From positions 1-52,836 of the forward strand of contig JAQZAZ010000021.1 of assembly GCA_029239355.1 (NCBI GenBank): DNA of 52,836 nucleotides. Direction: 5' to 3'. Of this stretch, positions 1-52,836 are shown in pieces (the first letter of the stretch is position 1; each line of letters begins with the position of its first letter). The DNA is from Sphingobacterium sp. Its GTDB lineage: Bacteria > Bacteroidota > Bacteroidia > Sphingobacteriales > Sphingobacteriaceae. The translations under genes were made by a program, and so were the position numbers. The notes under the pieces were generated by a model. It saw only the letters and a list, made by a program, of their open reading frames with translations, searched no databases and was not told the DNA's origin.

Positions 1-258
1 GTCCGAAATTTTGCGGAACTTGACGAAGTTCTTAACTTTGGCGAAGTGGACCGAATCATGTTGGATAATTTTTCACCTGCGGATGTGGCCAAAGCTGTTA
101 AAATTATCGATCATCGATTTAAGACAGAAGCCTCTGGGGGGATAACAATTGATACTATTCGGTCATATGCAGAGGCGGGCGTCGACTATATCTCCGTTGG
201 AGCTTTGACGCACAGTGTCAAGAGCTTGGATCTTAGTTTGAAGGCCAAATTAATATAA
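1..258 (+). CDS. nadC: Nicotinate-nucleotide pyrophosphorylase, C-terminal part
   Basis: This is the 3' end of a gene cut by the window edge; the reading frame is open from base 1. The product converts quinolinate and PRPP to nicotinate mononucleotide in cytosolic de novo NAD synthesis. The visible 85 residues contain the family's C-terminal barrel signatures: IMLDNFSP, then EASGGIT, and close to the end GVDYISVGALTHS, which carries the phosphate-binding loop. The gene stops 16 nt before plsY, so the two are probably co-transcribed. Identification is firm from these motifs; the N-terminal half lies outside the window. Confidence 0.95.
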   Translation, partial: VRNFAELDEVLNFGEVDRIMLDNFSPADVAKAVKIIDHRFKTEASGGITIDTIRSYAEAGVDYISVGALTHSVKSLDLSLKAKLI

Positions 259-274
259 GAACTGATTTAATTTA

Positions 275-925
275 ATGATATCGATTTATTTAGTAATTGC
301 AGTATTACTAGCTTATTTGTTTGGTTCTATACCTACAGCAGTTTGGTTGGGCCAAGCATTTTATGGCGTAGATGTTCGTGAGTATGGGAGTGGTAATGCT
401 GGAGCGACTAACACCTTTCGCGTATTAGGACCGCGTGCCGGATCCATCGTGATGTTTGTGGATATATTTAAAGGTTGGACCGCGACAAACCTGGCTTATC
501 TGATTGAGCTGGGACAGAATACCAGTGATGTTCAGTTCGTTAATTTTCAGTTGGCATTTGGGGTAATTGCCGTTATAGGACACCTTTTTCCGGTATTTGC
601 GGGCTTCCGGGGTGGAAAAGGGGTAGCTACATTGTTTGGAATGATCTTGGCGATACATACACCCGCTGCATTGCTCTGTGTATCCGTATTTATCGTTATC
701 CTGCTGACCACCCATTATGTATCACTCAGTTCTTTAGCTGCAGGTTTTACATTTCCCTTTAGTTTGGCCTTTATTTTTAAGACCACAATTCCATCCGTCT
801 TACTTTATGGGATTGCTATCTGTACGCTCTTATTAATTACCCATCAAAAAAATATTGAGCGTTTGCTAAAAGGACATGAATCCAAGATTTATCTATTCAA
901 GAAAAAGACCAAGTTAAAAGAATAG
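275..925 (+). CDS. plsY: Acyl-phosphate:glycerol-3-phosphate acyltransferase PlsY
   Basis: Integral membrane enzyme that transfers an acyl group from acyl-phosphate to glycerol-3-phosphate, the first acylation step of phospholipid synthesis. The 216-aa protein has the normal family length and about five hydrophobic segments. The conserved cytoplasmic-loop motifs are present: GSGNAGATN at residues 38-46, and GGKGVAT near 113-119, which binds phosphate. It starts 16 nt after nadC, and the metalloprotease gene follows after 44 nt. The C-terminus is lysine-rich, as is usual on the cytoplasmic side. Nothing is unusual in the sequence. Confidence 0.96.
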   Translation: MISIYLVIAVLLAYLFGSIPTAVWLGQAFYGVDVREYGSGNAGATNTFRVLGPRAGSIVMFVDIFKGWTATNLAYLIELGQNTSDVQFVNFQLAFGVIAVIGHLFPVFAGFRGGKGVATLFGMILAIHTPAALLCVSVFIVILLTTHYVSLSSLAAGFTFPFSLAFIFKTTIPSVLLYGIAICTLLLITHQKNIERLLKGHESKIYLFKKKTKLKE

Positions 926-969
926 GCACAATAATTGCAAGCTCTTATTAACGGATTTAATAGATTATT

Positions 970-1782
970 ATGAAAGGAATATATAAGTATTCGGCTATGG
1001 TGTTGGCCTGTGCTACACTGGCGTCGGGGTTGTCAGGTTGTGCAACTTCAGCTGTTACGGGAAAAAAATATTTGAAATTGGTCAGTGCTGACCAGGTCAA
1101 TCAGCAGGCTGCATTAGCCTATAAAGATTTCTTGTCAAAAAATAGTGCTAAGGTTGTTACCGGTACCGCTGATGCGGCGATGGTAAAACGCGTGGGCAAC
1201 CGGTTGGCGACAGCGGTCAATCAATATCTGCAGAGCAAGGGTATAGCCAATAAATATAATTTCAACTGGGAATTTAACTTAGTGAAGAGTGATGATGTGA
1301 ATGCATGGTGTATGCCAGGAGGTAAAGTGGCTGTCTATACAGGGATATTACCTGTAACACGTACAGAGGCTGGAATGGCTACTGTAATGGGGCACGAGAT
1401 CGCACACGCCATTGAGGAACATTCCGTCGCGCAGGCATCCAACCAGATGGCATTACAAATGGGGGGGCAGATCCTAGGCTCAGCAGCGGGGATGACGGGT
1501 AGCAGCTCCCTTGGTATTTTTAATAATCTATATGGTTTGGGAGGTAGTTTGGCACAGTTAAAATTCTCGCGAAGTGATGAGTCCTCTGCGGATCAAGCGG
1601 GTTTGATTATTATGGCATTGGCCGGTTACGATCCCAACGAAGCCATTGGTTTTTGGAAGCGTATGGCATCAGGGAGCCAGAAGGGGCAACCTGAGTTTTT
1701 GAGTACCCACCCGAGTGATGCACGACGTATTGCCGATATTGAGAAGCAGATTCCAACTGCGATGCGGTATTACAAAAAATAG
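970..1782 (+). CDS. M48-family metalloprotease lipoprotein
   Basis: Predicted zinc metallopeptidase of the M48 (BepA/LoiP-like) family, anchored as a lipoprotein and facing the periplasm. The signal peptide ends in the lipobox LSGC with Cys24. The zinc-binding HEIAH motif is at residues 142-146, and the third ligand is probably Glu204 in SRSDESSAD. The 270-aa length fits single-domain members of the family that act in outer-membrane protein quality control. There are no TPR repeats, unlike BepA. It is followed by a strong terminator, so the nadC-plsY-protease run ends here. The exact substrate cannot be read from sequence. Confidence 0.9.
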   Translation: MKGIYKYSAMVLACATLASGLSGCATSAVTGKKYLKLVSADQVNQQAALAYKDFLSKNSAKVVTGTADAAMVKRVGNRLATAVNQYLQSKGIANKYNFNWEFNLVKSDDVNAWCMPGGKVAVYTGILPVTRTEAGMATVMGHEIAHAIEEHSVAQASNQMALQMGGQILGSAAGMTGSSSLGIFNNLYGLGGSLAQLKFSRSDESSADQAGLIIMALAGYDPNEAIGFWKRMASGSQKGQPEFLSTHPSDARRIADIEKQIPTAMRYYKK

Positions 1783-1806
1783 AGCGTAATTTAATTATAA
1801 TAGAAA

Positions 1807-1833
1807 GGGAGCATATCAGATGCTCCCTTTTTT
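1807..1833 (+). terminator. Rho-independent terminator after the M48 gene
   Basis: Perfect 8-bp inverted repeat GGGAGCAT / ATGCTCCC (1807-1814 and 1820-1827) with a 5-nt loop, followed directly by six T. It lies 25 nt after the M48 stop codon and serves the plus-strand run. Confidence 0.9.
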
Positions 1834-1856
1834 GTTTCAATCTTCGCTATTTTAGT

Positions 1857-2333
1857 TTATATACCAGCAATAGCATCGGAGATTCCTAAGACAACACCGA
1901 GTATCAGTCCAAGGAGATTAAATCCAATTGTAATGATGACGATGATCCCGATGAATTTATAATGTTTTTTCAAGGCATCGAAACAAAGCTCCAGCTGGAT
2001 ACTATCGCGGTTTTCAATGGCTTTTTTTGCCTTTGATCCAAAATTATACAAATAAAAGATCGGCAGACAGGAGAAAGCCAGTAATAGGAGATAAAGTACC
2101 CCGAATGTGGAGAGCGTGCCGGCCGTGACAAATTCACCCTGACCAAGAGATAAGGCGCTGGCACCAAAGATTAAGCTAATCATGGTTATGGCCGAGATCC
2201 CGATAAAAATAAAACAGACAATGGCTAAAAAATTAGCCCATTTAGCTGCTGAAGCTAAAAAAGAAAGCCCTGCTGGAGACAATTTAATGTCTGCGGGTTC
2301 CTGAAAAGAAGAATTTTGAATACCGTCTTCCAT
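1857..2333 (-). CDS. Small integral membrane protein, DUF5362-like
   Basis: 158-aa protein with about four hydrophobic segments, in two pairs: residues roughly 30-60 and 70-100, then 125-155. Its cytoplasmic parts are short and charged. The layout, with a soluble N-terminus, a FLASAAKWANFLAIV-like first helix and a Gly-rich last helix, resembles the DUF5362 membrane proteins common in Bacteroidota; this is recollection, not a search. It converges with the M48 gene, whose terminator lies between them. No enzymatic motif is visible and no function can be assigned. Confidence 0.75.
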   Translation of the reverse strand: MEDGIQNSSFQEPADIKLSPAGLSFLASAAKWANFLAIVCFIFIGISAITMISLIFGASALSLGQGEFVTAGTLSTFGVLYLLLLAFSCLPIFYLYNFGSKAKKAIENRDSIQLELCFDALKKHYKFIGIIVIITIGFNLLGLILGVVLGISDAIAGI

Positions 2334-2798
2334 GAAAAGAGAATTATAAAGGTGTGCGAATTTCTAAAATTTCTCCGTTTTTAAAAACAGATTTTATAAA
2401 AAACCATTTCTAAATAACAATAGTTTACAGTTTTAAATTAAATACTAGGTTAAGTAGCGCAATTGCTACAAAGAGCGAGTTGATCGATAAATGCTCGGCT
2501 GGCAGAAAGTTAGTAATTTTTTTGAACAAAGGGGATGTTGGAATGGAAGAATGTTGTTACAAAAACAATCGATTGATTCGGTGTGGAAAACTATTTTGCT
2601 CGGATTTGATTCTTTGCTAATGGCCGTTTAAAAGATGTTATAACGTTTTTATTACGCAAAAATTGTGTGAAAGGCCAGCGATTTGCGATCGAATAAAAGA
2701 AAGTAGATGTTTTGTAGTATGTTAAGTTTATATTAAGTCCTTTGTTATTTGAAATCTCTTAGTAATTTTGCTTAACATTTTTTAACAAATCACATTAT
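2334..2798. other. 465-bp intergenic region before the Oar-like receptor
   Basis: AT-rich divergent spacer between the DUF5362-like gene and the TonB-dependent receptor. Apart from the promoter at its right end I see no open reading frame with coding character and no convincing RNA structure. Confidence 0.6.
2741..2770 (+). promoter_or_regulatory. Bacteroidota-type promoter of the Oar-like receptor
   Basis: A TTTG (2741-2744) and a perfect TAnnTTTG element (TAATTTTG, 2763-2770) are 18 nt apart, close to the known -33/-7 spacing of primary sigma promoters in Bacteroidota. Transcription would start near 2777, giving a short leader before the ATG at 2799. Confidence 0.6.
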
Positions 2799-5700
2799 AT
2801 GAAAAGATCTTTACTCTTTTTCGCTCTTGTTATGGCTAGTTATGGTGCTGTACAAGCTCAGGTCACGACAAGTAGCGTTACAGGTATTGTAAAAGAGGCA
2901 AACGGCAGTTTAACTTCTGGGGCTACAATCAAGGCAACGCATGTGCCATCGGGAACTGTTTATTCAGGTTCTTCAAATGCTGCAGGTCGTTTTAATTTGC
3001 CTGCGATGCGTGTTGGTGGTCCTTATAAAGTTGAGGTTACTTACGTAGGGCAACAACCTATTGTTTATGAGGATATTTATCTACAATTAGGTGAGCCTTT
3101 AGTTCTCAACCCTATTTTTTCAAGTTCTGCAACGACTTTAGGTGAGGTGGTAGTTACAGGTTATGGTAGTAAACTAACAACATCAAAAACAGGTGCTGCT
3201 ACTAACGTGGGCTTGAAGCAAATTCAAAATTTACCTCAGATAAGCCGTAGTATTACAGAATTTACAAGACTGACTCCTCAAGCAAATGGAACATCGTTTG
3301 CGGGACGTGACTCAAGATATAATAACCTTCAAATTGATGGGGCTAATTTTAATAATGGTTTTGGCACGGATACACAAAACCCATTGCCTGGAGGTAGATT
3401 CCAACCAATTTCTCTAGATGCAATTCAAGAAATCTCGGTTAATATTGCTCCTTATGATGTAACGCAATCAGGATTTACAGGTGCAGGTATTAATGCTGTA
3501 ACAAAATCTGGTAGCAATACTCTCACGGGGTCAGTCTATGGATATTTTAATAATCAGCGATTTAACGGTCTGAAAATAGCTGACGCTACCCCTCTTCCTT
3601 ATCAAGAAGGATCAAAGAAGACTTTTGGGTTCTCGTTGGGAGGTCCAATAATCAAAAATAAATTGTTTTTCTACGTTAGTGCAGAACGTGAAATGGCTGA
3701 TGGTGTAAATGCTTCGGGAGCAAATACGTGGGTGTCAAATAAGAAAAATGATGGAAAATCGGATGCAAGTACAAACACTACCCGTGTTAACGAGCAAGAT
3801 CTAATAGCTGTAAGTGAACACTTAAGAAATGTTTGGGGGTATGATCCTGGTGCTTATGAGGGATATGCTAACACGGCAAGTCAGAAGGGGGATAAAATAT
3901 TAGCTCGCATAGATTGGAATATTAATGATAAACACAAATTTGCTATTAGATATAATCAATTAATTGGAAACTCTAATCAAATAGCAAACAATAATTCAGG
4001 ACCATCTCCAAGATCTAATTATTATAGAGTGAGCGAGAATTCAATGGTGTTTCAAAATGGTAATTATGGATTTGAAAATACTGTAAGATCTTTAACCGCC
4101 GAATTGAATTCTAATTTTAGTAGCGAACTTTCCAATAAATTTTTATTCACTTACTCCAAAATTAGGGAAAAGAGAACTACACCAAGTAATCAAATCTTTC
4201 CGTTTGTAGATATTTTTGACGGTGGTATCGCTGATGGAAAAAATAACTACATGAGCTTCGGTACAGAGTTATTTTCGTATAACAATGATGTAGATAATGA
4301 CAACTTTTCATTTGTAAATAATTTGAATTATACAGTTGGGAAACATAATTTTCTTGCTGGTGCCTCATTTGAAATTCAAAAATTTGGAAATAGTTATGTG
4401 AGAGAGGGAACTAGCTATTATCGTTATAATTCTGTAGAAGATTTCCTAAAAACGGGTACACCTCAAGAAGTGGCCCCAACAATGTTTGCGTTGTCTTATC
4501 CGTATCCTGGAATGGATACTTATGCCCGTTCAAACTACGGCTTAGCATCCTTATATGCTCAGGATAAAGTAACTCTTACTGATAAATTTAATTTAACGAT
4601 TGGACTGAGAGCTGAGTTGCCGATTTATATGAATAAATTGGTTGGAAATAAGTCTATTGACGAACAGGAATTTTTGAATATTGATGGACAAGCTACACAT
4701 TACAATTCTTCAAAATGGCCTAAATCTCGAATCATGTTATCTCCGAGGGTTGGTTTTAATTATGATGTGATAGGAGATCGATCGTTGGTATTACGTGGAG
4801 GTACTGGTATTTTTACTGGCCGGATTCCATTTGTTTGGTTGACTAATATGCCATCTGCTACTGGGGTAATTCAAAATACAGTAGAACCTGGTTCTTATGA
4901 TGATGTAAAAGGCTGGATTGGAAATGTTAAATTTCACCCTGAAGATATCTACTATTATGCCAAAAACCCACCTAAAGGTGCTGAAAATCTTTTCATTCAA
5001 AGCCCTAAAGATGGTGTTCCCGGGAGTATCGCCATGGTTGATCCAAACTTTAAAATGCCATCCGTTTGGCGTACAAGCTTAGGTGCAGATTACAAAGTTC
5101 CTAATACGCCAGTGACCTTGACAGCTGATTTATTGTACACAAAAGATATCAATGCAGTTACACAGTTTGGTATTAATAGAAAATTAGCTACAGCTAGATT
5201 GAATAATGCTGGTGATAATCGTGAATATTATCTTAATTCTTCTGACTACCAGTATAATAGCTCTATAGGGGCTAACTCTGCGGTCGTTTTAACAAATACA
5301 AAAGCAAAAGGACACGCTCTGTCCGCTACATTTGGAGGTACCGTTGCTCCTTGGCATGGATTATCGGGTTCACTATTCTACACATATACTGAAGCAAAGG
5401 AACAATCAAATAATCCAGGAAGTAATGCGGTTTCTGCTTGGACAAATGTATACTCAATAAATAATCCAAACGATCAAATGTTATATAATTCAAACTTTGC
5501 GGTTCCGCATCGTCTTGTTGCAAGTTTGAGTTATTCTTTCCAAAATACATCAATCGGTTTATATTACAATGGTTCTAGTCAAGGAAGATATTCTTTTGTT
5601 TATAATGGCGATATTAACAAGGACGGAATTAGCAGTGATTTAATTTATTTACCTAAATCAGTAGATGAAGTAAATTTTGTTAATGCAGTAGACAAAGCTG

Positions 5701-6122
5701 GAAAAGTCTTATATACAATTGACCAACAAAAAAAGGCATATACGGAATTCATTGATAAAAACGGATTGACTAAATACCAAGGAAAATATTTGGAAAGAAA
5801 TCAATTTTTAATGCCGTGGTTAAATAGGATAGATATTCGCTTGACTCAAAACATTTTTAATAATTTGGTTAAAAAGGGTGATAAATTCCAATTCACCGTT
5901 GACGTAATTAATTTGGGTAACTTAATTAATAAAGATTGGGGAGTGCAAAAAACTTTAGTTAGCCAAGGTACTAATTTCTTAACTGTAGTGGATAATAAAA
6001 CAGATAAACCAACCTTTAATATGAACGCTATTGGTGGAGAACTTGTTAAAGATGTCACAAGAAATGTAAATACAGTGAGCACAACATGGAGTGCTGTATT
6101 AGGTGTTAGATATACCTTCTAA
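2799..6122 (+). CDS. Oar-like TonB-dependent outer-membrane receptor
   Basis: 1107-aa outer-membrane protein. It has a signal peptide (residues 1-20, ending VQA), a carboxypeptidase-regulatory-like beta-sandwich at about 25-105 (SSVTGIVKEANGSLTSGAT), a plug-type segment starting at GEVVVTGYGS, and a long beta-barrel ending in YTF, the usual C-terminal aromatic. The plug features (NNLQIDGANFNNGFG and AIQEISVNIAPYDV) are typical of the Oar subgroup rather than of SusC. No susD follows, also as in Oar, and the gene stands alone between a promoter and a terminator. The substrate is unknown; Oar proteins have been linked to protein or peptide import and to development, so nutrient or peptide uptake is an inference. 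Confidence 0.9.
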   Translation: MKRSLLFFALVMASYGAVQAQVTTSSVTGIVKEANGSLTSGATIKATHVPSGTVYSGSSNAAGRFNLPAMRVGGPYKVEVTYVGQQPIVYEDIYLQLGEPLVLNPIFSSSATTLGEVVVTGYGSKLTTSKTGAATNVGLKQIQNLPQISRSITEFTRLTPQANGTSFAGRDSRYNNLQIDGANFNNGFGTDTQNPLPGGRFQPISLDAIQEISVNIAPYDVTQSGFTGAGINAVTKSGSNTLTGSVYGYFNNQRFNGLKIADATPLPYQEGSKKTFGFSLGGPIIKNKLFFYVSAEREMADGVNASGANTWVSNKKNDGKSDASTNTTRVNEQDLIAVSEHLRNVWGYDPGAYEGYANTASQKGDKILARIDWNINDKHKFAIRYNQLIGNSNQIANNNSGPSPRSNYYRVSENSMVFQNGNYGFENTVRSLTAELNSNFSSELSNKFLFTYSKIREKRTTPSNQIFPFVDIFDGGIADGKNNYMSFGTELFSYNNDVDNDNFSFVNNLNYTVGKHNFLAGASFEIQKFGNSYVREGTSYYRYNSVEDFLKTGTPQEVAPTMFALSYPYPGMDTYARSNYGLASLYAQDKVTLTDKFNLTIGLRAELPIYMNKLVGNKSIDEQEFLNIDGQATHYNSSKWPKSRIMLSPRVGFNYDVIGDRSLVLRGGTGIFTGRIPFVWLTNMPSATGVIQNTVEPGSYDDVKGWIGNVKFHPEDIYYYAKNPPKGAENLFIQSPKDGVPGSIAMVDPNFKMPSVWRTSLGADYKVPNTPVTLTADLLYTKDINAVTQFGINRKLATARLNNAGDNREYYLNSSDYQYNSSIGANSAVVLTNTKAKGHALSATFGGTVAPWHGLSGSLFYTYTEAKEQSNNPGSNAVSAWTNVYSINNPNDQMLYNSNFAVPHRLVASLSYSFQNTSIGLYYNGSSQGRYSFVYNGDINKDGISSDLIYLPKSVDEVNFVNAVDKAGKVLYTIDQQKKAYTEFIDKNGLTKYQGKYLERNQFLMPWLNRIDIRLTQNIFNNLVKKGDKFQFTVDVINLGNLINKDWGVQKTLVSQGTNFLTVVDNKTDKPTFNMNAIGGELVKDVTRNVNTVSTTWSAVLGVRYTF

Positions 6123-6136
6123 GAGGATTTAAAAAT

Positions 6137-6170
6137 AAAAAAGCGAGGCTAGAAATAGTCTCGCTTTTTT
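6137..6170 (+). terminator. Terminator after the Oar-like receptor
   Basis: Eight-bp stem (6143-6150 with 6157-6164, one G-T pair) and a 6-nt loop, flanked by A6 on the left and T6 on the right. The symmetric A/T tails mean it could work in both directions. Confidence 0.9.
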
Positions 6171-6584
6171 ATTTTTAAGCCCTTCCTTTTTCGGTTTAGA
6201 ACTTTCTTGGCATTTAATTACAATTGCATTCTGATATAAATTACGTTGTATTTGATATTATAGAAAGGAAGGCTGATTTGGCTAAAGATATTCTAAATTG
6301 TATTTAAAAATAGTCTCTGATTTGAAGATAGATATGTTTTTAGAAAATATAATCTTGAAATAGATTATGGCAAAAGCGTCCCTGTTGAGAAATACTCTCG
6401 GTGTATCAATTCTCCATCGTTCTATTCAAGTTATCCAAGCTTTTATTGACTATTTCGGCTCTTTGTAGCACTCTTCCGAACTTGCTTGAAGGACATTGAA
6501 AAAAGTAAATATGGTGTCGCCATAATCTGCGCAATTGTTTTGCTCACGTGTGGGAAATGATCTGGAAGACACCGAGGAGTACCA
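6171..6584. other. Intergenic region with no recognised gene
   Basis: About 410 bp between the receptor terminator and the XRE gene, which ends here on the minus strand. A 92-codon minus-strand frame (6443-6721) overlaps the XRE gene in another frame and has no recognisable domain. I see nothing else supportable. Confidence 0.5.
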
Positions 6585-7079
6585 CTATTTTTTGATTGGT
6601 TTAGACCTTTTACGTTTCCGGTATTCTTTATAATTTCCATGTTTTTCGTATTCCAGTGTACCTTCCTCACAATAACTACTGAGATAAACAGAAAATTTAT
6701 TGCTTTGCCCCTTGTTGGCATTCAACTGTTGGATGATATCAGAAACACGACGGGGTATTTCGAAAAAATTGGAATTGTAAACAAGATCATCCAGTTCTTT
6801 CGTCAGTTCAATACGACGTTTTGACTCAGGAGGAATATTGTAGAGCGGTGTTAAATCTATTTGTTTTTTGAATATGGTATGTGGTTGAATTTTTAAAGCG
6901 CGACAGATCAAAATAAAGTTGTTCAATGAGGCACCTTTTCCTTTTTCAGCAGCTGCTATTGTGTTGGTGGTCAATCCCGTCATATTGGCTACATCTTTCA
7001 GGGTGTAGTATATTTTTTCACGTTGAATGCGCAATTGCTCGCCAATTTCCTCCAGTATATGCTCATTGATATCTCCCAT
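6585..7079 (-). CDS. XRE-family transcriptional regulator
   Basis: 164-aa DNA-binding protein with an N-terminal Cro/CI-type helix-turn-helix at about residues 12-68 (LRIQREKIYYTLKDVANMTG, then LTTNTIAAAEKGKG). A longer C-terminal part contains a basic tail, KRKRSKPIKK. The length is typical of stand-alone regulators with an extra dimerisation segment. It is divergent from the array island. Its own upstream DNA holds a 16-bp palindrome with a TTTGCGCAAA core, and the same core recurs in the array leader, so I infer that it controls itself and perhaps the array. No antitoxin or phage context is visible. Confidence 0.85.
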   Translation of the reverse strand: MGDINEHILEEIGEQLRIQREKIYYTLKDVANMTGLTTNTIAAAEKGKGASLNNFILICRALKIQPHTIFKKQIDLTPLYNIPPESKRRIELTKELDDLVYNSNFFEIPRRVSDIIQQLNANKGQSNKFSVYLSSYCEEGTLEYEKHGNYKEYRKRKRSKPIKK

Positions 7080-7131
7080 AATACAAATGGAAAACTTATT
7101 TGCGCATTTTTAGAATAATAATATTTGTATT

Positions 7132-7147
7132 TTATTTGCGCAAATAA
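7132..7147. promoter_or_regulatory. Candidate XRE operator, proximal palindrome
   Basis: Perfect 16-bp palindrome TTATTTGCGCAAATAA, 53 bp upstream of the XRE start codon. A partial copy, TTATTTGCGCA, lies at 7097-7107 between it and the gene. Assignment to the XRE protein is by position only. Confidence 0.5.
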
Positions 7148-7362
7148 ATATTTGTTTTTATATTTGTTTCAACGGAAGCCGATAACTAAATATGATCTAG
7201 AACAACAGGCTTAGAGCGGAGGTTTAATCTGTTGTTATACGACTAAAATCTAAATAATGAGAGAATTAAGTGTTAAAAATATCGCAAAGTCACCAGAATA
7301 AAATTGATTTCTATTTTATAGACTTGTATCTAGCATCCTATGTTGATAACCCCTATTATTGA

Positions 7363-7391
7363 CTTGTAACTGCCATTCAAAGCATGGGATT
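7363..7391 (+). other. Near-copy of an array spacer in the leader region
   Basis: These 29 bases match the spacer at 8353-8381 at 27 positions in the same orientation. The flanking DNA is only weakly repeat-like (ATGTTGATAA at 7340-7349), with no intact repeat. It could be a protospacer for self-regulation or the remnant of a decayed array unit. Confidence 0.55.
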
Positions 7392-7454
7392 AATAAAAAA
7401 TATAATTATTTGAATAGTTGAAATAGACTTTTTATTGAGTTTATAAAAAAGCTG

Positions 7455-7468
7455 TTTTTGCGCAAAAA
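7455..7468. promoter_or_regulatory. Candidate XRE operator in the array leader
   Basis: Palindrome TTTTTGCGCAAAAA with the same TTTGCGCAAA core as the site next to the XRE gene. A half-like copy, TTATTTTGCG, follows at 7476-7485. It sits about 115 bp before the first scaffold RNA element. Confidence 0.4.
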
Positions 7469-7543
7469 TAAAGTAATTATTTTGCGTGAAGGGTGTTCTT
7501 TGACTTATTGGTATTGAAAAAGGAGAGAATATAAAAATATAGG

Positions 7544-7567
7544 CCGATCAGATGTATTGTTGATCGG
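7544..7567 (+). other. Hairpin just before the first scaffold element
   Basis: Perfect 7-bp stem CCGATCA / TGATCGG with a 10-nt loop, followed by TTT. It may be a weak terminator or the 5' stem of the scaffold RNA. The second scaffold copy does not have it. Confidence 0.4.
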
Positions 7568-7581
7568 TTTGATTAGGATAG

Positions 7582-7739
7582 GAGGCATCTTGTTATGCCG
7601 TAGGGTGAGCGCAATGGTGACTCACTAAATACCCCTTTTTATAAAAATGTTGGTTAATATTTTATGCTATGTTCTTGATTATTATTACGATACTAGGAGG
7701 TAGGATGTTAATGATATCGAAATGAAGGGTATACGCAAC
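7582..7739 (+). repeat. Direct duplication, copy A (scaffold, spacer 0, first repeat)
   Basis: This 158-bp segment recurs at 8196-8352 with scattered substitutions and 1-nt indels. It contains the scaffold RNA element, a diverged repeat-length stretch, a 30-nt spacer-like segment (7674-7703, 28 of 30 identical between copies) and the first clear repeat of its block. Confidence 0.9.
7584..7640 (+). ncRNA. Candidate guide-RNA scaffold (tracr-like) element, copy A
   Basis: Two hairpins in a row: GGCAT / ATGCC (7584-7588 with 7595-7599, loop CTTGTT) and GTGAG / CTCAC (7605-7609 with 7621-7625, 11-nt loop). They are followed by AATACCCC and T5. ATACCC can pair with GGGTAT near the 3' end of the array repeat. 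Scaffold followed by anti-repeat is the order seen in Cas12f guide RNAs. The alternative reading is an ordinary terminator, because of the T-run. The function is inferred; the hairpins are supported by comparison with copy B. Confidence 0.5.
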
Positions 7740-8199
7740 TGGGCCTCTGGGATATATTTTAAATCATATAATGTTGATGACCTCATAGCGTAGGGTATAA
7801 ACAACAGAGTCTTGTGGCTGTGTTTTCTGATGCCGAATGTTGGTGATATCAAAAATGTAGGGTATACACAGCGTTACAGTTATTCCTCTTTTGTTTTTAC
7901 TGATTCTGATGCTCTCAAAATGCAGGGTTTACAACTCATGGATTACGATTTGCTCATCCTTAGGAGATGTTGACGATTCAAAAAATATAGGGTATGAACA
8001 ATCACCATAAATTTAGTCAAACTTTTCGTTGAGGATGGTGATTATCTCAAAAAGTAGGGTATACACAATCCATTTTGCTCTAAATAATTGATTCCTTATG
8101 ATGTTGATGATCTCAAATGTTGGTTATATATGCAAATAGCTCATGAGCTACTACTGTTTCTTTGCGTGATATTAGAATTTTCAAAATTATAGATTGAGG
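7704..8199 (+). CRISPR. Degenerate CRISPR-like array, block 1 (about 8 repeats)
   Basis: Repeats start at 7704, 7770, 7836, 7902, 7966, 8034 and 8100, with a badly decayed one near 8166. That is a 66-bp register of 36-bp repeats and 30-bp spacers. The consensus begins GATGTTGATGATCTC, continues AAAATG and ends TAGGGTATACACAAC. The GTTG near the 5' end and the CAAC at the 3' end can pair, as in many CRISPR repeats. The last 14 bases are best conserved, as expected of the handle next to a 3' guide in Cas12f RNAs. Spacers are all different. Repeats here are more decayed than in block 2. No cas1 or cas2 is present, so the array probably no longer acquires spacers. Confidence 0.85.
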
Positions 8200-8352
8200 C
8201 TTCTTGTTAAGCCGTAGGGTGAGCGCAATGGCGACTCACTAAATACCCTTTTTTAAAAAATGTTGGGTTACATTCTACGCTATGTTCTTGATTATTATCA
8301 CGATACTAGGAGATAGGATGTTAACGATCTCAAAATGCAGGGTATACACAGC
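8196..8352 (+). repeat. Direct duplication, copy B
   Basis: Second copy of the segment at 7582-7739, inserted between the two repeat blocks. The duplication shows that scaffold, spacer 0 and first repeat moved as one unit and that block 2 has its own scaffold. Confidence 0.9.
8198..8254 (+). ncRNA. Candidate guide-RNA scaffold (tracr-like) element, copy B
   Basis: Same two-hairpin layout as copy A. In the first hairpin the stem is GGCTT / AAGCC instead of GGCAT / ATGCC, so a base pair changed on both sides and pairing is kept. The second stem GTGAG / CTCAC (8219-8223 with 8235-8239) is unchanged and only its loop differs by one base. AATACCC and T6 follow. Selection for RNA structure is the simplest explanation. 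Confidence 0.5.
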
Positions 8353-8842
8353 CTTGCAACTGCCATTCAAAGCATAGGATTGGATGTTGATGATCTCAAA
8401 ATGTTGGGTATACACAACTGAACCAACTTTCTCATTTACCAAAGCACAGATGTTGATAATCTCAAAATGTAGGGTATACACAACAAATTAGCATTTAAAA
8501 TTTATTCTTCCATATGTTGGTGATATCAAAATGCAGGGTATACACAACTTGACAACTCTGAATATTCGATTATTTTAGGATGTTGATGATATCAAAATGT
8601 GAGGTATATGCAATTCGAACTCCTGACGATTTAATTGGATAGGTGATGTTGTTAATCTCAAAATGTGGGGTATCCACAACTCACTCATGAACGAAACCGT
8701 CAAATTTCATGATTCTCATGATGTTAGAATATAGGGTATCCACAACTTCTTCCAAATAAATCTAAACACCTTTTCCCATGTAGATGATTTCGACATGTAG
8801 GTTGTATGCAACGGACGCGAGTAGTAAGTCGACATTCGATAG
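8317..8842 (+). CRISPR. Degenerate CRISPR-like array, block 2 (8 repeats)
   Basis: Repeats start at 8317, 8383, 8449, 8513, 8579, 8645, 8711 and 8777, again with a 66-bp period. The repeats at 8383 and 8449 each differ from the consensus at one position; those at 8711 and 8777 are strongly diverged. The last spacer-length segment ends near 8842. Reading the repeats on the plus strand, toward the sigma factor gene, puts the conserved GGGTATACACAAC end directly 5' of each spacer, as in Cas12f crRNAs. The array ends 165 bp before the sigma-factor start codon. Confidence 0.88.
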
Positions 8843-8867
8843 GCAATTGTCATCACAAAACAAACCA

Positions 8868-8877
8868 ATACCCCACG
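8868..8877 (+). other. Possible anti-repeat downstream of the array
   Basis: ATACCCCACG can pair with TGTGGGGTAT of the repeat at 8645 except for one G-T pair, and with the consensus repeat with one further mismatch. At ten bases, chance is a real possibility. Confidence 0.25.
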
Positions 8878-8918
8878 CTCAATACCAATAAGTTTTTATA
8901 ACCATATAACGATTTACA

Positions 8919-8974
8919 CTTACCCAGCTTCGGTTTTCATAAAATCCGTCAAGTTCCGCCGGAGCTGCGGTAAG
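8919..8974 (+). promoter_or_regulatory. Long hairpin in the leader of the sigma-factor gene
   Basis: Arms 8919-8933 and 8959-8974 form 15 base pairs with a single bulged C and one G-T pair around a 25-nt loop. No T-run follows, so it is not a standard terminator. It ends 33 nt before the ATG at 9008. It could be an attenuator, a processing site that separates array RNA from mRNA, or part of a guide scaffold. Confidence 0.6.
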
Positions 8975-9007
8975 TAATTCATCGCGTACCAATTATAAAA
9001 ACGAATT

Positions 9008-9820
9008 ATGAAACTACTTCTACTAAACAAGGACATCAAAACTGCTATTGAACACCTGCACAATGGTCATGAAAAGGGACTTAAATTTTTCTACCAAAAA
9101 TTCTATACACATTTCCTTTTTCGTGCCCACCGTGCAACCGATGATGAATGTACGGGCGAAAGTATCGTTCAAGAGGCATTTCTCCGTCTTTGGCTGTTCC
9201 GAGAAAATGTGCATTCCGAAACTGAGGTTTTCGAGTTTCTGAAAGTCCAGGTAAAGTCTGCCATTCAGGCTTTTTATCAAAAATCACGTAATAGATTTCA
9301 CCGAAGCTTACTCCGCCTCGACAGCATCGAGGACTATCAGGAGTTTATGCTGGGCTATGAACTCGAAGAGGAAAGCGAAGACGATGTGCTTTATATCGAA
9401 CAATTGGAATTGGAGAAGAAAAAGAAAATGGATCAGCTCAATGCCATTCTGCCCAATCTCAACAGCGATCAACAGCTTTTTATTCGCCTTTGCCTCAAAT
9501 ATAGTTTTAACTATGAACGTATCGCTTATTATATGGGAAATATATCTGATTATGAGGTTGGTCTACAAATTGAGAAAACAATCGAATACCTGCGTTCCAT
9601 CATTAATAGTGAAGAGAAAATGCAGCTCATGGCTAAACCTGTGGAATTTAAATTAAATGGCGAAATGACTGAAGAGGAGGCTGAAGTCTTCCGCATGCGC
9701 TATGAATTACAGTATTCTTTTGACAAGATTTCAGAAGCGTTACAATTGGATGGGGGAGAGGTGCGTACATTATTTATTAATGCACATGCAAAAATTAAAT
9801 CTGCTAAGAAAACGGCATAA
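9008..9820 (+). CDS. ECF-like RNA polymerase sigma factor paired with dead Cas12f
   Basis: 270-aa protein. Residues about 17-100 resemble sigma-70 region 2 (ESIVQEAFLRLWLFRENV, the core-binding helix of ECF factors). Residues about 143-200 resemble region 4 (LPNLNSDQQLFIRL, then YERIAYYMG). A second region-4-like helix-turn-helix follows at about 219-267 (MTEEEAEVFRMRYELQYSFDKI). Typical ECF factors of 160-200 aa have only one. No anti-sigma gene is adjacent. The gene starts 165 bp after the array and ends 16 nt before the Cas12f-like gene, so the two form an operon. I infer that the Cas12f-guide complex, rather than a -35/-10 sequence, brings it to DNA. The sigma assignment is good; the partnership is inferred from linkage. 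Confidence 0.8.
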   Translation: MKLLLLNKDIKTAIEHLHNGHEKGLKFFYQKFYTHFLFRAHRATDDECTGESIVQEAFLRLWLFRENVHSETEVFEFLKVQVKSAIQAFYQKSRNRFHRSLLRLDSIEDYQEFMLGYELEEESEDDVLYIEQLELEKKKKMDQLNAILPNLNSDQQLFIRLCLKYSFNYERIAYYMGNISDYEVGLQIEKTIEYLRSIINSEEKMQLMAKPVEFKLNGEMTEEEAEVFRMRYELQYSFDKISEALQLDGGEVRTLFINAHAKIKSAKKTA

Positions 9821-9836
9821 CTAAACATAAAAAGAT

Positions 9837-10931
9837 ATGGCAGCTGATACAATGATATTGACCCGCAAAATACAGGTCTTTGTGGATTGTGATGATAAAG
9901 AAAAACGATCGGAATATTTTAAACAGCTCTTTGGATGGCAGGATCTTGTCTTCCGTGGTGCTAACATGGTCATCACCCACCAATATGTACAAGAGAATCT
10001 CAAAGATCTAATCTATCTACAAGAAGATGTGAAAATAAAACTTGCAGACCAGGCAAAAGATCCGGAAGGTGTATTGAATACTTCACGGATGAATACAACT
10101 TATCGCCTGCTGTCCAGTTATTTTAAGGGACGAATTCCTACGGATATTCTATCACAGATAAACACGGCTTTAATCAAATATTTTCAGGCAGATCGTCTCT
10201 CATACTGGAAGGGTGAAAAATCACTCCGCAATTATAAAAAAGACATGCCAATTCCCTTTTCTGGTAGACAAATTAACTTGAGTAAAGATGAGAATAATAG
10301 AGATTTTAAATTCACACTATTCAAAATACCTTTTCGGACATACCTCGGTAAAGACCGATCGGATAAAAGGGTGTTGCTCCAACGTGCACTCGTGGGGCAG
10401 ATCAAAATCTGTAGTAGCGCACTCAAAATTGTTAAAGGTAAAATCTTTCTGCTCTTGGCTCTGGAACTTCCGAAAAAGATCAAAGAATTGAAAGATAACG
10501 TTATCGCCGAAGCGTCGCTTTCCATTGAACACCCTATTGCTGTAGTCATCGGTAAGGAATCCTTTCAGATCGGTAATAAAGAAGAGTTTACTTACCGCCG
10601 TATGGCTATCCAAGCAGCGCGACATCGTTTGCAGAAGGCTGCCGCATTTGACAAAGGTGGGCGTGGGCGTAAGCGGAAAATGAAAAGCTTGGAACACTAC
10701 GACGAAAAGGAGAAAAATTATGTAGATACCAAACTCCACTTGTATAGCCGGAGGTTAATAGAACTTTGTGTGAAAGCACAAGCGGGTACACTCTTGTTAG
10801 TCAACCAATCCAATAAGGAAGAAATTGCAAAAGGCGATGAATTCCTGTTGCGCAACTGGAGCTACTACGGCCTTATCGAAAAGATTAAATACAAGGCCAA
10901 AATGGTCGGTATTAACATCATTATTGAATAG
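9837..10931 (+). CDS. Nuclease-dead Cas12f/TnpB-like RNA-guided DNA-binding protein
   Basis: 364 aa, shorter than most Cas12f. The N-terminal half (wedge/REC-like) has RKIQVFVDCDDKEKRSEYFK at 10-29, then NTTYRLLSSYFKGRIP at 86-101 and YWKGEKSLRNYKKDMPIPF at 123-141, typical of this family. The RuvC part begins near 225. The usual first Asp (GID) is Glu231 in LSIEHPIAVV. A basic helix at 254-281 corresponds to the TnpB bridge region. The usual Glu of the second motif (IxxED) is Asn323 in LLLVNQSN. The chain ends in LIEKIKYKAKMVGINIIIE, exactly where the zinc ribbon and the last catalytic Asp should follow. All three catalytic positions are therefore changed or missing, so DNA cleavage is not expected. 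No transposon ends or tnpA are nearby. It most likely binds guides from the array and recruits the adjacent sigma factor. Confidence 0.85.
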   Translation: MAADTMILTRKIQVFVDCDDKEKRSEYFKQLFGWQDLVFRGANMVITHQYVQENLKDLIYLQEDVKIKLADQAKDPEGVLNTSRMNTTYRLLSSYFKGRIPTDILSQINTALIKYFQADRLSYWKGEKSLRNYKKDMPIPFSGRQINLSKDENNRDFKFTLFKIPFRTYLGKDRSDKRVLLQRALVGQIKICSSALKIVKGKIFLLLALELPKKIKELKDNVIAEASLSIEHPIAVVIGKESFQIGNKEEFTYRRMAIQAARHRLQKAAAFDKGGRGRKRKMKSLEHYDEKEKNYVDTKLHLYSRRLIELCVKAQAGTLLLVNQSNKEEIAKGDEFLLRNWSYYGLIEKIKYKAKMVGINIIIE

Positions 10932-10956
10932 TAATTCTAAAAAAAAAGAGCGAGCG

Positions 10957-11199
10957 ATGTATAATGTAAGTTTAAAATGTAAATGGGATGCAGAGGCTGT
11001 AAGGCAACATCAGGAGCAGGCACTAGACTTTGCGCGACAAGAAGGCCTAGCACAAGGAATAACTGCAAAAAGTATCGAGGTTGTAGAAAATCTCCTTTCT
11101 AAGCTGGAGTTGTCCGATGGTGAGATAGCAGATCTTGCCAAAGTCTCTGTCGAGTTCGTCAAAAAGATCCGTGCTGGCCGGAGAAAAAATAGTAAATAA
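10957..11199 (+). CDS. Small protein resembling the tail of Rpn/PDDEXK_2 proteins
   Basis: 80-aa protein. I chose the ATG at 10957 because the frame upstream of it only overlaps the Cas12f-like gene. Residues 25-72 (FARQEGLAQGITAKSIEVV, then LLSKLELSDGEIADLAKVSV) match the C-terminal region that follows the nuclease domain in Rpn-type PD-(D/E)XK proteins: a helical EG-x-x-x-G segment, then a helix-turn-helix-like end. The nuclease domain itself is absent. It starts 25 nt after the Cas12f-like gene and is probably co-transcribed. It may be a partner or assembly factor of the dCas12f-sigma complex, or the remnant of a mobile gene. The family resemblance is from memory. Confidence 0.6.
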   Translation: MYNVSLKCKWDAEAVRQHQEQALDFARQEGLAQGITAKSIEVVENLLSKLELSDGEIADLAKVSVEFVKKIRAGRRKNSK

Positions 11200-11287
11200 G
11201 ATAATATTCATTTCAGCTAACAACCTAATTATTTTTTGATTATCGTTTGGTATTTATAATCTTTGTATAGATTATAATAGACAAATT

Positions 11288-12013
11288 ATGGGAATCCCCC
11301 ACACGCAATCTTTCGGTATAACCTTGCCCAATTCCATTGGACATTATCCATTAGGGGATCAGGCGCTTGTTCTCTCTTTTGGTGATGGAATTTCCGAGGC
11401 GGTCAATGCGCGTGTTCGTCAGGTTGCTAGCCATATTGACAGCTGGTCGCAACCTGGCATAATCGAATATGTTCCAGCTTATACAACGATCACGATCTAT
11501 TATAGTCCTTTTACAATAACCTATAACAAACTGCTTTCGGCTATTCAAACAATTGTGCAGGATATGACCGAACTCCAAGAATATAAAGGTGTCAGAAAAG
11601 AAATTCCTGTCTGCTATAATGGGCCTGATCTGGCCTATGTAGCACAATATCATGGACTGTCTGAGCAAGAGGTGGTCCGTATACACAGTGAAGGGGAATA
11701 TCTGGTGTATATGCTTGGTTTCGTTCCCGGATTTCCTTATTTGGGTGGGATGGACAGTCGGATCGCGACACCGCGAAAAGAGGTCCCTCGTCTGAAGATT
11801 GAGGCTGGTGCTGTGGGCATAGCCGGACAACAAACTGGTGTGTATCCCATAGCCACTCCCGGAGGCTGGCAGATTATCGGGCATACACCGCTACAGCTGT
11901 TTGACCTCACGCAGGAGAACCCCTCACTGCTCGAAGCGGGGGATCGCGTAGCTTTTATTCCCATAACGTACGATGAATTTGTACAACTAAAAACAAAAGG
12001 CAATGGGCATTAA
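11288..12013 (+). CDS. pxpB: 5-oxoprolinase subunit PxpB
   Basis: 241-aa KipI-like protein (allophanate hydrolase subunit 1 fold). With PxpC and PxpA it forms an ATP-dependent enzyme that opens 5-oxoproline (pyroglutamate) to glutamate. The signature region EYLVYMLGFVPGFPYLGGM, then RKEVPRLKIEAGAVGIAGQQTGVYP, is intact and the length is normal. It is the first gene of a tight four-gene operon and overlaps pxpC by 11 nt. It starts 88 nt after the 80-aa gene. The upstream DNA has TTTGG and TAATCTTTG, close to but not exactly a -33/-7 promoter. Confidence 0.94.
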   Translation: MGIPHTQSFGITLPNSIGHYPLGDQALVLSFGDGISEAVNARVRQVASHIDSWSQPGIIEYVPAYTTITIYYSPFTITYNKLLSAIQTIVQDMTELQEYKGVRKEIPVCYNGPDLAYVAQYHGLSEQEVVRIHSEGEYLVYMLGFVPGFPYLGGMDSRIATPRKEVPRLKIEAGAVGIAGQQTGVYPIATPGGWQIIGHTPLQLFDLTQENPSLLEAGDRVAFIPITYDEFVQLKTKGNGH

Positions 12014-12959
12014 AGTCGTCAAAGCTGGTATGCTGACAACAGTACAGGACTTAGGACGCTACGGGCTACAACGTTACGGTATGCCTGTCAGTGGTGCAAT
12101 GGATAGCTATGCGCTTCGCTTGGGTAACAGCATATTGGAGAATCCAGATAACGAAGCTGCAATAGAATGTACAGTCATGGGGCCGACGATTTACTTCGAA
12201 CAGGAGCAACTTATTGCCGTGACTGGGGCAGATCTATCACCCACGATCGATGGTAATCCACTGCCTATGTGGAAACCGGTCCCCGTTGAGGCTGGTTCAT
12301 TGATTTCTTTTGGCCGTCGAAATTTTGGTTGCAGGGCTTATATCTGTTTTCAGGGAGGGCTTGATATTCCCGAAATACTGGGCAGCAGATCAACATACAG
12401 TAAAGGACAAATAGGCGGGTGGAAGGGAAGGTCTCTTCAGGAAGGCGATAAGATCGCTTTTCGTCGCTATTATGTAGGGAAAGAGGAGGCGTTTCACTGG
12501 GCTGTGGATCCTAACTTATATCCTGACCTAGCAACGACTGTCATCCGGGTAATGGAAGGACCTCAATTCGCCGGCTTTGAAAGCGAAGCTCAAAAAAGCT
12601 TCTTCTCGGATGTATTTACCATCAGCAATAACTCGGACCGGATGGGCTATCGGCTAACATCCAAACCGCTACGGCTAACAGCACAAAAAGAACTGTTGTC
12701 AACGGCGGTGACATTCGGCAGCATACAGGTACCACCCGATGGCAATCCAATAATCCTAATGGCTGATCATCCAACCACAGGTGGCTATCCGTTGATTGCT
12801 CAGGTGGCGACAATAGATCTTCCACTTCTAGCGCAAAAAGGACCAAATGATCACATCAGCTTTGAACGGATCAGCCTCGATGAAGCGCACAACCTGTTAA
12901 AGAAACAGCATGCTCAATTAAAGAAACTGAAAAGCGCAATCGCATTGAAATATGAATAA
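12003..12959 (+). CDS. pxpC: 5-oxoprolinase subunit PxpC
   Basis: 318-aa KipA/biotin-dependent-carboxyltransferase-like protein (allophanate hydrolase subunit 2 fold), partner of PxpB. Diagnostic segments are [21 protein letters not shown] at the N-terminus and the late SDRMGYRL and [20 protein letters not shown] motifs. Length is usual. It overlaps pxpB at its start and pxpA by 8 nt at its end, which fits translational coupling of a complex made in fixed ratio. Confidence 0.94.
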
Positions 12960-13710
12960 ACCACATACTGTAGACTTAAATTGTGACATGGGCGAGAGCT
13001 TCGGCGCTTGGACAATAGGCGATGACGAGGCAATCCTGCCGTATGTTTCGGCCATAAATATTGCCTGCGGTTTTCATGCCGGAGATCCCACTACGATGAT
13101 GAATACGGTGCGGCTTGCCCTGAAATACAAGGTCAAAATCGGTGCTCATCCCGGCCTCCCGGATCTGGTAGGCTTCGGCAGGCGTGAGATGCAGCTGACG
13201 GCGCAGGAAGTGTACGAGCTGGTCGTCTATCAGGTCGGTGCGCTTGCTGCTTGCGCCAAAGTGCAGGGTTCAGCGCTACACCATGTTAAACCGCACGGGG
13301 CGCTCTATAATATGGCAGCAAGAAAACCGGAACTGGCGGACGCAATTGCAGCGGCAATCTATGATATAGATCCCGCGCTGTTATTATATGGGCTTTCGGG
13401 GAGCGAACTGATCAAAGCTGGCAAAATGAAAGGACTGAAGGTTTATAATGAGGTCTTTGCCGATCGCACTTACCAACAGGATGGATCCTTAACATCCCGC
13501 TCGGATAAGCATGCGTTGATCCACGATCCCAAGCTGGCCGCAGAACAGGTGGTCCATATGATCAAAACCGGAAAAGTTATCTCCCTGCAAGGTACTGCAG
13601 TAGATATCCAGGCGGATACCATCTGCCTTCATGGCGATGGCAAAGAAGCGGTTCAATTTGCCAGGACAATTAACCAAACCTTACTAGATCAAGATATCAT
13701 AATCCGATGA
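12952..13710 (+). CDS. pxpA: 5-oxoprolinase subunit PxpA (LamB/YcsF family)
   Basis: 252-aa LamB/YcsF-family protein, the third subunit of the PxpABC 5-oxoprolinase. The family start [13 protein letters not shown] and the metal-site-like segments [19 protein letters not shown] and [10 protein letters not shown] are all present. It overlaps the transporter gene by four bases (ATGA). Detoxification or use of 5-oxoproline, which forms spontaneously from glutamine, is the expected role in the cytosol. Confidence 0.95.
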
Positions 13711-14876
13711 AACAGCGAAATACTTCAGCGCTTATTGGTGCGGCATTGTTGATGGCGACATCAGCAATCGGTCCGGGATTCTTGACCCAGACAACAGTTT
13801 TTACCAAATCCCTTGGCGCTAGCTTTGGATTTGTTATTCTGGTGTCTATTCTGATTGATATTGGCGTTCAGCTAAATATCTGGCGCGTAATAGCGGTTTC
13901 TGAAATGCGAGCACAGGATATCGCGAATAAACTGTTGCCGGGATTAGGGAGCATCATTTCCCTGCTTATTATCCTCGGCGGACTGGCATTCAATATTGGT
14001 AATGTCGCTGGAGCGGGTTTGGGACTGGAAGCGCTCTTTGGCGTGAATGTTATGACCGGCGCCTGCGTCTCGGCATTCATCGCCATTGCCGTATTTTTAA
14101 ACAAACAGATCGGTAAAGCGATGGACCGTTTTACACAGCTGATGGGGGCAATTATGATATTGGCTTTTATCTACATCACATTGATATCTTCCCCACCATT
14201 GGGCGAGGCAGTATTGCGGACGGTCGCGCCGGCAAAAATCGACTTTGTTTCGATCATTACACTGGTAGGGGGTACCGTCGGCGGTTATATTACTTTTGCC
14301 GGTGGTCATCGCCTGATCGATGCGGGCGTAAAGGGGTTTGATGCTTTACCTACTGTCAATAGAAGTGCTGTCATGGGGATATCTGTTGCTTCTCTGGTCA
14401 GGGTTTGTTTATTTTTGGCTGCGCTAGGTGTGCTAAGTCGGGGCTTGCTGATTGATGACAGTAATCCTACAGCTTCGGTCTTCCGTCTTGCAGCGGGCAA
14501 CTTTGGTTATCGCCTGTTTGGCCTGGTGATGTTCGCGGCTTCAATTACGTCCATTATCGGCTCGGCTTATACTTCTGTTTCTTTTATAAAAACATTCAGC
14601 ACAAGTATCGCTAAAAATGAAAATTGGATTATCATTGCCTTTATCTTGATTTCCACCCTAATATTTGTTTTTGTTGGTAAACCTGTTCATCTATTGATTA
14701 TCGCTGGCGCAGTGAATGGTATTATATTGCCCATCTCGTTGACCGTGATGCTGATTGCGGCCTATAAACCAGCTATTGTCGGCCTATATAAACAACCGAT
14801 TATCCTTACACTGATTGGTGCGACAATCGTTGTGTTAATGGCTTTTATGAGCCTACGTGTAATGGTAGATTTGTAA
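13707..14876 (+). CDS. NRAMP-fold transporter of the pxp operon (YcsG-like)
   Basis: 389-aa membrane protein with about eleven hydrophobic helices and the LeuT-type NRAMP layout. Metal-transporting NRAMPs have DPGN in helix 1 and a Met-Pro-His stretch in helix 6. Here the matching places read AIGPGF (20-25) and GGTVGGY (188-194), so the metal ligands are absent. This, and coupling to pxpA through an ATGA overlap, suggests transport of an organic substrate, probably 5-oxoproline. B. subtilis YcsG occupies the same position beside its pxp genes. The substrate is inferred from context. Confidence 0.82.
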
Positions 14877-14926
14877 TTCTTTCTACTCTGAAAGCAAAGA
14901 TGTCAATATTTCCACTTAAATGACCG

Positions 14927-14969
14927 AAAATTACCCCATCATAAAACAGCCGCATAACGATATTTGGGT
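14927..14969 (+). promoter_or_regulatory. Two-part regulatory motif upstream of the GH105 gene
   Basis: AAAATTACCCC (14927-14937), 20 nt, then CGATATTTGGGT (14958-14969). The same pair with the same 20-nt gap lies upstream of the susC at 18543. It ends 25 nt before the GH105 start codon, so it could be the promoter itself or an operator over it. Confidence 0.6.
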
Positions 14970-14994
14970 TGATAACTAAATATAAACCCAGCTG

Positions 14995-16131
14995 ATGATA
15001 ACAATTGTGAGGTCGATACTCTCGGGTATTGCTGTGTCTTTGGCGCTATATGCGTCGGCTCAGCACATGGATTTAAAAAACTGGCCCGAAAAGGCCAATC
15101 CAACGCGTGTTGGCCGATTGGTCGCGCAGCGTTTTGCCGAAAGTCCACATAATAGCTTTAAACCGCCAGCACCACCCAAATCCATTACTTATCCTGAAGT
15201 ATGCGCATGGTATGGTGCATTGAAGTTTGCTGAAGTTAGCCAAGATAAGGCGCTTCTCAATAAGTTAACACAACGTTTTATGCCTTTTTTTGATACAGAG
15301 AAGCATTTGGTTCCCCGACCCTGGCATGTGGATTATGCTGTGTTTGGAACTGTTCCGCTGGAACTTTATCGGCAGACAAAAAACAAAACTTTCCGCGAAA
15401 TGGGGATGCGTTTTGCCGATGTGCAATGGAGCATTCCTATTGATTCTCCTCAAACGGTGAAAGATGCTTACCAAAAGTTTCTGGATAAGGGGCTGACCTG
15501 GCAGACCCGCTATTGGATAGATGATATGTACATGATCACCATGGTGCAGTCCAAAGCATTTCAGGTGACCAGGGAGCGTAAGTACATTGACCGTGCTGCC
15601 CATGAAATGCTTGTTTACCTCGATACGATCCAGAAGGATAATGGTTTATTCTATCATGCCCCGGATGCACCTTTCTTTTGGGGAAGAGGGAATGGCTGGA
15701 TGGCGGCAGGGATGAGTGAGCTATTGTCTTCCTTGCCTCAAGATAATCCCAATAAACCTGCGATATTAGCCTCTTACAAAAAAATGATGGCTAGCCTCAA
15801 AAAGTATCAACGGGAGGATGGTCTGTGGGGGCAGCTGATTGACAAACCGGAATCTTGGGTCGAGACCTCGGGGTCAGCCATGTTTACCTACGCACTTATT
15901 ACTGGTGTGAGAAATGGCTGGCTTGATGCCAAAGAATATACTCCGATAGCACGCAAGGCCTGGATAGCACTGGTCGGATATATCAATAAGGAGGGGGACA
16001 TCGCCAATGTCTGCGAGGGTACCAACAGAAAAAATGACTATCAATATTATCTGGATCGAAAACAAAAGACGGGTGATATGCATGGACAGGCACCGATACT
16101 CTGGTGTGTAAATGCCTTGTTGAAAAAATAA
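14995..16131 (+). CDS. GH105/GH88-type unsaturated glycuronyl hydrolase
   Basis: 378-aa exported protein (signal peptide ending around ASAQ, residue 23) with the (alpha/alpha)6 barrel layout of GH105. These enzymes remove the unsaturated uronic acid left at the non-reducing end after polysaccharide lyase cleavage. WIDDMYMIT at 174-182 carries the Asp expected to act as general acid/base, and the family segments FFWGRGNGWMAAG and LWGQLIDKPESWVETSGSAMF are present. It is followed after 7 nt by the GH31 gene. It fits with the PL6 lyase further downstream in the same locus. Rhamnogalacturonan, alginate and glycosaminoglycan fragments are all possible substrates. Confidence 0.88.
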   Translation: MITIVRSILSGIAVSLALYASAQHMDLKNWPEKANPTRVGRLVAQRFAESPHNSFKPPAPPKSITYPEVCAWYGALKFAEVSQDKALLNKLTQRFMPFFDTEKHLVPRPWHVDYAVFGTVPLELYRQTKNKTFREMGMRFADVQWSIPIDSPQTVKDAYQKFLDKGLTWQTRYWIDDMYMITMVQSKAFQVTRERKYIDRAAHEMLVYLDTIQKDNGLFYHAPDAPFFWGRGNGWMAAGMSELLSSLPQDNPNKPAILASYKKMMASLKKYQREDGLWGQLIDKPESWVETSGSAMFTYALITGVRNGWLDAKEYTPIARKAWIALVGYINKEGDIANVCEGTNRKNDYQYYLDRKQKTGDMHGQAPILWCVNALLKK

Positions 16132-16138
16132 CTTAATT

Positions 16139-18274
16139 ATGCGGAAAATTCTGATTATCCTCTTGCTGCTGCTTTGTAGTCAGGCAAAAGCGCAACCTAT
16201 TCAATGGAAGGAACAGTATCCCGGTGTATGGAAAGGTACCTTTGGTCAGCCTGAGAAATACACGTTGCTGGGTGCTGCTGATAGTAAACCGCGCGCTGCA
16301 ACACTTGAACAGCTGCAATCAACTGATTTTCCATTTCCGAAAATGGAAGTTCATGCGGAACGGATTGACGGGAAAACCTATGTGCGGATGCCATTGACAA
16401 AAAATGAGCAGATTTATGGTTTAGGCCTGAATTTTCAAACTGTTCACCAACGTGGTAAGATACTTAATCTGCATGTCGACCACTATGGGGGCATAGATAA
16501 TGGTCGTACGCATGCTCCAGTTCCTTTTTATCTATCCTCCAAGGGGTATGGGGTGCTTGTCAATTCGGCGCAGTACCTGACCTATTATGTGGGTACGGGC
16601 GTCCGTAAAGATGCGAAACAGCCTGCGGAACCAAAGGATCGCAATACGGATAAAAGCTGGAGCTCACGCCCCTATTCGGATGCAGTGGAAATTTTTGTTC
16701 CAGCTGCAGGCGTGGAAATTTATGTATTTGCAGGCGTAAGTCCTTTAGATGCAGTCAAACGATACAACTTATTTTGCGGCGGAGGAACCTTGCCCCCACG
16801 ATGGGGGCTGGGCTTTACGCAGCGGGTACAGAAACTCTATACCGCCGAAGAGGTACTCAATGAGGCTGCTCAATTTGAAGAAAATGGTTTCCCGCTTGAT
16901 TTCATCGGTCTTGAACCTGGATGGCAATCCCGCGCCTACCCATGTACATTTGAATGGGATAGGGGACGTTTTCCCGATCCAGCCTCGTTAACTCAAAAAT
17001 TGGCCGCTAAGGGCGTGCGTTTGAACCTTTGGACAAATCCATATATCTCACCGGAAGCGGGTATCAATAAGGCGATCGAACCCTTTACTGGTTCGCACAC
17101 GGTTTGGAGCGGTACAGTTCCGGATTTGAACCATCCAGAAGCTAAAAAAATCCTTGCCAAACAGTTCACCGATGCGCAGCTTAATATCGGTATCAGTGGC
17201 TATAAAATAGATGAAGTCGATGGCTACGATTATTATCTTTGGCCCGATATGGCCAAATTTCCATCGGGTATCAGTGGTATCCAGATGCGGCAAACTTATG
17301 GTGTACTTGCGCAGAAACTGACCGATAGTTTATACAGAAGTCAGAATAAGCGAACCTATGGATTGGTACGTGCATCCAATGCCGGAGCCAATAATTTACC
17401 CTATGTCATCTACAACGATTATTATAGTCATCAAGATTTTATCACAGCACTGGTCAATAGTGGATTCTGTGGTGTACTATGGACGCCGGAAGTAAGGGGA
17501 TCAAAGACGGGAGAGGAATGGCTGCGTCGTTTTCAATCCGTTGTCTTTTCGCCAATGGCGATGATCAATGCTTGGTCCAGTGGGACAAAACCTTGGTCCT
17601 TTCCCGAAGTCGCTGACCAGGTAAAGTACTATGCTCAATTGCGGATGGAGCTGATGCCATATTTATATTCCGAATTTGCAAAATATCACTTTGAAGGGAC
17701 GCCGCCTTTCAGGGCGATGGTCTTGGAGGAGGGTTTTCAGGGACAGGCAAAAGCAGTGTTGGGTAATCAGGATCTGGAAACAAATCCTTACCTGGAAGCC
17801 GTCAACAGGGAGGTCAAGGACCAATATATGTGTGGCGAATATATACTAGTTGCACCGCTATTCGCTGGGGAGTCATCCCGTAAGGTGCTGCTGCCCAAAG
17901 GGAATTGGTATGACTTCTACACGGGGAAATATGTGGGCAATGGAGAAGAGATCACAGCCGATCCGGGTATCGACCGTATACCGGTCTACGTCAAAGATGG
18001 GGGTATTATACCTATGATGGGCAGTCGTTTACACGCGCCGCTCCCCAACGAGAAAGTTGATTTGACCATCCGCTACTATGGAGAAAAGGAAGGGAACTAT
18101 CAGCTATATGACGATGATGGGGTGAGCTTTGATTATGAAAAAGGAAACTATGCCTGGCGTCGGGTGTTGGTCAAAAAAAATGCACAGGGGAATCTGACGG
18201 GAGAAATATCCAAACCGCAACAAGGAAAACCAAATTCGTTTGGGACAGTTAGATTTGAATTTATGACAAAGTAA
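16139..18274 (+). CDS. GH31-family alpha-glycosidase
   Basis: 711-aa exported enzyme with a signal peptide ending SQAKAQ (residue 19). An N-terminal beta-sandwich, the GH31 catalytic barrel from about residue 215, and C-terminal beta domains (around 560-700) can be recognised. Asp358 in GYKIDEVDG is the likely nucleophile and Asp427 in YVIYNDYY the likely acid/base. The nucleophile region KIDEV differs from the WxDMNE of classic alpha-glucosidases and is closer to the alpha-xylosidase/alpha-galactosidase-like subgroups, so I do not name the sugar. It is co-transcribed with the GH105 gene. Confidence 0.88.
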   Translation: MRKILIILLLLLCSQAKAQPIQWKEQYPGVWKGTFGQPEKYTLLGAADSKPRAATLEQLQSTDFPFPKMEVHAERIDGKTYVRMPLTKNEQIYGLGLNFQTVHQRGKILNLHVDHYGGIDNGRTHAPVPFYLSSKGYGVLVNSAQYLTYYVGTGVRKDAKQPAEPKDRNTDKSWSSRPYSDAVEIFVPAAGVEIYVFAGVSPLDAVKRYNLFCGGGTLPPRWGLGFTQRVQKLYTAEEVLNEAAQFEENGFPLDFIGLEPGWQSRAYPCTFEWDRGRFPDPASLTQKLAAKGVRLNLWTNPYISPEAGINKAIEPFTGSHTVWSGTVPDLNHPEAKKILAKQFTDAQLNIGISGYKIDEVDGYDYYLWPDMAKFPSGISGIQMRQTYGVLAQKLTDSLYRSQNKRTYGLVRASNAGANNLPYVIYNDYYSHQDFITALVNSGFCGVLWTPEVRGSKTGEEWLRRFQSVVFSPMAMINAWSSGTKPWSFPEVADQVKYYAQLRMELMPYLYSEFAKYHFEGTPPFRAMVLEEGFQGQAKAVLGNQDLETNPYLEAVNREVKDQYMCGEYILVAPLFAGESSRKVLLPKGNWYDFYTGKYVGNGEEITADPGIDRIPVYVKDGGIIPMMGSRLHAPLPNEKVDLTIRYYGEKEGNYQLYDDDGVSFDYEKGNYAWRRVLVKKNAQGNLTGEISKPQQGKPNSFGTVRFEFMTK

Positions 18275-18353
18275 GAATACTGAAATTTCGTACGGCAGTA
18301 GGCAAATAGATGGTTTTAGGCATAAATGACCAATTTTTACTGCTAAAAAGAAC

Positions 18354-18397
18354 AAAATTTACCCTCTTGGATACGACGAACTGCTCGATATTTGGGT
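18354..18397 (+). promoter_or_regulatory. Two-part regulatory motif upstream of susC of locus 1
   Basis: AAAATTTACCCT (18354-18365), 20 nt, then CGATATTTGGGT (18386-18397), matching the motif at 14927-14969. A separate TACCTTTG (TAnnTTTG type) at 18503-18510 has no clear TTTG partner. Depending on which is used, the susC leader is about 25 or about 140 nt. Confidence 0.6.
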
Positions 18398-18542
18398 ATA
18401 ACGAATTATAAACAATAACCAATTAAGGAATTTAAGTTGAATCAGCTAGAAACGTTGATCGGCGTTGACGCTGATTTTAACTGAAGCTGTAATAAAGCTG
18501 AATACCTTTGAATAATAATAACCAATTAATAGTATCTATCTT

Positions 18543-21500
18543 ATGATGAAAAGTATCACAAAAATGGGGTGCTTGGTACTCTGCCTATTTGTTATAATGG
18601 GAAGTATGGGCTTACCGCTGTTTGCTCAACAAGATGTCCGAATTTCAGGCAAAGTGAGCAACAGCAAAGGTGAAGCGCTACAAGGAGTGAGTGTCCGGGT
18701 TAAAGGGAAGAACCAGGGGACAAGCACAGATGCCGCAGGGAAATACCAGATAGCGGCTGCACCGGCAGCAATTCTGGTTTTTAGCCAGGTAGGCATGAAA
18801 GTGGAAGAAAGAACAGTCGGCAGCCAACGGCAGATTGATGTACAACTGGGTGAAAATGATAATGCGCTGGATGAGATCGTCGTTACTGGCTATGGTAGCG
18901 TAGCCAAAAAGAGAGATTTAACTGGAGCGATTTCTTCAGTAAACGCGAAAAAAATTCAGGAAAGACAACCCGTTAATCTATTTGATGCCTTACAAGGACA
19001 AGCAGCTGGTGTACTTATTGTTAATGATGGTGGTGGCGCTCCTGGCGCAACAGGATCGATTCAGGTACGCGGTACGTCAACGCTGAATGGTGGTAATGGT
19101 CCTTTATATTTGGTGGATGGTGTTATCAACCCGGATGGCGCAAATATTAATCCTACGGATATCGAAAACATCGAAGTGTTAAAAGATGCTGCATCTGCCT
19201 CCATCTATGGATCGCGTGCAGCGAATGGCGTTATTTTGATCACAACCAAGCGCGGGGCAGAAGGGAAACCTTTGATTAATGTCAATTATAACCATCTCTT
19301 TGGCCGTTTGGCGCATTATATTCCCGTGAGTAATTCGGCTGAAGTGCGCGAATTTAGGAACATACAAGGGCAGAATAGCAATATTGACTCGCTGAATCCA
19401 AGCTTTAACGCGGATAACGATCTCCAAAAATTGCTTCTAGGCAATCTTGCACAAAAGAAAGAGGTCAAGTTAAGTATAGGTGGCGGCCAAAAAAATCTCC
19501 GTTATTATAGCAGTCTAAATTATTTGGATGATAAGTCTATTATCTTGAATAGTTATGCAAAGCGTTTGCAATCTCGGATCAATGTGGAGTATCAGGCTTC
19601 ATCTAAATTGAGATACTCCAATAATATTTCCTTCGCCTGGCAAAAAGGCAATACGATTCCAATCGCAAATACGGTACGTGTGGTAATGGATAGGCCAGCA
19701 TATTCGCTGATCTATTATCCTGACGGGTCATTGACAAGCTACGTTGGGTCTAAAAGAAATCCAATCGCCAATGCTTTATATGAACAAAATGTTGATGAAA
19801 CTTATTCGGGGCAATTCAATAACCAATTGGACTATCAATTGACGAATGATCTAAAACTGACGACTTTGTTTAACGCGCGGTTGGATAATTTGCAAAACAC
19901 AGGATTTTCCCCCCGTTTTCTATCGGCCAATAAAGATCAGAACAGTGGATCGAACGAATTCACCAAGACTTTCTCCTGGGAATTTCAGGCATTTGCCAAT
20001 TATAATAAGACATTTGCACAGGACCATAACGTCTATGCCCTGCTCGGATTTAGTGCCGATCGTAGACGTTTCGATCGTTTCCATTCTGAATATTTGAACA
20101 GTGTAAATGAAGAAGTCCTGGTCACATTTCCGGATTATCTAACCTCATCGAAGACCTATACATCGGCGACAGCAAATGCGACAGCCTCGTTATTCAGCAG
20201 AATTGGCTACAACTATAAAAGCCGTTACCTCCTCCAGGCCTCGTACAGAAGAGACGGTTCTTCAAGATTCGGTCCGAGCAACAAATGGGGAAATTTCTTC
20301 TCGGGGTCTGCAGCCTGGCGTTTTTCGGATGAAAACTTTATGAAATGGGCTAAACCGGCATTGCAGGATGCGAAACTGCGCTATAGTTTTGGACAGCTTG
20401 GAAATGATAAAATAGGGGATTACGAATCTTATGCTAAAGTAGCTTTTGGAGGCAATTATAATGGTGTTGGGGGGGCTTCAATGACCCCAACATTAGGCAA
20501 TTATCTGATAAAATGGGAAATGACAACCCAGAATAATGTGGGGTTGGATCTTACTTTTCTCAATGGAAGATTGGGTTTTACCGCAGATTATTATGTAAAA
20601 ACAACGACAGATTTGTTATATCCACGAGAATTGCCCAAAGAAACCGGCTATACAAAACTTCAGGTGAATGTGGGATCGATCCGAACCCGGGGAATGGAGT
20701 TTGTTATCAATGCCCGACCGATTGTTCGACCGAACTTTACCTGGGAAATCAATGGAAATATCTCCTTTGAACGTGGCAAGGTCGTGAAACTGGCAGATGG
20801 TATACCTTTCTTTCCGGGGAATAAATGGTATCTCGAAGAAGGTGGACGCATTGGTAATTTTTACGGATGGCGTAATCTAGGTGTATATGCCTGGGATGAG
20901 TCCAATGCCTATAACGACAACTGGGATAAATTGACACTGGTGCTAGATGACCAGGGAAAACCATTGTATCGCGATGGTAAACCTGTATATACTTCAGACG
21001 GCCAAAATTATGAAGGTACAGTGCATCACCTTTATGCTCCCGATGGTAAGCTGAAAGGTGGGGATGCCGAATGGCTCAACAGCAAACGCGATAGCTTGAT
21101 CAATGACGATGACCGTATGATCCTGGGCAATCCTACCCCTGATTTTTACTTTGGTTTTATGCAGACATTTACTTACAACCGATTTTCTTTAAATGTACTG
21201 TTCAACGGTGCAATAGGCGGAGAAGTGTACAATGCGTTGTTACAGCGTCAGAACTATCCTTCCAATACAGGCGCGGGATCACCGGATATGGTCTATAATG
21301 TATGGCGGAAACCGGGGGATGAGGCCAAATATCCTTATTATCCTGAAAGAAATAATCGCGGAAATATGAAGACCAACCAAAATAGCCTGTATATCGAAGA
21401 CGCTTCGTTTATCCGGCTTGCCAGTGCGCGTCTGGCTTATACGTTCGCCCCAAATCTAGCAAGTAAAGTGAAGATGAAAGGCATTACCACTTATATCTAC

Positions 21501-21641
21501 GGAACAAATTTGTTGACCTGGACAAACTACAGGGGCTATGATCCTGAATTCAGCACAACGAATCCGTTGACGCCAGGGGAGGACGATGGCCGGTATCCAA
21601 GAAGGAGGGAATTTGGTTTCGGTGTAAATGTTAATTTTTAG
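18543..21641 (+). CDS. SusC/RagA-family TonB-dependent transporter (locus 1)
   Basis: 1032-aa outer-membrane importer that forms a lidded complex with SusD and uses TonB energy. It has a signal peptide (about 1-28), a carboxypeptidase-regulatory-like domain (about 33-105), then the RagA entry motif ALDEIVVTGYGS and a plug with GSIQVRGTSTLNGG, LYLVDGVI, ASIYGSRAANGVILITTKRG. The barrel ends in the C-terminal Phe of GVNVNF. There is no N-terminal STN domain, so it is not of the sigma/anti-sigma signalling type. susD follows after 12 nt. Confidence 0.96.
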   Translation: MMKSITKMGCLVLCLFVIMGSMGLPLFAQQDVRISGKVSNSKGEALQGVSVRVKGKNQGTSTDAAGKYQIAAAPAAILVFSQVGMKVEERTVGSQRQIDVQLGENDNALDEIVVTGYGSVAKKRDLTGAISSVNAKKIQERQPVNLFDALQGQAAGVLIVNDGGGAPGATGSIQVRGTSTLNGGNGPLYLVDGVINPDGANINPTDIENIEVLKDAASASIYGSRAANGVILITTKRGAEGKPLINVNYNHLFGRLAHYIPVSNSAEVREFRNIQGQNSNIDSLNPSFNADNDLQKLLLGNLAQKKEVKLSIGGGQKNLRYYSSLNYLDDKSIILNSYAKRLQSRINVEYQASSKLRYSNNISFAWQKGNTIPIANTVRVVMDRPAYSLIYYPDGSLTSYVGSKRNPIANALYEQNVDETYSGQFNNQLDYQLTNDLKLTTLFNARLDNLQNTGFSPRFLSANKDQNSGSNEFTKTFSWEFQAFANYNKTFAQDHNVYALLGFSADRRRFDRFHSEYLNSVNEEVLVTFPDYLTSSKTYTSATANATASLFSRIGYNYKSRYLLQASYRRDGSSRFGPSNKWGNFFSGSAAWRFSDENFMKWAKPALQDAKLRYSFGQLGNDKIGDYESYAKVAFGGNYNGVGGASMTPTLGNYLIKWEMTTQNNVGLDLTFLNGRLGFTADYYVKTTTDLLYPRELPKETGYTKLQVNVGSIRTRGMEFVINARPIVRPNFTWEINGNISFERGKVVKLADGIPFFPGNKWYLEEGGRIGNFYGWRNLGVYAWDESNAYNDNWDKLTLVLDDQGKPLYRDGKPVYTSDGQNYEGTVHHLYAPDGKLKGGDAEWLNSKRDSLINDDDRMILGNPTPDFYFGFMQTFTYNRFSLNVLFNGAIGGEVYNALLQRQNYPSNTGAGSPDMVYNVWRKPGDEAKYPYYPERNNRGNMKTNQNSLYIEDASFIRLASARLAYTFAPNLASKVKMKGITTYIYGTNLLTWTNYRGYDPEFSTTNPLTPGEDDGRYPRRREFGFGVNVNF

Positions 21642-21653
21642 AAGTTTTCAATT

Positions 21654-23198
21654 ATGTACAAAATAAAAATTTTAGCAGCATTAATTTGCTTAAGCTCATT
21701 GGGGAGCTGTAATAAATTCTTGGAGGAAAAACCGCTTGCAGATGGAACGCTGGATCAGCATTACAAAAATATGTATGATGTGCAAGCTGCAATAGCTGGC
21801 ATGTATAGTGCCTTTCAGCTAGAAATGGTCGGGAAGGAGCAGTATACCGAAAAATATCTTTACTGGGGAGAATACAGATCTGACAATTTCGACCGCTTTA
21901 TTAGTTATACCAAGGATTATGTGGATGAAATTGTGTTGAACAGTATTACCCCTTCTAATGATTTTTCAGATTGGAGCGGCTTGTATACGGCCATTGGGCG
22001 AGCGAATAACAATATTAAATATATTCCGCAGGCAGCACAATTGGATAGCCGGATCACAACGGCAATGCAAAACGATTATTTAGCACAAAGTTATGCACTT
22101 CGTGCCATGTCTTACTTTTATATCGTCCGTGTCTGGGGTGACGCGCCAATCTGGTTAGAACCTTACGAAGACGTGCAGAAACCCGCTGAAAGAGCGCGTG
22201 AACCGAAAGAAAAAATCATAAAAGAGGTGATTATCCCGGATTTGGAAAAAGCCTATTCCTTGACTACAAAAAACGCCAAAAGCCCCTTATGGACAATCGG
22301 CGAAGCTGGAATATGTGCGATCCTGGCTGATGTATACATGTGGCAGGGAGATCACGAAAATGCAATAAAGTGGATCGAGAAATTATTCTTGGCCAAGTCG
22401 CCCACGAATGTCACTTATGCTGGACTAAATGAGACCAACCTACAGGATGCTGCAACCTGGAAAACTATCTTTACCAGTCCATCGTCCAGCAAAGAGACGA
22501 TTTGGAGTATCCATTGGGATTACCTGAAAAATGGCTGTGCCTGCATGCAGACTTCCTGGACGGCAAATAACAAGCAGGTGATTGTGGATGAGGGGATCTG
22601 GACAAGTTGGTTCCTGCCACAGACGACAGCAACCCCAAGTCCGGATATTCGGCCAAAGCAGACCTTGGATGTTTATTTTGGTATGCCAAGCAATAAACGG
22701 GACCGATTTATTAAATGGTATCCAACTGAAGCAAATCCGACCAAAGCGGACCCGTGGCCGGCAACTAATCAATTACTTCCTGTCTATCTCACCATGTACC
22801 GACTGAGTGATATTTATCTTTTATATGCCGAGGCCTTGAATGCAAGAGGGGACCGGGAAAAAGCCATTAAATACTTGAATTTTGTGCGCAAACGTGCTCA
22901 ACTTCCAGCGTATGACCTGAACGCACCCGAATTGGCCACCCCTTATGCGCTTGAAACCGCAGTCCTGAACGAGCGGCAGCTGGAGCTTTTTGGAGAAGGG
23001 AAGAGATGGTTCGACCTAGTCAGAACAAATCGCGTTAAGGAAGTAATGGATCCTATTTTGAAACGTAGACAAGAGGATGCCGGAAACCTGGAAATGCCTG
23101 GATTCTTGGACCCTAAAAATCGGGCCTACTGGCCATTGAATAGAAATGTTTTAAACTCCAATAGTTTGTTGGTTCAGAATCCGGGGTATACAGATTAA
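21654..23198 (+). CDS. SusD/RagB-family nutrient-binding lipoprotein (locus 1)
   Basis: 514-aa surface lipoprotein; the lipobox ends SLGSC with Cys19, and CNKFLEEKPL is the typical SusD beginning. The SusD-like N-terminal TPR segment includes ALRAMSYFYIVRVWGDAPIW. The RagB C-terminal part has LYAEALNARGDREKAIKYLN, NERQLELFGEGKRWFDLVR and the usual end YWPLNRNVLNSN. It forms the lid over the SusC at 18543. Part of the SusCD-FAS1-PL6 operon. Confidence 0.96.
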   Translation: MYKIKILAALICLSSLGSCNKFLEEKPLADGTLDQHYKNMYDVQAAIAGMYSAFQLEMVGKEQYTEKYLYWGEYRSDNFDRFISYTKDYVDEIVLNSITPSNDFSDWSGLYTAIGRANNNIKYIPQAAQLDSRITTAMQNDYLAQSYALRAMSYFYIVRVWGDAPIWLEPYEDVQKPAERAREPKEKIIKEVIIPDLEKAYSLTTKNAKSPLWTIGEAGICAILADVYMWQGDHENAIKWIEKLFLAKSPTNVTYAGLNETNLQDAATWKTIFTSPSSSKETIWSIHWDYLKNGCACMQTSWTANNKQVIVDEGIWTSWFLPQTTATPSPDIRPKQTLDVYFGMPSNKRDRFIKWYPTEANPTKADPWPATNQLLPVYLTMYRLSDIYLLYAEALNARGDREKAIKYLNFVRKRAQLPAYDLNAPELATPYALETAVLNERQLELFGEGKRWFDLVRTNRVKEVMDPILKRRQEDAGNLEMPGFLDPKNRAYWPLNRNVLNSNSLLVQNPGYTD

Positions 23199-23224
23199 AT
23201 GCGGTATTTAAAGAAAAGGAAATT

Positions 23225-23992
23225 ATGAAAAGAAATTTTAACATCAAGTGGATACAGGTAGGGGCGATGCTTCTGACCTTATTGACAACTAGCTGTTCCC
23301 TCTTCGATATGGAATTGCAGGAAAATTACGATTACAACCATAAAACGCTGGATCCTAATATTGGCATTAGTGCGAAGAAGTTTTTAGAAAATCGTTCCTA
23401 TGGAACGCCCGAAAATCCAACAGATACGGTTTTTAAATGGATGCGTATGGGGTTGGAGTACGCCGGTGTTGATCTGAACGAACTGGAAAAAGCAGATCGG
23501 ACATTTATTTTTTTACATAATGATGCCGTTAAGATTTGGGATGCCAAGACAAAAAAAGTGACCGGCGGACTTTTTTTTGATTTTCCTATTGTGACCGGCA
23601 TGGATGGTGCCGGTACACCGCTGACCAGGCCTGCAACGAAGTGGGAAGATTATAGCAAAGAAGATGTACGGAATTATTTTCTCTACCTTATCCTCGAAGG
23701 TAAATATAACTTTGCTGATCTGACGATCAACAATTTGAAAGTAAGGACCTTATTGCCGGAAAATACGGTGGCAAGTAAAAGATCGCTACTGGGCTACCTG
23801 AACGAAGGGAAAGGTTTTGATCAGGAGGGTGTGATGTATTTAAAACTGGTGAACAACAGTGATTTGGCCCCGATTCAGATTAATAATAAAACAACCAATA
23901 GATCCGGGGGATACGGCGTCACAAACGGTGTAGTTCATGTTTATGGAGTAAAAGGAAATACCACCGTTTATCCTTTTAGTTCCCTGCAGTAA
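23225..23992 (+). CDS. Fasciclin (FAS1)-like surface lipoprotein
   Basis: 255-aa lipoprotein with Cys24 in TTSC. It sits in the place where SusE/SusF-type glycan-binding proteins usually stand. The body looks like a diverged FAS1 domain: a tyrosine/alanine-rich start, a TFIFLHNDAV strand in place of the usual TVFAPTNEAF, and the C-terminal signature TNGVVHVYGV. FAS1-domain lipoproteins occur in Bacteroidota utilisation loci and probably hold substrate at the cell surface. Binding specificity is unknown. FAS1 assignment is by motif reading only. Confidence 0.65.
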   Translation: MKRNFNIKWIQVGAMLLTLLTTSCSLFDMELQENYDYNHKTLDPNIGISAKKFLENRSYGTPENPTDTVFKWMRMGLEYAGVDLNELEKADRTFIFLHNDAVKIWDAKTKKVTGGLFFDFPIVTGMDGAGTPLTRPATKWEDYSKEDVRNYFLYLILEGKYNFADLTINNLKVRTLLPENTVASKRSLLGYLNEGKGFDQEGVMYLKLVNNSDLAPIQINNKTTNRSGGYGVTNGVVHVYGVKGNTTVYPFSSLQ

Positions 23993-24017
23993 TTAAACAC
24001 CTTAAATAAACTTAACT

Positions 24018-25481
24018 ATGATCAGGAAAAAATCAGTCTTTGCTTCGCTATCACTTTTATTGGTGATCGGTAGCAGCTGTGAAAAACCGGCTGCGGTAAA
24101 ATTAAAGTTAAATGGTATCGCCTGCGCGCAATGTCATACCATTCAATCTGCAGCCGAGCTGCAAGCGCTAAGTCTTCAGCCCGGAGATACAGTGATCATG
24201 AAATCGGGGCAATGGACCAATCAGGAACTTACATTTAACGCTCAGGGGACCAGTCAGCAGCCTATTGTATTGATGGCCGAACAACCGGGGGCAGTGTTTA
24301 TGGAAGGAACTTCCTCCATCAGTATTACAGGAAAATGGCTCGTGGTGAGTGGACTTGTTTTTCAGAATGGCTATACTTCAGGCAAAAACGTCGTTGATTT
24401 CACGTCCTCGTCCTCAAATTGCCGCTTAACGAATACCGCAATTGTGGATTACAATCCGCCTACTGTAACAACAGACTATCGTTGGGTGTCCATCAATGGA
24501 TCCAACCATCGTGTCGACCATTGTTATCTCAAAGGCAAAGCTCATCAGGGCCCTACAATGGTTGTGTGGGGAACGAGCAAAACGATGAAACATCGGATTG
24601 ATCATAATTTCTTTGGTGAACGGGCGGCTTTACCAAACAATGGGGGCGAGACCATCCGTATCGGTACAAGTGATTGGTCTATGACAAGTGCATTTACGAC
24701 CATTGAAGATAATATCTTTCAACGTTGCAATGGGGAAACAGAAATTATCTCCAACAAAATGGGGGCGGATACGATCCGTAACAATTTCTTCTACGAGAGT
24801 CAGGGAACGCTGTGTCTGAGACATGGAAATGGCTCTGCGGTCTACGGTAACTATTTCGTCGGTAATGGTATCAGTGCCGCAGGTGGAATTCGTATTATAG
24901 GCGAGGATCATATCGTCTACAACAATTATTTTCAGAATATGGCTGGAACAGGGCAAAAAGCACCTTTGGCTGTAATGGATGGCGTACCAAATTCACCCTT
25001 GAGCGGTTATTTTCAGGTCAAACGTGTGAAGGTGGTGGCCAATACCATGATCAAATGCCAGCAATCTTTTGATATCGGTTCGGGAAAGGGAGGAAACAAT
25101 CGTACCTTACCGCCAACAGATGGGCATATTGCAAATAATGTGGTTTCACAGGCTTCGCAGTCAACCATGCTGACCTTTACAGACCAGCCCATTAACTTTG
25201 TTTATCAGGGAAATATCGTATTTGATGTGCCGACAAGCCAACAGCTACCTGCCGGCTTCAGCCGTCAGAATCCTCAATATACATTGACGGCCGATGGCAT
25301 TTATGAACCAACCAGCAATAGTCCGGTATTAGGAGCTTTTGTTGGTAATTATCCTTTCGCTACAGCGGCCGATGCCGGAGTTCCTAAGCTGGACAACAAA
25401 CATCGGGATTTGTTGAAAGCGCAAAATATAGGCCCTGGATTTATGACGGGACTGGGAAATAGCTTGGTTATCAATCCATAA
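24018..25481 (+). CDS. PL6-family polysaccharide lyase lipoprotein
   Basis: 487-aa lipoprotein (Cys21) with the right-handed beta-helix of the PL6 lyases, which include alginate lyases and chondroitinase B. The entry IQSAAELQALSLQPGDTVIMKSG is typical. The presumed catalytic pair is Lys247 in SNKMG and Arg268 in LRHGN, spaced 21 residues apart as in characterised members. Asn/His-rich turns such as RIDHNFFGE and IVYNNYFQN mark the helix coils. It is the last gene of the SusCD operon and ends in a bidirectional terminator. Its unsaturated products are possible substrates for the GH105 at 14995. A CAQCH sequence at 36-40 is a formal c-type haem motif, probably by chance. Confidence 0.88.
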   Translation: MIRKKSVFASLSLLLVIGSSCEKPAAVKLKLNGIACAQCHTIQSAAELQALSLQPGDTVIMKSGQWTNQELTFNAQGTSQQPIVLMAEQPGAVFMEGTSSISITGKWLVVSGLVFQNGYTSGKNVVDFTSSSSNCRLTNTAIVDYNPPTVTTDYRWVSINGSNHRVDHCYLKGKAHQGPTMVVWGTSKTMKHRIDHNFFGERAALPNNGGETIRIGTSDWSMTSAFTTIEDNIFQRCNGETEIISNKMGADTIRNNFFYESQGTLCLRHGNGSAVYGNYFVGNGISAAGGIRIIGEDHIVYNNYFQNMAGTGQKAPLAVMDGVPNSPLSGYFQVKRVKVVANTMIKCQQSFDIGSGKGGNNRTLPPTDGHIANNVVSQASQSTMLTFTDQPINFVYQGNIVFDVPTSQQLPAGFSRQNPQYTLTADGIYEPTSNSPVLGAFVGNYPFATAADAGVPKLDNKHRDLLKAQNIGPGFMTGLGNSLVINP

Positions 25482-25482
25482 G

Positions 25483-25512
25483 AAAAGGTGCCCATTTTAT
25501 CAGGCACCTTTT
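25483..25512. terminator. Bidirectional terminator between PL6 and DUF5695-like genes
   Basis: Perfect 10-bp inverted repeat AAAAGGTGCC / GGCACCTTTT with a 10-nt loop between two convergent genes. A and T tails on the two sides let it end both transcripts. Confidence 0.85.
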
Positions 25513-25526
25513 GCTTTTCACGTTAT

Positions 25527-28256
25527 TTATTTTGATTTTGTCAGGATGACCGTTTTCGTTGACAAGGGGATACGATATCGACCACGGTCATCTTTGTGCA
25601 TACCTTTTATCTCATAGCCACTTTCGGGATTTATGTTGAGTAAAACTTGCTTAGTATGCTCCTGATTCCCTATGTGTAAATGTAAGACAATGTTCCTATC
25701 GTTCAGCTGGTAAGTCAAACGCTCAATTTCCCCGGCATCGGTTGTGAGCCAAAGTTGTTCTTTTGCTAGAAAAATTCGGCCCCGAGAGGCTGTTGTTATA
25801 GCAACGTCTACAGCTTTCCTGTTCGCTTTGAGGTTGCCACTGAATGCCAGCCATCCAAATTCGGGATGTTCGAAAATATAGGTTCCAGAGTTGACTGCAT
25901 AGCCATAGAATCCCGTACCATAGTCTCCACTGATTCCATCATTTGCCAATGTGCTCGGATAAGAATGGAATGCTGCTGGGCCAAAACCATCTTCCGTAAC
26001 ATTGGCAAGCGCTCCCATCATGCCTGCATGTCCGATCCGTAGTAGGTAGAAATCTTCGGGATGACGACGAAATTCTGTCAGAACGGGGATCGCATTGAGT
26101 GCAGAACCGTAATGATGCAATTGACGCTCAATGCGCGACAACTTTCCGCCGTAAACAAAATCCCAATAGCGTCTGGCACTACCGTTGTAACCCCAGTGCG
26201 GCACCGTTGGCATATAGGCAAGGATAGCATTGAGCGTCACCTGCGCTTTTTCATCAAATCCAAAGAAGCGTGACCACAGGTAGACTTCTTCCTGGCCGGT
26301 GGAGTCCCAAGGCATTTCACTGCCAAAAGGATAATTGAGTGTTTTCCAATGTTCGGCTCGTTTACGCATTGCTGCTTCCAGTTGATTCGCACGCGTTATC
26401 ATCCCTTCCTCGCGGAGATCTTGTAAGATAATCAGGAATATGCTACCTTCCATCTGGCCAAACTGAGCATAATAGGGCGCTTTCTCTACCATTGCTATTG
26501 CCGTATTGAAAGCACGGTCCAGATAGGTATCCCATGTTTCTTCCTGTACAAGATTGTTGTAGTTGCGGGCAAGCCGATACATTACCCAGTGTGCAGCGGC
26601 AACATGTGGATAGTTATAGGACCTTCCAATATCGTCGGCTTCTTTTTTAGGCCAGGCCGACCAAGTCTTCCAATTAATTTTGTCGTCGTAGGTGCCTGCT
26701 GGTAAAGAATCAGGAGCATAATAAAATAAACTTTTTACTACACCGTATTTTTGTGCACCCGAAGCATGCTGGATACGGCCATACATGGTTTCGTTGACAA
26801 AATGCTTGAGCTTTTCAATCTCCTGTTGGTCGGGTTGTAGGACCTGTTTCATGATGGCTGCAAGCCAGCTCGCAGCACCTGCTTCGTCGCTTAATCCCGC
26901 ATACCAAGCTCGTCGTTCTTGCGTAACTTGTTTTTGCTCTTCATAATCGTAAGAAATGACAGCAGGGGAGCGTCCAAATAGATCCTTGTCGTTTTCATAC
27001 CATTGCTTTGTGGTCAGAAAGTGGCCAAGGTTATTGACGACGTCTTTCTCGGATTTGATCACTTTATAATGTATTGTCTGTTCATTGCCATCCTCATAAA
27101 TCACAGTAACGCGTGCGCGCCCCCAACGGTTTCCTTTTACCTCGTATTGTTGCCATTGGCCTGCAGTTTGCTTTAGCTTACTAAGGGTGAGTGCATGCTC
27201 AGGGGATACACTGATTTTTTTAATTTCTTTGTTGTGCTTTAGAAAGAGCTTTACCGGATTATCTAATGGTATGACATACCCTGGAGCGCCAATGGCTACA
27301 GGGCGATTGTTTTTAAGCAATTCTGCTTCTATATCTCGGATACTTGGGGCGAGCACAAAGCGAAGTGCAAATATCTTGGACGTTTTGGGCGCTAATGTTG
27401 TTGAGGTCGCTTCATTCCATTGTTCTACGCCTTTCCATTCCGTTTCGGTATGTGCTTTGGTATGGACCATCCATTCATGAAATCCTTCAAAAGTTATGCT
27501 TCGGGGGGTAGGATCGCTATTCAAGGGATTATAGGCTTCAAAACCCGCATTCTCATAAGGCAATACCAATAAGCTTGGTCCGCGACCATGTAGATGATTT
27601 ACTTGGATATAACCCGCATCTTTGCCAATGTAAGGGTCAAAAAAGACGTTCTGTGCATGGGCTTGATCGAGGCTTTTACCATCCATGTTATTATTGAAAG
27701 GAAGCGGGATGCCCAGCGATCCGATTTCTATCGCTTGCTCTGTTGGATTACTGACCTCGAAGCTCAAGATCAGGTCACCACCGATATTCTTCCAGCTCCG
27801 GATCACTTTAAGAGGGATCCCTCCCAAGGACGGGGAGATATTAGCAGCAGCTAAAGTTGTCCCCGATGCATCGAGGGCGATTACCTCTTTGCGGTCTTTG
27901 GCGGATGAGTAAGTAGACCAAGTTGTTTCACCCTGTTTTCTCAAACTGATATTAATATCCCCAATATGAAAAAAATTATTACGGTCTCTCTTACGCAGCA
28001 TTTCCACAGGGGTGTAGTCGAAGTTGTCGTCTCCGCCTATTTGTTGTAATGCCGCTAAAGTCTGTGAGGAATTTACCACTTTGATCTTCAACTTTTCGAG
28101 TTGAAAGCTCTTATCTCCCTTGTCAATTCCCAATGTTGCTGCTTGTGTTTTGACAGCTTGCCATACGGGATGTTCATCCTGCTGGGCAAACACCGTGAGG
28201 GCAGCATGTAAATATAATAAGGTAAAAAGAAGGTAGTGGTTTTTCTTAAAGTTCAT
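25527..28256 (-). CDS. Large exported DUF5695-like protein, probable glycan-active enzyme
   Basis: 909-aa exported protein (signal peptide ending TVFAQ, residue 25). The N-terminal third is beta-rich (about 35-400). The C-terminal half is helical with an (alpha/alpha)6-barrel look and conserved aromatic stretches such as SYNYPHVAAAHWVMYRLA, FGQMEGSIFL and GYNGSARRYWDFVYGGK. From memory this matches DUF5695, found in utilisation loci, with no reaction known to me. It converges on the PL6 operon, so it belongs to locus 1 but is transcribed separately from a divergent 573-bp promoter region. I cannot name catalytic residues. Confidence 0.7.
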   Translation of the reverse strand: MNFKKNHYLLFTLLYLHAALTVFAQQDEHPVWQAVKTQAATLGIDKGDKSFQLEKLKIKVVNSSQTLAALQQIGGDDNFDYTPVEMLRKRDRNNFFHIGDINISLRKQGETTWSTYSSAKDRKEVIALDASGTTLAAANISPSLGGIPLKVIRSWKNIGGDLILSFEVSNPTEQAIEIGSLGIPLPFNNNMDGKSLDQAHAQNVFFDPYIGKDAGYIQVNHLHGRGPSLLVLPYENAGFEAYNPLNSDPTPRSITFEGFHEWMVHTKAHTETEWKGVEQWNEATSTTLAPKTSKIFALRFVLAPSIRDIEAELLKNNRPVAIGAPGYVIPLDNPVKLFLKHNKEIKKISVSPEHALTLSKLKQTAGQWQQYEVKGNRWGRARVTVIYEDGNEQTIHYKVIKSEKDVVNNLGHFLTTKQWYENDKDLFGRSPAVISYDYEEQKQVTQERRAWYAGLSDEAGAASWLAAIMKQVLQPDQQEIEKLKHFVNETMYGRIQHASGAQKYGVVKSLFYYAPDSLPAGTYDDKINWKTWSAWPKKEADDIGRSYNYPHVAAAHWVMYRLARNYNNLVQEETWDTYLDRAFNTAIAMVEKAPYYAQFGQMEGSIFLIILQDLREEGMITRANQLEAAMRKRAEHWKTLNYPFGSEMPWDSTGQEEVYLWSRFFGFDEKAQVTLNAILAYMPTVPHWGYNGSARRYWDFVYGGKLSRIERQLHHYGSALNAIPVLTEFRRHPEDFYLLRIGHAGMMGALANVTEDGFGPAAFHSYPSTLANDGISGDYGTGFYGYAVNSGTYIFEHPEFGWLAFSGNLKANRKAVDVAITTASRGRIFLAKEQLWLTTDAGEIERLTYQLNDRNIVLHLHIGNQEHTKQVLLNINPESGYEIKGMHKDDRGRYRIPLSTKTVILTKSK

Positions 28257-28829
28257 TTTCTGTAAGATTTAACAAGTAACGACTTGCTTTATCAGCATTG
28301 TCAATTAAATACAAATATGTGTTATTGAGTCCGTTCTTTATACTTGAAATTTAACCTACGATATTACTTTTTTAGCATATTTCAGCTAAAATTTGGTTTA
28401 TCATTTACGAAAATATACATTTAATGTATAAATAACATTTATTACACATAGGTTGTTGGCGATGGTAATGACATCAAGTCCATTTGGAGAACGATCAGAA
28501 GAAGCCTTTTGATCACAAAAGACTTCTTAAAGATGCTCGGATCTGAAGGCAGAGGTCAAAATCCAATAAGTAATGATCAAAAGTCGGTTAGTTAAGTTGT
28601 CCATCAGTTGCTTTCTTTGATAAAGAAAAATAAACATAGTTCAAATGAGTAAAAGACAGTACCTGTAAAAAGGTTTATGTATTTCATGACTTTAACGCAG
28701 GCAACCGATCACTGATTTGATGATAAAAAGTCCGTGGACAATCCTGGACGTATTTTGTTGGAGATATTTGACGAGCTATAAAAATGTAGATACGACAGAT
28801 TTCAATAACGCTAACAATAAACTTAAACA
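28257..28829. promoter_or_regulatory. Divergent 573-bp intergenic region with two inverted repeats
   Basis: This must hold the promoters for the DUF5695-like gene (minus) and the DUF885 gene (plus). Visible structures are an operator-like palindrome with 8-bp arms (TATACATT / AATGTATA, 28414-28430) and a 13-bp hairpin with one mismatch and a 4-nt loop (28499-28511 with 28516-28528). No TAnnTTTG box is obvious and no coding frame is convincing. Confidence 0.5.
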
Positions 28830-30599
28830 ATGATAAACACTGACCTTAAAGTAAAGCCATGTGTTGGTCTAGGTATACTCTGTATGGCAGTGCCAATGAC
28901 ATTAAATGCGCAAAAAATGGACTTGTTTCAACACACCACACCAATTGAACCCTACGTTGTTCAGTATGAAAATGATCTGCAGGCAGTAAATTATTTTTAT
29001 GGGCCCATGCCCAAAGGCTGGGGCTTCCAACAAGCCAGCCCGTCGCCTGAACAAATTAATAGATTAATCACTTTGGATAAGTCGTATCTGGACAAATTAA
29101 AAGCTTTTGATTATAATCAGTTGAATACAAATGGACAGGTAGACTATATCCTGTTAAACCGAAAGATCTTACACCATCAACAAGAATTAAATGACGAGAT
29201 GAATGCTTATCATCGGCTCAAATCTTATTTGCCATTTGCAGATAGCATCTTTCAGTTTGAACAAAAACGCAGAAGGGGCACTTTTGTAGAAGGTAAAGCG
29301 ATTGCAACAATGCTTGAACAGGCCAGTGAATCGGTATTGCGGGAGACAAAAGCGCTGGCGCAGAAACCTGCAATAGATGCCAATGATGTAAGCTATTTAA
29401 TCGGTATGGTTGAGTCTTTACAAAAGCGTCTGCAAAGTTCATTTGATTTCTATAATGGTTATGATCCCAATTTTACATGGTGGGTGCCCAAATCTTACGA
29501 AGGCCTTGATGCAGCGCTGGTAGCTTATAAAGAAGCGCTTAAAACTAAAAGCAACTGGAAGGTTTTTGATGACGGAAGCAATATAGGTGGCAGACCGATC
29601 GGTAAGGCGGCACTCAATAAAAAGCTAAAAGGTGAAATGATTGCCTATGATGCCGACGACTTATTGAAGATTGCCGATAAGGAATGGAAATGGTGCGTAG
29701 CTGAGTTATTGAAGGCTTCTCGGGAAATGGGATTTGGCGACAATTGGAAAGCCGCGCAGGAAAAGGTCAAAAATACGTATGTAGCTGAGGGTAGACAACC
29801 TGATCTTATCAATGCATTGTATGCCAGGGCACAGGACTTCATAAAAGCACATAACTTGATCGATATTCCCGAATTGGCGGATGAGACTTGGGGAATGATT
29901 ATGATGACTCCTGAACGGCAATTGGTCAATCCTTTTTTTACGGGCGGACGTGAGATCAGTATTTCTTATCCGACAAATACAATGACTTACGAGCAGAAGA
30001 TGATGAGTATGCGGGGGAATAATCCACATTTCTCTTTGGGAACTGTTCAGCACGAACTTAATCCAGGCCACCATCTGCAATATTTTATGAATAAAAGATA
30101 TAAACCCTACCGTGAACAGAGCTTTAATACACCTTTTTGGACGGAGGGCTGGACTTTGTACTGGGAATTGCTCTTGTATCGGATGGGATTTGCAAAAACA
30201 CCAGAAGAACGTATTGGTATCTTGTTTTGGCGAATGCACCGTTGTGCGCGTATCACGTTCAGTATCAAATTTCATCTTGGCGAATGGACACCGCAGCAAT
30301 GTATAGATTATCTTGTGGATCAGGTAGGACACGAACCGGCAAATGCGCATGGTGAGGTAAAACGCTCCTTCGAGGGGTCTTACGATCCTTTATATCAGCT
30401 TGCTTATATGATAGGGGGGCTACAATTATTAAGTATCAGCGATGAGCTGGTGGGCAAGGGTAAAATGTCCTATAAAGATTTTCATGACCGCGTTATCAAA
30501 GAAAATTATTTGCCTATGGAAATGTTAAGGGCGATATTGACTGATCAACATCTTGATGCCAACCACCAGGCGAAATGGAAATTTTACAACTTTGACTAA
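28830..30599 (+). CDS. DUF885-family exported peptidase-like protein
   Basis: 589-aa protein with an N-terminal signal sequence ending LNAQ (residue 29). DUF885 proteins are mostly helical and contain a metallopeptidase-like HExxxGHH motif; here it is HELNPGHHLQ from residue 408. Conserved C-terminal parts include FWTEGWTLYWELLLYRMGF and YLVDQVGHEPANA. It is the first gene of a three-gene run with an amino-acid permease (15 nt later) and an S9 peptidase, so extracytoplasmic peptide breakdown is a reasonable inference. The actual substrate is unknown. Confidence 0.85.
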   Translation: MINTDLKVKPCVGLGILCMAVPMTLNAQKMDLFQHTTPIEPYVVQYENDLQAVNYFYGPMPKGWGFQQASPSPEQINRLITLDKSYLDKLKAFDYNQLNTNGQVDYILLNRKILHHQQELNDEMNAYHRLKSYLPFADSIFQFEQKRRRGTFVEGKAIATMLEQASESVLRETKALAQKPAIDANDVSYLIGMVESLQKRLQSSFDFYNGYDPNFTWWVPKSYEGLDAALVAYKEALKTKSNWKVFDDGSNIGGRPIGKAALNKKLKGEMIAYDADDLLKIADKEWKWCVAELLKASREMGFGDNWKAAQEKVKNTYVAEGRQPDLINALYARAQDFIKAHNLIDIPELADETWGMIMMTPERQLVNPFFTGGREISISYPTNTMTYEQKMMSMRGNNPHFSLGTVQHELNPGHHLQYFMNKRYKPYREQSFNTPFWTEGWTLYWELLLYRMGFAKTPEERIGILFWRMHRCARITFSIKFHLGEWTPQQCIDYLVDQVGHEPANAHGEVKRSFEGSYDPLYQLAYMIGGLQLLSISDELVGKGKMSYKDFHDRVIKENYLPMEMLRAILTDQHLDANHQAKWKFYNFD

Positions 30600-30614
30600 A
30601 CACTTTCCTAGATT

Positions 30615-32051
30615 ATGGATACAAACACGCAGAATCAAGAATTTAAGAAATCGTTGGGACTATTGGATGCCACGATGTTAGTTGCTGGAAGTATGATTGG
30701 ATCAGGGATATTTATCGTATCCTCTGATATAGCCCGCCATACTGGGGCTGCGGGTTGGTTAATGGTCGTATGGTTGATCTGTGGGTTTATGACTTTGGCA
30801 GCGGCGCTGAGTTATGGTGAATTGAGCGCAATGTTTCCCAAAGCTGGCGGACAGTACGTTTACCTCAAAGAGGCTTACGGCCCCCTGGTGAGTTTTACTT
30901 TTGGCTGGACCTTTTTTGCTGTCATCCAAACGGCAACAATTGCAGCCGTGGGGGTGGCATTTTCAAAATTCACCGCGTATTTATTTCCTGTCCTGGATGA
31001 AGATGTGTATCTGCTTGTTTTAGGAAATGATCATGTCTCCTCCGCCCAGCTGTTGGCGATAGTCGTCATATTATTTCTGACATTTATTAACACCAGAGGT
31101 GTACAAAATGGTAAAACATTACAGACAGTACTTACCTTGATTAAAATATTGAGTTTGATTTTGCTGGTGTTATTTGGTTTTGCAGCTTTTGATCTTAATG
31201 TGTGGGAGCAGAATTGGTCGGCAGAGGCTCGATGGGATTTGCATCGCTTGAATGCTGATGGCTCAATAGCAAGTTATTCTTTGTTTGGTACCTTCGCTGC
31301 AATGTCCGCCGCACTGGTAGGTGCCTTATTTAGTAGTGATTCTTGGCATTCCTCATCTGCTGTGGCAGGAGAAATAAAAAATCCTCAACGTAATATCGGA
31401 CTCAGCTTAGCATTGGGGACAGGAATTGTGACCTTCATCTATATTCTGACCAACTTGATGTATACTGGAATATTGACGGTAGAAGGGATGGCAAGTGCCC
31501 CCAAAGATCGTGTAGCGATGGTAGTGGCCCAAGAGATATTCGGACCTTTTGGTATAACCATTTTAGCCATAATGATTATGATAAGTACTTTTGGATGTAA
31601 CAATGGGCTAATCTTGGCTGGAGCTCGGATTTACTACTCCATGGCTAAAGATGGTTTATTTTTTAAGAAGACCGGTCGTTTAAACAATCGGGCGGTGCCG
31701 GCTTATGCACTTTGGCTACAAGGAATAATTGCAGGAGTGTGGTGTTTAACCGGTAAATATGGAGATTTACTAGATATGATTACCTGTGTCGTCGTTATCT
31801 TTTATGTCATGTGTATAGCTGGTATTTTTTTGCTGCGCAAAAAACGACCCGAACTTCCGAGGCCCTATAAGGCTTTTGGTTATCCCATAATTCCGGCAAT
31901 ATATATCTTGATGGGACTTTCCTTTATCGTCTTACTGGTGATCTATAAACCTCAATTTACCTGGCCGGGGATAATTATTACACTTCTTGGAATCCCCCTC
32001 TATTATGTTGTCAAAGGACGTGGGCATACAAAACAGATCAATGAAATTTGA
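30615..32051 (+). CDS. APC-family amino-acid permease
   Basis: 478-aa inner-membrane transporter with about twelve hydrophobic helices. The helix-1 motif VAGSMIGSGIFIVSSDIA has the unwound GSGIF of the amino acid/polyamine/organocation family. AALSYGELSAMFPKAGGQYVYLKEAYG and VAGEIKNPQRNIG in helices 2-3 and 6-7 point to the L-amino-acid transporter branch. Between two peptidase genes, it probably takes up released amino acids. It starts 15 nt after the DUF885 gene. Confidence 0.93.
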   Translation: MDTNTQNQEFKKSLGLLDATMLVAGSMIGSGIFIVSSDIARHTGAAGWLMVVWLICGFMTLAAALSYGELSAMFPKAGGQYVYLKEAYGPLVSFTFGWTFFAVIQTATIAAVGVAFSKFTAYLFPVLDEDVYLLVLGNDHVSSAQLLAIVVILFLTFINTRGVQNGKTLQTVLTLIKILSLILLVLFGFAAFDLNVWEQNWSAEARWDLHRLNADGSIASYSLFGTFAAMSAALVGALFSSDSWHSSSAVAGEIKNPQRNIGLSLALGTGIVTFIYILTNLMYTGILTVEGMASAPKDRVAMVVAQEIFGPFGITILAIMIMISTFGCNNGLILAGARIYYSMAKDGLFFKKTGRLNNRAVPAYALWLQGIIAGVWCLTGKYGDLLDMITCVVVIFYVMCIAGIFLLRKKRPELPRPYKAFGYPIIPAIYILMGLSFIVLLVIYKPQFTWPGIIITLLGIPLYYVVKGRGHTKQINEI

Positions 32052-32116
32052 CCAATAAAACGTCTGCAAACTGAAATAAAATTGACCATATAACAATACA
32101 ATTGAGATAAATACGA

Positions 32117-34378
32117 ATGAATAACTATTTACATATGAAACTGAAGTTAATAGCTGCCTTATGGATACTCTGCCAGACTTCTGTGATGGCACAGGGGACA
32201 TTGGATGATTACAGACGGGCGAAGGAAATAAGAGAGTCTTTTGGTAAAGTCTATCAAGTACCACAGCAAATTCTTTGGTCAGAAAAAGGGGAGTGCTTTA
32301 GCTATCGTGCCACTGCCAAGGGTGGCAAGCTTGAATTATATATCGTTGATGCGGTAGGTAAGAATAAGCTCGTTACCGACGTCGCAGAGATTGAAAATCA
32401 GCTTAAAGCCGAATTGGGTACTGATGTTAAATTGGGTACTTATTGGGGTAAAGGCACCACGGTGTTAAATGCGCATGAAATTGAATTTGTAGTACAGGAG
32501 GTGACTTGGAAATGGAATGCAGCTACACAAAAATTGGTCAATAAAGGAAAGACTGTAGGTCATGCTCTTGATCATAACGGTGGAGAATATTGGGGGGCAC
32601 GCAGAGAGGACAGCAAGGGCGAAGCCGTTGACTCTCCTGACAAGAAATATACCGCCTATATTAAAAACAATAATATTTATGTGCGTAAAAATGGAGATGT
32701 AAAGACAGAGAAACAGTTGACATTTGACGGTAGTCCTGGCGAGTATTATAGGTCACAGATACAGTGGTCAAGTGATTCAAAAAAAATAGCTGTGTCAAAA
32801 GTGCGAAAAGCAGAAGTAAGAAAACTTACACTGTTTGAATCCTCTCCGGTTGATCAACTGCAGCCTAAGTTGCAGATAAGGGATTATGTAAAACCTGGGG
32901 ATGCTTTACCGCAATATTATCCAGCTATCGTCGAAGTGGAGACGGGTAAGATCTTTAGCGTTGATCCTACTCAGGTGGCCAATCAGTTTTCCTTATCTAA
33001 CCTTGCTTGGCGGCCGGACAACAGCGGCATTACCTTTGAATATAATCAACGTGGTCACCAACGCTATGATGTCCTTGAGCTAAGTGCCAGTAATGGGAAA
33101 ACCAAAGTAATTATCTCCGAAACCAGTCCTACTTTCATAGATTATAGTAGCAAAAAGTATAGAAATGATTTGTCGCGTACGCAGGAAATCATCTGGGCTT
33201 CGGAACGTGATGGATGGAACCATCTCTATCTTTTCGACAGCAATACCGGTGCCCTGAAAAACCAGATCACAAAAGGAAATTGGGTCGTACGAAAAGTGAT
33301 TTATGTCGACGAAGCAAAAAGAAGAGTGTTTTTTGAGGGGAGTGGGCTAAAGAAAGGCGAGGATCCCTACCTGATTCGTTATTATTCGATCGGACTAGAC
33401 GGTAAAGGATTGAAGGAATTGACCCCAGAGATGGCAAACCATCAAGCAACCTTTAATAGCGATCACAGTCTGTTTATAGATGTGTATTCTTTAGTCAATC
33501 AAGCGCCCAAATCAGTTTTGCGCGATGCATCGGATGGTAGGGTCGTCATGGCGTTAGAAAATGCAGATATAACTGAGCTAGAGGCTGCAGGTTGGAAGGC
33601 TCCTGAGGTTTTTAAAGCACTGGCGAGAGACAATAAAACTGATATCTGGGGTATTATCATACGACCCAGGAACTTTGATCCCCAGAAAAAATATCCTGTG
33701 ATCGAATATATTTATGCTGGACCACATAGTTCTTTCGTGCCAAAGAGCTTTTACGCCAACCCTTCGGGAATGTATGAATTGGCAGAATTGGGGTTTGTCG
33801 TGGTGCAAATCGATGGAATGGGAACTTCTAATCGGTCCAAGGCATTTCATGATGTAGCGTGGAAAAATTTAAAGGATGCCGGTTTCCCTGACCGCATGGC
33901 ATGGATGAAATCTGCGGCGTCCAAATACCCTTACATGGATATCGAGCGGGTAGGTATTTATGGTACTTCTGCAGGCGGGCAGTCCGCTACTGGGGCTTTG
34001 TTATTCTACCCCGAGTTTTATAAAGTCGGCGTTTCATCCTGTGGTTGTCACGATAACAGAATGGACAAGATATGGTGGAATGAGCAATGGATGGGCTGGC
34101 CAATAGGACCTGAATATGCGGCTTGTTCAAATACCGAGAATGCTTACCGCCTACAGGGCAAGCTGATGTTGATCGTGGGTGAGCTAGATGACAATGTAGA
34201 TCCTGCTTCAACTTACCAATTGGTCAATCAATTGATTAAGCAGGGTAAAGATCATGAGTTTATTATGGTGCCGGGAATGGGGCACGCCTCCGGAGGCGAT
34301 TTTGGAGAGAAGAAGCGACGGGACTTTTTCGTCAAGCATCTGCTGGGGGTAAATCCACCGGTATGGAGCCTATATTAA
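32117..34378 (+). CDS. S9-family prolyl oligopeptidase (DPP IV-like)
   Basis: 753-aa exported serine peptidase. Translation may begin at 32117 or at the Met codon at 32135, which gives a more usual signal peptide (MKLKLIAALWILCQTSVMAQ). A DPP IV-type beta-propeller occupies about residues 40-490. The alpha/beta-hydrolase domain follows with Ser618 in YGTSAGG, an Asp at 691-692 in GELDDNVDP and His723 in GMGHASGG as the triad. Expected to release dipeptides from peptide N-termini in the periplasm, in step with the DUF885 protein and the permease. Confidence 0.92.
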   Translation: MNNYLHMKLKLIAALWILCQTSVMAQGTLDDYRRAKEIRESFGKVYQVPQQILWSEKGECFSYRATAKGGKLELYIVDAVGKNKLVTDVAEIENQLKAELGTDVKLGTYWGKGTTVLNAHEIEFVVQEVTWKWNAATQKLVNKGKTVGHALDHNGGEYWGARREDSKGEAVDSPDKKYTAYIKNNNIYVRKNGDVKTEKQLTFDGSPGEYYRSQIQWSSDSKKIAVSKVRKAEVRKLTLFESSPVDQLQPKLQIRDYVKPGDALPQYYPAIVEVETGKIFSVDPTQVANQFSLSNLAWRPDNSGITFEYNQRGHQRYDVLELSASNGKTKVIISETSPTFIDYSSKKYRNDLSRTQEIIWASERDGWNHLYLFDSNTGALKNQITKGNWVVRKVIYVDEAKRRVFFEGSGLKKGEDPYLIRYYSIGLDGKGLKELTPEMANHQATFNSDHSLFIDVYSLVNQAPKSVLRDASDGRVVMALENADITELEAAGWKAPEVFKALARDNKTDIWGIIIRPRNFDPQKKYPVIEYIYAGPHSSFVPKSFYANPSGMYELAELGFVVVQIDGMGTSNRSKAFHDVAWKNLKDAGFPDRMAWMKSAASKYPYMDIERVGIYGTSAGGQSATGALLFYPEFYKVGVSSCGCHDNRMDKIWWNEQWMGWPIGPEYAACSNTENAYRLQGKLMLIVGELDDNVDPASTYQLVNQLIKQGKDHEFIMVPGMGHASGGDFGEKKRRDFFVKHLLGVNPPVWSLY

Positions 34379-34516
34379 AACACCATCGCAGTCATAAATT
34401 GATCCATGAAAGAATCAAAATCAGGGTAATATCCAATAATTTTAGGCTAAAATATTTCCATAGTTGACAATAGATTCTTTTTATTTTTATAAACACGTTG
34501 AATTAGTTATAATAAC

Positions 34517-37500
34517 ATGAAGATATACAAAATGCTTATACATATCGTCCTTTTTTTAGGCTGCTTTTTAGGGATGATATCGACTAGTCGGGCCCAAGGT
34601 GGTGATCAGATTTTGGACGGTATCGGCGAAACAGAAATGGTTGCACGGTATCTTTTTAAGGACGATTTAAAAGATTGGTCGAGAAACAACCTCCATGCTA
34701 CTCATGGTGCTCAGCCAAAATTTGTAAACGACAAGCGATTTGGCAAGGTCTTATCACTTTCGGGAGAAAACAACGATTTTGTCCTTATTCCGGGTGCTGC
34801 TCTGGCCGATATGGAATCTTTGAGTATATCCGGATGGATTTTCTTAAGGTCGAACAAAGCTAATCAGCGCTTTTTTGATTTCGGTAGAAACTCCGAGGCA
34901 CATTTTACGGTTGCCCCGCAGGGGATTACCGGACAACCAGGGTATCATGCGCTGATTACAGCAGGCGGCGGTACGGCAAAAGCCGCTGTTTCTCCAACTA
35001 TTGCATTGAATAAATGGGTATACCTTACTATTGTGGTGGATATGCCTTCAAGAGCGTTGATCACCTATCTGGACGGCAAACCTGTGGGCAAAAGCAACGA
35101 TATACCTAAAGAGCTAAGTGATGTTTTTGGAGCAGCTTCGAGCGGTAAAAAACAGCTCTATCTCGGTAAGTCGCTTTTGGCTGGCGACCCTAACCTTGAT
35201 GCCATGGTACGCGATTTCCGTATTTATAGGGTTCCGCTCACCGAAAGTCAGGTGTTTGGCATTTTCACGAATGCACAGCAGGGAAATAGAAATAGCGCGG
35301 CAGTGAATGTAAAAGATACGGAAGGAGATTTACCCAGTTTTCCATTAACGCAGACGCAGCTTTATAACGCTTATCTGCTGGCGGTTTCTGATGTGTCGGT
35401 AGAGACCGAAGTGGGTGAATTGCCCAGGTTGCCAAGCTATGTAAACGGTACCTACAAAGATGGAATACAGGGACCAAAGGTGCGCGTGTTATGGCCATCG
35501 CCGAATGATAACAGTACCGTATTGGAGGCTGGCGGTTATACGGTCATGGGCCAGGTACCGGGAACAGAGTTACGCGTTAAAGCCGTTGTCTCGGTAAAAG
35601 GAACAAAAAAATCGGTGGCACCAAGTGCTATGCTTGAACCATTCAGTCTAAGTCAGGTGAGTTTGGAAACCGACGCTGAAAACGAGAAAACAAAATTTAT
35701 CGAAAACCGTGACAAGTTTATCCGGACATTGGCTACAACCGACCCTAACTCTTTTTTATATATGTTCCGCAATGCATTTGGAATGCCCCAGCCAGCGGGA
35801 GCAGAACCCCTAGGTGTGTGGGACAGTCAGGATACCAAACTTCGGGGGCATGCTACAGGACACTACCTAACAGCTATTGCGCAGGCCTACTCAGGTACGG
35901 CATATGATAAAGCACTCCAACAGAATTTTGCCGACAAAATGACTTATATGGTCAACACATTATTCGAGCTCTCCCAGTTGTCCGGTAAACCGAAAACACC
36001 GGGCACTGCCGCTATTTCGGATCCAAGCAATGTGGCTCCGGGGCCCGGTAAAAAAGATTTCGACTCGGATCTCAGTGAATCGGGTATTCGTACAGACTAT
36101 TGGAACTGGGGTAAAGGATTTATCAGTGCCTACCCGCCCGATCAATTTATTATGTTGGAAAAAGGTGCTAAATATGGAGGACAAGTAAACCAGGTATGGG
36201 CTCCTTATTATACACTGCACAAGATTTTGGCAGGTTTGATTGATATATACGAAGTAAGTGGCAATAAAAAAGCATTGGATGTTGCTGAAGGAATGGCCAA
36301 CTGGGTATATGCACGCTTGAGTAAACTGCCGGAGGATACACTGATTAAGATGTGGCATACTTATATTGCTGGTGAATTTGGCGGTATGAACGAAACAATG
36401 GCGCATCTATATCGTATTACCAAGCAGGAAAAGTATCTGAAGACGGCGCGGATGTTTGATAATATCGAGGTGTTTTTTGGAGATGCCCAACATAGCAATG
36501 GACTGGCCAAGAATGTTGACACTTTCCGTGGACTCCACGCAAATCAGCACATACCGCAAATCGTGGGAAGTATTGTGATGTATGATGTGTCGAAAATGCC
36601 AGAATATTATAAAGTAGCCGACAACTTCTGGTACAAGGCAGTCAATGATTATATGTATAGTATCGGTGGAGTGGCTGGGGCCCGTAACCCTGCAAATGCC
36701 GAAGTTTTTACTGCTGAACCTGCGACGCTTTATGAAAACGGATTTGCAGCAGGTGGACAAAATGAGACCTGTGCAACGTATAATCTATTGAAATTGACAA
36801 GTAATTTATTTCTTTTCGATCAGCGTGCAGCGTATATGGACTATTATGAGCGGGGGTTATACAACCATATCCTTGCTTCGGTAGCAGAAAACTCGCCTGC
36901 GAATACCTACCATGTTCCACTGCGGCCCGGCTCGGTGAAACAGTTCGGAAATCCGGATATGAAAGGTTTTACCTGCTGTAATGGCACGGCAATCGAAAGC
37001 AGCACCAAACTTCAAAGCGCAATTTACTTCAAAAGTAAAGATGATAAAGCACTTTATGTCAATCTATTTATTCCGTCAACGTTAAACTGGACATCGCGCA
37101 ATGTGGTCATTGAACAGACGACAAGCTTTCCAAAGGACGACCACAGCAAACTGACGATAAAAGGTAACGGCCAATTTGATATCTATGTACGTGTGCCGGG
37201 CTGGGCGACCAAAGGATATCAGGTCTCGATCAATGGCAAAGCTGAGAAAGTAAACGCGCAGCCAGGTTCTTATGTCAAATTGAGCCGCAATTGGAAAGCT
37301 GGAGACGAGATCGCATTGTATATGCCATTTCAATTTCGTCTAGATCCAGTGATGGATCAACAAAATATCGCCAGTTTGTTTTATGGGCCTATTCTCTTGG
37401 CTGCTCAGGAGCCGGCTGCAAGAAAAGACTGGCGCAAAATCACGCTGGATGCAAAAGATATTGGCAAATCCATTCAAGGAGATCCCAAACGGCTGGAGTT

Positions 37501-37582
37501 TACCGTGGATGGGGTGAGATTTAAGCCATTTTATGATACATACGGCCGTCATTCTGTCTACTTGGATGTCACTTTAAATTGA
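34517..37582 (+). CDS. LamG-GH127/GH146-type beta-L-arabinofuranosidase
   Basis: 1021-aa exported enzyme. After the signal peptide (ending SRAQ, residue 27) comes a laminin-G/concanavalin-like domain at about 38-250 (LSISGWIFLRS, ALITYLDGKPVGKS). The helical GH127-type catalytic domain occupies about 380-800, with a beta-rich C-terminal end. The zinc/nucleophile set of the family is visible: Glu750 and Cys752 in NETCATYN, and Cys820-Cys821 in FTCCNGT, the first of which is the probable nucleophile. It should release beta-L-arabinofuranose. The N-terminal LamG module is an addition to the basic architecture. It precedes locus 2 and may be its first unit; it has its own 138-bp upstream region. 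Confidence 0.85.
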   Translation: MKIYKMLIHIVLFLGCFLGMISTSRAQGGDQILDGIGETEMVARYLFKDDLKDWSRNNLHATHGAQPKFVNDKRFGKVLSLSGENNDFVLIPGAALADMESLSISGWIFLRSNKANQRFFDFGRNSEAHFTVAPQGITGQPGYHALITAGGGTAKAAVSPTIALNKWVYLTIVVDMPSRALITYLDGKPVGKSNDIPKELSDVFGAASSGKKQLYLGKSLLAGDPNLDAMVRDFRIYRVPLTESQVFGIFTNAQQGNRNSAAVNVKDTEGDLPSFPLTQTQLYNAYLLAVSDVSVETEVGELPRLPSYVNGTYKDGIQGPKVRVLWPSPNDNSTVLEAGGYTVMGQVPGTELRVKAVVSVKGTKKSVAPSAMLEPFSLSQVSLETDAENEKTKFIENRDKFIRTLATTDPNSFLYMFRNAFGMPQPAGAEPLGVWDSQDTKLRGHATGHYLTAIAQAYSGTAYDKALQQNFADKMTYMVNTLFELSQLSGKPKTPGTAAISDPSNVAPGPGKKDFDSDLSESGIRTDYWNWGKGFISAYPPDQFIMLEKGAKYGGQVNQVWAPYYTLHKILAGLIDIYEVSGNKKALDVAEGMANWVYARLSKLPEDTLIKMWHTYIAGEFGGMNETMAHLYRITKQEKYLKTARMFDNIEVFFGDAQHSNGLAKNVDTFRGLHANQHIPQIVGSIVMYDVSKMPEYYKVADNFWYKAVNDYMYSIGGVAGARNPANAEVFTAEPATLYENGFAAGGQNETCATYNLLKLTSNLFLFDQRAAYMDYYERGLYNHILASVAENSPANTYHVPLRPGSVKQFGNPDMKGFTCCNGTAIESSTKLQSAIYFKSKDDKALYVNLFIPSTLNWTSRNVVIEQTTSFPKDDHSKLTIKGNGQFDIYVRVPGWATKGYQVSINGKAEKVNAQPGSYVKLSRNWKAGDEIALYMPFQFRLDPVMDQQNIASLFYGPILLAAQEPAARKDWRKITLDAKDIGKSIQGDPKRLEFTVDGVRFKPFYDTYGRHSVYLDVTLN

Positions 37583-37693
37583 TTTATCCATGTATGGCGC
37601 AAGCTAACCCGTAATAGTCATTGCAACGTCGCTTTTGATTGATGAAACTCGTCCGATTTTGCAATACAATATTTTTTTTGTATATTGCTGGTT

Positions 37694-37999
37694 ATGAGTT
37701 TTAAAGAAAAATTAGAAAACTGGCGTACGTCAATCAATCGCGCCGGTAGTGGTGAGGAATTGTATATTTTGCTTTTGAACTATAAAAAGTTTATTAACAA
37801 AAATTGGATGAACGATTTTGGTGATCCGGGTAACTGGAAATCTGAGCTAAATCAGGTCATCAGCAAAGTAAGAACGAAAGTGGATGTAGCAGACATCCGA
37901 CATTGTGAGGATCTGTCATCTTATCAAGATGACGCCAGACAAACTGCGCATTCGCTCAATCATACCTTAAAATATCATCACTCATTGACAAAAGGGTAG
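37694..37999 (+). CDS. Small conserved-looking protein of unknown function
   Basis: 101-aa soluble, charged, largely helical protein. I prefer the ATG at 37694 over the in-frame TTG at 37685. It has no signal peptide or membrane segment. Sequence features are an amphipathic start (FKEKLENWRTSINRAGSGEEL) and a histidine-rich end (LNHTLKYHHSLTKG). It stands alone with its own terminator overlapping the stop codon. I do not recognise the family. Confidence 0.65.
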   Translation: MSFKEKLENWRTSINRAGSGEELYILLLNYKKFINKNWMNDFGDPGNWKSELNQVISKVRTKVDVADIRHCEDLSSYQDDARQTAHSLNHTLKYHHSLTKG

Positions 38000-38018
38000 G
38001 CTAGGCCTACCTTTTTTT
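37995..38018 (+). terminator. Terminator overlapping the stop codon of the small gene
   Basis: Stem GGTAGG / CCTACC (37995-38000 and 38006-38011), 5-nt loop, followed by seven T. The TAG stop at 37997-37999 lies inside the left arm. Confidence 0.85.
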
Positions 38019-38046
38019 GTGTAAAATTTTCTAAATAAGTTCCCTA

Positions 38047-38082
38047 GCGGTATATAACGTCACATCACGGTATATACCGCTT
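38047..38082. promoter_or_regulatory. 11-bp inverted repeat upstream of susC of locus 2
   Basis: Perfect inverted repeat AGCGGTATATA / TATATACCGCT (38047-38057 and 38072-38082) with a 14-bp gap. About 190 bp before susC. It may be an operator or, because TTCTTTT follows, a second terminator. Confidence 0.5.
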
Positions 38083-38190
38083 TCTTTTATAACAAATCCT
38101 ACATTCGTAATTCCCCCACTAACGCAGTATAGGGTACATACAGAACCGATTATAAAAAAAATATTTGCGGATGTCAGAAAATGTTTTTAC

Positions 38191-38247
38191 TATTGTATAG
38201 TAGTATAGAATAGTATAGATTAATACTAACCATACTACTGTATAATA
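38191..38247. promoter_or_regulatory. TAGTATA operator cluster before susC of locus 2
   Basis: Outer arms 38191-38206 and 38232-38247 are inverted repeats matching at 14 of 16 positions. Within them, TAGTATA occurs at 38201 and 38211, and its inverted form at 38223 and near 38232, so half-sites recur about every 10 bp on one helix face. It lies 25 to 80 bp before the susC start. The GntR/LacI-type regulator at 47833 is the best candidate ligand. Confidence 0.6.
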
Positions 38248-38271
38248 ACCAATCTATAAGAAGACCAATTT

Positions 38272-41200
38272 ATGATCTACCACATGTATTACCTAATCTG
38301 TAAATGGCAGCGATGTAGTCTTGTCTTCCTTTTTATGCTAATGGCGGGTTTTGCGCAAGCACAGAACCAATCGTTTGAATTGAGAGGAGTTGTATTGGAT
38401 AGCGTCGGACATTTACCCATTTCCAATGTTACAATTGCCTTTATGGGAAAGAATGCAGTTGTATCAACGGATGCACAGGGACAATTCCTGATTAAAGATG
38501 TGCACATCAACGATCAGCTCGTCCTGACTTCGGTCGGATTTGACCGCAAAACTGTTCAGGTCACGAGTACCAACCGTATGACCATTTACTTATCCTCATC
38601 AAGTTCGAGTCTGGACGAAGTAACTGTCGTGGCCTACGGTACACAGAAAAAAACGAGTATGGTGGCTTCCATTACCTCGATCAACCCGAAAGAAATTAAG
38701 GGACCAACATCCAATCTAACCTCCATGCTGGCAGGCCGGGTAGCTGGACTAATTGCTTATCAGCGGAGTGGAGAACCGGGGAATGACAATGCTTCCTTCT
38801 TTATTCGCGGCGTGGGTTCTTTTGGCGCAGGGAAAAAAGATCCTTTGATTTTGATCGACGGAATGGAATCCAATACCACAGCACTGGCCCGTTTACAGCC
38901 GGATGATATCGCTGGTTTTTCCGTATTGAAAGATGCTGCAGCATCTTCATTATACGGCGCTAGAGGTGCAAATGGGGTTGTTTTGGTCAACACCAAAAGC
39001 GGTATTGTCGGTAAGGCAAAATTCAATGCACGTTTTGAGAACTCCATCTCAACCAACACGCGTAATTTTAAATTCGCCGATAATATCACGTATATGAAGA
39101 TGGCTAATGAGGCGGTATTGACCAGAGATCCGAAAGGAACCCTTCCTTATAGCCAAAACAAAATTGATCATACAGAACAGGGAGACGATCCGTTGCTCTA
39201 TCCCAATAATAACTGGATCGACCAGCTGATAAAGGATTATACCAACAACCAACGTTTTAACTTCAATGTCACCGGTGGAGGGAACCTTGCGCAATATTAT
39301 GTTGCAGGTACCTTTAATAACGATAAGGGAATTCTGCGATCCGAAAATAGCAATAGCTTTGACAATAATATCAACCTGAAAAATTACTCCCTACGTTCTA
39401 ATATTACCTTAAATGTTACCCCAACGACTATTGGAATTATCCGTACTTCGGCCCAATTTGATGACTATACAGGACCAATAGGGGGCTATGATAAATGGGG
39501 AAATCTGATCAATGGTGGACAACGCGTATTTCGTGAAGCAATTTGGTCCAACCCGGTAATGTTTCCAGCAATTTATCCATCGTCCTATTCTCCATTTGCT
39601 ACACATCCGCTTTTCGGAAATAACTTTATTCCAACCACCAAAACGCTATATAACAATCCCTACGCCAATATGGTCAATGGTTTTCAGGAATATAATAGCT
39701 CCACGGTCAATGTGCAATTGGAACTGAAACAGAATTTCGATTTTATTACCAAAGGTCTATCCGCTCGCTTAATGGCCTATACACAACGCTATTCTTATTT
39801 TTCTGTCACACGGAGCTTTAAACCATTTTATTACAATTTGGTCCGAATCCCGGGTACAAGCAATACGGTTTTAAGTCTGCTCAACGAAAATGAGGGTACA
39901 GAATACCTGGATTACAACCAGGGAAATAAAATCCTAAATACGACGACCTACGGTGAGTTTGCTGTCAATTACAACCGCACGATCGCTGAAGACCATGATA
40001 TTACTGGGATGCTGATCGGTATTATCCGTAATTATCAGACCGCTAACGGTGGTGACTTGCAGGCTTCATTGCCTGCTCGTAACCTCGGGGTGTCAGGTCG
40101 GGCGACCTATGCCTACAAAAACCGCTACCTTTTTGAGTTCAACTTTGGCTACAACGGTTCCGAACGTTTCTCCAAAGATCATCGCTTTGGTTTCTTCCCA
40201 TCTTTTGGTGTGGGATGGAATCTGAATGAGGAAAAAATGTTTGAATTTATGAATCCCGTTGTTTCCCGCTTAAAATTGAGGGCAACCTATGGTCTGGTGG
40301 GTAACGATCAGATCGGGGAGGACCGGGATCGTTTCTTCTACCTATCGCAAGTGAATCCGAATAACGGTGGCCGAGGTTTCTCTTGGGGAAATAACTGGGA
40401 TTACACACGGCCCGGTTATTCCATATCGCGGTATGAAAATCGTGATATTACCTGGGAACGGGCAAAAACCTTCGATGCTGGATTTGACCTGAATCTAAAA
40501 AATGGCTTGGGTGTAGTGTTTGATTATTACAACTCTACCCGGAGCAATATCCTGATGGTGCGTTCTAATATTCCTTCTACAACCGGTTTTCAGGCCGATA
40601 TCCAGGCCAATATAGGAAAGGCGCAGAGCCGGGGATTTGATCTGGCCTTGGATTACAATAAGTCTTTTCAAAATACCTGGTGGACTCAGTTGCGGGCAAA
40701 TATGACCTATGCAACGAACAAATTGCTGGTTAATGAGGAACCGGACTATCCGGCAAATTTATCCTACCTGTCTCGATTGGGACATCCGATCAAACAATCG
40801 TATGGTCTGATTGCCGAACGCTTGTTTGTTGATGATATTGAAGCCGAAAACTCACCACTACAGAATTTTGGTGGCGCCTTTAAAACTATGGGTGGTGATA
40901 TCAAATACAGGGATATCAATGGCGATGGTAAAATCACGGATTTAGACAAAGTGCCGATCGGTTATCCGACAGATCCGCAAATTATTTATGGGATGGGTTT
41001 TTCTGTGGGTTTCAAAGGCTTTGATGTCAGTGCATTTCTACAGGGATCTGCCCGTTCATCATTCTTTATTGATCCGGGAAACATTACACCTTTTGCGATC
41101 AACGGACCTTATCAAAACGGTTTGTTGCAGGAAGTGGCCAACAGCTACTGGTCCGAAGATAACCAGGATGTCAGGGCCCTGTGGCCACGCTTGACGGATG

Positions 41201-41463
41201 GATTTAACAACAATAATAATCAGTTTTCGACCTGGTGGATGCGTAATGGCGCATTCTTACGATTGAAATCTGTTGAATTGGGCTACAATTTACCGAATCA
41301 GTTTCTCAACAAGTTTAAGATGTCCAATGTGCGTTTTTATGTCAACGCCCTCAACCTTGCTGTGTGGAGCAAGTTCAAGATGTGGGATCCCGAAATGGGT
41401 GGTGAAGGATTAGGCTATCCTGTGCAGGCTGTGTATAACGTAGGTATTAACGTGGGATTTTAA
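38272..41463 (+). CDS. SusC/RagA-family TonB-dependent transporter (locus 2)
   Basis: 1063-aa outer-membrane importer. The start at 38272 is used here; Met5 at 38284 is an alternative. Signal peptide ends FAQAQ (about residue 31), then the carboxypeptidase-regulatory-like domain (about 36-110), the entry motif LDEVTVVAYGTQKK and plug motifs NASFFIRGVGSFG, LILIDGMES, ASSLYGARGANGVVLVNTKS. The barrel ends NVGINVGF. No STN domain. susD follows after 13 nt in an operon that runs through the lipoproteins to the hydrolases. Confidence 0.96.
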   Translation: MIYHMYYLICKWQRCSLVFLFMLMAGFAQAQNQSFELRGVVLDSVGHLPISNVTIAFMGKNAVVSTDAQGQFLIKDVHINDQLVLTSVGFDRKTVQVTSTNRMTIYLSSSSSSLDEVTVVAYGTQKKTSMVASITSINPKEIKGPTSNLTSMLAGRVAGLIAYQRSGEPGNDNASFFIRGVGSFGAGKKDPLILIDGMESNTTALARLQPDDIAGFSVLKDAAASSLYGARGANGVVLVNTKSGIVGKAKFNARFENSISTNTRNFKFADNITYMKMANEAVLTRDPKGTLPYSQNKIDHTEQGDDPLLYPNNNWIDQLIKDYTNNQRFNFNVTGGGNLAQYYVAGTFNNDKGILRSENSNSFDNNINLKNYSLRSNITLNVTPTTIGIIRTSAQFDDYTGPIGGYDKWGNLINGGQRVFREAIWSNPVMFPAIYPSSYSPFATHPLFGNNFIPTTKTLYNNPYANMVNGFQEYNSSTVNVQLELKQNFDFITKGLSARLMAYTQRYSYFSVTRSFKPFYYNLVRIPGTSNTVLSLLNENEGTEYLDYNQGNKILNTTTYGEFAVNYNRTIAEDHDITGMLIGIIRNYQTANGGDLQASLPARNLGVSGRATYAYKNRYLFEFNFGYNGSERFSKDHRFGFFPSFGVGWNLNEEKMFEFMNPVVSRLKLRATYGLVGNDQIGEDRDRFFYLSQVNPNNGGRGFSWGNNWDYTRPGYSISRYENRDITWERAKTFDAGFDLNLKNGLGVVFDYYNSTRSNILMVRSNIPSTTGFQADIQANIGKAQSRGFDLALDYNKSFQNTWWTQLRANMTYATNKLLVNEEPDYPANLSYLSRLGHPIKQSYGLIAERLFVDDIEAENSPLQNFGGAFKTMGGDIKYRDINGDGKITDLDKVPIGYPTDPQIIYGMGFSVGFKGFDVSAFLQGSARSSFFIDPGNITPFAINGPYQNGLLQEVANSYWSEDNQDVRALWPRLTDGFNNNNNQFSTWWMRNGAFLRLKSVELGYNLPNQFLNKFKMSNVRFYVNALNLAVWSKFKMWDPEMGGEGLGYPVQAVYNVGINVGF

Positions 41464-41476
41464 AAGGCAGTTTATC

Positions 41477-43375
41477 ATGAAAAATCTAAGATTAATTAAA
41501 TTATTGGTTGCGTCAGGTTTGTTGTTTTTTCAATCCTGCAACTATTTGGATGTCGTGCCGGATAATGTGGCGACAATAGATAATGCATTTACGATGCGTA
41601 GCGAAGCAATAAAGTACTTGGCTACCTGTTACTCATACCTGCCACCAGATGGTGATCCGACCAGAAATCCAGCTTATCTAGCGGGGGATGAATTCTGGTT
41701 GGACTACCCAACCCTCAGTATTGATGGGACAAACTGGAATATCGCCCGTGGAAATCAGAATGTCACCAGTCCCTACGTGAACTATTGGGATGGTTATATG
41801 TATAATGCCATTCGCGACTGTAATATTTTTCTGGAAAATATTCGTAATCCCGAAAAAGTACGGGATATAACACAGGACGAGCGCACCACCTGGGAAGGGG
41901 AGGTTATGTTCTTAAAAGCATACTATCATTTTATGTTGATGCGGCATTACGGACCTATTCCTACAATGGATGTCAACTTATCTGTAAATACCTCTATCGA
42001 GGATGCAAAAGTTAAACGACAGCCTATTGATGAGGTTGTCGACTATATAGTCAAGGTTCTTGACGAGGCAATTCCTAAACTACCCAATACGGTCCAGTCT
42101 CCGGTTACGGATTTGGGCCGTATTACCAAGCCTATTGCCTTAGGGATTAAAGCAAAAGTATTATTGTATGCCGCGAGCCCGCTGTTCAACGGCAATACGG
42201 ATTATGCAACCTTTAAAAATGTCGATGGTACGTTGTTTTTCAACCAGAGTTTTCAGTTGGAAAAATGGCAGCGGGCCGCCCGCGCTGCAAAGGAAGCGAT
42301 TACCGCATGCGAGAACCTGGGAATGGGCTTATACCAATTTCCTGGTACTGTATTTCCGCTCTCCGATACAACAATGATTCAAATGAGCGTTCGCAATGCT
42401 GTGACTGAAAAATGGAACAAGGAAATCATCTGGGCAAATCCGACTTCCCGGGCTTGGCAAATGCAGTATTCATCCATGGCTCATATTGATCCTAATAATG
42501 CAGGTAATAACAGTGTGCATGGTACCTTAGCACCTTCCTTAAAGATTGTTGACCAATTCTATACCCGAAATGGCGTGCCAATGGACGAAGATAAAACCCT
42601 GGATTTTAGTAATAAGAATCAGCTTCGTTCGGGTAACTATGCCGAGCGGTTCAATAATATCCAGAATTATCAGACTGCTCGCGTACATTTTGATCGCGAA
42701 AATAGATTTTACGCCAATGTTGGTTTTGACGGGGGGATCTGGTTTATGGAAAATAGTCCGAGCCGTAGTGATGAAAATACCTGGACCACACAGCTGCGCC
42801 TGGGATTATTTGGCAGCGGGCTTTCTATTCCTGTGACGACGTACTACCCTAAAAAATTGGTAAACTGGAAATTCGCTTTCAAAGATGGCAATAGTTCTCA
42901 CATTGAAGAATATCCCTGGCCGATGATGCGCTTGGCAGATCTGTACCTAATGTATGCCGAAGCTTTGAACGAAAGCGAGGGACCAACCGCTGATGTATTT
43001 TTATACCTGGATAAAATCCGTCAAAGGGCTGGACTGGAAGGTATCCAAGAATCCTGGTCAAAGTATGCGTTAAATCCTGCTAAACCGACAAGCAAGCAAG
43101 GGTTGCGCAGTATTATCCAACGTGAACGGAATATTGAAATGAGCTTTGAGGGATCACGCTTTTGGGATCTGAAACGCTGGAAATTGGCGGCACAGGAACT
43201 GAATAAAAATATCACTGGTTGGGATAGAAACCAGGATAAAGATCATCCGGAACTTTTCTATAAAGAACAGACCTTCTTTCAACAACGTTTTGTGGCACCG
43301 AGAGATTACTTCTGGCCGATACGGGAAAACAACCTTTTGGTCAATCCCAACTTAGTACAGAACCCAGGTTGGTAA
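41477..43375 (+). CDS. SusD/RagB-family nutrient-binding lipoprotein (locus 2)
   Basis: 632-aa surface lipoprotein with Cys21 in FFQSC; the CNYLDVVPD start is typical. It is longer than the SusD of locus 1 (514 aa), with insertions in the middle. The family segments EVMFLKAYYHFMLMRHYGPIP, LADLYLMYAEALNESEGP, IIQRERNIEMSFEGSRFWDLKRWK and the end YFWPIRENNLLVNPNLVQNPGW are clear. Expected to cap the SusC at 38272. Confidence 0.96.
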   Translation: MKNLRLIKLLVASGLLFFQSCNYLDVVPDNVATIDNAFTMRSEAIKYLATCYSYLPPDGDPTRNPAYLAGDEFWLDYPTLSIDGTNWNIARGNQNVTSPYVNYWDGYMYNAIRDCNIFLENIRNPEKVRDITQDERTTWEGEVMFLKAYYHFMLMRHYGPIPTMDVNLSVNTSIEDAKVKRQPIDEVVDYIVKVLDEAIPKLPNTVQSPVTDLGRITKPIALGIKAKVLLYAASPLFNGNTDYATFKNVDGTLFFNQSFQLEKWQRAARAAKEAITACENLGMGLYQFPGTVFPLSDTTMIQMSVRNAVTEKWNKEIIWANPTSRAWQMQYSSMAHIDPNNAGNNSVHGTLAPSLKIVDQFYTRNGVPMDEDKTLDFSNKNQLRSGNYAERFNNIQNYQTARVHFDRENRFYANVGFDGGIWFMENSPSRSDENTWTTQLRLGLFGSGLSIPVTTYYPKKLVNWKFAFKDGNSSHIEEYPWPMMRLADLYLMYAEALNESEGPTADVFLYLDKIRQRAGLEGIQESWSKYALNPAKPTSKQGLRSIIQRERNIEMSFEGSRFWDLKRWKLAAQELNKNITGWDRNQDKDHPELFYKEQTFFQQRFVAPRDYFWPIRENNLLVNPNLVQNPGW

Positions 43376-43397
43376 TCCCTTATTAAATAGAGAAATT

Positions 43398-44588
43398 ATG
43401 AAAAATCTAAAATATTTAAACTATTGCTATTTCTTGATCGGCCTTTTTTATCTATTGGCTGGTTGTAAAGAGGAAAAGGGATGGACGCTGCTGGAAGATG
43501 ACCAAACGAAACCAGGTGTTGTGCAAAATCCTTCTGTGACCAATGGCCACGGACAGGCTACGATACATTACAGTTTGCCATCCAGTCAAAATGTATTATA
43601 TGTGAAGGCCGAATATGTCATGGCCAATGGGCAGACACGGGTCGTAAAATCATCAACCTATAAAAATGAGATCTTAATCGACGGTTTCCCCGATACACAA
43701 AAACATACGGTGAAGCTTTATGCCGTAAACAAGGCCGAAGTGGCTTCAGATGCTGTGGACGTTACAGTAGAACCTAAAACACCGATTTTTGATCTTGTAT
43801 TCGGACAAATGAAAATTGCGCCGACATTTGGTGGCGTCCGGATCAGTTCGGTCAATCAGGAAAAAGGCAATGTGGTGATTGTGCCAATGGTTGATTCATT
43901 GAATAATGGGGAATATCTACCTCTGGACAACTACTATAGCCAGGATTCCCTGATCTTATATAATATCCGCGGGCTCAAGTCCCGTGAGATGAAATTTGCC
44001 TTTTATGTGCGTGACCGATGGTTAAACAAATCGGATACCTTATATACCTCGCTGACACCTTTGGAAGAAAACCTTTTTCCGAGACAGCAGTTTTCAGCGC
44101 TGCACTTACCGGGAGATGCGCAATATATGTACGGGACGACTTCGGAAATGATGTGGGACGGCAATATGAATCCTTCGCGCTGGCCGGCGTTATATACGGT
44201 TGAAAGTGCCGGCGCACCGCAATCCTTGACCTTTTCTATCGGCAAAGAAGCAAAATTGAGCCGCGTCGTGATTTTCCCACGTCGGGAAAATGGTTTTTAT
44301 GATAAGGGTAACATGCGTGAATTTGAAGTCTGGGGAAGTAACAATCCAAATCTGGATGGCTCCTGGGAATCTTGGTCTAAACTGGCAACCTGTACCGTGC
44401 GAAAACCTTCGGGTACTCCCGCTGGAACAAATACTAACGCAGATGAAGTGTATGGCATTGCAGGCTGGTCTTTTGATATGCCCGAAGATGCTCCAAAATA
44501 CAAATACCTGCGGATCCGCAATCTGCGCAACTGGCGTGGTAGTTACTTTATCCAGATTGCCCAAGTACAAGTATGGGGTGTTTATTAA
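43398..44588 (+). CDS. DUF4959/DUF5126/DUF5000-type surface lipoprotein
   Basis: 396-aa lipoprotein (Cys23, LLAGCKEE). Three beta-rich parts can be seen. An Ig-like N-terminal segment (about 40-130) reads GQATIHYSLPSSQNVLYVKAEY. A middle segment contains LYNIRGLKSREMKFAFYVRDRW. The C-terminal segment (about 230-396) resembles a discoidin/F5-8 C-type carbohydrate-binding domain with FPRRENGFYDKGNMREFEVWGSN. This order matches the DUF4959-DUF5126-DUF5000 proteins that take the SusE-like place after susCD. It likely binds glycan at the cell surface. Confidence 0.78.
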   Translation: MKNLKYLNYCYFLIGLFYLLAGCKEEKGWTLLEDDQTKPGVVQNPSVTNGHGQATIHYSLPSSQNVLYVKAEYVMANGQTRVVKSSTYKNEILIDGFPDTQKHTVKLYAVNKAEVASDAVDVTVEPKTPIFDLVFGQMKIAPTFGGVRISSVNQEKGNVVIVPMVDSLNNGEYLPLDNYYSQDSLILYNIRGLKSREMKFAFYVRDRWLNKSDTLYTSLTPLEENLFPRQQFSALHLPGDAQYMYGTTSEMMWDGNMNPSRWPALYTVESAGAPQSLTFSIGKEAKLSRVVIFPRRENGFYDKGNMREFEVWGSNNPNLDGSWESWSKLATCTVRKPSGTPAGTNTNADEVYGIAGWSFDMPEDAPKYKYLRIRNLRNWRGSYFIQIAQVQVWGVY

Positions 44589-44602
44589 CTATTAAAAAGA
44601 AA

Positions 44603-45787
44603 ATGAAGATGAGAACATATCTATGCATATTGGCCTTGTTGGGCGTTTGTTTATTCGGCGCATGTTCCAAGATGGATGAATTTACCAAATTCACCGATGG
44701 ACAGGAAATAGTATATCCTGCGAAGCTAGATTCCATCAAAATACGTTCGGGAAAATATCGGGTACAAGTAGATGGCATCTTTCGGGTGAATGCCGGAGTT
44801 TCCGAGCTGCGCGTGTATTGGAATAGTAAACAGGATTCGATGAAGTTTCCTGTAAAATTGACTGATGCTATCGATACTGTACATTATGTGATTGAAAATC
44901 TACCTGAAGGACCCATGAATTTCGAAATCCGTACAGTAGATAGTCAAGGAAGATTTTCAGTTCCGACCTTTCTTGTCGGAAACGTTTATGGCGATCGTTA
45001 TCGTGAAGGACTTTTCCAGCGGACAATATTGGAACAGAATTTTATGGCTGATCAACAATTTCAACTTGCCTTACAGGATGTGACACCAAGTGTGGGATTC
45101 TATGCCGTTCGCATGACTTATAAGAATCAGAACAATACAACTACGGACACCGTCGTGCGGACGAAAGAGCTGAATGAGAAAATTAACCTCTTGGACTATC
45201 TGCCGAATCAGGAGATTGCTTACCAGACTGTATTTCGGCCTGATAGCAATGCGATTGATACCTTTATGGTGCAGCGCAACAAACTACCGATAAAAAAAGG
45301 CGACATCAGTATTTGGTGTCTGAAGAATTACAAAACTCCGTTTACAGCAACTGCTTTCGATGGCAACCGTTGGGGAAATCTGGATCATTGGATAACCAAT
45401 ACGAGTATGAAAAACCACAATGGCTATGGTGGCTTTGGTTCGGATGATGGTGGTGTAGTTAATATTGAAGCCGGATGGGGCGCTCCTGCGATCGTAAATG
45501 GTAAAATTGAGCAAAAAGTAACCTTATTCCCCGGTAAATATCGTTTTTTTTGTAACTTATCCTGGACAAATTATGATCAACCGCCAGCAAAACTGGTTGT
45601 TAGTAAAGCAAACAGTGGAATTCCGGATCTTGAGCAGATACAACAGGCAATGGCCCATGCTGATGTTAAATCAGATGGTGTTTATTTTGAAATCAAAGAA
45701 AAGGTTATTGTCAATATGGGGATGCTGGTCAATTTTCAACCTGACCATTACATGAAGATAAACGCTTTTCAAATCAATTTACAATAA
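44603..45787 (+). CDS. DUF4998-type surface lipoprotein
   Basis: 394-aa lipoprotein (Cys21, LFGACSKM). I use the ATG at 44603, which leaves 14 nt after the previous gene; an earlier in-frame ATG at 44573 overlaps that gene and spoils the signal peptide. The N-terminal part (about 25-230: YPAKLDSIKIRSGKYRVQV, ELRVYWNSKQDSMKFPV) is the DUF4998-like fibronectin-type region that accompanies DUF5000 proteins. The C-terminal part (about 245-394) is another beta-rich domain of unknown kind. Probably a second surface glycan-binding protein. Confidence 0.75.
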   Translation: MKMRTYLCILALLGVCLFGACSKMDEFTKFTDGQEIVYPAKLDSIKIRSGKYRVQVDGIFRVNAGVSELRVYWNSKQDSMKFPVKLTDAIDTVHYVIENLPEGPMNFEIRTVDSQGRFSVPTFLVGNVYGDRYREGLFQRTILEQNFMADQQFQLALQDVTPSVGFYAVRMTYKNQNNTTTDTVVRTKELNEKINLLDYLPNQEIAYQTVFRPDSNAIDTFMVQRNKLPIKKGDISIWCLKNYKTPFTATAFDGNRWGNLDHWITNTSMKNHNGYGGFGSDDGGVVNIEAGWGAPAIVNGKIEQKVTLFPGKYRFFCNLSWTNYDQPPAKLVVSKANSGIPDLEQIQQAMAHADVKSDGVYFEIKEKVIVNMGMLVNFQPDHYMKINAFQINLQ

Positions 45788-45798
45788 TATCAGGCAGA

Positions 45799-47823
45799 AT
45801 GAAGACAGTTATTTTCGCGCTAAGTTTTATGCTATGTACCTTCATGTTATGCGCACAGCCTTTTCAGGTCAAGAAAAATGGCCTAACGTTGACCTATAAC
45901 AAACAAGATGGAACATATTCACTAAGTAAAGATCAAGTCGCCTATATACAGCAAGCAAGTGCCTATCTGGCACTTGCTAATGGACAGAAAATTAGTACAG
46001 ATAAACTGACAGGAACCCGCAGCGTCACAGAAAAGCCCATTCAGGACAATTTAGGCAAAGGTATACAGTATACCATTTCGGTTAAAACCCAACAGGGCAT
46101 CACATTGCTGCAGCATTTTTATTTCTACGACACAATAGATGGTGCCATCCTTGAAATGGAAGTTAGGGGTAAAAATATAGCCAGTAATGAACTTGTGCCG
46201 ATCTGGTCAAATGCTTCGGTTGCCGGCCTGGGAAAATCCTTGTATCAGCTGGCCGTTCCTTTTGATAACGATACGTTTATTTCGTATGAAAACAATATCC
46301 TTGCAAAGAATAGTAAGAGCAGTGCCGAGGTCGGAGTTGTATACGATAAGGACAGCGGAAAAGGTCTGTTGATTGGTTCATTGGATCAATCCGTTTGGAA
46401 ATCGGGTATTGCGATCAAAGGAGATCAGGGGCAGTATACCCACCTGGCAGCACAGGCGGGATTTACAGATGTAAATATCACACGTGATTCCATGGCGCAC
46501 GGGACGGTGAAGGGGAATGTGATTCGCTCTCCAAAATACCTCGTGTCTTACGACAAGGATTGGCGCATTGGGCTCGAAAACTATGCTAAAATCCACCGGA
46601 AGCTATCGCCCGCCTATGTGAAATCTTGGCAAGGCGCCACACCTGTCGGCTGGAACAGCTGGGGTGTGATACAGGAAAAACTTAATTTTCAGAATGCCAC
46701 GGGCACGGCAGACTATTTTGCAAAAGATATTCCTTATTTCCGCAACGCAGATGGCGAGGCTTTTATAGACCTAGACTCTTTCTGGGATAATATGACACCT
46801 GGAGGTATGTCAGGTGACTACACACAACTGAAGCAATTTGTTCGCTATTGTGATTCTCTGGGACTGAAGCCCGGGGTGTATTGGGCGCCTTTTACAGACT
46901 GGGGCCATGGAAGTGGACCCGACCGCAAGGCGGAGGGAAGCCAGTTTACCTTTGGCCAGCTTTGGACCAAAACCCAAAAAGGCTACCACAATTTAGACGG
47001 TGGACGTGCCTTGGATCCGACACATCCCGGTACGTTGGCCCGTATGGATGTGATCCTGGGGAAATTGGTCGACTGTGGTTTCCGAATGATCAAGGTCGAT
47101 TTCCTCTCTCATGCGGCAATCGAATCCACAGGTTTTTACGATAAGAAAATTCAGACGGGTATGCAAGCTTATGCTGTGGGAATGAAACATCTTGTCGATG
47201 TGCTGCAGGGTAAGATGTTGATCTACGCGGCAATTTCTCCTTCCTTGGCGACAGCCCAATTTGCACACATGCGCAGAATAGCCTGCGACGCCTGGAAGAC
47301 GATCGACCAAACTCAATATACGCTAAACAGTGTTAGTTACGGCTGGTGGCAAACTTATCTTTATGATTTTATCGATGCTGACCACCTTGTCTTTCATGAT
47401 GAAAGCCCTGAAGTCAATAAGGCCAGATTGCTTTCGGGTGTGGTAACGGGTACCATTATCCTTGGTGACGACCTGTCCAAAAAAGAAAACTGGCAGCCTA
47501 AGATGAATCAATATCTGCAGGATCCCGAAATTTTAAAAATCATAGCCGACGGTAAAAGCTTCCGTCCGGCAGGATTTGTAGAAGGAAAAGCAGCAAATAC
47601 GTATTATTACAAAAAGATAGGAACCGAGCTGTATGTGGCCGTATTTAATTACAATACAGCCCCGGCAGCAATAAACATAGATTTTAAACAGATTGGCCTG
47701 GCGCCAAATACAACATATAAGGCAGTGGAACTGTTTGAAAAAACAGCGCAGGAATTTGTCGCTGAGAAATCCATTGCCTTTGAGCAGGCAGGAGCAAAAT
47801 TATTTAAGATTGCCCTGTTTTAA
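45799..47823 (+). CDS. Clan GH-D alpha-galactosidase-like glycosidase (GH36/GH27 type)
   Basis: 674-aa exported enzyme (signal peptide ending CAQ, residue 21). An N-terminal beta-sandwich (about 25-270) precedes a TIM barrel beginning with TPVGWNSWGV, the melibiase-type entry. Asp434 in MIKVDFLSH is the likely nucleophile and Asp497 in RRIACDAW the likely acid/base. The order sandwich-barrel-sandwich fits GH36 better than GH27. Alpha-galactoside cleavage is expected, but related sugars are possible. It is in the locus 2 operon, 11 nt after the DUF4998 gene and 9 nt before the regulator gene. Confidence 0.82.
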   Translation: MKTVIFALSFMLCTFMLCAQPFQVKKNGLTLTYNKQDGTYSLSKDQVAYIQQASAYLALANGQKISTDKLTGTRSVTEKPIQDNLGKGIQYTISVKTQQGITLLQHFYFYDTIDGAILEMEVRGKNIASNELVPIWSNASVAGLGKSLYQLAVPFDNDTFISYENNILAKNSKSSAEVGVVYDKDSGKGLLIGSLDQSVWKSGIAIKGDQGQYTHLAAQAGFTDVNITRDSMAHGTVKGNVIRSPKYLVSYDKDWRIGLENYAKIHRKLSPAYVKSWQGATPVGWNSWGVIQEKLNFQNATGTADYFAKDIPYFRNADGEAFIDLDSFWDNMTPGGMSGDYTQLKQFVRYCDSLGLKPGVYWAPFTDWGHGSGPDRKAEGSQFTFGQLWTKTQKGYHNLDGGRALDPTHPGTLARMDVILGKLVDCGFRMIKVDFLSHAAIESTGFYDKKIQTGMQAYAVGMKHLVDVLQGKMLIYAAISPSLATAQFAHMRRIACDAWKTIDQTQYTLNSVSYGWWQTYLYDFIDADHLVFHDESPEVNKARLLSGVVTGTIILGDDLSKKENWQPKMNQYLQDPEILKIIADGKSFRPAGFVEGKAANTYYYKKIGTELYVAVFNYNTAPAAINIDFKQIGLAPNTTYKAVELFEKTAQEFVAEKSIAFEQAGAKLFKIALF

Positions 47824-47832
47824 TCACAACAT

Positions 47833-48873
47833 ATGAAGATAAGCAAAGAAGAAAATTTTAAAGTATTGATCGATCGGATCAAACGCCTGGAGGCATTGAA
47901 TACACTCTCTAAACATGAATGTATTGTGCAGGGCGTGTTGGATGCTATTGATGCCAATGAACTGGAGGTGCATGCCAGTTTACCTTCTGTCAATAACTTG
48001 ATCCAATACCTGGGCTATGCTCGCGAAACCTTCGCTAAGGCTTACCGCGATCTGATTGCCCACGGAGTCGTGGAATCGAAAAACAGAAAAGGATATTTTG
48101 TGGTGAGCAACAATACACAGATGAAACAAAAAGTTGCGGTTCTGCTGTATGCATACGATACCTTTCAAGATACCTTGGTGAATGAACTGCGGACCAACCT
48201 TCCGGAAGAAGTAAGCGTGGATCTCTTTTTCCATCACAACAATATGGAAACCTTTGAAGATATTTTCAATCGTATTCAGGGACGATATACGGTATATATT
48301 GTTGCTCCGATTGAAAATAAAGATTCCGAAATGCTGTTACGTTCCATCCCGGCATCCAAATTATTGATTATTGATCGTTTGATGGATCTTGGCGATGATT
48401 ATTCCTATGTTTCCCAGGAATTTGAGGCAGCCACTTATGCCGTTTTTCAGGAACTTTATCCAAAGATCAAAAAGTATAAAGAAGTGATCTTCTATTTTAG
48501 GGAAAATACAGCCGAACCCAATGAAATCAAAAATGCTTTCTTACGCTTTCTGAAAGACTATAAAGTAAAAGGACGTATCGAAAAGCAATACCATGTGGGG
48601 GATCTAAAAAAGGGAAAACTGTATTTTACCATTCATAATCCGGAGCTCTATCAGATGTTGAAAGAGGTGCTGCAAAAAGGCTGGACCCTCGGGCAGGATC
48701 TGGGAATTCTTTCGCACAACGATGACGTGATCAAAGAGATTATCAGCGGCGGTATAACCACCTTTTCGACAAGTTTTGCACGTATCGGATCGGAAGCAGC
48801 CAAGTTTGTGCTCGAAAGAACGTTGATCAAAGAAGTGGTGCCAACGACATTGGCAGACCGCAACTCTGTCTAA
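47833..48873 (+). CDS. GntR-type regulator with LacI-like sugar-sensing domain
   Basis: 346-aa regulator. The N-terminal winged helix-turn-helix (about 20-95) is GntR-like: LEVHASLPSVNNLIQYLGYAR, then TFAKAYRDLIAHGVVESKNRKGYFV. Residues about 105-340 resemble the periplasmic-binding-protein fold of LacI regulators, with TVYIVAPIENKDSEMLLRSIP and the late GWTLGQDLGILSHNDDVIKEII. This pairing is common in Bacteroidota. It is encoded within the enzyme operon, so it probably senses a sugar released by locus 2 and controls the palindromic region before susC at 38191-38247. Confidence 0.9.
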   Translation: MKISKEENFKVLIDRIKRLEALNTLSKHECIVQGVLDAIDANELEVHASLPSVNNLIQYLGYARETFAKAYRDLIAHGVVESKNRKGYFVVSNNTQMKQKVAVLLYAYDTFQDTLVNELRTNLPEEVSVDLFFHHNNMETFEDIFNRIQGRYTVYIVAPIENKDSEMLLRSIPASKLLIIDRLMDLGDDYSYVSQEFEAATYAVFQELYPKIKKYKEVIFYFRENTAEPNEIKNAFLRFLKDYKVKGRIEKQYHVGDLKKGKLYFTIHNPELYQMLKEVLQKGWTLGQDLGILSHNDDVIKEIISGGITTFSTSFARIGSEAAKFVLERTLIKEVVPTTLADRNSV

Positions 48874-48891
48874 AATAAGGAAGTTTTTAAG

Positions 48892-50487
48892 ATGATAGTT
48901 TTTAGTTTTTGTCTTTTTACCGGTTTGGTTGCTTTGGGATCCTTATGGAAGTTTAAAACCAACTATTCCAATACCTTAAATGGCTTTTTCCTTGCAGGAA
49001 AGAGCAACAGTTTTTGGATGGTGGGCTCGGCTTTGCTCTTGACAAACCTGAGCGCCAACCAGTTTATCGGTGAAAATGAATCGGTCTATATCAACAACCT
49101 GTCGGTCATCGGCTGGGGCGTGAGCTCGGTGGTCGCGATGCTTCTGGTTTCGGAATTTCTGCTACCCATCTATTTTAAACATGGTTTTCGGACAGTGCCG
49201 GACTTCCTTGCATTACGGTTTGATCCGAAAACTAAAATGTTGGTATCTATCCTGATTTTGATCGGATACATCGTTAACTTATTGCCACCGGTATTATACG
49301 GTGGTGCACTAAGTCTGGCCACGATGTTTGATGTGCCCGGACTGTTGCACATCGGTTATTGGCAGAGTATCTGGATACTGGTCTGGGCCCTGGGCATCAT
49401 TGGGAGCTTATACAGCATATTGGGGGGATTGAAGTTGATTTCCCTGTCTGACCTAGGCTTGGGCCTCTGTTTGTTTTTGCTCGCACTGCTGATTCCGATT
49501 TTTGCCTTTTGGCATTTGGGCAATGGCGATATCTGGACGGGGGTGCTCCAGTTATTTCACGACAAGAAAGAACATCTCAATGCTGTGGGATCCAAACAGG
49601 ATGCTGTGCCCTTTTCGACCTTGTTTACCGGGATGCTCCTGATCAACTTTTACTATTGGGGCATGGAACCCTATATTGCACAACAGGCATTAAGCGCTAA
49701 AAACTTAAAGGAAGCACAGAAAGGAATGACTTTGGCTGCGGGAGGTAAGCTCCTGATGCCGCTGCTGATCAATTTACCGGGCCTTTTGGCGGTACACTTA
49801 TTGCCGCATGTGCGGCCTACAGCTTCCGTTTTTCCAAAACTTATTGTACTGATCTTTCCCGATGTGCTGATTGGTTTTTCCTTGGCACTGGTCTTTGGTG
49901 CTGCAATGACGACCTATACTGCTGGACTTCAGAGCTGTGGCAGCTTATTTATTTTTAATATTTATAAACCTTACCTGGAACGTAAAAACAGAACGCTCAG
50001 TGAAAGGGAACTGGTCAGAAAAGGAAAACTGTTTGAATTGATCATCTCTATCTCGGCCATGTTTATTGCACCTTTTATCCTATTTGCCCACGACGGGTTT
50101 TATACGTACCTCCAAACCGTATCGGGGCTGTTCAATATGCCCATTTTCACCATTATGATCTTGGGGATTCTATCGCGCCGTGTGACGCCAAGGATGGCAC
50201 AAATCGGCCTGTTCCTGTATATGTTCAGCTATTTCATCCTGGTGTTTGTCTGGAAGACAGAGCTGCACTATCTGCACTTGTTCGCGCTGTTGTTTATCGC
50301 TGTGGCACTGGTCATCTGGGGAGGAAGTAAATTGAGCCAGCCAGACTATCTATCGGAGTATCAATTTGAGTTTGCGGGCCAGGACAAGGGCAGCTATTGG
50401 AAGGGAAGGTACCGGATCGGCGCCTTTCTCATCCTATTGATGATTGTCATCTATTTTGTTTTTTCACCATTGGGCATCGCTCAATAA
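48892..50487 (+). CDS. Sodium:solute symporter (SSS family, sugar transporter-like)
   Basis: 531-aa inner-membrane protein with about 14 hydrophobic helices. Typical SSS signs are GFFLAGKSNSFWMVGSALLLTNLSANQFIGENE near the start and the GSLYSILGGLKLISLSD stretch. A long charged cytoplasmic loop follows YKPYLERKNRTLSERELVRKG. It resembles the SGLT-like branch and should import a mono- or disaccharide released in the periplasm with sodium. It lies between the regulator and the GH95 gene with gaps of 18 and 15 nt. Confidence 0.9.
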   Translation: MIVFSFCLFTGLVALGSLWKFKTNYSNTLNGFFLAGKSNSFWMVGSALLLTNLSANQFIGENESVYINNLSVIGWGVSSVVAMLLVSEFLLPIYFKHGFRTVPDFLALRFDPKTKMLVSILILIGYIVNLLPPVLYGGALSLATMFDVPGLLHIGYWQSIWILVWALGIIGSLYSILGGLKLISLSDLGLGLCLFLLALLIPIFAFWHLGNGDIWTGVLQLFHDKKEHLNAVGSKQDAVPFSTLFTGMLLINFYYWGMEPYIAQQALSAKNLKEAQKGMTLAAGGKLLMPLLINLPGLLAVHLLPHVRPTASVFPKLIVLIFPDVLIGFSLALVFGAAMTTYTAGLQSCGSLFIFNIYKPYLERKNRTLSERELVRKGKLFELIISISAMFIAPFILFAHDGFYTYLQTVSGLFNMPIFTIMILGILSRRVTPRMAQIGLFLYMFSYFILVFVWKTELHYLHLFALLFIAVALVIWGGSKLSQPDYLSEYQFEFAGQDKGSYWKGRYRIGAFLILLMIVIYFVFSPLGIAQ

Positions 50488-50502
50488 ATTGTATAAGTTG
50501 CT

Positions 50503-52749
50503 ATGTTAATGTACAGAAAAATTAAATGCCTCATCTTTATATGCTTGACCTTCTGTTCGGCCACATCGTATGCACAACGCTATTACCTCTGGGATAATAA
50601 GCCCGCAACGGACTGGATGACCGAAGCATACCCCATCGGAAATGGACGAATTGGCGCCATGATCTTCGCGGGAGTAAATCAGGAACATATTCAATTTAAT
50701 GAAAATAGCCTCTGGACAGGTGGTGAACAGGAAACAGGTGCCTATCAGGCTTTTGGTGATCTTTTTGTTCGTTTTGACTCCGACGTTAATAAATCTTTTA
50801 CCGCCTATAGCCGTAAATTGAATTTGGATAAGGGCCTGCATGAAATAGCTTATCAGCAGGATGGACAGCAAATCAACCGTCGGTATTTTGCGAGTCAGCC
50901 CGATCAGGTCATGGTATTTGATTATGCGAACAGTAAAAAAGGGAAACTCAATGCCCAGATAGCACTTCAGGATGCACATGGGCAGGCGGTGCAGGTAGAA
51001 GATGGTCATCTGTGGTTTCAGGGAACGCTCGACAATGGTATGCGGTATGCCGCACAGGTACGCGTACAGGTCGTCGGTGGTTCACTTTCCAAAACGACAG
51101 ATGAAAAAGGACAGGCTGTCCTTACCGTAAAATCTGCCGATCGAATTGTTCTGCTGCTGAGTGCCGCAACAGATTATGCCAATACACGGGCTACCAAATG
51201 GAAGTCGGCCGAAGAACCGATGAAGGTCAATGAACGTTATCTGCAGCAAGCGGAAAAATATGGCGTAAATAAGCTGCTGGAACGGCACGTTGCAGATTAT
51301 AAAGCGCTGTTTAACCGGGTAGAGCTTGATCTTGACCATAGCCAGCTGGACAGCAAGCAAACAACAAAAGCGCTGTTGGAAGCCTATAAAAAACAGCCGA
51401 TCCCGGCTCTGGAAGCATTGGTATACCAATATGGACGTTATCTGCTGATCAGTTCCTCACGGAAGGGCGGTTTGCCTGCAAACCTGCAGGGGCTTTGGAA
51501 CAACAGTAACAATCCACCATGGCGCTCAGATTACCATTCCAATATCAATGTACAGATGAACTATTGGCCTGCAGAAGTCGCTAATCTGGGTGAATCGGCC
51601 TGGCCTTACCTCGATTATATCAATAGCATGCGTGAGGTGAAAAAAATAAATACACAAAAGGAATTTCCAGGCGTAAGAGGCTGGACCGTAAAGACCGAAA
51701 ATAATATCTTTGGTGGGGAGAGCTTCCTTTGGAACACCCCCGGAAGTGCTTGGTATGCACAGGCGCTCTGGGAGCATTATGCCTTTAACAAGGACGAGAA
51801 ATACCTACGCGAATTTGCATACCCGATTTTAAAAGAAATAAGCGAGTTTTGGGATGATCGTCTGGTTCGAAGACCGGACGGAACTGTGGTGGCGCCAAAG
51901 GGCTGGTCGCCGGAACATGGCCCCACAGAGGATGCCGTGAGCTATGACCACCAGATTATTTACGATCTCTTTAACAACTACATCCAGGCGAGCACAATTC
52001 TGAAGTTGGACACCGATTACCGTAAGCATATCACGGCACTTCGCGATGCGCTGCTCAAACCCAAAATCGGTAAATGGGGACAGCTGCAGGAGTGGGAAAC
52101 GGATCGTGATGATCCACAGGACAAGCACCGCCATGTCTCGCATCTGTTTGGTCTGTATCCCGGTAACCAATTCTCTGTTTTAAAAACACCGGAACTGGCC
52201 AAAGCTGCACGAGTTACCCTCACCGCGCGTGGCGACGAATCTACCGGTTGGTCCATGGCCTGGAAGGTGGCTTTTTGGGCCCGCTTGCAGGATGGGAATC
52301 ACGCCTATAAAATCTTGACTAATTTCATTAACCTCGTTGGCGGCGATGGAATTGATTACAACAATGGCGGTGGCGTTTACGCCAACTTGCTCTGCGCGCA
52401 TCCACCCTTTCAGATTGATGGCAACTTGGGTTATGTAGCTGCGGTGAGTGAAATGTTGCTGCAGTCGCAAACGGATGTGCTGGAATTACTTCCTGCACTG
52501 CCTGATCGCTGGTCGGCCGGAACAGTTAAAGGACTCAAAGCCCGTGGCAATGTACACATCGAAAAGATGGAATGGAATAATAGCCGCATTAAGCAGCTTA
52601 TTCTTTCTTCGCCGCAGGATCAAACGATTCAGGTGTTAAGTCCTTCCCCATTGGCAGGTCTAAGCCCACAGCAGGAAATCAATGGTAAATACCTTTATAA
52701 GGTTCAATTGAAAGCAAACAAAATAGTCAAGTTCGTTAACAAATCCTAA
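50503..52749 (+). CDS. GH95-family alpha-L-fucosidase/galactosidase
   Basis: 748-aa exported enzyme (signal peptide ending TSYAQ, about residue 25; Met3 is an alternative start). The GH95 opening is clear: WMTEAYPIGNGRIGAMIFAGV, then EHIQFNENSLWTGG. The (alpha/alpha)6 barrel contains GGLPANLQGLWNNSNNPPWRSDYHSNINVQMNYWPAEVANL, and the C-terminal segment FQIDGNLGYVAAVSEMLLQS is also typical. GH95 enzymes remove alpha-1,2-L-fucose or L-galactose from side chains. The operon continues into the next exported protein. Confidence 0.92.
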   Translation: MLMYRKIKCLIFICLTFCSATSYAQRYYLWDNKPATDWMTEAYPIGNGRIGAMIFAGVNQEHIQFNENSLWTGGEQETGAYQAFGDLFVRFDSDVNKSFTAYSRKLNLDKGLHEIAYQQDGQQINRRYFASQPDQVMVFDYANSKKGKLNAQIALQDAHGQAVQVEDGHLWFQGTLDNGMRYAAQVRVQVVGGSLSKTTDEKGQAVLTVKSADRIVLLLSAATDYANTRATKWKSAEEPMKVNERYLQQAEKYGVNKLLERHVADYKALFNRVELDLDHSQLDSKQTTKALLEAYKKQPIPALEALVYQYGRYLLISSSRKGGLPANLQGLWNNSNNPPWRSDYHSNINVQMNYWPAEVANLGESAWPYLDYINSMREVKKINTQKEFPGVRGWTVKTENNIFGGESFLWNTPGSAWYAQALWEHYAFNKDEKYLREFAYPILKEISEFWDDRLVRRPDGTVVAPKGWSPEHGPTEDAVSYDHQIIYDLFNNYIQASTILKLDTDYRKHITALRDALLKPKIGKWGQLQEWETDRDDPQDKHRHVSHLFGLYPGNQFSVLKTPELAKAARVTLTARGDESTGWSMAWKVAFWARLQDGNHAYKILTNFINLVGGDGIDYNNGGGVYANLLCAHPPFQIDGNLGYVAAVSEMLLQSQTDVLELLPALPDRWSAGTVKGLKARGNVHIEKMEWNNSRIKQLILSSPQDQTIQVLSPSPLAGLSPQQEINGKYLYKVQLKANKIVKFVNKS

Positions 52750-52761
52750 ATCTATTTATAT

Positions 52762-52836
52762 ATGCCAACCCATCATTTTAAACATGTTGTACTCGGGCTT
52801 TTGATGACCCAGGGGCTTGTCCATCTGGAGGCACAG
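52762..52836 (+). CDS. Start of an exported protein, cut by the window end
   Basis: The first 25 codons are visible, 12 nt after GH95. They encode a basic-histidine start, a hydrophobic core (VVLGLLMTQGLV) and a probable signal-peptidase site ending EAQ. It belongs to the locus 2 operon and is likely another hydrolase; nothing more can be said. Confidence 0.6.
   Translation, partial: MPTHHFKHVVLGLLMTQGLVHLEAQ

Follow-up and report, generated by a model that had tools for sequence, protein, structure and literature searches.

The window, by which we mean the entire 52,836-nt stretch of Sphingobacterium sp. DNA that was analysed, carries a gene for an ECF-like sigma factor, a gene for a Cas12f relative that appears catalytically dead, and, upstream of both, an array of 15 guides. 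We estimate a probability of roughly 85% that these guides would bring the dCas12f-sigma complex together with RNA polymerase to sites ahead of chosen nutrient-receptor (SusCD) operons, a reading that is based on comparisons of sequences and of database entries. The features concerned are as follows, with positions numbered within the window.

7363-7391, + strand: predicted protospacer of the first block B guide, pointing into the array (spacer 8353-8381, 27/29 identities)
7503-7517, + strand: inverted repeat, left arm, 15/15 complementary to 8879-8893
7582-7700, + strand: block A leader, a putative scaffold (tracr-like) RNA with two hairpins and the anti-repeat ATACCC, based on a consensus fold; a near-identical copy lies at 8196
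7704-8135, + strand: block A with its 7 degenerate repeats; the spacers in between measure 28-30 nt and the spacers of the block start at 7740, 7806, 7873, 7938, 8003, 8070 and 8136, and those at 7740, 7806, 7938 and 8003 have sense SusCD-upstream sites at E ≤ 1e-3
8196-8316, + strand: block B leader, the putative second scaffold copy, based on repeat families and the consensus fold
8317-8842, + strand: block B with its 8 degenerate repeats and their spacers (repeats 8317-8812, last spacer to 8842); spacers start at 8353, 8419, 8485, 8549, 8615, 8681, 8747 and 8813, and those at 8419, 8485, 8549 and 8615 have sense SusCD-upstream sites at E ≤ 1e-3
8879-8893, - strand: inverted repeat, right arm, pairing with 7503-7517
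9008-9820, + strand: ECF-like sigma factor, the partner of dCas12f, 270 aa
9837-10931, + strand: nuclease-dead Cas12f relative, 364 aa, matching PDB 9n9c, with catalytic positions changed or missing

The two open reading frames of the gene pair are on the + strand and are separated by 16 nt. The sigma factor matched NCBIfam sigma70-ECF (E = 6.9e-11, slightly short of the family cut-off) and Pfam Sigma70_r4 (E = 1.6e-4, under the family cut-off), and it matched PDB 9n9q_C, a chain named RpoE, with E = 2e-38. A profile built from 26 dCas12f homologues found the chains named 'Nuclease-deactivated Cas12f' in PDB entries 9n9c, 9n9m, 9n9o and 9n9q (E = 8.9e-159), and the same profile found PDB chains named Cas12f effector or nuclease with E = 3e-58; homologues of both proteins are thus contained within one solved entry, 9n9q. 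The catalytic residues of Cas12f are an Asp in RuvC-I, a Glu in RuvC-II and a third Asp. When the window's protein was aligned to the PDB Cas12f chains, Ser227 occupied the position of the RuvC-I Asp and about Val322 that of the RuvC-II Glu, and the C-terminus, residue 364, fell upstream of the zinc finger and the third Asp, both of which are retained in a 506-aa Cas12f chain. The AlphaFold model of dCas12f had a mean pLDDT of 80.6 and a pTM of 0.56. The original prediction, that a Cas12f-like protein without catalytic residues is encoded 16 nt after an ECF-like sigma factor, was therefore confirmed by the reading frames and the PDB alignment, and the dCas12f-sigma precedent that it had mentioned is found in PDB 9n9q, with its chains named 'Nuclease-deactivated Cas12f' and 'RpoE'. 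An 80-aa open reading frame at 10957-11199 was considered as a third component and rejected, as it had no match in 14 related loci; it weakly resembles the terminal part of a recombination-promoting nuclease of the Rpn family (E = 0.0048) and is probably a fragment.

Co-occurrence of the two genes in relatives had been set beforehand as a test whose failure would refute the RNA-guided transcription reading. dCas12f was present in 24 of 151 family genomes and sigma in 23 of 151, and every one of these 23 was also dCas12f-positive; the reading passed this test. Sigma adjoins dCas12f for 23 of 26 dCas12f genes, a count in which two pieces in G099 were taken as one gene; the non-adjacent ones are in G112, which gave no sigma hit, in G132, where sigma is on another contig, and in G076, where the gene is at a contig edge. 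Of note, the sigma gene at G057:C9:201459-202230 and the dCas12f gene at G099:C29:55688-56768 were each read as two overlapping pieces, which suggests frameshifts in the genes or in the assemblies.

The array contains 15 degenerate repeats of 36 nt each at steps of 64-68 nt (about 66), and its two leaders are covered by two repeat families that are 87-88% identical. Twelve of the 15 repeat copies scored 27-35 of 36 against the consensus and three scored 20-22, two of which owe this score to a one-base shift; the highest scores elsewhere in the window were 19-22. Both the step and the 3' part of the repeat, which is GGGTATACACAAC in most copies, are conserved, and the remaining repeat sequence varies. 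The distance from the end of the array to the start codon of sigma is 165 nt. The CRISPR-like array that had been postulated upstream of the gene pair is real and regular, with its 15 repeats in two blocks, and the locus does hold a multi-guide array; as described below, spacers of this array and of its sisters match sense-strand sites ahead of SusCD operons. The perfect 15-nt inverted repeat that flanks the whole array, both arms of which were present in 8 of 10 related loci checked, may be a shared operator, part of a promoter or a recombination site. An XRE-type helix-turn-helix gene lies beside the array on the opposite strand (window 6585-7079), and such genes are also found on the opposite strand beside target operons (L168 8821-9282 and, called by eye, L165 8495-8941 and L283 4524-5006).

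The leader folds into two hairpins, and 4 of 13 base pairs were changed on both sides among 23 copies. With a pattern of the second hairpin, the scaffold was detected in 71 of the best 80 of 287 dCas12f loci, including L126, and no Rfam family reached the gathering score within the window. In loci with arrays, the anti-repeat ATACCC (or GTACCC) goes with the repeat GGGTAT, and ATACCT or ATACTT with AGGTAT. Duplex energies of scaffold and repeat were not better than those of shuffled sequences, and anti-repeat stems in single-guide tails were found in 21 of 40 cases versus 33% in shuffles, a weak enrichment; the clade-wise co-variation of anti-repeat and repeat is better evidence for pairing than these single-guide stems. 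By these comparisons the array resembles a single-guide RNA, as relatives have it, that has been divided into one scaffold part and a series of repeat-guide units. At least three periodic repeat pairs were apparent in 23 of the best 80 of 287 dCas12f loci, upstream of the gene pair in Sphingobacterium loci and downstream of it in four Parapedobacter loci (L080, L082, L083, L097) and in L067 and L092. Four loci, L109, L092, L093 and L084, contain 4-6 complete scaffold copies in a row and no repeat arrays (in L109 four, 128 nt apart), and we propose that such tandem copies are a second way of holding many guides. An extra scaffold-like copy away from the array of its genome, at G155:C188:62204-62276 (80% identical, E = 4e-9), may be an orphan guide locus or belong to a second system.

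Whole-genome searches with the arrays yielded full-length spacer matches outside arrays, for example 31/31 for an L048 spacer in its own genome and 30/30 for the window spacer 7740-7769 in G153. The usual layout at the target was a 124-127-aa open reading frame and/or a thioredoxin-like gene, followed by SusC, SusD and another thioredoxin-like gene, and the one target SusC tested exceeded the TIGR04056 cut-off. A near-invariant stretch of DNA in an early gene marked 69 SusCD operons in 10 genomes, and the reversed pattern was not found. This marker is a 26-nt coding stretch (FSLSAQTPR; for example G000:C117:21264-21289) of which the DNA hardly varies, even at wobble bases, between paralogous operons or between genomes. 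Breaks of several contigs lie close to this stretch, and it may reflect recombination or an RNA element. The motif was derived from loci hit by spacers, and the choice of regions was independent of strand and distance. We fetched 68 of the 69 operon regions, 217 kb in total, omitting G151:C99 at a contig start, and several of them were shortened by contig ends. The spacer set comprised 150 spacers from nine arrays (window, L048-L053, L117 and L120) called wherever a repeat scored 20 of 36 or better. A small number of its units are false, L052_7467 and L117_7172 among them, which are conserved upstream DNA, and the set misses some true ones. L054 was excluded from it, and the G142 array was handled separately.

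At E ≤ 1e-3 the 150 spacers gave 170 sense matches and 1 antisense match in the 68 SusCD-upstream regions, with 66 spacers matching 55 regions, and shuffled spacers gave 0.0 sense and 0.4 antisense matches in the same regions (five shuffles per spacer, preserving base composition only). At E ≤ 0.05 there were 290 sense and 12 antisense matches, against 16.4 and 12.0 for the shuffled spacers, thus the weak antisense matches are at chance level. Since related spacers and related operons make matches non-independent, we used counts of spacer clusters, which were 48 sense versus 1 antisense; 127 distinct sites underlie the sense matches. No SusCD-upstream match at E ≤ 1e-3 was obtained for 84 of the 150 spacers, and at this threshold none of the spacers had a match in a further 192 kb of DNA, made up of the flanks of dCas12f loci and of the window outside 7001-9000. 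The window's own SusCD and TonB genes, considered as targets, were rejected with 0 spacer matches at E ≤ 1e-3. The distance from site to operon marker ranged from <200 nt to 3.4 kb, several sites being located within upstream genes, and a composition table for 126 protospacer sites, inspected by eye, showed no evident base pattern at a constant spacing downstream of them.

These data bear on the possibility that the guided dCas12f blocks transcription by occupancy, as TldR does, with sigma as a mere genetic neighbour. A guided binder that does not cut can repress, and TldR, a TnpB relative, does so (PMC13418256); the sites within genes would also fit. We nevertheless regard this explanation as improbable, as the linkage of dCas12f and sigma is strict and homologues of both occur in one PDB entry, the 48:1 preference for the sense strand is not obviously needed for blocking, and sites as far as 3.4 kb upstream would block little. 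RNA-guided recruitment of the sigma factor remains the preferred reading.

Sites in the arrays' own genomes with at least 28 identities were found for L048, L049, L050, L051, L053 and L117. In G142, a complete genome in a single contig, one spacer of the seven-repeat array matched a single place with 29/30 identities, in the sense orientation and 2.0 kb upstream of a SusCD operon. Regions of the own genome were not matched more often than others at E ≤ 1e-3 (15/61 vs 131/551), and for matches with at least 27 identities the figures were 6/61 for own genomes vs 23/551 for others; in G157 the array matched 0 of 7 of its own SusCD regions. One L048 spacer matched its own genome with 30/30 identities on the opposite strand within an S41 peptidase gene (L140 6529-6558, - strand), with no SusCD operon directly downstream, and this site is retained in G153 (L145). 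The L083 array of Parapedobacter luteus, which has a different repeat, gave matches in its own and sister genomes. Nine such places without an array were examined; in L272, L274, L277 and L281 the match shared its strand with a long open reading frame and coincided with or preceded the beginning of that frame, which in L281 looks SusC-like by eye. Of the remaining places, L275, L278 and L280 are within genes, L268 is further up the L274 contig and L266 is a longer similarity. The Parapedobacter matches are suggestive support for the same reading in another genus.

Of the window's own spacers, 8 of 15 had a sense SusCD-upstream site at E ≤ 1e-3, seven of these in relatives only. Spacer 8419-8448 was the sole one to reach this threshold in an operon region of its own genome (G000:C117, 24/30), and a ninth spacer, 8681-8710, has a 28/29 match in G142, likewise ahead of a SusCD operon. 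The window's own genome is a 316-contig assembly in which three contigs, C117, C265 and C267, stop a short way from the operon motif, and for this reason the lack of own-genome targets may be an assembly effect. The first guide of block B, spacer 8353-8381, matched 7363-7391, upstream of the array (E = 2.9e-4 over the whole genome). This site is conserved in 8 relatives, but the surrounding DNA is likewise conserved, no guide matching the site was seen in the arrays of these relatives, and its 5' flank, TTGA, fits the YYR-type motif described below only in part; that the guide may feed back on transcription of the array is therefore a suggestion.

Cas12-type guides are expected to show a motif of this kind on the 5' side of the site and a seed at the 5' end of the guide, and both were apparent here. 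When the best site of each cluster was taken (n = 48), position -1 was a purine in 39 and position -2 a pyrimidine in 40, with a pyrimidine at -3 in 37 and a T at -4 in 29; all four positions exceed background, and we refer to the motif as YYR. The mean number of mismatches was 0.83 in guide positions 1-10 versus 2.29 in positions 21-30. One would not expect such a seed and motif to persist in decaying relics or recombination products that hold fragments of SusCD-upstream DNA without a function. The degenerate repeats, the many unmatched spacers, the absence of a preference for own genomes at E ≤ 1e-3 and the location of the window's best matches mostly in relatives would all suit functionless relics, yet both the spacing of the repeats and their GGGTAT end have been retained and co-vary with the scaffold, and the sigma and dCas12f reading frames are retained across the family, which makes this explanation very improbable. 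That the locus is a CRISPR immune system or its remnant, with spacers from invaders, is still less probable: the locus does combine a Cas12f relative with a scaffold RNA and an array, and Cas12m is an immune effector that binds without cutting (PMC11013384), but the spacer matches lie in chromosomal DNA upstream of SusCD operons and on a single strand, a sigma partner is present, and Cas1 (PF01867) was found in 0 of 10 genomes, compared to 9 of 14 control genomes.

In the RNA-guided activation that we favour, we predict transcription of the scaffold and of the repeat-spacer units, and pairing between them by way of the anti-repeat ATACCC and the repeat GGGTAT, which co-vary between clades. dCas12f with scaffold and guide would then bind a site with a 5' YYR, a motif that has statistical support, and would not be expected to cut, given the absence of catalytic residues in the alignment. 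It would recruit the co-encoded sigma factor and RNA polymerase, as the relatives solved in one PDB entry suggest, and the polymerase would transcribe the way the protospacer points, toward the operon, in line with the 48:1 strand bias. Transcription and processing of the array, formation of the complex, recruitment of polymerase and activation of the downstream operon are steps that we infer. The idea with which the analysis began, that guide RNAs choose where RNA polymerase starts, is supported by the sigma linkage, by PDB 9n9q and by the sense sites upstream of SusCD operons.

RNA-guided transcription by dCas12f and sigma in Bacteroidota was reportedly described in 2025, and the relative L126 is from Allomuricauda (Flagellimonas) taeanensis, which we take to be the species of that work. 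The dCas12f-sigmaE system is said to need a minimal 5'-G motif, whereas the motif here is YYR. By the features tested, which are catalytic loss, a linked sigma factor, a scaffold guide RNA and sense upstream sites, the window's locus belongs to these dCas12f-sigma systems. It resembles dCas12f-sigmaE (PDB 9n9c, 9n9m, 9n9o and 9n9q) in its homologous dCas12f and sigma, in the catalytic loss and in the gene pair, and the sense sites upstream of genes that mark that system were found here mostly across sister genomes. The L126 dCas12f is 52% identical to that of the window and is directly followed by the same scaffold RNA, but L126 has one compact scaffold-guide unit and no array, whereas the window has 15 guides in two scaffold-plus-repeat blocks. 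TldR works with one guide and represses, in contrast to the system described here with its sigma partner, many guides and sense upstream sites. It is alike in being a RuvC-dead relative of TnpB/Cas12 that acts in gene regulation (PMC13418256). Type V-F Cas12f and type V-M Cas12m share with the window's locus a scaffold (tracr-like) RNA, a repeat-spacer array and a Cas12-type 5' motif, and differ from it in that here catalytic residues and, in the 10 genomes, Cas1 are absent, the targets are chromosomal operons and there is a sigma partner; the active RuvC nuclease that defines type V-F CRISPR-Cas is, by alignment, lacking in the window's Cas12f relative. The dCas12f-sigma system itself is known; as far as can be told, the novelty lies in an array that holds many guides and changes its content, and in the identification of a target operon family.

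The changing content became apparent in eight near relatives (L048-L053, L117 and L120) with dCas12f proteins 97-99% identical to that of the window and the same layout. The nine best dCas12f loci are all named Sphingobacterium, eight at 97-99% identity and the ninth at 90%. Their arrays have 1-3 leaders and 10-23 called units. The 150 spacers of the nine arrays fell into 102 clusters, of which 70 were singletons (96 clusters under a looser rule), thus the guide list turns over between sister species with nearly identical dCas12f. The list of activated operons would likely evolve faster than the proteins, as guide sets change between sister species, and one guide, with its matching site upstream of the array, may act back on the array's own transcription. 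A broader and tentative reading, to which we give somewhat less than even odds, is that these arrays might constitute a rewritable regulatory memory: free of Cas1, they would list addresses of receptor operons that are edited faster than species diverge, and would choose the SusCD paralogues displayed through RNA-guided recruitment of sigma, while a single guide would act back on the array. If true, nature would here employ multiplexed CRISPR activation to diversify the cell surface. Natural RNA-guided activation is a recent idea, and the locus offers what may be an addressable regulatory network, with a multi-guide array, SusCD targets that include a thioredoxin-like gene, a 5' motif and divergent guide lists in sister species. 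This makes reprogramming of surface receptors by editing of the guide array testable, as well as the origin of spacers without Cas1.

Finally, one 'spacer' is common to five arrays (L048 8070, L049 8211, L050 906, L051 8541 and L052 8367). In most copies it reads TATATTTGTTTT after TTGACAAT, which resembles the consensus of a Bacteroidota promoter, and it may be an internal promoter rather than a guide.
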